A stretch of DNA of 36,346 nt from an uncultured bacterium (GTDB lineage Bacteria; Nitrospirota; Thermodesulfovibrionia; Thermodesulfovibrionales; CALJEL01), in assembly GCA_938074335.1 (NCBI GenBank), contig CALJEL010000071.1:1-36346 (forward strand), in the 5' to 3' direction. Each line of letters starts with the position of its first letter. Positions within the stretch are counted from its first letter, which is position 1. The notes below the pieces were generated by a model, which was given only the letters and a program-made list of their open reading frames with translations, searched no databases and was not told where the DNA came from. Shown here piece after piece: positions 1 through 36,346 of the stretch. Made by a program: the position numbers and the translations under genes.

Positions 1-38
1 TCTGTTAAACTTAGTTCAGTGATTTCTTTCACTGACAT
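1..38 (-). CDS. Start of an unidentified leftward gene (partial)
   Basis: Only the first 12 codons lie in the window, reading M-S-V-K-E-I-T-E-L-S-L-T on the minus strand. The start is supported by a strong AAGAAAGGAGG ribosome binding site 7-8 bases upstream of the ATG (bases 36-38). Twelve residues are too few to assign a family. The ribosome binding site lies in one arm of an inverted repeat (39-51 with 85-97), described separately. The gene is divergent from resB. Confidence 0.55.
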   Translation of the reverse strand, partial: MSVKEITELSLT

Positions 39-97
39 GGGTGTGTCCTCCTTTCTTTAAAAAGTTTAATTAAATTAAATCAATGGAGGATACACCC
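39..97 (-). promoter_or_regulatory. Hairpin covering the ribosome binding site of the leftward gene
   Basis: GGGTGTGTCCTCC at 39-51 is complementary, with one G-T wobble-type difference, to GGAGGATACACCC at 85-97. The 33-base loop between them is very AT-rich. In the leftward transcript the CCTCC of the first arm would pair with the GGAGG Shine-Dalgarno of the second arm and end next to the ATG. This is the layout of an RNA thermometer or another translational switch. The pairing is seen in the sequence; the function is inference. Confidence 0.45.
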
Positions 98-157
98 TTT
101 TGTCTTAATTTTTCAAATTACACAGAAAATTTTACACTACCCAGCCATTTAAGGATA

Positions 158-187
158 TTGCAATATTTTTTAACTAACCTGTAAAAT
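158..187 (+). promoter_or_regulatory. Candidate sigma-70 promoter of the resB operon
   Basis: TTGCAA at 158-163 and TAAAAT at 182-187 are separated by 18 bases. Transcription would begin near 194, just ahead of the AAGGAAGG ribosome binding site of resB. The -10 matches consensus at 5 of 6 positions and the -35 at 4 of 6. The region is AT-rich, so chance matches are likely. Confidence 0.35.
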
Positions 188-215
188 AATTAAAAATATA
201 TTAAGGAAGGATTAT

Positions 216-1733
216 ATGGAACAGAAAAAGACCTTTGTTGACCGGATATGGGACTTCTTTACTTCTATCAAACTTGCCATCGTCCTTTTTCTCCTGATTT
301 CCCTCACATCAATAGTGGGTACTATAATTGAGCAGAGGGCTGAACCACAGAAGAATATAGAGATACTTTCAAAGCTCTTCGGTTCCGATATTGCTCCAGC
401 CCTTTACAGTATTCTGGATACACTTCAGTTTACAGATATGTACCATTCCTGGTGGTTTGTAAGTCTTCTGATGCTTTTTGCTACAAATCTTATTATATGC
501 TCCCTTGACAGACTTCCAAAGGTTTTAAGGATTGTAAGGGAAGAAATAAAACCTCTTCCTGAAGAGATATTTTCAACTTTACCCGTAAAAAGAGAGATAT
601 TTTTAAACAAAAAGATTGATAATATTAAGCCGACCCTTATTGGTGCACTCAGAAAACACGGCTTTAATCTTAAAGAAGACAGCTCTTCAGGCCAGCTTTT
701 TTCTCAAAAGGGTGCCTTTTCAAGGCTCGGGGTTTACATTACACACCTAAGTATTCTCATAATCCTTGCTGGTGCATTGGTTGGGATATTCTTTGGTTTT
801 AAAGGATTTCTTAATATAAGAGAGGGTATGACCTATTCAGTGGCATTCAGAGGGGGTATGAACTGGACCCACCAGGATGAGGTAATGGTGGAGAATCTAA
901 TCACCTTAATGAACAGGGCTAAGGGAGATATAGTTGAGGCTGCAAGGTTCATGAATACAACGCCACAGGAACTGAGGAGGACACTGAGATACTATGGAAT
1001 AGAGCCCCTTGGTTTTGAGATAGAATGCAGGGACTTTGAGGTGGAGTTTTATGGTAATTCAGACATGCCAAAGGAATATAAGAGTCTTCTTGTGGTGAGG
1101 GATAAAGACAGAAATTTTGATAAATGGATAGAAGTTAATGATCCACTGAAATACAAGGGATATACCTTTTATCAGTCAAGTTATGGAACATGGCCTGGTG
1201 TGAAGGGAGTATTTAAATTTAATTTTATTGATAAGAATGGTAATGTCCTTGAAAAAAATGTATCTCCTCTTGAGGATTTTGAGCTACCAGGGGGTTTGAA
1301 GGCAAAGGTTGTTGATTTCAGCCCTGCCCTTGCCTTTGATGAAACAGGAAGACCTTTTACTTATACTGCTCAGATGAATAATCCTGCAGCACTTGTTGAA
1401 TTCAACAGGAAGGACTGGAGCAGGTGGGTTCTTAAAAGATATCCACAGACATGGCAATTACCTGATGGCTCAGCATTACAGTTTGTAGACTACTGGGGTG
1501 TTCAGTATACAGGCCTTCAGGTAAGACGGGACCCAGGTGTGTGGCTCGTATATCTTGGATGTATTATAATGGCAATCGGGCTTTATATTACATTCTTCAT
1601 AAGTCATAAGAGGATATGGCTCAGGCTTGTGCCAGAGAAGAATGGCACAAGGGTTCTCATAGGTGGTTCTGTAAGCCGTAACAGGGAGGCCTTTGAAAGG
1701 CATATTGATAGCATAATCAAGGAGGTACAATAA
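216..1733 (+). CDS. resB: Cytochrome c biogenesis protein ResB (Ccs1)
   Basis: ResB is the System II cytochrome c maturation protein that works with CcsA to carry haem across the membrane and attach it to CxxCH motifs outside the cytoplasm. The 505-residue product has the family layout: membrane helices near residues 18-40, 79-97, 172-194 and 442-465, a large extracytoplasmic domain between the third and fourth, and a short cytoplasmic tail after S-H-K-R. Candidate haem-ligand histidines are H77 and H177. The start has an AAGGAAGG ribosome binding site. ccsA follows one base later, so the two are translationally coupled. Residues about 237-262 (bases 924-1001) form an extra stretch resembling a Fis-type helix-turn-helix, which I do not know from standard ResB proteins. 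The family assignment is secure. Confidence 0.92.
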   Translation: MEQKKTFVDRIWDFFTSIKLAIVLFLLISLTSIVGTIIEQRAEPQKNIEILSKLFGSDIAPALYSILDTLQFTDMYHSWWFVSLLMLFATNLIICSLDRLPKVLRIVREEIKPLPEEIFSTLPVKREIFLNKKIDNIKPTLIGALRKHGFNLKEDSSSGQLFSQKGAFSRLGVYITHLSILIILAGALVGIFFGFKGFLNIREGMTYSVAFRGGMNWTHQDEVMVENLITLMNRAKGDIVEAARFMNTTPQELRRTLRYYGIEPLGFEIECRDFEVEFYGNSDMPKEYKSLLVVRDKDRNFDKWIEVNDPLKYKGYTFYQSSYGTWPGVKGVFKFNFIDKNGNVLEKNVSPLEDFELPGGLKAKVVDFSPALAFDETGRPFTYTAQMNNPAALVEFNRKDWSRWVLKRYPQTWQLPDGSALQFVDYWGVQYTGLQVRRDPGVWLVYLGCIIMAIGLYITFFISHKRIWLRLVPEKNGTRVLIGGSVSRNREAFERHIDSIIKEVQ

Positions 1734-1734
1734 A

Positions 1735-2847
1735 ATGACTTCATCTCAATTCTTCGGGATAGCCACTATCTTATATATACTTGCCATGGTGGCCTATATA
1801 AGTTATCTTGCCTTCAGAAATAATAGTGTAGGAATGTTAGCAACCACAATAACCGTGATGGGTTTTATATCACAGACCATTGCTTTTTTGATGAGATGGA
1901 ATGACTTCTATCATCTGCTTGAAGACACAGGTGTTATTAAATCACCACTTCAGGGAATCATAAGGGCTATACCTGTTACAAATCTATATGAATCCTTGAT
2001 ATTCTTTGTATGGTGTCTTATACTTGCCTATCTTGTTATTGAATGGAGGTATAGGAACAGGTCCTTTGGAGCCTTTATTACACCAATTGCCGGTCTTGCC
2101 CTTGCATTTATTGAGATGTCAGGTATGTCAAAGGAGATACAGCCCCTTGTGCCTGCACTTCAGAGTAACTGGCTTCTTGCCCATGTGGTGATGAGCTTCA
2201 TATCTTATTCTCTATTTGCTGTTTCTTTTGCAACTGCCACCATGTATCTTATTACCACAACTGATAAAAAAAATGAGCCTGCCTATATCTTCTGGGTAAT
2301 TACATCTGGCCTTATATTAATACTTCTTGTATCCATGGGTATCGATTATGTTATATTCAGGGTCGGAAGACCTGATATACTTTTTAAAAAGGGTCTTCTC
2401 TTGAAAGCCACCTTTCTTAATGAAAATGCCTTTATCTCTCTGCTCAGTTTTGCAGGTGCCCTGATTATCCTTTTTGGTATCTGGAGATACGGGTATCTAA
2501 TAAAACATATAATCCAGTCAATGAATATTAGCTCTGAATTACTTGATGAGATAACCTATAAGGCTATAGCAATAGGCTTTCCTATTTTTACTCTTGGAGG
2601 TCTAATATTTGGCGCCATATGGGCTGATCAGGCATGGGGTGTTTACTGGTCCTGGGATCCAAAGGAGACATGGTCACTTATTACATGGTTTATCTACGCC
2701 TTTTATCTACATTCAAGACTTTTAAGGGGCTGGAGGGGAAGGAAGATCGCTGTAGTGGCCTCTATTGGATTTGCGGCAGTTATATTCACCTATCTTGGAG
2801 TTAATCTCCTCTTAAGCGGGCTTCATGCTTATGGAGGTTTAAAATAA
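1735..2847 (+). CDS. ccsA: Cytochrome c biogenesis protein CcsA/ResC
   Basis: CcsA is the haem-handling partner of ResB in System II cytochrome c synthesis. The 370-residue protein is almost entirely hydrophobic, with about eight membrane helices. It carries the tryptophan-rich WWD motif at residues 296-314 (W-A-D-Q-A-W-G-V-Y-W-S-W-D-P-K-E-T-W). Candidate haem-ligand histidines are H150, H326 and H364, which flank the motif as in other family members. The ATG is preceded by AAGGAGG and lies one base after the resB stop. A haem-motif sensor kinase follows 22 bases downstream, so the operon pairs haem attachment with a likely haem-bearing sensor. Confidence 0.93.
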   Translation: MTSSQFFGIATILYILAMVAYISYLAFRNNSVGMLATTITVMGFISQTIAFLMRWNDFYHLLEDTGVIKSPLQGIIRAIPVTNLYESLIFFVWCLILAYLVIEWRYRNRSFGAFITPIAGLALAFIEMSGMSKEIQPLVPALQSNWLLAHVVMSFISYSLFAVSFATATMYLITTTDKKNEPAYIFWVITSGLILILLVSMGIDYVIFRVGRPDILFKKGLLLKATFLNENAFISLLSFAGALIILFGIWRYGYLIKHIIQSMNISSELLDEITYKAIAIGFPIFTLGGLIFGAIWADQAWGVYWSWDPKETWSLITWFIYAFYLHSRLLRGWRGRKIAVVASIGFAAVIFTYLGVNLLLSGLHAYGGLK

Positions 2848-2869
2848 AAGCATTGAAACGGGTTAAGGA

Positions 2870-4318
2870 TTGGGTTTAAGAAAGAAGATTACTTTATGGC
2901 TCAGTCTCCTTATAGTCGGGATAACGGGTTTTTCTATTTTTATTATAACCGATGCAGCCATAACCCAGTTTAAAAGGGATTTTTCAGAAAAGGTAAGGCT
3001 TTCTTCTGAGCACATAAAGAATGGACTTATTGCCCTTATGCTTGAGGGTAAAGGAAAGGACTTTCAGGAATATCTTGAATCTGAGATTATTGGAGATATT
3101 AAATCAATAAGATTGATCAGAGATGATGGCTTGATCATTGCTTCGTCCAGTCCATCTGAGATCAATACAGTCCTTCCCGAGGATAGATTTGAAAGACTTA
3201 AGTCCAGGGCCTACAGCGTACAGAAAGAAAATTTTAATTTCATGGAAGAGGATACCGTGGCTGTGGGTACCCATTCTATTTATATACCTCTGTATAATGA
3301 GATTCCCTGTCAGAGGTGTCATACAGATAACAAAAAGATAAGGGCAATCCTTGGTATAGATGCAGGCTCGATGAAATATTTTGAAGCAGTATCCAGGATA
3401 AAGAGAAATGCCTTTTTTTATTTTATAATAATAATTTCTCTCTCGGCAGGTATTATATGGCTGTTTACAGGGATTGTATTTGAAAAACCCATGAATGAAA
3501 TTATTCGGGTAATAGACGATATAAAGAAAGGTGAACTGAGATCAAGGATTCTGCTTGACAGGACAGATGAGATAGGAAATCTCGCAAGCGGTGTTAATGA
3601 CCTTATCTCATATCTTGAAAGAACAAAAAGGGATTTTGAATTGTGTCATTTTGCTGAGATGAAAAGAGTTGAGCAGATGGCAACGCTCAGTGAGCTCGCT
3701 TCTGCTATTGCACATGAAATAAGGAATCCATTAGCTGGAATAAGTGGAGCAATTCAGGTCCTGTCAGAGGAGTTTCCGGAATCTGACCCAAGACAGCCAA
3801 TAATAAAAGAAATACTTAAAGAAGTGGAAAGGCTTGACGGATCAGTAAAAGACCTTCTTTTATTTGCAAAGGCACCTGAACCAGTTTTAAGGCATGTACC
3901 GGCAAAGGTAGTCTTTGAAAGACTCATGAGATTTATAGAGCCACAGGCAAAAAGAAACAATGTGAGCATAGATATCCTGATACCTGAAGAGGAACTTTAT
4001 GTGGATCCAGACCAGATACATCAGGCCTTTTTTAATATTGCCCAGTCTTCAATCCAGAACATGCCCCACGGTGGGACCCTGAAGATAGAGATGAAGACTC
4101 AGGAAAGAGTTCAGATTATTTCTTTTTCTGATACAGGTTCAGGGATTCCCCCTGATGAGGTCAAACTCCTTTTTAAACCCTTTTACACAAGATCCTCTGG
4201 CATAAGCAGCCTCGGTCTTGCTATAAGTAGAGGTATAATAGAAAAGCACGGAGGAAAGATAGAGGTTGATAGTATAATGGGAAGAGGAACGACCTTTAAT
4301 ATCTATCTTCCAGTATAA
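2870..4318 (+). CDS. Membrane histidine kinase with an extracytoplasmic c-type haem motif
   Basis: This is a 482-residue two-component sensor. Helices at about 8-28 and 181-204 bracket an extracytoplasmic domain containing C147-Q-R-C150-H151, a c-type haem-binding motif. A HAMP segment (about 205-255), a HisKA domain with phospho-acceptor H282 (A-H-E-I-R-N-P-L-A-G) and a HATPase domain follow. The ATP site looks eroded. The N-box reads F-N-I-A-Q-S-S-I-Q-N, with serine where the metal-binding asparagine normally sits (about S393), and the G2 box reads S-S-L-G-L rather than G-T-G-L-G-L. G1 (D-T-G-S-G-I) and the F-box are intact. The start is a TTG preceded by an in-frame stop and GGA, so the ribosome binding site is very close; a nearby alternative start is possible. 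The natural partner is the regulator encoded next. Confidence 0.85.
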   Translation: MGLRKKITLWLSLLIVGITGFSIFIITDAAITQFKRDFSEKVRLSSEHIKNGLIALMLEGKGKDFQEYLESEIIGDIKSIRLIRDDGLIIASSSPSEINTVLPEDRFERLKSRAYSVQKENFNFMEEDTVAVGTHSIYIPLYNEIPCQRCHTDNKKIRAILGIDAGSMKYFEAVSRIKRNAFFYFIIIISLSAGIIWLFTGIVFEKPMNEIIRVIDDIKKGELRSRILLDRTDEIGNLASGVNDLISYLERTKRDFELCHFAEMKRVEQMATLSELASAIAHEIRNPLAGISGAIQVLSEEFPESDPRQPIIKEILKEVERLDGSVKDLLLFAKAPEPVLRHVPAKVVFERLMRFIEPQAKRNNVSIDILIPEEELYVDPDQIHQAFFNIAQSSIQNMPHGGTLKIEMKTQERVQIISFSDTGSGIPPDEVKLLFKPFYTRSSGISSLGLAISRGIIEKHGGKIEVDSIMGRGTTFNIYLPV

Positions 4319-4343
4319 AAAATCAATTTAAGGTGCGATAACA

Positions 4344-5717
4344 ATGGCTGATATAAAGATACTCATCGTAGATGATGAGAAACTCCTCAGGTGGTCTCTT
4401 CAGCAGAGCCTGTCAAAAGATGGTTATACAGTCCTTACAGCAGAGACAGGAGCCGAAGGATTAAGAATATTTAAAGACGACTTACCTGATATAGTGCTTC
4501 TTGATATAAACCTGCCTGATGTCTCAGGTATAACAGTACTTGAACAGATGATAGAGATAAACAGAGATGCCCTTATATTTATGATAACAGCCTACAGTGA
4601 TGTGCCTACCGCTGTGAAGACCGTGAAGCTTGGTGCCTATGATTTCATAGAAAAACCATTCAATATGGATAAATTGAATATCCTCATAGCAAAGGCAGCA
4701 GAGACGGTCTCTCTGAAAAAGGATGTGTCAACTTACAGACACATACTTTCAGAAAAATATCAATTTTCAAGTATAATTGGTGAATCCGCTGAGATTAAAA
4801 AGGTAGTAGAGATTGCGAGAAAGATAGCCGCCTCTGATGCCACAACCATACTTCTTCAGGGTGAAAGCGGAACAGGAAAAGATCTCCTTGCAAAGGTTAT
4901 TCATTATCAATCAAGGAGGGCAGATAAACCCTTCCTTGAGATAAATTGCACAGCCCTTCCAGAAAGCCTTATAGAGAGTGAACTCTTTGGTTATGAAAAG
5001 GGTGCCTTTACAGATGCAAAGACAGCAAAAAAAGGACTTTTTGAACTGGCTGACGGCGGCACCATATATCTTGATGAGATAGGAGACATGAAGATTGGCA
5101 CACAGACAAAACTCCTCAAGGTTATAGAGAACAAGACCTTCAAGAGAATAGGTGGTGTAAGGGATATAACTGTTGATGTAAGGATAATTGCTGCAACTAA
5201 TAAGAACCTGGAAGAAGCTATAAAGAATGGTTCCTTCAGAGAAGACCTCTATTACAGACTCAATGTTATACCTGTGAGGCTTCCTCCTTTAAGAGAAAGA
5301 GACAGGGATGTCCTTATACTGGCAAGATATTATATTGAGCAGTTTAACAGGGAATTCAAGAAACATATAAAGGATATTGACCCTGTTGTGGAGGAAAAAT
5401 TCCTTTCCTACCACTGGCCTGGCAATGTCAGGGAATTAAAGAACCTTATTGAAAGAATAATGATACTTGAATCAGGAGACAAGATATTACCCGAGCACCT
5501 GCCCTGTGAGATCAATCATGTATTTAATAAAGAAGATAACGCTCAAGGTCCTATTGTCAGGCTTCCTTCTACTGGTATAGATATTGAGGAGGTGGAAAAG
5601 GAGCTCATACGACAAGCCCTTGAGATGACAGGTAATAATCAGACAAGGGCAGCAAAGTTGCTTAACCTTTCAAGGGATGCCCTCAGATACAGGATGCAAA
5701 AATTCGGGTTTTTATAA
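4344..5717 (+). CDS. Sigma-54-dependent response regulator, NtrC family
   Basis: The 457-residue protein has the three NtrC-type domains. The receiver (about 5-115) has phospho-acceptor D54 and K104. The AAA+ domain (about 144-370) has Walker A G-E-S-G-T-G-K-D at 173-180 and Walker B L-D-E-I-G-D near 243-248. The C-terminal Fis-type helix-turn-helix reads N-N-Q-T-R-A-A-K-L-L-N-L-S-R-D-A-L. The sigma-54 contact loop is G-A-F-T-D-A at 220-225 rather than the usual G-A-F-T-G-A; the D form occurs in other family members. It would activate sigma-54 promoters after phosphorylation by the kinase encoded 25 bases upstream. I found no convincing -24/-12 promoter in the window, so its targets are probably elsewhere. 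Confidence 0.93.
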   Translation: MADIKILIVDDEKLLRWSLQQSLSKDGYTVLTAETGAEGLRIFKDDLPDIVLLDINLPDVSGITVLEQMIEINRDALIFMITAYSDVPTAVKTVKLGAYDFIEKPFNMDKLNILIAKAAETVSLKKDVSTYRHILSEKYQFSSIIGESAEIKKVVEIARKIAASDATTILLQGESGTGKDLLAKVIHYQSRRADKPFLEINCTALPESLIESELFGYEKGAFTDAKTAKKGLFELADGGTIYLDEIGDMKIGTQTKLLKVIENKTFKRIGGVRDITVDVRIIAATNKNLEEAIKNGSFREDLYYRLNVIPVRLPPLRERDRDVLILARYYIEQFNREFKKHIKDIDPVVEEKFLSYHWPGNVRELKNLIERIMILESGDKILPEHLPCEINHVFNKEDNAQGPIVRLPSTGIDIEEVEKELIRQALEMTGNNQTRAAKLLNLSRDALRYRMQKFGFL

Positions 5718-5749
5718 AAATTAGGTATAAAAATTGCTAATTAAGAGGT

Positions 5750-6097
5750 ATGAAAAGGGCACTTATAATTGACGATGAAGACCTCATCCTCTGGTTTCTT
5801 GAAAGGGCCCTTAAAAAAAGGGGACTCGAGGTAGTAATTGCAAGAAATCTAAGAGAAGCCCTTGAAGAGTTGAATAAAGGAGCTTTTGATATCATCTTTA
5901 CAGACCTGAGAATGCCTGAGGGAAATGGCACAGAATTGCTGGGAAGGCTAAGTGAAATCACTCACAAGACAGGTGTAGTAGTATGCTCAGCCTTTATTAC
6001 CAATGAACTATCAGCAATCCTTAAAGATAAAGGTATAGGTATTCTTAAAAAACCCTTCCGACTTGATGAGCTTGACGAGGTCCTGAAAAGCCTCTGA
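5750..6097 (+). CDS. Stand-alone response regulator receiver domain
   Basis: This 115-residue CheY-like receiver has the acidic pair D8-D9, phospho-acceptor D52 (F-T-D-L-R-M-P) and the conserved lysine in L-K-K-P-F near residue 103. There is no output domain. The ATG follows AAGAGG, 32 bases after the NtrC-type regulator, so it probably belongs to the same operon. It could act as a phosphate sink or as an intermediate in a phosphorelay with the upstream kinase. The role is inference; the fold assignment is firm. Confidence 0.88.
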   Translation: MKRALIIDDEDLILWFLERALKKRGLEVVIARNLREALEELNKGAFDIIFTDLRMPEGNGTELLGRLSEITHKTGVVVCSAFITNELSAILKDKGIGILKKPFRLDELDEVLKSL

Positions 6098-6261
6098 CAT
6101 TTTACCTCTATTGACTGCCATGCTGCTTTAAACTGGCTTATTTTTGCTGATAGACAACAGGCATGGTTCTATTGGTGTCACAGGGAAAATCGGCAACCTG
6201 CCATTTTTATTAAAAGGGTTATTGTAAATTTCTATCGCTTTTTTCGGAACTGGCCCTAAAT

Positions 6262-6766
6262 TGCCGATAGAAATGGCGGGGGATGCCGATATTTTGGGGT
6301 TCACGGACTGAAGCTTGTCTTCACCCCGTGCTCTAAAGGCAGTATCAGCACCCCAGAAAATCTGACGATTTTCTGGGGACCCTCGCTTGCGACACCTTAA
6401 TAGAGCAGTAGAGCAACAGGCAATAACAGAGCAGTAGCGCAGCAGTTTTTAGAGTGACAGAACGACAGTGCGACAGAGCGACAGCGCTGAGGAAGGGTGT
6501 TCTGTGCAGTGGCACGGCATGCCGTGCCCCTACACTATCTATCTGTCGCACAGTCGCACTGTAGCACTATCGCACTATGTTGTCGCACTGTAGCACTACT
6601 TAGTAAGCCACAGACAAGAATGTCTGTGCTACTGGCTCTACTGCTCTGCTGGTCTGCTGCTCTATCAATAAAAACTACTGCTCTACTGGTCTGCTGGTCT
6701 GCTGCTCTGCTGGTCTAAGAAGGCCTTGAGGCATACCCCGCCATTAAAAATGCATTTCTATCGACA
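6262..6766 (+). repeat. Composite palindromic intergenic element, copy 1 (with nested repeats)
   Basis: The left end (TTGCCGATAGAAATGGCGGG, 6262-6281) is roughly repeated in inverted form at the right end (6736-6766), where an extra 11 bases separate the two halves. Inside, in order, are: TGCCGATA at 6284; a GTGAAG-type hairpin segment at 6300-6330; a perfect 28-base palindrome at 6351-6378 (CCCCAGAAAATC, TGAC, then the complement); AGAGCAG-type short tandem units from 6402; GCGACAG units (about 6454-6490) facing inverted CTGTCGC units (about 6541-6600); an 18-base palindrome GGCACGGCATGCCGTGCC at 6511-6528; and a hairpin CACAGACA-AGAA-TGTCTGTG at 6609-6628. Copies 2 and 3 share the ends but lack most of the central material, so this copy appears to have acquired insertions. 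Confidence 0.75.
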
Positions 6767-6786
6767 AATTGAGGACTCGAGAACAG

Positions 6787-6816
6787 TTGACAAAGCAATC
6801 CAACCTATGATATGAA
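6787..6816 (+). promoter_or_regulatory. Candidate promoter of gcvH-lpdA
   Basis: A perfect TTGACA at 6787-6792 is followed after 18 bases by TATGAA at 6811-6816. Transcription would begin near 6823, giving a leader of about 135 bases before gcvH. The -10 is only 4 of 6, so confidence is moderate. Confidence 0.4.
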
Positions 6817-6873
6817 TTCAATACAAGAAAAATAATTTATTTCTTTTTCTTTAACCTTAGCCTCTAAATTCAA

Positions 6874-6930
6874 AAAGGGCCTTGCCCTTTATAAAAGGCA
6901 ATCAGCGCGGGTGAGATACTCAAGGCTGAT
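6874..6930 (+). promoter_or_regulatory. Two hairpins in the gcvH leader, function unknown
   Basis: The first hairpin is AAAGGGC-CTT-GCCCTTT (6874-6890). The second has arms ATCAGC (6901-6906) and GCTGAT (6925-6930) around an inner GAG-ATA-CTC. Both fall in the predicted leader, 27-83 bases before gcvH. I looked for glycine-riboswitch signatures and did not see them. This may be an attenuator or unrelated structure. Confidence 0.3.
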
Positions 6931-6959
6931 AGCTTTAATTAAAAAGAGGAGGAATAATG

Positions 6960-7355
6960 ATGAAGATTCCAGAGGACCTCAAGTATCATAAGGAACACAC
7001 ATGGGTAAGGTTGAGCGGTAAGAAGGCAATTATTGGCATTACTGACTACGCTCAGGAGCAGCTCGGGGACATTGTTTACATTGATCTGCCAGAGGTTGAC
7101 TCTGAGGTGGAGGCAAATGCAGAGATGGCAGAGATTGAATCAACAAAGGCGACATCCTCTGTGATAGCACCTGTTACAGGTGTGGTGATTGAGGTGAATG
7201 AGGATCTGGCAGAATCTCCAGAGATAATAAACGAGGATCCCTACGGCAAGGGATGGATTGCAAAGGTAGAGATAGAAGACCCCTCAGAACTTGATGAGCT
7301 TATGGATGCAGGAGAATATGCGAGGTTTATAGAGGAAGAGGGTGGGACAAAATAA
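6960..7355 (+). CDS. gcvH: Glycine cleavage system H protein
   Basis: GcvH is the lipoyl carrier that shuttles the aminomethyl group in glycine cleavage or synthesis, and in some bacteria it also acts in lipoate transfer. The 131-residue product begins K-I-P-E-D-L-K-Y-H-K-E-H-T-W-V. It contains the lipoylation motif E-S-T-K-A-T-S with the modified lysine near K63, and ends with the typical acidic tail. Two ATGs lie back to back at 6957 and 6960. The GGAGG at 6948-6952 is 7 bases from the second and only 4 from the first, so I chose the second. lpdA follows 44 bases later. No gcvT or gcvP is in the window. Confidence 0.93.
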   Translation: MKIPEDLKYHKEHTWVRLSGKKAIIGITDYAQEQLGDIVYIDLPEVDSEVEANAEMAEIESTKATSSVIAPVTGVVIEVNEDLAESPEIINEDPYGKGWIAKVEIEDPSELDELMDAGEYARFIEEEGGTK

Positions 7356-7399
7356 ATCAGGAGTCAAATGAGAACAATGGCAAGGAGGTTAATCTTTAA

Positions 7400-8788
7400 A
7401 TGAAACTTACTGTAATAGGTGCTGGTCCTGGTGGTTATGTAGCAGCTATAAGGGCAGCTCAGCTTGGAGCCAGTGTGACAGTGATTGAAGAGAGGGAGGT
7501 GGGTGGCACATGTCTTAACCTTGGCTGTATACCCACGAAGGCAATGGTTGCATCCTCAGAGGTCCTTCATATGATAAGAAGGGCAGAGGAGTATGGACTG
7601 ATTATTAATGGAGAGGTAAGACCTGACCTGAAAAAGATAATGGAGAGGACACAGAAGGTAATAAGCACACAGGTCAAAGGAATAAGGTCTCTATTTAAAA
7701 GCAGACAGATACAGCTTATTGAAGGCAGGGCAGAATTGCTTGACAGTAAGAAGGTGAGGGTCAGAAAAAAGGATGGCAGCGACGAGACCCTTGAGTCAGA
7801 TTCTATCATAATAGCAACTGGTTCAAGGCCTGCAACCATCCCGGCCTTTACTGCAGATGGAGAGAGCATCCTTTCCAGTGATGATGTCTGGAAATTGACA
7901 GAGATTCCAAAGAGCATGGTAATAATTGGAGCAGGTGTTATTGGCTGTGAGTTTGCCTGTATATTCAGGGAACTCGGTACAGAGATAACCATGGTAGAGC
8001 TTTTACCAAGGGCACTTTCTACAGAGGATGAAGAGATCTCGGATATCATGGAAAAGGAACTGAAGAAGAAAAAGATAAAACTCCTTACTTCGGTGAAAGT
8101 AGAATCTGTAACTAAATCATCCTCTGAAGTTATCTTAAAGCTCTCTGATGGGAAGGAACTCAGGGCAGAAAAGGTCCTTGTGTCAATTGGAAGGGCCTTT
8201 AATTCAGAAGGCCTTGGACTTGAAAAAATCGGGATAGAAAAGGGCAAAAGAGGTGAGATCAAGGTTAATGAAAGGATGGAGACATCAGTAAAGGGTATAT
8301 ATGCCGTTGGGGATGTGGTTGGTGGTATCCTTCTTGCCCATGTGGCATCAAAGGAAGGCATAGTTGCTTCAATAAATGCCTGCGGAGGAAATGAGAGAAT
8401 AGATTACTCTGTGGTTCCTGCTGCAATTTTTACATCTCCTGAGATCGCCTCTGTGGGGCTAAGGGAATTTCAGGCCAGGGAAGGCGGCATTCCCGTTGTT
8501 ACAGGTTCTTTTCAATACAGGGCTCTTGGAAAGGCCCATGCAATGGGGGAGATAACAGGACTTTTCAAGATTGTAGCAGATGCAAAGACCGATAGGGTTC
8601 TTGGAGTCCACATTATTGGTGCCCATGCCTCTGATATTATTCATGAAGCTGCCCTTGCCATAAGGGCAGGACTCAGGGTTAAAGATATGGCAGAGATGAT
8701 TCACAGCCATCCCACGCTTTCAGAAGGCCTGATGGAGGCAGCAGAGGATGTCCACAATATGGCTATTCATCTCCCGCCGAAGAAATAA
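7400..8788 (+). CDS. lpdA: Dihydrolipoyl dehydrogenase (E3)
   Basis: This flavoprotein reoxidises dihydrolipoyl groups with NAD+; here the obvious substrate is lipoyl-GcvH encoded just upstream. The 462 residues show an N-terminal FAD fold (G-A-G-P-G-G-Y), the redox disulfide G-T-C-L-N-L-G-C-I-P at about 40-49, an NAD-binding G-A-G-V-I-G-C-E-F segment near 178, the second FAD motif Y-A-V-G-D-V, and the C-terminal H-S-H-P-T-L-S-E containing the catalytic histidine. Length and order are standard. GGAGG lies upstream of the ATG at slightly long spacing. It probably forms one transcript with gcvH. Confidence 0.94.
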   Translation: MKLTVIGAGPGGYVAAIRAAQLGASVTVIEEREVGGTCLNLGCIPTKAMVASSEVLHMIRRAEEYGLIINGEVRPDLKKIMERTQKVISTQVKGIRSLFKSRQIQLIEGRAELLDSKKVRVRKKDGSDETLESDSIIIATGSRPATIPAFTADGESILSSDDVWKLTEIPKSMVIIGAGVIGCEFACIFRELGTEITMVELLPRALSTEDEEISDIMEKELKKKKIKLLTSVKVESVTKSSSEVILKLSDGKELRAEKVLVSIGRAFNSEGLGLEKIGIEKGKRGEIKVNERMETSVKGIYAVGDVVGGILLAHVASKEGIVASINACGGNERIDYSVVPAAIFTSPEIASVGLREFQAREGGIPVVTGSFQYRALGKAHAMGEITGLFKIVADAKTDRVLGVHIIGAHASDIIHEAALAIRAGLRVKDMAEMIHSHPTLSEGLMEAAEDVHNMAIHLPPKK

Positions 8789-8882
8789 TTAAGGTGAATA
8801 ATTCAATTATGGCACAGACATGAAAAAGGCGGGGTCTTCCCGGGCTCTTTAAAGACATGTGTGAGGATTCCAGGATAAGATC

Positions 8883-10268
8883 ATGGCAACGGATAGGGAT
8901 GCACAGGAAGGATGGATTCAATCCATAAGGCAGCAGAAACCTCAGATATTTTCTGAACTCTCTGTTTTTCTTAAGGCAATTGATCGTCTTTTTATTATAG
9001 AAAACCTTTCCATTACAGACAGGGATTATCCATCAAGGAATTTCTATGATGAGTTGCTGGTTGTCAGAGATGTTATCCTGAAAATCATAGCACTTATTGA
9101 ATACCTCTTACCCGAAAATGAAAAAAATTCCTACTGGTTTAGAAAATATGCAGAACAGAGATTCATGAGTGTATCTGCCAGGGATAGCCTGAGGGATGAG
9201 CTTTACAGACAGGACTCACCGGAAAAAGGTTTACTTCTCCTTTATGATACCTTTGTTAATATTAAGACCCTTGTTTTTGATCTTCTTAAAAATCAATCGA
9301 TTACTTATATAAGCTACAAAGATATAGGAGACATCATATCAAGGGAGATTAGAGAAAACAAATATTTTAATCCCTTCGGCAAGACCATTACTGAAGAAGA
9401 TAAGATAGAGAATCTCATGGTCTCAAGGACTATAAGGGCTATAAATGATGGTACAGTCAAAAAACACATATCACTCATCATACTTTCCCTGTTCAGGATC
9501 ATTAGAATTCTTAAATATGTAACAACAGATGTGCCTGACCAGGCTGTGCTTAACAGGTCTATTGCAATACTTTTTCTTATAAGAAGTGAGCTTGAGGAGC
9601 TGAGGAGACTTTTTGATATAGCTTCATCGAGAATACAGAATGAGGGTATAAGCGATTTTTTAACAGGGCTATCCTATCAGATCTCCATGGAGACAAAGAG
9701 GGTGTTTTCACAGGAACTCAAGGATATCACAAAAAGGACAGGTCAGAAAAGGCAGAGGGGAAGGATTGAGAATAGTGCGGGCATAATAAAAAACTTTATA
9801 GAACAGACAATAATCCAGGTGATTCAGTTATTTAATCCTTCCCTCAGGGGAGAAGAGATATTTCCTACCTTTGTTACAAAAAAACAACTCTCCATTAAAC
9901 TGAGAGAGGATATCAGCGTTATGCACAGTATTGTATCAGCTGTACTGGAAAGTAGTTTAACCAGGGATGATCTTTTAGGGGCACTCAGAAATTATATTCA
10001 TTATTTTCAGAGTTTTACCTTCAGACTGCTCAGGTATGATGATTATGAGGATTTTTCAGCCTTTATTGATGAGATTCTTAAATATCTAAGGATTTCAATA
10101 AAAGAGAAAGGGACAAATCGTATATCAATAAAATTTATTGAACGGTTAAACCATTTTAAGATATTTCTTGAGACCGTATTGAGACAGATATCACAGAGAG
10201 AGGAATTGCAGGGAGAGCCCGTTGATGAGGAAAGGATAAGGGCAATAATGAACCAGTTCTTTAAATAG
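8883..10268 (+). CDS. Uncharacterised helical protein of 461 residues
   Basis: I do not recognise this family. The product is highly charged, apparently almost all alpha-helical, and has no signal peptide, membrane helix or metal-binding cysteine cluster. Hydrophobic residues recur in a heptad-like way (for example I-L-S-L-F-R-I-I-R-I-L-K near 200-211), suggesting helical bundles. A basic patch K-R-T-G-Q-K-R-Q-R-G-R at about 286-296 could bind nucleic acid or acidic lipid. The start has only a weak AGGA about 8 bases upstream. It lies between lpdA and eno on the same strand, with gaps on both sides, so context gives little. Its length and codon use support a real gene. Confidence 0.8.
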   Translation: MATDRDAQEGWIQSIRQQKPQIFSELSVFLKAIDRLFIIENLSITDRDYPSRNFYDELLVVRDVILKIIALIEYLLPENEKNSYWFRKYAEQRFMSVSARDSLRDELYRQDSPEKGLLLLYDTFVNIKTLVFDLLKNQSITYISYKDIGDIISREIRENKYFNPFGKTITEEDKIENLMVSRTIRAINDGTVKKHISLIILSLFRIIRILKYVTTDVPDQAVLNRSIAILFLIRSELEELRRLFDIASSRIQNEGISDFLTGLSYQISMETKRVFSQELKDITKRTGQKRQRGRIENSAGIIKNFIEQTIIQVIQLFNPSLRGEEIFPTFVTKKQLSIKLREDISVMHSIVSAVLESSLTRDDLLGALRNYIHYFQSFTFRLLRYDDYEDFSAFIDEILKYLRISIKEKGTNRISIKFIERLNHFKIFLETVLRQISQREELQGEPVDEERIRAIMNQFFK

Positions 10269-10376
10269 TGCGATTGGTACACCATCTATTGTCCTGAACA
10301 GCATTGAGAAGAGGCCTGACTCAAAATAAAGCATGTGTACAGCTGCCTCTGCTGCTCAGCCTCTCACACTATTATA

Positions 10377-10385
10377 TGGTATAAT
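10377..10385 (+). promoter_or_regulatory. eno: Extended -10 promoter element upstream of eno
   Basis: The sequence TGGTATAAT is a perfect TATAAT preceded by the extended TG dinucleotide. Transcription would begin near 10392, about 64 bases before the eno ATG. No good -35 is visible, which is common for extended -10 promoters. Confidence 0.5.
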
Positions 10386-10431
10386 TTGATTATCCTGATG
10401 AGTAATACAGGGGAGATAAAATTTTTAATAA

Positions 10432-11745
<1,314 letters not shown>

Positions 11746-11773
11746 AGAATCAGTGATTTTCAGGGTGTGAGGA

Positions 11774-12091
11774 TTGAAAGGAAGCCTGCTGCAGAGACAG
11801 GTTATTTCTGAAAGAAAAAAGAGGAGGCTGGTATTTTATACTCTTTTTGTTGTGGCATTCCTTTATATCGTTGTAAATCTTGTAGGTGACAATGGCCTTT
11901 TTAAATACCTTGAGTTAAGAAATAAAAAAATATCCATTGAGGCTGAGATAACCCTTTTAATTGAGGAGAATAAAAGGCTAAGGTCTCAGATAGAGGCATT
12001 TAGAGGCGATCCCTTCTATATAGAAAAACAGGCAAGGGAAGACCTGGGACTTGCAAGACCCGATGAATACATCTTTGAATATGAAAAATAA
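11774..12091 (+). CDS. ftsB: FtsB/DivIC-like septum formation initiator
   Basis: The 105-residue product has the FtsB/DivIC layout. A basic cytoplasmic start (S-E-R-K-K-R-R) leads into one membrane helix at about 20-37, then a coiled coil (about 49-78, with I-S-I-E-A-E-I-T-L-L-I-E-E-N-K-R-L) and a conserved tail with F-Y-I-E-K-Q-A-R-E-D-L-G. Members of this family link FtsL-type proteins to the divisome. The start is TTG with an in-frame TGA two codons before it and AGGA abutting it, an arrangement also seen at 2870. The exact start is therefore less sure than the gene. Confidence 0.82.
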   Translation: MKGSLLQRQVISERKKRRLVFYTLFVVAFLYIVVNLVGDNGLFKYLELRNKKISIEAEITLLIEENKRLRSQIEAFRGDPFYIEKQAREDLGLARPDEYIFEYEK

Positions 12092-12118
12092 AGAGCACGG
12101 ACAGCCCTTCATTTTATA

Positions 12119-14284
12119 ATGAAAAGGTATCCTTTATATCTTGTGTTTCTCTGGCACATGCATCAGCCCTATTACAAAGACCCACTTAAGGGCATATACA
12201 GACTTCCCTGGGTAAGATTACACGGCACAAAGGACTATCTTGATATGGTAAGCCTCCTTGATGAATTCCCGTCAATAAAACAGAATTTTAACCTTGTTCC
12301 ATCCCTGCTTGAACAATTAAAGGATTATGCAGATGGTAATGCAAGGGACGAGTTTTTTGAGCTCTCCTTAAAGGATGCAAAAGAACTTGATGATAGTGAA
12401 CGGGTTTTTGTGTTAGAAAATTTTTTTCTTGCAAACTGGCAGACCATGATAAGGCCCTTCCCCAGATACAGGGAGCTGCTCGGGAAAAGGGGCAGGACCA
12501 TCAGCAGGGAAAGTCTTTCAAGACTGATCAGGTATTTTTCTGATCAGGACCTGAGGGATCTTCAGGCACTTTTCAATTTAGTCTGGATTGACCCCTCCAT
12601 AAGAAAAGGAGATCAGGCTTTAAAAGAACTTGAAAGGAAAGGCTCAAACTTTAGTGAGGATGAAAAGAGATATATTATTTTTAAGCACCTTGAGATATTA
12701 AAAAGTATAATTCCAAAATATAAAGAGGTTTCAGAGCGAGGTCAGATAGAGCTTTCTATAAGTCCCTTCTACCATCCCATACTTCCCCTTCTTTATGATA
12801 ATTACTGTGCAAGGGTTGCCCTGCCCCATTTAAAGCTTCCCTCTCATAGATTTGCTCATCCAGAGGATGTAAGGGCTCAGGTTGAAAAGGGGCTTGATTA
12901 TTTCGAGCATATCTTTGGTTTCAGACCCTCTGGTATGTGGCCCTCAGAGGGGTCCATAAGTGAGGAGGTCATAAGGGAATGCTCAAGCCTCGGGATCAAA
13001 TGGATGGCCTCAGATGAGGATGTCCTTGGTGCCTCCCTGGGGATTTCCTTCAGGGATTCATCAGGAAATATAAAGGAGCCCTTCAGACTTTACAGGCCTT
13101 ATAATTATGAGGATACGATGCTCTTTTTCAGGGATCACAGGCTCTCGGACCTTATAGGTTTTGTCTATTCCCAGTGGAGGCCAGAGGATGCTGCAGGAGA
13201 TTTTATAGAAAGACTCAGGGAGATTCGCAGGAGCCTTGATGATAAACCATACATTGTCTCAATTATCATGGATGGAGAGAATGCCTGGGAATATTATGAA
13301 AATGATGGAAGGGATTTTCTTGAGTCCCTCTACAGAAGACTTTCATCAGAAGAGGAAATAAAAACCATTACCATAAAGGAATATATGGAGGAGTTTTCTG
13401 ATATATGGGGCGAAGGGCTCAAGAGGATCCATCCTGGCTCCTGGATTTTCGGGAACTTCAGGATATGGATAGGTCATGAAGAGGATAACCTTGCCTGGGA
13501 TTATCTGAAACTGACAAGAGATGAGCTGGTAAGGTTTGAAAAGGCCCATCCAGATATTGATACATCAACTGCCTGGAAATTTATTTATATAGCAGAGGGC
13601 AGTGACTGGAACTGGTGGTATGGTGATGAACATGTAAGTGAGACACAGGAGGAGTTTGATGAGCTCTTCAGAAACAATCTTATAGCAGTTTACAGATTCA
13701 TGGGTAAGGAGCCTCCAGGATATCTGCTTGTTCCTATCATAAGGGAGGACAGGGCTGCAGAGCCCTCCATTACAATACGGGGCTTTATAAGTCCAAGGCT
13801 TGATGGACTTGTAACGAGTTATTTTGAATGGCTACAGGCTGCCACACTTGATGTGGCACGTTCTGGTGGAAGCATGCATAAGGTAGAATCACTTTTTGAA
13901 AGGATCTATTATGGTTTTGACAGGGATAATCTTTATGTGAGACTTGATGGAAAGAAGAATGCTGGTGAGATATTAAATGAACAGGTTCTTGTTATAAAGT
14001 TTTTGAATCCCCCGTTTTACAGGGTAGAGGTAAGGGATAATGAGGCACTTCTCATGGAATTGAAAGAGGATAAATGGTATGCAGTAACAGACCTTCTGAT
14101 CGGCATAAATGAGATAATAGAGATTGCCATTCCGTTTCAGGCACTTGGGGTGAAGGAGAATGATGAAATAGGTTTTATTATTCACATAGAAAGAAATGGG
14201 CAGACACTTGAAAGGATACCTTTGAGAGGTCATATAAGATTTACAGTGCCAGGTCCTTATTTTGAGGCAATCATGTGGCAATAG
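12119..14284 (+). CDS. Glycoside hydrolase family 57 alpha-glucan enzyme
   Basis: GH57 enzymes act on alpha-glucans as alpha-amylases, amylopullulanases, 4-alpha-glucanotransferases or branching enzymes. The 721-residue product opens with L-W-H-M-H-Q-P-Y-Y, the first GH57 motif. It has W-P-S-E-G-S-I with candidate nucleophile E277 and M-D-G-E-N-A-W with candidate acid/base D385. The last 170 or so residues look like the beta-rich C-terminal domain found in longer GH57 enzymes. No signal peptide is seen, so it likely works on intracellular glycogen. The ATG lacks a clear ribosome binding site. It follows ftsB by 27 bases. The subfamily, and so the exact reaction, cannot be fixed from sequence alone. 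Confidence 0.88.
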   Translation: MKRYPLYLVFLWHMHQPYYKDPLKGIYRLPWVRLHGTKDYLDMVSLLDEFPSIKQNFNLVPSLLEQLKDYADGNARDEFFELSLKDAKELDDSERVFVLENFFLANWQTMIRPFPRYRELLGKRGRTISRESLSRLIRYFSDQDLRDLQALFNLVWIDPSIRKGDQALKELERKGSNFSEDEKRYIIFKHLEILKSIIPKYKEVSERGQIELSISPFYHPILPLLYDNYCARVALPHLKLPSHRFAHPEDVRAQVEKGLDYFEHIFGFRPSGMWPSEGSISEEVIRECSSLGIKWMASDEDVLGASLGISFRDSSGNIKEPFRLYRPYNYEDTMLFFRDHRLSDLIGFVYSQWRPEDAAGDFIERLREIRRSLDDKPYIVSIIMDGENAWEYYENDGRDFLESLYRRLSSEEEIKTITIKEYMEEFSDIWGEGLKRIHPGSWIFGNFRIWIGHEEDNLAWDYLKLTRDELVRFEKAHPDIDTSTAWKFIYIAEGSDWNWWYGDEHVSETQEEFDELFRNNLIAVYRFMGKEPPGYLLVPIIREDRAAEPSITIRGFISPRLDGLVTSYFEWLQAATLDVARSGGSMHKVESLFERIYYGFDRDNLYVRLDGKKNAGEILNEQVLVIKFLNPPFYRVEVRDNEALLMELKEDKWYAVTDLLIGINEIIEIAIPFQALGVKENDEIGFIIHIERNGQTLERIPLRGHIRFTVPGPYFEAIMWQ

Positions 14285-14315
14285 GTTTTATAAAAAAAAT
14301 AAATAAACAAAGCTC

Positions 14316-14342
14316 TTGACTTTTAATCCAGCATGTGATACT
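14316..14342 (+). promoter_or_regulatory. Candidate promoter of the formate dehydrogenase operon
   Basis: TTGACT at 14316-14321 is followed after 15 bases by GATACT at 14337-14342. A TG dinucleotide at 14334-14335 gives an extended -10. The operon would then have a leader of about 140 bases. The spacing is short, and I found no sigma-54 type -24/-12 pair in this gap. Confidence 0.35.
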
Positions 14343-14486
14343 AATTTAGTTAGGTCATGTGTGCTTATTCGATGAATTAATTAACTTGTCACTGATAAAC
14401 GGATTGCCTGATGTGAATTATTGATTAATGTAATTTCCTATTTAATTTTCATTAAGTTCTTAAAATTATCTGAAAAGGAGGAGCCT

Positions 14487-17400
14487 ATGTCAGTATCAAG
14501 AAGGGATTTTCTCAAACTAAGTGGTGGGGGTTTATTGCTTGGTTCTCTGGGCATTGACCTCTCACCTCTTAAGTCTTACGCCCAGACCTTGAGGATAAAG
14601 AATGCAAAAGAGACCTACACGGTTTGTCCCTTCTGTTCAGTGGGATGCGGTATCATAGTTCACAGCCGGGATGGAAAGGTTATAAACACAGAAGGCGATC
14701 CTGACCATCCCATAAACGAAGGTACCCTCTGTTCAAAGGGTGCAGCACTGTACCAGGTTGTAAATAATCCTTTAAGGATTACAAAACCCCTGTACCGTGC
14801 CCCTGGTGCAAAGGAGTGGAAGGAGGTTGACTGGGACTGGGCACTTGATCAGATTGCAAGGAGGATCAAGGATACCCGTGACAGGACCTTTAAGATCACA
14901 TCAAAATCAAAGGTAAAGGAGAAACAGCCTGATGGCACAGAGATAGAGGTTGAAAAGGAATTTGTTGTAAACAGGACTGATGGCATTGCCCATGTGGGAA
15001 GTGCGGCACTTGATAATGAGGAATGTTATATACTTCAAAAATGGTTGAGGTCTCTTGGGCTTGTCTACATAGAGCACCAGGCCCGAATATGACACTCCCC
15101 TACTGTGGCGGCTCTGGCAGAGTCGTTCGGTAGAGGGGCAATGACAAATCAGTGGAATGACATTAAGAATGCTGATGTGATACTTGTAATGGGTGCTAAT
15201 CCTGCTGAGAATCATCCTATCTCAATGAGATGGGTCATGAAGGCAAAGGAAAGAGGTGCAAAGCTCATAGTTGTTGATCCCCGTTTCACCAGGACAGCAG
15301 CAAAGGCAGATATATACTGTCCTATTCGTTCAGGTACTGATATAGCATTCCTTGGAGGCATGATAAACTACATCCTCCAGAACAATCTTTACTTTAAAGA
15401 CTATGTTGTCAATTATACCAATGCAACCTATCTGGTAAATCCCGAATTCAAGGGTCCTGGTGAGCTTGATGGTGTCTTTTCTGGATATGATCCAAAGACA
15501 AGAAAATATGACAAAAAGACCTGGTCCTATCAGCTTGATGAAAATGGTATACCAAAAAAAGACCCTACACTCAAGGATCCTCACTGTGTGTTCCAGCTTC
15601 TAAAGAAACATTATTCCCGATATACCATTGACAGGGTAGCGCAGATTACCGGTGCACCAAAAGAAAAGATACTTGAGGTCTATAAGACCTATGCCTCAAC
15701 AGGAAGGCCCGACAGGGTTGCCACAGAGCTCTATGCCATGGGATGGACACAGCATACAGTTGGTACTCAGAACATAAGGGCAATGGCAATAATCCAGCTT
15801 CTTCTTGGCAATGTTGGAATGGCAGGTGGAGGGATAAACGCCTTAAGGGGTGAGTCAAATGTCCAGGGTGCCACTGACCAGGGAGTGTTATTCCACATAC
15901 TTCCTGGTTATCTTCCTGTTCCAACTGCGTCCCTTACAGACTTAAATAAATACATTGAGAAATATACACCAAAGACAAAGGACCCCAAGAGTGTCAACTG
16001 GTGGTCAAACAGGAATAAATATATAGTGAGTTACCTCAAGGCTATATGGGGAGATAAGGCTACGAAGGAGAATGACTTTGGCTATCAGTGGCTTCCAAAG
16101 CTTGATGAGGGTCAGAATTGCTCATGGCTTGTGCTTTTTGATGAGATGTTTAAAGGAAGATTTGAAGGATTTTTTGCCTGGGGTCAGAATCCTGCCTGTT
16201 CAAGTGGCAATGCAGGTAAGGTCAGAAAGGCACTGGCAAAACTAAAATGGATGGTAAATGTGAATCTCTTTGAAAACGAGACAGGTTCTTTCTGGAAGGC
16301 ACCTGGTGTAAAGCCTGAAGAGATCCAGACAGAGGTATTCTTCCTTCCCTGTGCCTTTTCAGTTGAAAAAGAAGGAAGCATTACAAACTCAGGAAGACTT
16401 GCCCAGTGGAGATACAAGGCAGTGGATCCACCAGGCGAGGCTAGGTCTGATGCAGATATAATAAACGAGCTTTACTTCCGGGTCAAGAAACTCTATCAGA
16501 AAGAGGGTGGTAAATTCCCTGAGCCCATACTCAATCTCACATGGAACTATGGTGAGAGAGGTCAGGATGGAAAGATAAAAAAGGTCAATACCCATCTTAT
16601 TGCAAAGGAGATAAATGGATATTACCTAACTGATATCTTTGATACAAAGGTGACACCTCCAAAACAGATTGGTAAAAAAGGTCAGCTATGCACCAATTTT
16701 GTTACCCTTCAGGCAGATGGTACCACCTCCTGCGGAAACTGGATATACAGTGGCTCTTACACAGAGAAGGATGGAAAGGTTATTAATATGATGGCAAGGC
16801 GTGGAAGGAAAGACATAAATGGACTTGGTCTATATCCAGAATGGGCATGGTGCTGGCCTTTAAACAGAAGGATTATTTATAACCGTGCCTCTGTTGATCT
16901 TCAGGGAAGGCCCTGGGACAAAAAACGGGCAGTCATATGGTGGAACCCTGAGAAGATAAATCCCCAGACAAATAAGCCAGGCACATGGGAAGGTGATGTG
17001 CCTGATGGACCAGCACCTCCTATGGGAATGGAAGGAGGAAAGTATCCGTTCATAATGAGACCGGAAGGAGTGGGTCTGATATTCGGTCCTGGACTTAATG
17101 ATGGGCCATTCCCTGAGCATTATGAGCCCCTTGAATGTCCTCTCCAGGAGAATCCACTTTCAAAGAAGCACAGGATAAATCCAACAGTTAGACTCTTTTA
17201 TCCTGTAAAGGGTCCCCATGATATGCCTGCAGAAAAGGGGCCTGAAGAGGATATATTCTTCAGCTGTGACATAAGATATCCCTATGTGGCAACAACCTAT
17301 CGTGTATCAGAGCACTGGCAGACAGGTGTTCTTACAAGACACCTTCCGTGGCAGCTTGAGATGATGCCACAGCAGTTTGTTGAGATCAGCAAGGAACTTG

Positions 17401-17675
17401 CTGCAGAGAAGGGGATCAAAAGCGGCGACAAGGTAATAGTCTCCTCTGCCAGGGGAAAGGTCTGGGCGATAGCAATAGTGACAGAAAGGCTCAAGCCCTT
17501 TAAGGTTATGAATCAGACCATACATCAGGTAGGGCTTCCATGGTGCTTTGGATGGCTGTATCCAGAGGATGGAAGTGGTGGTGACAGCTCCAATCTCCTC
17601 ACACCGACCATTGGTGATGCCAATACCCTCATTCCCGAGACAAAGGCATTCATGGTCAATATTGAGAAGGCATAG
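14487..17675 (+). CDS. fdnG: Formate dehydrogenase-N type catalytic subunit, selenocysteine-containing
   Basis: The gene reads through an in-frame TGA at 15090-15092, giving 1,062 residues with selenocysteine at position 202 in the context H-Q-A-R-I-U-H-S-P-T-V, closely matching E. coli FdnG. It oxidises formate to CO2 at a molybdenum or tungsten bis-pterin site. A Tat signal (S-R-R-D-F-L-K-L) covers residues 4-32. A [4Fe-4S] motif is formed by C47, C50, C54 and C82. The sequence G-R-G-A-M-T-N-Q-W follows the Sec site, and the C-terminal pterin-binding domain ends G-D-A-N-T-L-I-P-E-T-K-A-F. The chosen ATG has AAAAGGAGG 4-6 bases upstream and places the twin arginines near the N-terminus. fdnH, fdnI and fdhE in the same operon confirm the role. 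Confidence 0.96.
15090..15138 (+). promoter_or_regulatory. fdnG: SECIS element in fdnG mRNA
   Basis: Counting the U of UGA as 1, CCCC (8-11) pairs with GGGG (46-49). After a two-base bulge, TAC (12-14) pairs with GTA (41-43), then T15-G40 and G16-C39. An upper stem (21-26 with 30-35) closes on a GGC loop. U17 falls in the internal loop, the position of the key unpaired U in the E. coli fdhF element. The apical loop starts with G, as bacterial SECIS loops usually do. This hairpin would recruit SelB for Sec insertion. Confidence 0.75.
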
Positions 17676-17686
17676 GAGGTGAAAAG

Positions 17687-18439
17687 ATGGCAAGAAAGGC
17701 TTTATTAATATCTCCAGAACTCTGCATAGGCTGCAGGGGCTGTCAGACAGCCTGTAAGGCCTGGAATCAGCTTCCAGCAACAAAGACAGTAAATAAAGGC
17801 ACCTTTGAGAATCCTCCAGACCTTACACCTAATCTTTATAACAGGATTCGTTATGTGGAGGTCCCCTCAGAGACCAATATGGTCAGATGGCTCTTTGTGA
17901 GCCAGAGGTGTATGCATTGCGATGACGCAGGATGTATAAGGATATGTCCAGCCCCTGGTGCATTATTCAAGACAAAAGAGGGTGCAGTCGCCTTTGACAA
18001 GAACAAATGCATAGGCTGCAAGCTCTGTGTGGCAGGCTGCCCCTTCAATGTGCCGAGATACGATGAGAAGGACAAGATATCAAAGTGTCATCTCTGCTCA
18101 GACAGGATAGCTGAAGGACTTTCACCAGCCTGTGCAAAGACCTGTCCAACTGGTGCAATTGCCTATGGAGACAGGGATGAATTAATAGCAAAGGCACAGA
18201 AGGCTGGTTATCAGAAACTCTATGGAGAGGCAGATCTTGGTGGTCTTGGTGTACTCTATGCCTTTAAGGATGCACCAAAACTCTACGGGATGATTGAAAA
18301 ACCTGAGATACCAGAGACAGTCCTCTTCTGGCACAAGGTGTTGAAGCCCCTTTCTTACATAGGCCTTGCTGGTGCAGTGGCAGCAGCAGCACTGCATTAC
18401 ATAGCCATCGGGCCAAAAAGAGATGAGGGAGGTGAATAA
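17687..18439 (+). CDS. fdnH: Formate dehydrogenase iron-sulfur subunit
   Basis: This 250-residue subunit passes electrons from FdnG to the membrane cytochrome. Four [4Fe-4S] cysteine groups are visible: C-I-G-C-R-G-C-Q-T-A-C near 17-27, C-M-H-C-D-D-A-G-C-I-R-I-C-P, C-I-G-C-K-L-C-V-A-G-C-P, and C-H-L-C followed by C-A-K-T-C-P. A single C-terminal membrane helix lies at about 218-237, as in FdnH/FdoH. AGGAGG precedes the ATG, 11 bases after the fdnG stop. It has no signal of its own, so it would be carried out with FdnG by the Tat system. Confidence 0.95.
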   Translation: MARKALLISPELCIGCRGCQTACKAWNQLPATKTVNKGTFENPPDLTPNLYNRIRYVEVPSETNMVRWLFVSQRCMHCDDAGCIRICPAPGALFKTKEGAVAFDKNKCIGCKLCVAGCPFNVPRYDEKDKISKCHLCSDRIAEGLSPACAKTCPTGAIAYGDRDELIAKAQKAGYQKLYGEADLGGLGVLYAFKDAPKLYGMIEKPEIPETVLFWHKVLKPLSYIGLAGAVAAAALHYIAIGPKRDEGGE

Positions 18440-18441
18440 AA

Positions 18442-19044
18442 ATGACACAATATATTAAAAAGGCAACAGCTGCTGAGATAATAAATCACTGGTTACTTGC
18501 AGGAAGCTTTTTTCTGCTTGCCATTACTGGCTTTGGTTTTCTCTTTAAACTTGAGTGGATGGCATCAATATTTGGCAGCTTCCATTCCATGAGGACCATA
18601 CATAACTGGTCTGGGGTGGTCTTTATAATTGCCCTTCTGGGAACAGTGTTCCATTATTTACCTGTTGCCTTAAGCTGGAGCAAAGATGATATTGAGTGGT
18701 TCAAGAAGGCAGGTGGTTATCTCTCAAAGGGTGTGAAGGTACCTCCTCAGGATATAATCAATGCAGGGCAGAAGCTATTTTATCTATTTCTGCTTATCTC
18801 AGGTATAGTAATAGCTGCCTCAGGTTTTGTGATATGGCTTATGGCTGGTGTTAGAGAATGGGTCCTGATATCCCATCTGCTTCATAACATAGCCTTTGAC
18901 CTTCTTGTGATAGCAATACCCCTTCATATCTACCTTGGAACCCTCGCAAACCCCGGCACATTCAGGATTATGGTCTATGGAACGGTTCCTGTGGAGTGGG
19001 CAAGGAAAAGGCATGGAAAATGGGTTCAGAGGTTAGGGTATTAA
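18442..19044 (+). CDS. fdnI: Formate dehydrogenase cytochrome b subunit
   Basis: FdnI is the diheme b-type membrane subunit that hands electrons from formate to quinone. The 200-residue protein has four membrane helices (about 18-36, 53-72, 112-133 and 148-169) and histidines suited to haem ligation, including H17, H50, H67, H148 and H162. It starts two bases after the fdnH stop and ends directly before the next ATG, so translation is tightly coupled. Length and helix count are typical of the FdnI/FdoI gamma subunit. Confidence 0.93.
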   Translation: MTQYIKKATAAEIINHWLLAGSFFLLAITGFGFLFKLEWMASIFGSFHSMRTIHNWSGVVFIIALLGTVFHYLPVALSWSKDDIEWFKKAGGYLSKGVKVPPQDIINAGQKLFYLFLLISGIVIAASGFVIWLMAGVREWVLISHLLHNIAFDLLVIAIPLHIYLGTLANPGTFRIMVYGTVPVEWARKRHGKWVQRLGY

Positions 19045-19296
19045 ATGGCAATTATATATGATGAGGTCTGGATAACAAGCTCAAGGGAGGTGCAGGTATG
19101 CCTTGATGCAATAAAGGCCTATGAAAAAGAATTAAAGGAATTAGAAGACAGATATAGCATCAAAGGAAATGAGTTATTGCTAAAGATAGAGGATGGCTAT
19201 GTCCCTTCCGGGCCTGAGGCGAGGTGGTATGAGACCCACCTCGGCCTCTTGAGGACCAGGGAGAGACTTGAAGGGTTAAAGAGATTCCTTGAATGA
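19045..19296 (+). CDS. Small uncharacterised protein in the formate dehydrogenase operon
   Basis: This 83-residue protein is not one I recognise. It is soluble, with no signal or membrane segment, and appears mainly helical with a likely coiled coil (K-A-Y-E-K-E-L-K-E-L-E-D-R-Y near 24-37). A single cysteine lies near residue 19. Its ATG directly follows the fdnI stop, which argues for a real, translationally coupled gene rather than a chance frame. Its place between the cytochrome subunit and a predicted selenoprotein suggests an assembly role, but that is inference. Confidence 0.72.
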   Translation: MAIIYDEVWITSSREVQVCLDAIKAYEKELKELEDRYSIKGNELLLKIEDGYVPSGPEARWYETHLGLLRTRERLEGLKRFLE

Positions 19297-19316
19297 GTAA
19301 AAGGAAGGGTTAAGGT

Positions 19317-19943
19317 TTGAGTCTTAATAGAGATAGAGCAGGATTATCAGGGAAAATAACCTTAACCTTTCTCCTGATCTTCTTTTTTATCACCACCATT
19401 CTTTATGCTCAGGAGAAAAGATATAACCTGCCTGTTGAGGGTTCACCATCCTATGGGCCTCCTGATGCACCTGTAACCATAATAGAGTTTCTTGATTATC
19501 AATGACCCCATTGTGTAGGGGTCGGTCCGACCATTGAGAGATTGCTGAAGGAATATCATGGTAAGATCAGGCTGATCATAAAACACTATCCCTATAAATA
19601 CAGGGATTTTTCTCACCTCGCAGCAGAGGCAGCCATGGCTGCCCATGAGCAGGGTAGATTCTGGCAGATGCATGAACTGTTACTTAAAAGGTCCCCAGAG
19701 CTTGACAGGGAAAGCCTGATAAGATACGCAAAGGAACTGGGACTTGATCTTAATAAATTCATAGATTCTCTTGACAGGATGAAGCATAAAGACATAATTG
19801 AGAGGGACAAAAAACTTGCCATTGAACTTGACCTTTATAATACTCCTACATTCTTTATAAATGGCAGAAAGGTCATTGGTAACAGACCCTATGAATACTT
19901 TAAAAAGATCATAGAGGAGGAACTGAAGGGTGCAAAAAAATAA
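19317..19943 (+). CDS. DsbA/thioredoxin-like exported oxidoreductase, predicted selenoprotein (UxxC)
   Basis: Two frames, 19317-19505 and 19542-19943, are one gene interrupted by a TGA at 19503-19505 in the same frame. Reading the TGA as selenocysteine gives 208 residues with the active site U63-P-H-C66 after I-E-F-L-D-Y-Q, where DsbA-like thioredoxin-fold proteins have C-P-x-C. A signal peptide or anchor spans about 14-31, so the protein acts outside the cytoplasm. The cis-proline motif N-T-P-T-F-F-I-N-G and the long helical insert fit the family. The start is TTG, 7 bases after AAGGAAGGG. A hairpin at 19520-19532 sits where a bacterial SECIS belongs, and the upstream fdnG also needs Sec. 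The alternative, a nonsense-mutated Cys gene, seems unlikely because the rest of the frame is intact and the TGA falls exactly on the catalytic position. Confidence 0.85.
19503..19532 (+). promoter_or_regulatory. Candidate SECIS of the UxxC oxidoreductase gene
   Basis: With the U of UGA as position 1, GGTCG (18-22) pairs perfectly with CGACC (26-30), leaving a three-base loop GTC at 23-25. G23 and U24 coincide with the apical-loop G and U read by SelB in the E. coli fdhF element. The stem is short and lacks an obvious bulged U at 17. The placement is seen in the sequence; SelB recognition is inferred. Confidence 0.6.
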
Positions 19944-21033
19944 AGGACAGAAGGCAGAATACAGAAGAAATCCATGGACCTCAATCATTTACCCTTTACT
20001 TATTTTAATCCTCATAAGTATCCCCGATCTGGTAGTCTCAGGACATCTGGAGCCATTCAGGTCAGTGCAAATACCAGATTACAATCCCCAGACACCTGAA
20101 AAGATAGAACTCGGCAAAAAACTCTTCTTTGACAGGAGGCTCTCAGGAGATGGGACGATGAGCTGTGCAACCTGTCACATACCTGACCTTGCCTTTACAG
20201 ATGGTCTTGAGGTCTCCCTGAGTTATCCGACCACAAGGAACTGGAGGAATGCACCAACACTGATAAATGTGGCCTTTAGCAAATATCTTTTCTGGGATGG
20301 AAGGGCAGTTTCTCTTGAGGATCAGGCACTCTTTCCCATGATGTCCGCCTTTGAGATGAATCAGAACCTTGACTTTCTTGAGGAGGAATTAAGATCAGTC
20401 CCGGAGTATGTGGAGGCCTTCAAAGAGGTCTTTGGTGGTGAGATAACAAGGCAAAAGATCGCCATGGCAATTGCTGCCTTTGAAAGGACACTTGTGTCAA
20501 AGAATGCGCCCATCGATAGATTTTTAAATGGTGATAAAGATGCCCTTTCTCCTGAGGCAAAAAAAGGGTATGAGATATTCACCGGTAAAGGCAGGTGTTC
20601 TGAATGTCACCATGGAGTTAATCTCAGTGATGATAAATTCTATAATCTCGGCGTTCCTGAAAATAAGGAATTAGAAAGAGACCCAAGGATTGCTGCCACA
20701 AGGAGGTTCGTTGCAAAGGTTTATCATTATGAAGATTATCTGAATCTCAAAGAGGACCCCGGCAGGTATCTGATAACAAAGGACAAAAAAGACTGGAAGG
20801 CCTTCAAGACACCCACATTAAGAGAGGTAGCAAGGACTGCACCTTATATGCATAACGGCATATTTAAAACTCTTGATGAGGTTATTGAATTCTTCAATCA
20901 GGGTGGAGGAATGGGTAATACCGTGCTTAAACCCCTGGGACTCAGTGAAGAGGAAAGAAGAAATCTCAGGATTTTTCTTGAAGAGGCGCTCACCGGGGAG
21001 GAGATTGTGATAAAATATCCAGAGATCCCCTGA
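19930..21033 (+). CDS. Diheme cytochrome c peroxidase (CcpA/MauG family)
   Basis: These periplasmic enzymes reduce hydrogen peroxide with electrons from small cytochromes; MauG-like relatives perform other oxidations. The 367-residue product has an N-terminal membrane or signal segment (about 18-37) and two haem motifs, C79-A-T-C82-H83 and C222-S-E-C225-H226. The conserved segments L-G-K-K-L-F-F-D-R-R-L-S and A-P-Y-M-H-N-G are present. The start is GTG, 9 bases after GAGGAGG, overlapping the end of the preceding oxidoreductase gene by 14 bases. Maturation needs a haem-attachment system such as ResB/CcsA encoded at the start of the window. Its place in the operon suggests peroxide defence for the exported formate dehydrogenase and thiol oxidoreductase. 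Confidence 0.9.
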   Translation: MQKNKGQKAEYRRNPWTSIIYPLLILILISIPDLVVSGHLEPFRSVQIPDYNPQTPEKIELGKKLFFDRRLSGDGTMSCATCHIPDLAFTDGLEVSLSYPTTRNWRNAPTLINVAFSKYLFWDGRAVSLEDQALFPMMSAFEMNQNLDFLEEELRSVPEYVEAFKEVFGGEITRQKIAMAIAAFERTLVSKNAPIDRFLNGDKDALSPEAKKGYEIFTGKGRCSECHHGVNLSDDKFYNLGVPENKELERDPRIAATRRFVAKVYHYEDYLNLKEDPGRYLITKDKKDWKAFKTPTLREVARTAPYMHNGIFKTLDEVIEFFNQGGGMGNTVLKPLGLSEEERRNLRIFLEEALTGEEIVIKYPEIP

Positions 21034-21782
21034 TGGAAATAGATAAGATTATAGAAAAGAAACCCCACCTCAAAGAGACACTCCTCCTTTATAAAAAGGT
21101 AAAGGAGTTTAATGACTTAATAATGGAATCTTACAGGGATTCATTAAATCAGGCAGATATATGCTATCCACCCTATATTGTGGAAGGGATATTTCAGAAA
21201 TTTTCTCAGGTCTTTGATATTCCCCTTGAGAGCCTTGTTCCTCTTATGGAGGCCATGAGGCTCAGGCAGATAGACCTCACAAGGCTTCCCCATAGTGAGG
21301 TCTCGGGTTTTCTCTTACCCTATCATGAAGATGAACTCTGGATGATAATTTTTATTATTGGCAGGCCCTTTTTCCTTGGCATGAAAAGACTCTTTAACCT
21401 TGATGACCTTTTCTGGCAGGATGGAAGATGTCCTGTTTGCAATGCAAGGCCTGCCATGTCCTCAATACTTGAGGATGGCAGGAGAAGACTTCACTGCTCT
21501 TTCTGTGATAATTCAGGTTTCTACAGAAGGCTCGGATGCCCCCTCTGTGGAAATTTTGATATTAAAAAAGACAATATACTTATCATTGAGGAAGAAGAGG
21601 GCTACAGGATAGAATTCTGCGATGACTGTGGTTTTTATATAAAGACCGTGAAGGAAGAAAAGTTAAAGGACTATTCCATTGACATTGCTGACCTTATAAG
21701 CCTTCCCCTTGATATAATAGCTCAGGGAAGGGGTTACAGGAGAGGCTCCCCAAATCCCCTTGGAATGCTCAGGATGGCATAG
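21033..21782 (+). CDS. fdhE: Formate dehydrogenase accessory protein FdhE
   Basis: FdhE is a cytoplasmic iron-binding protein needed to mature respiratory formate dehydrogenases; it interacts with the catalytic subunit before export. The 249-residue product has four CxxC pairs in its C-terminal half: C133-P-V-C136, C155-S-F-C158, C169-P-L-C172 and C196-D-D-C199. These match the rubredoxin-like metal sites of the family. The ATG overlaps the peroxidase stop as TGATG, so it closes the operon by translational coupling. This supports the view that the peroxidase and the UxxC protein belong to the formate dehydrogenase unit. Confidence 0.93.
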   Translation: MEIDKIIEKKPHLKETLLLYKKVKEFNDLIMESYRDSLNQADICYPPYIVEGIFQKFSQVFDIPLESLVPLMEAMRLRQIDLTRLPHSEVSGFLLPYHEDELWMIIFIIGRPFFLGMKRLFNLDDLFWQDGRCPVCNARPAMSSILEDGRRRLHCSFCDNSGFYRRLGCPLCGNFDIKKDNILIIEEEEGYRIEFCDDCGFYIKTVKEEKLKDYSIDIADLISLPLDIIAQGRGYRRGSPNPLGMLRMA

Positions 21783-21798
21783 TATCTGTACTCCTTTT

Positions 21799-22095
21799 TG
21801 ACGATACCCTACTGGCAGGCTGCTTCAAAGTCTTCTTAGACCAGCAGAGCAGTAGAGCAGCAGTTTTTATTAAGGAAGTTTTTTTCTTATTATTATTTAT
21901 TTAACTGCTGCTCTGCTGCGCTACTGCTCTGTTATTGCCTGCTGCGCTGCTGCTCTATTAAGGTGTCGCAAGCGGGGTCCCCAGAAAATCGTCAGATTTT
22001 CTGGGGTGTTGGTATTGCCTTTAGAGCACGGAGTGAAGACAAGCTTCAGTCCGTGAACCCCAAAATATCGGCATCCCCTGCCATTCCTATCGGCA
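21799..22095 (-). repeat. Composite palindromic intergenic element, copy 2
   Basis: This copy is inverted relative to copy 1 and about 300 bases long. It starts TGACGATACCCTACTGGCAG and ends with TATCGGCA at 22088-22095, an inverted match to the TGCCGATA start of copy 3. It carries AGAGCAG-type tandem units, a GTGTCGCAAGCGGGG segment, the perfect 28-base palindrome at 21979-22006, and the GAAG-type hairpin segment up to an inner TATCGGCA at 22066-22073. Its order matches copy 3 base for base over long stretches. Confidence 0.78.
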
Positions 22096-22111
22096 GTTTA
22101 GGGTCTCAGTA

Positions 22112-22140
22112 TTGTGGATTTAAAGAAAAAATTGTAGAAT
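22112..22140 (+). promoter_or_regulatory. Candidate promoter giving leaderless uma2 mRNA
   Basis: TTGTGG at 22112-22117 and TAGAAT at 22135-22140 are separated by exactly 17 bases. The ATG of the following gene begins only 5 bases after the -10, so transcription would begin at or next to the start codon. No Shine-Dalgarno sequence is present. Confidence 0.42.
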
Positions 22141-22145
22141 AATTT

Positions 22146-22682
22146 ATGCCACTTGCAAAAAAATATATACCCCATTATACCATTCAAGATTACATGCGGT
22201 GGGAAGGTGACTGGGAACTCATTGAGGGAATTCCTGTTGCCATGTCACCAAGTGCTGGTTTTACCCATCAAAGGATCTGCGGTCAGATCTATTATCAGCT
22301 CAGGGAACTTTTAAAGGTTTGTAAAAACTGTCTGGCCCTTTATGAGCTTGACTGGATTGTTTCTGAAGATACAGTTTTAAGACCTGATGTTATTGTCATA
22401 TGCCATAAGCCAGAAGGAGAGTATATTACAAAGACTCCTGAGGTTATCTTTGAAGTGGTTTCCCAGCAGACACTACAGAAAGACCAGATGGTGAAATACG
22501 AGATATATGAAAAAGAAGGAGTGAGGTATTTTGTAATAGTTTATCCTGAAAAGACTTCAGCAATAGTTTTTAAAAATATGGATAATAAATTTACAAAACT
22601 AACTGAAGAAGGAGACAACAAAATAATCTTTGAACTTGAAGATCGCACCTTCTCTTTTGATTTTTCAAAGAGTTTTACTTGA
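22146..22682 (+). CDS. Uma2-family (DUF820) restriction-endonuclease-fold protein
   Basis: The 178-residue product fits the Uma2/DUF820 family of PD-(D/E)xK-fold proteins, common in cyanobacteria and often multicopy in other phyla. The N-terminus has W-E-L-I-E-G-I-P-V-A-M-S-P-S-A-G. The putative catalytic residues are in L-R-P-D-V-I-V-I (aspartate), V-I-F-E-V-V-S (glutamate) and a following lysine in D-Q-M-V-K-Y-E. The biological role of the family is not established. The gene sits directly after repeat copy 2, has no ribosome binding site and overlaps the 3' end of bioB by 8 bases tail to tail. These features suggest a later arrival. Confidence 0.85.
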   Translation: MPLAKKYIPHYTIQDYMRWEGDWELIEGIPVAMSPSAGFTHQRICGQIYYQLRELLKVCKNCLALYELDWIVSEDTVLRPDVIVICHKPEGEYITKTPEVIFEVVSQQTLQKDQMVKYEIYEKEGVRYFVIVYPEKTSAIVFKNMDNKFTKLTEEGDNKIIFELEDRTFSFDFSKSFT

Positions 22683-23706
22683 TCCCTTTTGTGCGTAATC
22701 CCATTGCCTCTATAAGCCTTATATCATCAGAATAGGTCCTTCCTGTGGTGGTGAGATAATTGCCTGTAAGCACAGAATCAGCACCAGCAAGGAATATCAT
22801 GGAATTAAATTCTCCAAGGACTTGTGCCCTTCCACCGCAGAGCCTTATCTCCCTGTCTGGAAGGATAAATCTGTAAAGGCTTACGATCTTCAGTGCCTCA
22901 AGGGGTGGAAGGAGATCTTCGCCATTAAGCGGCGTCCCCTTTATGGGAATGAGAAAGTTTATTGGTACAGAATCCACACAGAGTTCCCTGAGTGTCATTG
23001 CCATATCAATCCTGTCGTCCCATTCCTCACCCATCCCGAATATGCCGCCTGAGCAGACACTGAGACCCACGGATTTTGCAGCCTCTATTGTTCGCAGTTT
23101 ATCCTTATAGGTGTGGGTGCTGCAGATATTGGGAAAGAATCTTTCAGAGGTCTCCAGATTATGATGATACCTTTCAAGTCCATGGTCTTTGAGATACTGA
23201 AGTTCATCCTTTTCAAGAAGCCCGAGTGTTGCACAGGGAAGTAGCCCGAGCCTTCTTATACCTTCTATCATCTCTCCTATCTTTATCAGGTCTTCCCTGC
23301 CTGGCTTTCTTCCACTGATAACAATACAGAATCTCCTCACCCTGTTGTCTTTTGCCTCCCTTGCCTTTGCTATAACCACCTCTTTCTTTACAAGGGGATA
23401 GACATCAATACCTGTCTTATGTCTTGCTGACTGGGCACAGAAGGAGCAATCTTCAGGGCAGGCACCTGATTTTGCATTTATTATTGCACAGAGGTCAATC
23501 TCATTTTTTTTGAAATAAGCCCTGAGCCTGTTTGCCTCAGAAAAGAGTTCAAATAGATCCTCGCCATCAATATTACTTAATTTTAATGCCTCTTCTCGAG
23601 TCAGATTTTGACCGGAGAATATCTTTTTTCTCAGGGATGAAAAAAAATCTGAGGAGAGGCTATCAGACAACAGTGATGGATATTCAATATTATGCCTGAT
23701 ACTCAT
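22675..23706 (-). CDS. bioB: Biotin synthase
   Basis: BioB is the radical SAM enzyme that inserts sulfur into dethiobiotin. The 343-residue product carries the cluster motif C83-P-E-D-C87-S-F-C90 inside N-A-K-S-G-A-C-P-E-D, and later Y-H-H-N-L-E-T-S and C-S-G-G-I-F-G-M-G-E, all typical of BioB. Length is normal. Its ATG abuts the end of acyP, sharing one base, so the two are one leftward unit. No other biotin genes are in the window. Confidence 0.95.
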   Translation of the reverse strand: MSIRHNIEYPSLLSDSLSSDFFSSLRKKIFSGQNLTREEALKLSNIDGEDLFELFSEANRLRAYFKKNEIDLCAIINAKSGACPEDCSFCAQSARHKTGIDVYPLVKKEVVIAKAREAKDNRVRRFCIVISGRKPGREDLIKIGEMIEGIRRLGLLPCATLGLLEKDELQYLKDHGLERYHHNLETSERFFPNICSTHTYKDKLRTIEAAKSVGLSVCSGGIFGMGEEWDDRIDMAMTLRELCVDSVPINFLIPIKGTPLNGEDLLPPLEALKIVSLYRFILPDREIRLCGGRAQVLGEFNSMIFLAGADSVLTGNYLTTTGRTYSDDIRLIEAMGLRTKGIK

Positions 23707-23984
23707 TAATATCTGATCCTGAAGTCAGGAATATCTTCAACCAGTTCAGACCACTTAACATCAATATTTTCAACTCGTGAGGCAGGCGGACCTATCTTTA
23801 TCTTTTTTAATGCTTCTTCAATAACCTCTCTTGTCCCTTCAAAGACCGCCTCAACCCTTCCATCAGGAAGATTCCTTACCCATCCCCTGAGCCCGAGTGA
23901 GTTAGCCACATCCCTTGTAAAGGCCCTGAAGAATACTCCCTGCACCCTGCCAGTAACGAATACATGACAGCGAACTTTTTGCAT
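23706..23984 (-). CDS. acyP: Acylphosphatase
   Basis: Acylphosphatase hydrolyses carboxyl-phosphate bonds in small acyl phosphates. The 92-residue form starting M-Q-K-V-R-C-H-V-F-V has the signature G-R-V-Q-G-V-F-F-R (catalytic R20) and G-W-V-R-N with the catalytic asparagine. An ATG 14 codons upstream exists, but the extra residues are not family-like and overlap aroD. The chosen ATG has no ribosome binding site and lies 6 bases from a -10-like palindrome shared with aroD, so a leaderless start is likely. bioB follows directly. Confidence 0.9.
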   Translation of the reverse strand: MQKVRCHVFVTGRVQGVFFRAFTRDVANSLGLRGWVRNLPDGRVEAVFEGTREVIEEALKKIKIGPPASRVENIDVKWSELVEDIPDFRIRY

Positions 23985-23990
23985 GAAAAT

Positions 23991-23998
23991 ATTATAAT
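23991..23998. promoter_or_regulatory. Symmetric -10 element between acyP and aroD
   Basis: ATTATAAT is its own reverse complement, so each strand reads a perfect TATAAT (23993-23998 on plus, 23996-23991 on minus). The acyP ATG begins 6 bases beyond one side and the aroD ATG 7 bases beyond the other. Both genes lack a Shine-Dalgarno sequence. One element could therefore drive both genes, starting transcription at or next to each start codon. No clear -35 is visible on either side. Confidence 0.5.
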
Positions 23999-24005
23999 AA
24001 ATACC

Positions 24006-24701
24006 ATGAAGAGAGGTAAACTTCAATTTTATAAAAGACCATTGATTGCAGGTGTTATTACAGAGATGGAAGCACTTAAGTTAGAGCTTATAGAAAAGGC
24101 TGATATACTTGAACTCAGGATAGATATGTTTGATATTAAGGAGATGGAGAATATTGAAGAGATAATCAGCAGGGCAAAGACCCTTGATAAACCCCTCCTG
24201 GCAACTATAAGGAGTGAAAGAGAAGGAGGAAAGAGATTCATTGATGATGATACAAGATACGAGCTCTTTAAAAAGAGCATCCCCTTTGTTGATATAATTG
24301 ACATTGAAATTTCATCTGAGGCCCTTTTTGAAAGACTCAGGCCTTTAATAGCGGAAGAAAACAGGCTCCTTATAGGTTCCTATCATAATTTTAATGAAAC
24401 ACCAGAAGACCCGGTTATAGAGGAGATATTCTTGAGGGCAAAGAAGAAAGGATCTGATATTGTAAAAATAGCTGTCACTGCAAATGACAGGGAAGACCTG
24501 ATAAGAATGGCCTCCTTTACAATAAGACACAGAAATGACAACATTATTACCATATCCATGGGTGAGCCCGGTAAGGCCTCAAGATTGCTTTTTCCAGTGC
24601 TTGGCTCTATGATTACCTATGCAGCACTTACAGACAGCTCAGCCCCTGGCCAGTTTTCAGTAGATGAAGCAGTAAGGCTTTTTAAAGTCCTCGGATTATA
24701 A
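24006..24701 (+). CDS. aroD: Type I 3-dehydroquinate dehydratase
   Basis: AroD is the Schiff-base 3-dehydroquinate dehydratase of the shikimate pathway. The 231-residue form starting M-K-R-G-K-L-Q-F has the conserved E-L-R-I-D near 36-40, the catalytic histidine in S-Y-H-N-F (H127) and the Schiff-base lysine in D-I-V-K-I-A-V-T-A (K154). The C-terminal G-Q-F-S-V-D-E-A is also typical. A longer frame begins at 23964 but overlaps acyP and lacks family similarity. No other aromatic-pathway gene is adjacent. Confidence 0.92.
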   Translation: MKRGKLQFYKRPLIAGVITEMEALKLELIEKADILELRIDMFDIKEMENIEEIISRAKTLDKPLLATIRSEREGGKRFIDDDTRYELFKKSIPFVDIIDIEISSEALFERLRPLIAEENRLLIGSYHNFNETPEDPVIEEIFLRAKKKGSDIVKIAVTANDREDLIRMASFTIRHRNDNIITISMGEPGKASRLLFPVLGSMITYAALTDSSAPGQFSVDEAVRLFKVLGL

Positions 24702-24794
24702 AAGAGGGTCAGAAGAGCAGAGCAGTAGCTACTGCTCTTAATCAACGCAGCCTGTCAGTTTTGTTGAAGGTTATTATAAATTTCTACCCTATTT

Positions 24795-25075
24795 TGCCGA
24801 TACCCTACTGGCAGGCTGCCTCAAAGTCTTCTTAGACCAGCAGAGCAGTAGAGCAGTAGACCAGTAGAGCTGGTAGCCGCAAGCTTTAGCTTGCGTTTTT
24901 TGTATTTCCACCATTTATCGCAGGCTGAAGCCTGCGGCTACCTCTGTTGCTCTACTGCTCTATTAAGGTGTCGCAGGCGGGGTCCCCAGAAAATCGTCAG
25001 ATTTTCTGGGGTGCTGATATTGCCTTTAGAGCACGGACTGAAGAAGCTTCACCCGTGAACCCCGGAATATCGGCA
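24795..25075 (-). repeat. Composite palindromic intergenic element, copy 3
   Basis: This copy has the same orientation and order as copy 2. It runs from TGCCGATA at 24795 to TATCGGCA at 25068-25075, an 8-base terminal inverted repeat, with the 28-base palindrome at 24984-25011. A REP-like hairpin pair is inserted in its tandem-unit section (24873-24941). The 15-base direct repeats CAGTTTTGTTGAAGG flank it at 24756 and 25081. They may be an outer module of the element, since related sequence borders other copies, rather than a target-site duplication. Confidence 0.78.
24873..24941. repeat. REP-like inverted hairpin pair nested in repeat copy 3
   Basis: GTAGCCGC at 24873-24880 is the exact inverse of GCGGCTAC at 24934-24941. 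Each end also folds on itself: CGCAAGC-TTTA-GCTTGCG at 24878-24895 and CGCAGGCT-GA-AGCCTGCG at 24919-24936. Two facing hairpins with a spacer is the REPIN arrangement usually mobilised by a RAYT transposase. No such transposase is in the window. Confidence 0.6.
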
Positions 25076-25138
25076 TCTGCCAGTTTTGTTGAAGGGGTTA
25101 TCGGATTCTCACGGCATTTTTTGGTCTCTACTGTCTGC

Positions 25139-25167
25139 TTGACTTAATTCACCCTGTCTGTTATAGT
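25139..25167 (+). promoter_or_regulatory. feoB: Strong promoter of feoB
   Basis: TTGACT at 25139-25144 and TATAGT at 25162-25167 are separated by exactly 17 bases, each matching consensus at 5 of 6 positions. Transcription would begin near 25174, inside the Fur-box sequence. Confidence 0.72.
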
Positions 25168-25170
25168 AAA

Positions 25171-25185
25171 TGAGAATAATTATCA
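25171..25185 (+). promoter_or_regulatory. feoB: Near-consensus Fur box at the feoB promoter
   Basis: TGAGAATAATTATCA matches the 7-1-7 Fur operator TGATAAT-N-ATTATCA with a single mismatch. It overlaps the predicted transcription start, where bound Fur would block RNA polymerase. Its location before a ferrous iron transporter supports the reading. Confidence 0.72.
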
Positions 25186-25239
25186 ATAGCAAAATTTAAT
25201 CTTTATCAATCTAAAAGGATATTGTCACATCTTATAAAT

Positions 25240-27216
25240 ATGAAGGAAAGACATAGACAAAAGAGAGCTGTTCAGGCCGGTGATGGAAGGATTGCCCTTG
25301 TAGGAAATCCAAATGTGGGCAAAAGTGTGATCTTCGGGCTTCTTACTGGTAAATATGCTACTGTATCAAATTATCCAGGCACAACCATAGAGATAACTTC
25401 TGCCTTTTCTACATTGAACGGCAGGAGATATTTGATTATTGATACACCCGGCATCAATAATCTCATTCCAATGAGTGAAGATGAAAAGGTTACGCGAGAT
25501 ATCCTGCTTAATTCAAGACCTGATGCAGTTATACAGGTGATTGATGCAAAGAATCTTAAGAGGGGCTTATTTATCACAATTCAACTTGCAGAGATGGGTA
25601 TCCCTCTTATAATTGACCTCAATATGGTTGATGAGGCACGGGATAGGGGTATTATTGTAGATGAAAAGAAGTTGAAACAATTACTGGGTGTACCGGTTGT
25701 TAGCACCATAGCCTCTCAGAAAAAAGGTGTCTCTGATCTCAGGGTTGCTACAGCAAATCCCGGGATAGCTCCTCTTAAAATTGACTATGGTATACCAGTG
25801 GAAGAGGCACTGAAGGATATGGAAGAACTCCTTCCAGAATCCCGCATATCAAAGAGGTCTATCGGATTGATGATACTTTCTGGTGATGAAAGTCTGAGAC
25901 CATGGCTGAGGGCGCATCTTCCTGAGAGGACTTTAGAGAGGATAGAGGCTATCAGGGATAACTGTGCTCAGAGATTAAGGACAGATCCGGGTCTTATAAT
26001 AAATTCAAAAAGGCTGGCTCTTGCTGAAGACATTGCAAGAGATGTAATCAAGAGGATCCCTGCCAGTTCGGGTGGCATAGCCGGTTTTCTTGGAAATTTG
26101 AGTATGCATCCCCTGTGGGGTATACCCTTTCTCGGGCTTGTACTTTTTCTGCTCTATGAGTTTGTTGGTGTCTTTGGTGCAGGCACCCTTGTAGACCTGC
26201 TTGAAGAAGGTCTTTTCGGAAGATATCTTAACCCTATGTTTACAAGGATTGTTGAGATGATTATCCCTGTGTCCTTCCTGAGAGAGGCACTTGTGGGAGA
26301 TTATGGAGTGATCACAGTGGCAATCACTTATGCCATTGGCATAATCCTTCCCATAACAACCACATTTTTTATAGCCTTTTCAATACTTGAGGACTGTGGT
26401 TATCTGCCAAGGCTTGCAATAATGTCCAACAGGTTATTCAGGATAATGGGTCTCAGTGGAAAGGCTGTACTTCCAATGGTCTTAGGTCTTGGTTGTGGCA
26501 CCATGGCAGTCATGACCACAAGGATACTTGAAACAACCCGTGAGAGGATACTTGCTGCCTTTTTGCTTGCCCTTGCTGTCCCATGCTCTGCACAGCTTGG
26601 TGTGATACTGGGGATGCTTGGTAGCCTGTCCTTGAAGGCAACTATAATATGGTTTTTTACAGTACTTGTGGTGCTTCTTCTTATGGGTTCCATTGCATCA
26701 AGGATTGTTCGTGGTGAGACCTCGGAATTCTTCATGGAAATCCCTCCCATGAGGATGCCAGTTTTTGAGAATATAACTATAAAGACCTTTAACAGGGTGG
26801 TCTGGTATTTAAGAGAGGCAGTTCCGCTCTTTATGCTTGGCACATTTATACTGTTTATACTCCATAAAATCGCCCTTCTGGACTGGATAAAAGACTTTGC
26901 CTCACCTGTTGTCGTAAAAATCCTTGGTCTTCCTCCTAAGACAACAGAGGCCTTCTTGCTGGGTTTTCTTAGAAGAGACTATGGTGCAGCAGGGCTTTAT
27001 AAGATGGCAGAGGAAGGTTTTCTTGATCCTCTACAGGCCCTTGTAAGTCTTATAACCATAACACTCTTTGTGCCCTGCCTTGCCCATTTTCTGATGATGA
27101 TTAAAGAATTTGGTTTGAAGATGGCACTTACAATAGTCTTTATTGTCTTTCCCAGTGCTATCTTATTTGGAGGCCTTATTAATATACTTCTAAGAACCTT
27201 AAATATCCAGCTTTAA
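25240..27216 (+). CDS. feoB: Ferrous iron transporter FeoB
   Basis: FeoB is the GTP-binding inner-membrane Fe(II) uptake protein. From the ATG at 25240 it has 658 residues. The G domain shows G-N-P-N-V-G-K-S (22-29), N-Y-P-G-T-T, D-T-P-G (68-71) and N-M-V-D. The membrane part has about eight helices and two Gate regions. The first Gate motif reads G-L-G-C-G-T-M-A-V-M-T-T-R, unlike the more usual G-x-G-C-x-V-P form, followed by V-P-C-S-A-Q. An in-frame TTG at 25222 sits only 2 bases after AAAAGGA, so an 18-base longer start is possible. No feoA is adjacent. A strong promoter and Fur box lie upstream, implying derepression under iron limitation. Confidence 0.92.
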   Translation: MKERHRQKRAVQAGDGRIALVGNPNVGKSVIFGLLTGKYATVSNYPGTTIEITSAFSTLNGRRYLIIDTPGINNLIPMSEDEKVTRDILLNSRPDAVIQVIDAKNLKRGLFITIQLAEMGIPLIIDLNMVDEARDRGIIVDEKKLKQLLGVPVVSTIASQKKGVSDLRVATANPGIAPLKIDYGIPVEEALKDMEELLPESRISKRSIGLMILSGDESLRPWLRAHLPERTLERIEAIRDNCAQRLRTDPGLIINSKRLALAEDIARDVIKRIPASSGGIAGFLGNLSMHPLWGIPFLGLVLFLLYEFVGVFGAGTLVDLLEEGLFGRYLNPMFTRIVEMIIPVSFLREALVGDYGVITVAITYAIGIILPITTTFFIAFSILEDCGYLPRLAIMSNRLFRIMGLSGKAVLPMVLGLGCGTMAVMTTRILETTRERILAAFLLALAVPCSAQLGVILGMLGSLSLKATIIWFFTVLVVLLLMGSIASRIVRGETSEFFMEIPPMRMPVFENITIKTFNRVVWYLREAVPLFMLGTFILFILHKIALLDWIKDFASPVVVKILGLPPKTTEAFLLGFLRRDYGAAGLYKMAEEGFLDPLQALVSLITITLFVPCLAHFLMMIKEFGLKMALTIVFIVFPSAILFGGLINILLRTLNIQL

Positions 27217-27267
27217 TCTTTGGCTCTTCACCCCTTTTTAAGTGCAATATAATTCAAACAGTTTAAA

Positions 27268-27888
27268 TCATGCCTTTTTTACAAACTCCACGAATCCCTT
27301 AAGGACCTTCAGCCCGAGTGCCTGACTTTTTTCTGGATGAAATTGAGTAGCAATTATGTTGTCCTTCCAGATTGATGATACAAAGGGATGACCATATTCG
27401 GTGAGTGTTGATATCACCGAGGTATCAGAGGGCTCTACATAATAGGAGTGGACAAAATAGAAATAGCTTTCCTCAGGGATATCCGTGAATATGGGTGCCC
27501 TTTTAATTATTTTTATGCTGTTCCATCCCATATGGGGTATCTTGAGTTCCTTATTTTTAAAGGAAAAACGTCTTACCTTTCCAGAAATAATACCAAGACC
27601 CTTGTTAAGGCCGAATTCTTCTGATTCTTCAAACAGTATTTGAAGACCAAGACATATGCCAAGATAGGGTTTTCCCTTCTCAATAGAACTGATAACAACC
27701 TCAAGGAGATCTTTTTCCCGGAGGTTTCTCATACAGTCGGCAAAGGCACCAACGCCCGGAAGGACCAGAGCCTCCGCATTATTCAGGTCTGATGGTTCTC
27801 CTGTGACATGTGCCTTTGCTCCTATTTTCAGGAATGCCTTTTCAACGCTTCTTAAGTTTCCCATGCCATAATCAACAATGGCAATCAT
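27268..27888 (-). CDS. hisH: Imidazole glycerol phosphate synthase glutaminase subunit
   Basis: HisH releases ammonia from glutamine for HisF in histidine biosynthesis. The 206 residues begin M-I-A-I-V-D-Y-G-M-G-N-L. They contain the catalytic cysteine in Y-L-G-I-C-L-G-L-Q and the His/Glu pair in T-Q-F-H-P-E-K-S, with V-L-P-G-V-G-A-F near the N-terminus. An in-frame GTG four codons earlier exists, but the ATG has GGAGAG at proper spacing and overlaps the ferredoxin stop as ATGA. It is the last gene of a recN-ferredoxin-hisH unit and is separated from other histidine genes. Confidence 0.94.
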   Translation of the reverse strand: MIAIVDYGMGNLRSVEKAFLKIGAKAHVTGEPSDLNNAEALVLPGVGAFADCMRNLREKDLLEVVISSIEKGKPYLGICLGLQILFEESEEFGLNKGLGIISGKVRRFSFKNKELKIPHMGWNSIKIIKRAPIFTDIPEESYFYFVHSYYVEPSDTSVISTLTEYGHPFVSSIWKDNIIATQFHPEKSQALGLKVLKGFVEFVKKA

Positions 27889-28121
27889 TCTTCTCTCCAC
27901 ACAAGTATTGCTATGTCAGGACAGGTTTCTGCACAGGCAGCGCAGCCTGTGCAATCCTCTGGTTTACTCACCTCAGCAATAAAATATCCCATTCTGTTGA
28001 ATCTCTTTCCTATCCTGATAACTGATTTTGGACAGGCCTCTACGCAATAGCCACAACCCTTGCATAAATCCTCTGATATCTCTATCCTGCCTCTTGTTTT
28101 TTTAACTGTCTTTGTGCTCAT
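27885..28121 (-). CDS. 2[4Fe-4S] ferredoxin-type protein
   Basis: This 78-residue protein has two classic cluster motifs, C-K-G-C-G-Y-C-V-E-A-C-P and C-T-G-C-A-A-C-A-E-T-C-P. A basic N-terminus (S-T-K-T-V-K-K-T-R-G-R-I-E-I) resembles the small ferredoxin-like subunits of 2-oxoacid oxidoreductases, but no such enzyme is adjacent. It overlaps recN upstream and hisH downstream by four bases each (ATGA). A low-potential electron carrier is likely; the partner is unknown. Confidence 0.9.
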   Translation of the reverse strand: MSTKTVKKTRGRIEISEDLCKGCGYCVEACPKSVIRIGKRFNRMGYFIAEVSKPEDCTGCAACAETCPDIAILVWREE

Positions 28122-29764
28122 CCTGACTCCCTCAGTAATTCCTTTGCATGCTTCAAGGAAGCATCTGTTATCTTTCCACTTAACATCCTTGCAATCTCCT
28201 CCTGCCTTTCTTCTGAGGAGAGGTCTCTCACTTTAACGGTGACAGAATCCTTTTTCTGCAACTTTTCTACCTTTATATGGTGGTCTGCCCGTGAGGCAAT
28301 CTGCGGTAGATGGGTTATACAGAGGACCTGCCTGTGCCTTGATAATTTTTTGAGCCTCTGACCGACCTTATCAGCTGTAACGCCTCCTATACCTGCATCT
28401 ACCTCATCAAATATCAGGACAGGTATTCTGTCCACCTCTGCGAGGATAACCTTCAGGCATAGCATGAGCCTTGAAAGTTCACCTCCTGAGGCTATCTTTG
28501 TTATGGGTTTGGGAGGTTCACCTGGATTTGCAGAAAATTCAAATTCAATCTCATCTATTCCATTTTTTGCAGGTTCATCAAGTCTTCTCAGATTTACCCT
28601 GAATTGAGCCTTTTCAAGGGCCACCTCCTTCAGCTCTTTTTGCATTGCCTCTTCTATTAAATGGGCTACTTCTTTCCTCCTTTCAGATAGTTCTTCTGCG
28701 AGCCTCAAGAGGGCAGCTTTTTTTCCTTCCAGCTCTTTTTTCAAAAATGAGAGTTTTTCTTCTGAGTTTTCCAGATTCTTTAACTCCTCCTGGGCATTCT
28801 CAAGATACGATTGAATTTCACCTATGGAGGCACCATATTTCTTTTTCAGTCTTTCAATGAGGTCAAGTCTTTCATTCAGATAATCTAATCTCTTAGGGTC
28901 TATATTATATTTTTCTTTGAGTGACCTGAGTGCCTGTGAGGCCTCTTCCAGTAGAGGTCTTGCCTGAGAAAGAAGTTCAACTGTTTCCATAAGTTGTGGG
29001 TCTATGGCTGAAAGGTCCTTTAATCTTTGAAGGAGCTTTGTTACCCTTTCAAGGCATGAATCCTCAGCTTCGTATAAAAGGTCTCTTGCAAGGTTTACCG
29101 CCTCTGAGAGTCTGTGCGAGTTCCTGAGGATGTTAAATTCCTGTATCAGGTTTTCCTCCTCATCAGGCTTTAGCCGGGCCTGGGTTATCTCATTGATCTG
29201 ATATCTGAGAAGATCAATCCTCTGTTCTTTGAATCTAATATTCTCCTCTATCTTCCTGATCTCTTCCTTGAGATTATTAGTTTCAATAAAGAGTTTTTTA
29301 TATTCATCCCTGAGACCTTCAAGACCTCCGAATGAGTCAAGGACCTCAAGCTGTTTCTCCTTATTCATTAAACTCTGGTGTTCATGCTGACTGTGAATAT
29401 CAACAAGAAATGAGCCAAGTGTCTGCAGTGTAGATAAATTTACAATATTATCATTTATATAGGCCCTGCTTTTACCTGAAGTTGAAATAACCCTTCTTAT
29501 GATGAGACTGTTGTCTTCACAGGCAGGAAAATCATCAGGTAGTTTTATATCCTGTGTATCAAAGAGTGCCTGAACCGAGCCTTCCTGACTGCCCTGTTTT
29601 AGAATTTCAGAAGTTGCCCTTTCTCCTAAGGCGAGGCTGAGGGCATCTACTATTATGGACTTGCCTGCACCTGTTTCACCTGTAAGGACATTGAGTCCTG
29701 GTTTGAATGTTATTGAGAGGTTATCTATTATGGCAAGGTTTTTGATTAATAGTTCCAGAAGCAT
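28118..29764 (-). CDS. recN: DNA repair protein RecN
   Basis: RecN is an SMC-like ATPase that acts in double-strand break repair. The 548 residues have an N-terminal ATPase half with Walker A G-E-T-G-A-G-K-S near 31-38, long coiled coils on each side of the middle (about 150-370), and a C-terminal half with the signature S-G-G-E-L-S-R-L and Walker B V-L-I-F-D-E-V-D-A-G-I-G-G. Length is typical. The ATG lacks a ribosome binding site and lies 5 bases after a TATAAT with a good -35, so the transcript is probably leaderless. The first gene of the recN-ferredoxin-hisH unit. Confidence 0.95.
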   Translation of the reverse strand: MLLELLIKNLAIIDNLSITFKPGLNVLTGETGAGKSIIVDALSLALGERATSEILKQGSQEGSVQALFDTQDIKLPDDFPACEDNSLIIRRVISTSGKSRAYINDNIVNLSTLQTLGSFLVDIHSQHEHQSLMNKEKQLEVLDSFGGLEGLRDEYKKLFIETNNLKEEIRKIEENIRFKEQRIDLLRYQINEITQARLKPDEEENLIQEFNILRNSHRLSEAVNLARDLLYEAEDSCLERVTKLLQRLKDLSAIDPQLMETVELLSQARPLLEEASQALRSLKEKYNIDPKRLDYLNERLDLIERLKKKYGASIGEIQSYLENAQEELKNLENSEEKLSFLKKELEGKKAALLRLAEELSERRKEVAHLIEEAMQKELKEVALEKAQFRVNLRRLDEPAKNGIDEIEFEFSANPGEPPKPITKIASGGELSRLMLCLKVILAEVDRIPVLIFDEVDAGIGGVTADKVGQRLKKLSRHRQVLCITHLPQIASRADHHIKVEKLQKKDSVTVKVRDLSSEERQEEIARMLSGKITDASLKHAKELLRESG

Positions 29765-29769
29765 ATAAG

Positions 29770-29799
29770 ATTATAACTCATTAACACATCCCTTGACAA
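29770..29799 (-). promoter_or_regulatory. recN: recN promoter with no room for a leader
   Basis: On the minus strand TTGTCA (29799-29794) and TATAAT (29775-29770) are 18 bases apart. The recN ATG starts 5 bases beyond the -10, so transcription should begin at the start codon. The -35 overlaps TTGACA (29793-29798) on the plus strand, which may serve hup. Confidence 0.6.
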
Positions 29800-29821
29800 A
29801 AAGTATAATTCCTGATACCTT
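29793..29821 (+). promoter_or_regulatory. Possible hup promoter
   Basis: A perfect TTGACA at 29793-29798 is followed after 17 bases by TACCTT (29816-29821), a weak -10 that keeps the most conserved T, A and final T. Transcription would start near 29828, about 67 bases before hup. Confidence 0.3.
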
Positions 29822-29894
29822 ATCTTATCATAATAATAAAATCTAAGCTGATTTTCAGCTATATGAATCTTAAGATTAAGAGGGAGGATTTATT

Positions 29895-30167
29895 ATGACC
29901 AAGGCAGAGCTTGTTGAGAAGATCGCTAATGGAGCGGCTATTTCAAAGGCACAGGCATCAAGGGCACTGGATGCCACACTGGATGCAATTAAAGGAGCTC
30001 TAAAGAAAGGTCAGAAGGTGACACTGGTTGGTTTTGGGACCTTTGCTGTCTCAAAGAGAAAGGCAAGAAAGGGAAGGAATCCGCAGACAGGTGAAGAGAT
30101 CAAGATCCCTGCCATGAAAGTACCGAGATTCACTGCTGGTAAGGCCTTTAAGGATGCTATAAAATAA
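29895..30167 (+). CDS. hup: HU family DNA-binding protein
   Basis: HU is a small nucleoid protein that bends and compacts DNA as a dimer. The 90 residues match throughout: [10 protein letters not shown] at the start, V-T-L-V-G-F-G-T-F in the core and [14 protein letters not shown] in the DNA-binding arm. GGGAGGA precedes the ATG. A thiamine-binding-type gene follows 28 bases later. Confidence 0.96.
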
Positions 30168-30195
30168 GTGGAAGCCTGATGTAAGGAGGTGTCCC

Positions 30196-30501
30196 ATGCT
30201 TGTAGAGTTCAGTATTGTCCCTGTAGGAGTGGGCAGTAGCATAGGTGATTACCTTGCTGAGGTTCTTGATATAGTTGATAAAAGCGGTATGCCCTATAAG
30301 GTGAATCCAATGGGGACAGTTGTGGAAGGAGAATGGCCTGAGGTATTCGGTCTCATAAAAAAATGTCATGAGGCTGTTATGAGTAAGGCCGAGAGGGCTA
30401 TAACCACAATCACCATTGATGATAGAAAGGGCAAACCAAATAGACTTGATGAAAAGGTTGCATCCATTGAAAGAAGGCTAAGCAGGAGTTTAAAAAAATA
30501 A
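30196..30501 (+). CDS. MTH1187/YkoF-type thiamine-binding protein (DUF77)
   Basis: The 101-residue product fits the small ferredoxin-like-fold family that binds thiamine or related pyrimidines in structural studies. Visible features are M-L-V-E-F-S-I-V-P-V-G, the segment Y-K-V-N-P-M-G-T-V-V-E-G, and the late I-D-D-R-K-G-K-P-N-R. The physiological role is unclear in most bacteria. It has an AAGGAGG ribosome binding site and probably shares a transcript with hup. Confidence 0.85.
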   Translation: MLVEFSIVPVGVGSSIGDYLAEVLDIVDKSGMPYKVNPMGTVVEGEWPEVFGLIKKCHEAVMSKAERAITTITIDDRKGKPNRLDEKVASIERRLSRSLKK

Positions 30502-30534
30502 AAGACGCAGTCAATAGCCTTCAAAGTAAATTTT

Positions 30535-30547
30535 GAGCCTGAGGCTC
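30535..30547 (+). other. Small hairpin after the DUF77 gene
   Basis: GAGCC (30535-30539) pairs with GGCTC (30543-30547) around a TGA loop. There is no following T-run, so it is not a typical intrinsic terminator. Confidence 0.25.
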
Positions 30548-30571
30548 CGGGCTTAAGTGAAGAGGTAATTA

Positions 30572-30600
30572 AATTGCCTGTCTAACCAGGCAATTATAAT
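30572..30600 (+). promoter_or_regulatory. Dyad operator-like site at the FBPase promoter
   Basis: AATTGCCTG (30572-30580) and CAGGCAATT (30587-30595) form a perfect 9-base inverted repeat around TCTAAC. The right arm abuts a perfect TATAAT at 30595-30600. The dyad thus fills the -35 to -10 space of a likely promoter. It could bind a regulator or act as an mRNA hairpin; a T-run for a terminator is missing. Confidence 0.45.
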
Positions 30601-30618
30601 AAAAATGGGAGGATTGTC

Positions 30619-31716
30619 ATGTCTGAAAAGATTACCTTAAGTGTTATTAAGGCAGATGTTGGTGGCTTTGTAGGTCACTGTGCAATCCATCCAGATATGA
30701 TGGAGGTTGCAAGAAAGAGATTAAAGGAGGCACAGGACAGGGGTGTAATTATTGATTTTCACGTAATGCGCTGCGGCGATGATATGGAGCTTATAATGAC
30801 CCATAAAAAAGGTGCAGACAGTGAAGAGATTCACAAGCTTGCATGGAATACCTTTCTCGCAGCAACAGAAGTAGCAAAGGAACTCAAGATGTATGGAGCA
30901 GGCCAGGACCTCCTTGCTGATGCCTTTTCAGGAAATGTAAAGGGAATGGGACCTGGTGTTGCTGAGATGGAGTTTGTAGAAAGAAAATCAGAGCCCGTTA
31001 TAGTGTTTATGGCTGATAAGACCTCACCAGGGGCATGGAATCTTCCACTTTTTAAGATATTTGCAGATCCTTTCAATACAGCAGGCCTTGTTATTGACCC
31101 GGCAATGCATGATGGCTTTATCTTTGAGGTAGTAGATGTTTATGGCCACAGAAAGATTAACCTCAATACACCTGAGGAGATGTACGACCTCCTCATGTTT
31201 ATCGGAACAATGAGACAATATATGATAAGAAGGATTTACACAAAAAAGGGTGAGATTGCAGCAGCTGCCTCTACACAGAAGCTCAGCCTCATTGCTGGAA
31301 AATATGTTGGAAAGGATGACCCTATTCTTATAGTAAGATGTCAGGCAGGCCTTCCTGCTGTTGGTGAGGCGCTGGAGCCTTTTAGCTTTCCTCATATAGT
31401 AGAGGGATGGATGAGGGGTTCCCATCATGGGCCGCTGATGCCAGTTCCTTTTGAAAAGGCAAATCCTACAAGGTTTGACGGCCCTCCCAGGGTTATTGCA
31501 GCGGGATTTCAGATAGCCAATGGCAGGCTCATTGGCCCAAGAGATCTTTTCGATGACCCTGCCTTTGATTATGCAAGACAGAAGGCAAATGAGATCGGCA
31601 ATTACTTAAGGGTACACGGACCATTTGAACCTCATAGACTTGGTCTTGATGATCTTGAATACACAACCATGCCTCAGTTGATGAAGAGGCTTGAATCAAG
31701 GTTTGAGCCCGAATAA
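30619..31716 (+). CDS. fbp: Fructose-1,6-bisphosphate aldolase/phosphatase (archaeal type)
   Basis: This bifunctional enzyme makes fructose 1,6-bisphosphate from triose phosphates and dephosphorylates it, pushing carbon toward gluconeogenesis. It is typical of archaea and deep-branching, often autotrophic, bacteria. The 365 residues start T-L-S-V-I-K-A-D-V-G-G-F-V-G-H and contain D-D-M-E-L-I-M-T-H, the M-A-D-K-T-S-P-G-A-W-N segment and the lysine/tyrosine-rich Y-G-H-R-K-I-N motif, all family hallmarks. GGGAGGA precedes the ATG. With enolase and the GH57 enzyme it points to active gluconeogenesis and glucan storage. Confidence 0.95.
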   Translation: MSEKITLSVIKADVGGFVGHCAIHPDMMEVARKRLKEAQDRGVIIDFHVMRCGDDMELIMTHKKGADSEEIHKLAWNTFLAATEVAKELKMYGAGQDLLADAFSGNVKGMGPGVAEMEFVERKSEPVIVFMADKTSPGAWNLPLFKIFADPFNTAGLVIDPAMHDGFIFEVVDVYGHRKINLNTPEEMYDLLMFIGTMRQYMIRRIYTKKGEIAAAASTQKLSLIAGKYVGKDDPILIVRCQAGLPAVGEALEPFSFPHIVEGWMRGSHHGPLMPVPFEKANPTRFDGPPRVIAAGFQIANGRLIGPRDLFDDPAFDYARQKANEIGNYLRVHGPFEPHRLGLDDLEYTTMPQLMKRLESRFEPE

Positions 31717-31782
31717 TAATAAAATTGCAAAAGGGTAATATTTCCCCTGCATACTTCATATGTTTAGTTATTTCTCAGGCAT

Positions 31783-31800
31783 AGTTCAAAATTTTGAACT
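31783..31800. promoter_or_regulatory. Perfect 18-base palindrome upstream of the HEAT-like gene
   Basis: AGTTCAAAATTTTGAACT is a perfect palindrome in the gap after fbp. It could be an operator or a small repeat remnant. No second copy was noticed in the window. Confidence 0.4.
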
Positions 31801-31833
31801 CCTGTACCAGTGGAGCAAAGATTTCTGAAAACA

Positions 31834-31857
31834 AAGGGCAGGACAAACCCTGCCCTT
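31834..31857 (+). repeat. Hairpin upstream of the HEAT-like gene
   Basis: AAGGGCAGG (31834-31842) pairs perfectly with CCTGCCCTT (31849-31857) around ACAAAC. It would be in the 5' leader if the gene starts at 31870. It resembles the short GC-rich palindromes in the repeat clusters, so it may be a REP-like remnant. Confidence 0.4.
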
Positions 31858-31869
31858 ACCTCATTGCAA

Positions 31870-32253
31870 ATGAAAGATAGTGAATTAAGAGATATGCTGA
31901 TAGAATATATGGGTAAAGGTTTTCTTGAAAACATAATTGATATGTTCAGGCACGATAAGAGTCTATTCATCTTCCTTCCTGATATGGTCAGGTCTGACAA
32001 TACAAGGGTAAGGATTGGGGCAATTGCCCTGATTGAGGAATTGCTGGATAGCCATAAAGAGGAGATCGAGGGCCTTGTCCCACAGTTTGTTGAACTTCTC
32101 AGATATGGTGATGCTACCCTCAGAGGAGATATCGCCTATATACTTGGAATAATAAAATCACCACTTGCAGTGGATGTACTAAAAGGTCTTCTCAGGGATG
32201 AAAATCCTGAGCTAAGATTAATAGCTCAGGAGGCACTTGAAGAAATCATTTGA
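31870..32253 (+). CDS. Small HEAT-repeat-like protein
   Basis: The 127-residue product looks like two to three HEAT-type helical repeats: V-R-S-D-N-T-R-V-R-I-G-A-I-A-L-I-E-E-L-L, then L-R-Y-G-D-A-T-L-R-G-D-I-A-Y-I-L-G, then L-R-D-E-N-P-E-L-R-L-I-A-Q-E-A-L-E. Such repeats are protein-binding scaffolds. A longer frame opens at a GTG at 31810, but its first 20 codons run through a hairpin sequence and look non-protein-like, so I prefer the ATG at 31870. Neither start has a clear ribosome binding site. It ends 16 bases before the convergent ispF. Confidence 0.75.
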   Translation: MKDSELRDMLIEYMGKGFLENIIDMFRHDKSLFIFLPDMVRSDNTRVRIGAIALIEELLDSHKEEIEGLVPQFVELLRYGDATLRGDIAYILGIIKSPLAVDVLKGLLRDENPELRLIAQEALEEII

Positions 32254-32261
32254 ACAGTTAA

Positions 32262-32281
32262 TAACTCACTAATTCACTAAT
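32262..32281. repeat. Short ACTCACTAATTCACTAAT-type repeat at the ispF end
   Basis: TAACTCACTAATTCACTAAT matches units of the larger tandem array at 34472-34546. It overlaps the stop codon of ispF and lies between convergent genes. Confidence 0.5.
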
Positions 32282-32745
32282 CTTTCTATCAGACATGTTA
32301 CTATGACTGCTATACCTTCTTTTCTTCCAATAAAACCCATTGCCTCATTTGTCTTTGGTTTTATATTAATTATCTCCTCCGGGATGCCTGTTTCTGATAG
32401 GGCCTTTTTCATGGCAGGGATATAGGGGTTCAGCTTTGGCTCCTCTGCAATTACAACTGAATCTATCCAGAGGAGCCTGAATCCTTTTTTATTTATCTCT
32501 GAGAGTACCTGCTTCAGCAGTTCTGTGCTTTTTACATCCTTCCATTGAGGGTCTGTGTCCGGGAAGAGCTGTCCGATATTTGGCATTCCAGCAGCTCCAA
32601 GAAGGCTGTCTATTATGGCATGAGTAAGGCAATCTCCATCGGAATGTCCCAGTAAACCTTTATGATAAGGTATCTCCACTCCTCCAAGGATAAGTTTTCT
32701 TCCCAGGGCGAATCTATGGGAGTCGTAACCAATACCTGTTCTCAT
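32269..32745 (-). CDS. ispF: 2-C-methyl-D-erythritol 2,4-cyclodiphosphate synthase
   Basis: IspF catalyses the cyclising step of the MEP isoprenoid pathway. The 158 residues include [11 protein letters not shown] with metal-ligand D and H, L-L-G-H-S-D-G-D, F-P-D-T-D-P-Q-W, and K-T-N-E-A-M-G-F-I-G-R. It overlaps ispD by four bases (ATGA). Its 3' end runs into the ATTCACTA-type tandem repeat at 32262-32281, so the last codons and the stop are formed by repeat sequence. Confidence 0.95.
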   Translation of the reverse strand: MRTGIGYDSHRFALGRKLILGGVEIPYHKGLLGHSDGDCLTHAIIDSLLGAAGMPNIGQLFPDTDPQWKDVKSTELLKQVLSEINKKGFRLLWIDSVVIAEEPKLNPYIPAMKKALSETGIPEEIINIKPKTNEAMGFIGRKEGIAVIVTCLIERLVN

Positions 32746-33416
32746 CTCAGATTAAGGAGTACCTCAAGTATCTTCAGGTCTTCAGGAACAGTTATCTTAA
32801 CATTTGAATATGACCCCATTATAACCTTTATCCTTCCATTATAATGCTCCACAAGGCTTGCGTCATCAGTAAAATAAAGACCCTCCTTCATTGCCTTTTT
32901 ATAGGCCTCTTTTAAAAATTTAAAATTAAATGCCTGGGGTGTCTGGATGAGTCTGAATCTGGTCCTATCATGTGTTCTTATAACAAAGTCTTTTTCTACC
33001 TCTTTAAGTGTATCGGTAAGAGGAATTCCGGTTACAACTCCGTCACAGTCCTTGAGCTCTCTTAAGGTATTTAAGAAAAGCTCTGCTGTTACACCGGGTC
33101 TTGCAGCATCGTGTATTATAATGCTGTCTGCTTCTGTAATGAGATTTAAGGCATGGTATACGGAGTCCTGTCTTTCTCTACCACCCGGGGCGACCTTTTT
33201 GATTTTTTTATAACCTTTTTCTTCAATGAGCTTCAGGGCTTTTTCCATATCAGTATCCCTGAATACAGGGATAACCTCTGATACTTCTTCTAACTGTTCA
33301 AGGACATCAAGTATCCATGAGATAACAGGCCTTCCTCCAAGCAGGAGGAAGGCCTTTGAGACATTTCCATATCTTTTTCCAGTACCTGCAGCTGGTATAA
33401 TGGCAAAGGTCTTCAT
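32742..33416 (-). CDS. ispD: 2-C-methyl-D-erythritol 4-phosphate cytidylyltransferase
   Basis: IspD adds CMP to methylerythritol 4-phosphate in the MEP pathway. The 224 residues show the nucleotide-binding [10 protein letters not shown] near 8-17, [17 protein letters not shown] and Q-T-P-Q-A-F, all standard. It overlaps both neighbours by four bases. The order PIN/TRAM protein, ispD, ispF matches yacL-ispD-ispF in Firmicutes. Confidence 0.95.
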
Positions 33417-34405
33417 CTTGCCCTTGCCTCTTCTCTTTCATGTTCCTCAGCTACCTTTGTGAATATCATCCTTCCTGCAGTGGTCTGGAGCACACTCGTA
33501 ACCACCACATCAATATTTTTACCTATGAACCGTCTGCCATTTTCCACCACTACCATGGTGCCATCATCAAGATAGGCTACCCCCTGGTTGTATTCCTTCC
33601 CTTCCTTCATTATGAATACCTTCATACTTTCACCTGGAAGCACAACTGGCCTTAAGGCATTGGCAAGTTCATTTATATTAAGGACAGGTACACCCTGGAC
33701 CTCGGCAACCTTATTGAGATTAAAATCATTTGTTATAACCTTTGCATTCAATGCCTTTGCAAGGGCTATGAGTTTTGAATCAACCTCTTTAATATTTGGG
33801 AATTCCTCCTCAACGATCCTGACCTCAATGTTTGACATCTTTTGAATTCTATGAAGTATGTCAAGCCCTCTTCTGCCCCTTGCCCTTCTTAAGGGATCAT
33901 GAGAGTCTGCAATGTGCTGGAGTTCTCTAAGGATGAACTGTGGTACTATAAAGACACCTTCAATAAAGCCAGCATCACAGATATCAGCAATTCTTCCATC
34001 AATAATCACAGATGTGTCAAGTATCTTGAGGTTTTCAGCAGAGACCTGTCCCTGTAGAATTTTTATTATGCTCTGGAATTTGAGTGCCTTTCCACGGATG
34101 GCTCCAATTAGTAAACCGAGATAGCCAAAAAAGAGCATGCTCAGTGACTTTATAAGCCCGTAATCCTGAGGAAGTATTTCCTTCAATGGATAACTTAAAA
34201 GAGCCCCGAACAAGGTCCCAGCAGATAATCCTATAAGGGCACCAAAGAATCTGCCTAACAGAAGCTTTCTTGAAAGATATTCCATGAGCACCACAAGGAG
34301 ACCCACTAAAAGACCAATAAGGCCAAGGTATCTATTTGCCATGCTAAGGCCTATGATATAACCAATGATCCCGCATAAAATTATAATGACAATCCTTAAA
34401 AGCAT
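33413..34405 (-). CDS. Membrane-anchored PIN/TRAM-domain protein (YacL-like)
   Basis: This 330-residue protein has four N-terminal membrane helices (about 3-20, 25-42, 52-72 and 86-103). A PIN nuclease-fold domain follows (about 127-240), with acidic residues in [14 protein letters not shown] and I-T-N-D-F-N-L. The last part (about 262-322) fits a TRAM RNA-binding domain. YacL-like proteins are presumed RNA-acting, but their substrate is not settled. An AAGGAGG-type ribosome binding site lies just upstream of the ATG. It leads the leftward ispD-ispF unit. Confidence 0.9.
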
Positions 34406-34471
34406 ATCCTCTTCACCTCCTTTTCATTCCTTAAAAATCAGCGACAGTGCTAAAGTAGTGATTTAGTATGC

Positions 34472-34546
34472 AAGTGAGTTAGTGAGTTAGTATTTTCTAA
34501 TTCACTAATTCACTAATTCACTAGCTCACTAATCCCTAACTCACTT
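34472..34546. repeat. Tandem ATTCACTA array flanked by inverted arms
   Basis: AAGTGAGTTAG (34472-34482) is the exact inverse of CTAACTCACTT (34536-34546). Between them, GTGAGTTA units face repeated ATTCACTA units (34500-34523), so the whole block can fold into one long imperfect hairpin. Confidence 0.75.
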
Positions 34547-34557
34547 CACCGTCAGGT

Positions 34558-34656
34558 GTGCTGTCGCACTATCGCACTATCTGTCGCACTGTAGCACTAC
34601 TTTTGCAAGCCACAGACAAGAATGTCTGTGCTACTTTAGCTCTGTCGCACTGTAGC
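34558..34656 (+). repeat. TGTCGCAC/GCACTA tandem units plus hairpin, shared with copy 1
   Basis: Short units of the type CTGTCGCACTATCGCACTAT and TGTCGCACTGTAGCACTA recur on both sides of a hairpin CACAGACA-AGAA-TGTCTGTG (34611-34630). The same order and orientation occur at about 6541-6632 in repeat copy 1, including the AAGCCACAGACAAGAATGTC segment. Confidence 0.72.
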
Positions 34657-34676
34657 ACTATTTTGAAAATATTCAC

Positions 34677-36101
34677 TTATTTAAGAACCACATAGAATTT
34701 TTTTCCGCCTCTATTTACAAAGAGAAGGATATCAGGGGTTTTTACCCTTGAGATGATGAGTTTAAAATCCTGAAGGGACTTAACAGGTTTCTGTTCTATC
34801 TCTTCTATGACATCACCCCTTCTCAGGCCTGCCTTCTCAGCAGGAGACCCTGGTTCAATCCGTGCTATTACCATTCCTCTTGTATCCGGGCCGAGGCCGA
34901 GTTGTGTGGCGATATCCTTTGAAAGTTCAAAGACATCCATACCTGAGAAGACATCCCTTTTTTCAGGGACTGTGCCCCTGAAACTTCTTCTTTCCTGAAA
35001 CGGAGCTACCTGTTCTTCCACAAGGACCTCTACTTCTCTATAAGAGCCCTGTCTGAAGATTTTTACCTTAACTTTTTTATTAGGTGGTGTTCCTGCTACA
35101 CTGTTTCTGAAGGAGCCCACATCTATTACACTTCTTCTATTAAATTCTGTAATTATATCACCTCTCTTCAAGCCTGCCCTGTCAGCAGGGCTATCCTTTA
35201 TAATTCCATTTATAAGAACACCCTCGGGTCTATCAAAGCCAAATTTCTGACTGAGTTCAGGAGTTATGTCCTGGATATTCACCCCAAGCCATCCTCTCTT
35301 GATCCTGCCTTCTTTGATCAACTGGTCAAAGACCGTCTTTGCCATATTGCTTGGAACGGCAAAACCTATCCCCTGATACCCACCACTTTTTGAAAATATG
35401 GCAGTGTTTATCCCCACTATCTCACCATTGATGTTTACAAGAGGACCTCCAGAATTACCTGGATTTATTGCAGCATCTGTCTGGATAAAGTCTTCATAAT
35501 CTGCTATGCCCACATTTGCCCTTCCCTTTGCACTCACTATGCCAAGGGTAACAGTATTGCTGAGACCGAAAGGATTACCTATAGTAAGGACAAATTCGCC
35601 AACCTCAAGTTTATCAGAGTCACCCCAGGGAGCTACAGGAAGCCCTTTTGCCTCAATCTTCAGTATTGCAAGGTCTGTCTTTGGATCAGCTCCTATGAGT
35701 TTTCCCCTGAAGCTTCTCCTGTCTGGAAGGGTTACCACTATATCCTCGGCATCCTCTATAACATGATTATTCGTAATAATATAACCATCTGAAGAGACGG
35801 TGACCCCTGAACCGAAGGTCTGTTCTGACCATCTTGAAGGAGGTTCTCCATTACCCTGTGGTAAAAAGAGATCAAAGAATTCTTCTTCTTGAGATATAGT
35901 CCTCGTAACTGAGATGTTTACCACAGAGGGTGAGACTGTTTTAACAACCTCTGCAAAGGCAAGCCCTGTTTCAAGTATCTTCTGGGAAACGACGGGCGAT
36001 GTGGGCCTGAAGGCCTTATCTTTTTCAGGGATGTAAAAGAATAGTATTATCCCTGCTATAATAAGGCTTAACAGGAGGATTATATATCCAGGTTTCTTCA
36101 T
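34677..36101 (-). CDS. htrA: HtrA/DegP-type periplasmic serine protease
   Basis: DegP-family proteases degrade or hold misfolded envelope proteins. From the ATG at 36101 the product has 474 residues: a signal or anchor helix (about 5-24), then a trypsin-like domain with catalytic H113 (N-N-H-V-I), D143 (T-D-L-A-I-L) and S217 (N-P-G-N-S-G-G-P-L). Two PDZ domains follow, at about 265-345 and 388-474. The long L-A loop between signal and protease is short, as in DegQ/DegS-like members. An ATG five codons upstream (36116) is the alternative start. Neither has a Shine-Dalgarno sequence. A TAAAAT lies 5 bases before the chosen ATG, so a leaderless start is possible. Confidence 0.93.
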   Translation of the reverse strand: MKKPGYIILLLSLIIAGIILFFYIPEKDKAFRPTSPVVSQKILETGLAFAEVVKTVSPSVVNISVTRTISQEEEFFDLFLPQGNGEPPSRWSEQTFGSGVTVSSDGYIITNNHVIEDAEDIVVTLPDRRSFRGKLIGADPKTDLAILKIEAKGLPVAPWGDSDKLEVGEFVLTIGNPFGLSNTVTLGIVSAKGRANVGIADYEDFIQTDAAINPGNSGGPLVNINGEIVGINTAIFSKSGGYQGIGFAVPSNMAKTVFDQLIKEGRIKRGWLGVNIQDITPELSQKFGFDRPEGVLINGIIKDSPADRAGLKRGDIITEFNRRSVIDVGSFRNSVAGTPPNKKVKVKIFRQGSYREVEVLVEEQVAPFQERRSFRGTVPEKRDVFSGMDVFELSKDIATQLGLGPDTRGMVIARIEPGSPAEKAGLRRGDVIEEIEQKPVKSLQDFKLIISRVKTPDILLFVNRGGKKFYVVLK

Positions 36102-36131
36102 ATATAATTTTAACATATTCAGCGGGAATCA

Positions 36132-36157
36132 CCCAAAATCCTGATTTTTGGGGTGTA
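36132..36157. repeat. Degenerate relative of the 28-base palindrome
   Basis: ACCCAAAATC-CTG-ATTTTTGGGG folds into a hairpin like the one at the core of the composite element, with several substitutions. It lies about 190 bases from the true palindrome at 36325, so the two may bound one element. Confidence 0.45.
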
Positions 36158-36257
36158 GCGGGTTTAATGCGATGCGATATTTTTATGGCAGGTGTGAGTT
36201 TATAACCGTAATCTGCCATTAGAAATTTATAAAAAGCCTTTAATAAAACTGGCAGTC

Positions 36258-36346
36258 TGCCCATATTTCGGGGTTCACGGGGTGAAGCTTGTCTTCACCC
36301 CGTGCTCTAAAGGCAATACCAGCACCCCAGAAAATCTGACGATTTT
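36258..36346 (+). repeat. Composite palindromic intergenic element, copy 4 (cut by window end)
   Basis: It has the same orientation as copy 1. It begins TGCCCATATTTCGGGGTTC, then a perfect hairpin CACGGGGTGAAG-CTTGT-CTTCACCCCGTG (36277-36305), the GCTCTAAAGGCAATACCAGC segment and the first 22 bases of the 28-base palindrome (36325-36346). The rest lies beyond the window. Sequence just upstream (36220-36255) resembles the outer modules of copies 1 and 3. Confidence 0.72.

Follow-up and report, generated by a model that had tools for sequence, protein, structure and literature searches.

A predicted selenocysteine-containing DsbA-like oxidoreductase encoded beside a di-heme peroxidase-like protein in Thermodesulfovibrio-type Nitrospirota

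A reading frame that standard annotation divides at an internal TGA very probably encodes a genuine selenoprotein, in which UGA is read as selenocysteine (Sec) and in which the nucleophilic residue of an exported thiol-disulfide oxidoreductase of the DsbA family would be Sec rather than Cys (U63-P-H-C66). We refer to the product as Sec-DsbA. Its gene was found in a 36,346-nucleotide stretch of DNA from an uncultured Nitrospirota bacterium (the window), where the gene order is fdhA(U)-fdhB-fdhC-orf83-dsbA(U)-dihemeCCP-fdhE (Table 1). We propose that SelB and the Sec-specific transfer RNA (tRNA-Sec) decode this UGA, helped by a short hairpin.

Table 1 Features of the Sec-DsbA gene and its operon in the window
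Feature	Position	Strand	Details
fdhA, formate dehydrogenase-N alpha subunit, selenoprotein	14487..17675	+	TIGR01553, 1440.7 bits (cut-off 814.2)
Sec TGA of fdhA	15090..15092	+	U224 of the longest frame; HQARI-U-HSPTV
fdhB, formate dehydrogenase iron-sulfur beta subunit	17687..18439	+	TIGR01582, 233 bits, below the 334.7 cut-off; Form-deh_trans
fdhC, cytochrome b561-type gamma subunit	18442..19044	+	TIGR01583, 117.5 bits (cut-off 115.85)
orf83	19045..19296	+	No family
Predicted Sec-containing DsbA-like oxidoreductase gene	19317..19943	+	208 aa; TTG start, TAA stop; translation with TGA as U
N-terminal signal peptide or membrane anchor	19317..19409	+	About residues 1-31; hydrophobic; modelled as a helix over 10-29; cleavage site judged by eye alone
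TGA codon, predicted to be read as Sec	19503..19505	+	Residue 63 of U-P-H-C; TGA in 70/70 distinct orthologues
Resolving Cys66 of UPHC (TGT)	19512..19514	+	Invariant in the 40-sequence alignment
Putative SECIS apical hairpin GGUCG-GUC-CGACC	19520..19532	+	Wobble entropy, RNAalifold consensus, pair counts
Thr-cis-Pro loop T176-P177	19842..19847	+	Invariant in the 40-sequence alignment
Di-heme cytochrome c peroxidase/MauG-like protein	19930..21033	+	PF03150, 188 bits
FdhE-like formate dehydrogenase accessory protein	21033..21782	+	PF24860, 36 bits (cut-off 27); TIGR01562 below cut-off

The TGA at codon 63 is the single internal stop of the frame, which runs on to a terminal TAA. Read with TGA as Sec, the active-site context is ...EFLDYQ-U-PHC-VGVGPT..., confirming on sequence the proposal of the initial annotation that the TGA stands for the first Cys of a CxxC (CPHC) motif in an otherwise intact frame. 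The TTG at 19317, preceded at about 7 nt by GGAAGGG, is the earliest possible start because an in-frame TAA lies at 19311-19313. Splitting of the gene by automatic annotation, likewise foreseen, was borne out by standard ORF calling, which lists only the downstream part (19542-19943). That a gene finder divides the frame speaks for taking the TGA at face value, as a true stop, a sequencing error or the mark of a pseudogene, with two truncated proteins as the outcome; this we regard as exceedingly improbable, given that the TGA and the intact frame beyond it are kept in 70 distinct orthologues and that third-base constraint is confined to the hairpin, as set out below.

The search for relatives covered 396 genomes from the host's phylum; at least one was present in 262, and every listed match with at least about 53% identity that spans the site carried one or two in-frame TGA codons. 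When the DNA of 70 distinct orthologues (at least 50% identity) was read, codon 63 was TGA in all 70 and Cys in none. These orthologues are mostly or all from Nitrospirota; eight are named records, most of them labelled Nitrospirae/Nitrospirota or Thermodesulfovibrio(nia), with one Deferribacteres bacterium and one uncultured bacterium. The assignment to a phylum follows these titles and the taxonomy labels of the tree. Farther afield, the Sec site is TGC or TGT in 37 more distant homologues and TGA in a second, more distant group of 14 sequences. Close homologues thus uniformly carry TGA and distant ones Cys, the arrangement by which bacterial selenoproteins are recognized: an in-frame UGA at a catalytic Cys position for which Cys homologues exist. 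An identical TGA in 70 independent sequences also excludes a local read error, and with it the possibility, raised at the outset, that 19503-19505 is a misread TGT or TGC. Conservation therefore rejects a stop, a sequencing error, a pseudogene or a code change as explanations.

The main Sec group occupies 23 rows of the tree, has support values of 98/96 and contains Sec in every member. One TGA-bearing sequence with 44% identity and no di-heme neighbour (L113) was considered for this group; the tree places it outside. A second set of TGA-bearing DsbA-like genes from the same phylum (L119-L131, with U-P-Y/F-C motifs) shares the TGA position and DsbA-family homology with Sec-DsbA but differs from it in sequence (34-41% identity), in falling on separate branches and in its hairpin sequence; genes of this set sometimes occur in genomes that also carry the main family.

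The hairpin GGUCG-GUC-CGACC begins 14 nt 3' of the UGA and, as the initial annotation had stated, places G and U at positions 23 and 24 counted from the T of the TGA, matching the positions reported for the Escherichia coli fdhF SECIS. At four-fold degenerate sites, wobble entropy averaged 1.79 +/- 0.16 bits (minimum 1.33) over 52 reference columns outside the hairpin region, and third-base variation dropped solely in the five hairpin codons, +5 to +9 after the TGA (0.62, 0.19, 0.19, 0.22 and 0.61 bits). The consensus that these codons define, GG(U/C)CG-GUC-CG(A/G)CC, was also the helix, and the only one, returned by RNAalifold on the orthologue alignment. All five pairs form in 53 of the 70 orthologues and at least four in 69, while the apical GGUCC is kept in 67; the element accordingly has the form of a bacterial SECIS, a stem-loop just 3' of the UGA with GUC or GGUC in the loop at positions 22-25. 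Pair 20-28 is U-A in 26 sequences, C-G in 24, U-G in 5 and an unpaired C-A in 15, and the exchange between U20-A28 and C20-G28, which we count in favour of the hairpin, is partly bound to coding (Val/Ala and Thr/Ala/Val). When folded by itself, the 63-nt region does not exceed its shuffles in stability (z = -0.08) and prefers a different hairpin; this competitor is fully paired in just 13 of the 70 orthologues. The predicted SECIS is thus backed by codon-level constraint and not by the fold of a single sequence.

A check of the host genome for selA, selB, selC and selD found all four, with scores of 604 bits for SelA, 399 bits for SelB, 310 bits for SelD and 76 bits for tRNA-Sec (anticodon UCA). 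A second locus (G000:C110:2178-2292, locus L003:1501-1615) also exceeds the gathering score for tRNA-Sec, at 57.7 bits, and is possibly another long-armed tRNA. The selD gene itself (L011:1501-2430) is interrupted by a TGA in frame (AAG-U-AAKIG), behind which lies GGUCC-GUC-GGACC, a hairpin near-identical to that of Sec-DsbA and sharing its GUC loop. About 4 kb upstream of the Sec-DsbA gene, the Sec codon of fdhA is also followed by a strong hairpin (fold of 15093-15140, -24.7 kcal/mol, z = -2.9). Standard calling splits fdhA as well, into two ORFs of one frame (14421-15092 and 15105-17675). A genome-wide code change, by which TGA would be read as Trp, Gly or Cys, has next to no probability: we found nothing in its favour, and against it stand the Cys at this site in homologues, the presence of selA, selB, selC and selD, the coupling of the TGA to a constrained 3' hairpin, and the TGA codons at the known Sec sites of fdhA and selD in the same genome.

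Among genomes of the main clade, SelB scored above the cut-off in 46 of the 49 tested, the other three perhaps reflecting assembly gaps, and none was found in eight distant genomes of the phylum that lack the TGA version. Within the order, SelB is nearly universal, whether or not a genome carries the Sec-DsbA gene. We count this co-occurrence only as supportive, because relatives of the same order without Sec-DsbA possess SelB too.

Membership of the DsbA family is well supported. The protein matches PF13462 (Thioredoxin_4; 104.1 bits, cut-off 23.2) and PF01323 (DSBA; 73.2 bits, cut-off 25.6), and an AlphaFold2 model built with 40 orthologues has a mean pLDDT of 94.2. Foldseek searches with this model returned DsbA-type folds (E = 5e-13 to 3gyk), and U63, C66, T176 and P177 do not vary across the 40 aligned sequences. 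The initial annotation had also described a signal peptide and a cis-proline loop; the hydrophobic N-terminal segment, judged by eye to be an export signal, and T176-P177 are both present, giving, together with UxxC in place of CxxC, the features expected of the family. The nearest relatives of known structure, 3gyk from Silicibacter pomeroyi, Wolbachia alpha-DsbA2 (6eez) and BdbD (3eu3), are 26-27% identical to Sec-DsbA; these three and the ScsC family share its fold, with TM-scores of about 0.70-0.76 (normalized by query length), but have Cys where Sec-DsbA has Sec. The best NCBIfam match, over residues 40-201, was NF041057 (Rcas_1661 thioredoxin-like (seleno)lipoprotein), a family of UxxC proteins or their Cys homologues. 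We rejected this identity, the score being 102.3 bits against a cut-off of 190, and by eye the signal segment shows no lipobox.

A nearly constant neighbour of the gene is the di-heme protein, whose coding sequence in the window starts within the end of the Sec-DsbA gene. Neither this neighbour nor the operon figures in the initial annotation. A di-heme gene lies directly behind Sec-DsbA in 62 of the 66 main-clade copies whose downstream sequence is long enough to tell. One further main-clade copy (L106:5038-6702) has both proteins in one open frame, with an A-run at the junction that may betray an indel or assembly error instead of a true fusion. The exceptions are L095, where the match to the di-heme gene is confined to its last part, and the L110 tandem pair. 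At that locus (L110:5077-6396) two Sec-DsbA copies stand in tandem, the second with U-T-H-C, and no di-heme gene follows. Compared with solved structures, the di-heme protein, which has two CxxCH motifs, scores best against cytochrome c peroxidases (186 bits, compared with about 80 bits for MauG). Within a conserved PYMHNG...EFFNQG segment, the position of the cytochrome c peroxidase Met is occupied by Phe or, in a number of copies, by Leu or Val; MauG has Tyr at this site.

By hand count, formate dehydrogenase genes lie upstream in 27 of the 41 loci with enough sequence, and the loci of one genus (g5, in part of L098 to L112) lack them while nearly all have FdhE downstream. No counterpart of orf83 was found in the other loci tested. 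Downstream of the operon in the window is a gene for a Uma2-type putative endonuclease (22146-22682).

From gene order alone, we tentatively suggest that Sec-DsbA and the di-heme protein form a catalytic pair, serving either peroxide reduction or reoxidation. Sec-DsbA would act outside the cytoplasm, where a U63-C66 selenylsulfide may form, and would exchange electrons with the di-heme peroxidase-like protein; the pair would then drain thiol electrons to peroxide, or the cytochrome would reoxidize the Dsb protein. In many genomes it may thereby shield or assist an exported formate dehydrogenase that depends on Sec. Whether the two constitute a two-component exported redox system of a selenol/thiol protein and a haem peroxidase, acting as a thiol-driven peroxidase that guards exported formate dehydrogenase or as a haem-driven route of disulfide making independent of DsbB and VKOR, is a more speculative proposition that we hold with little confidence. 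Both oxidizing and reducing roles of Sec-DsbA are possible.

The candidate redox partners in the host genome bear on two other readings of this linkage. Pfam detected neither DsbB nor VKOR, the two other DSBA matches in the genome are weak, and two proteins of the DsbD_TM/CcdA type are present. Sec-DsbA could be the general periplasmic disulfide oxidant of an organism without DsbB or VKOR, co-transcribed with the di-heme cytochrome as its route of reoxidation, a reading that overlaps with that of a catalytic pair. We consider it possible but doubtful: UPHC corresponds to the CPHC motif of DsbA and the remaining DSBA-family matches are weak, yet the presence of two CcdA-like proteins points to a reducing pathway, a DsbB that has diverged, or some other quinone-linked oxidant, may have been overlooked, and a selenylsulfide is as a rule more reducing than a disulfide.

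Sec-DsbA might, alternatively, be a dedicated assembly factor that draws electrons from CcdA and maintains or restores the CxxCH cysteines of the di-heme protein encoded next to it, or of other exported cytochromes, during cytochrome c maturation, without being a catalytic partner of the finished cytochrome. That its gene always accompanies, with few exceptions, one for a protein bearing two CxxCH motifs fits such a role, as do the two CcdA/DsbD_TM proteins in a genome where DsbB and VKOR were not found by Pfam, and the Thr that precedes the cis-Pro, a residue common at this place in reducing or isomerizing Dsb proteins. We nevertheless consider it, too, possible but doubtful, since a CPHC-type motif is that of an oxidizing DsbA, general cytochrome maturation factors need no place beside one cytochrome gene, and Sec-DsbA is without a haem-handling domain.

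DsbA-like UxxC selenoproteins (PF01323) were reported from the Sargasso Sea by Zhang et al. in 2005 (PMC1088965) and counted in bacterial genomes in 2006 (PMC1794560). A 2026 review (PMC13188914) lists a 'DsbA-like protein form 1', with the published representative NIP15863.1, gives the Rcas_1661 family NF041057 as its 'DsbG-like' entry, and describes the functions of such selenoproteins as largely uncharacterized. Likened by description, Sec-DsbA shares with this family (PMC1088965; form 1 of PMC13188914) the DsbA fold, UxxC and a predicted SECIS 3' of the UGA; it differs in its UPHC motif, in being strictly Sec within one Nitrospirota clade and in its di-heme peroxidase-like neighbour. Because selenoproteins of this DsbA-like UxxC type have appeared in catalogues since 2005, we regard Sec-DsbA as a strictly Sec-using addition to a known family. 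Open-licence PubMed Central yielded nothing specific on Sec-DsbA in Thermodesulfovibrio, on its link to a di-heme protein or on DsbA with MauG, and within that literature, as far as we searched, the constant association of Sec-DsbA with a di-heme peroxidase-like protein is unreported.

A gene that standard annotation splits in two thus becomes part of a selenoprotein family that is well supported and spans much of the Thermodesulfovibrio-type Nitrospirota, indicating that an exported Dsb-type enzyme can depend strictly on Sec. Its pairing with a di-heme protein offers a direct, testable way into the role of Sec-containing Dsb proteins.
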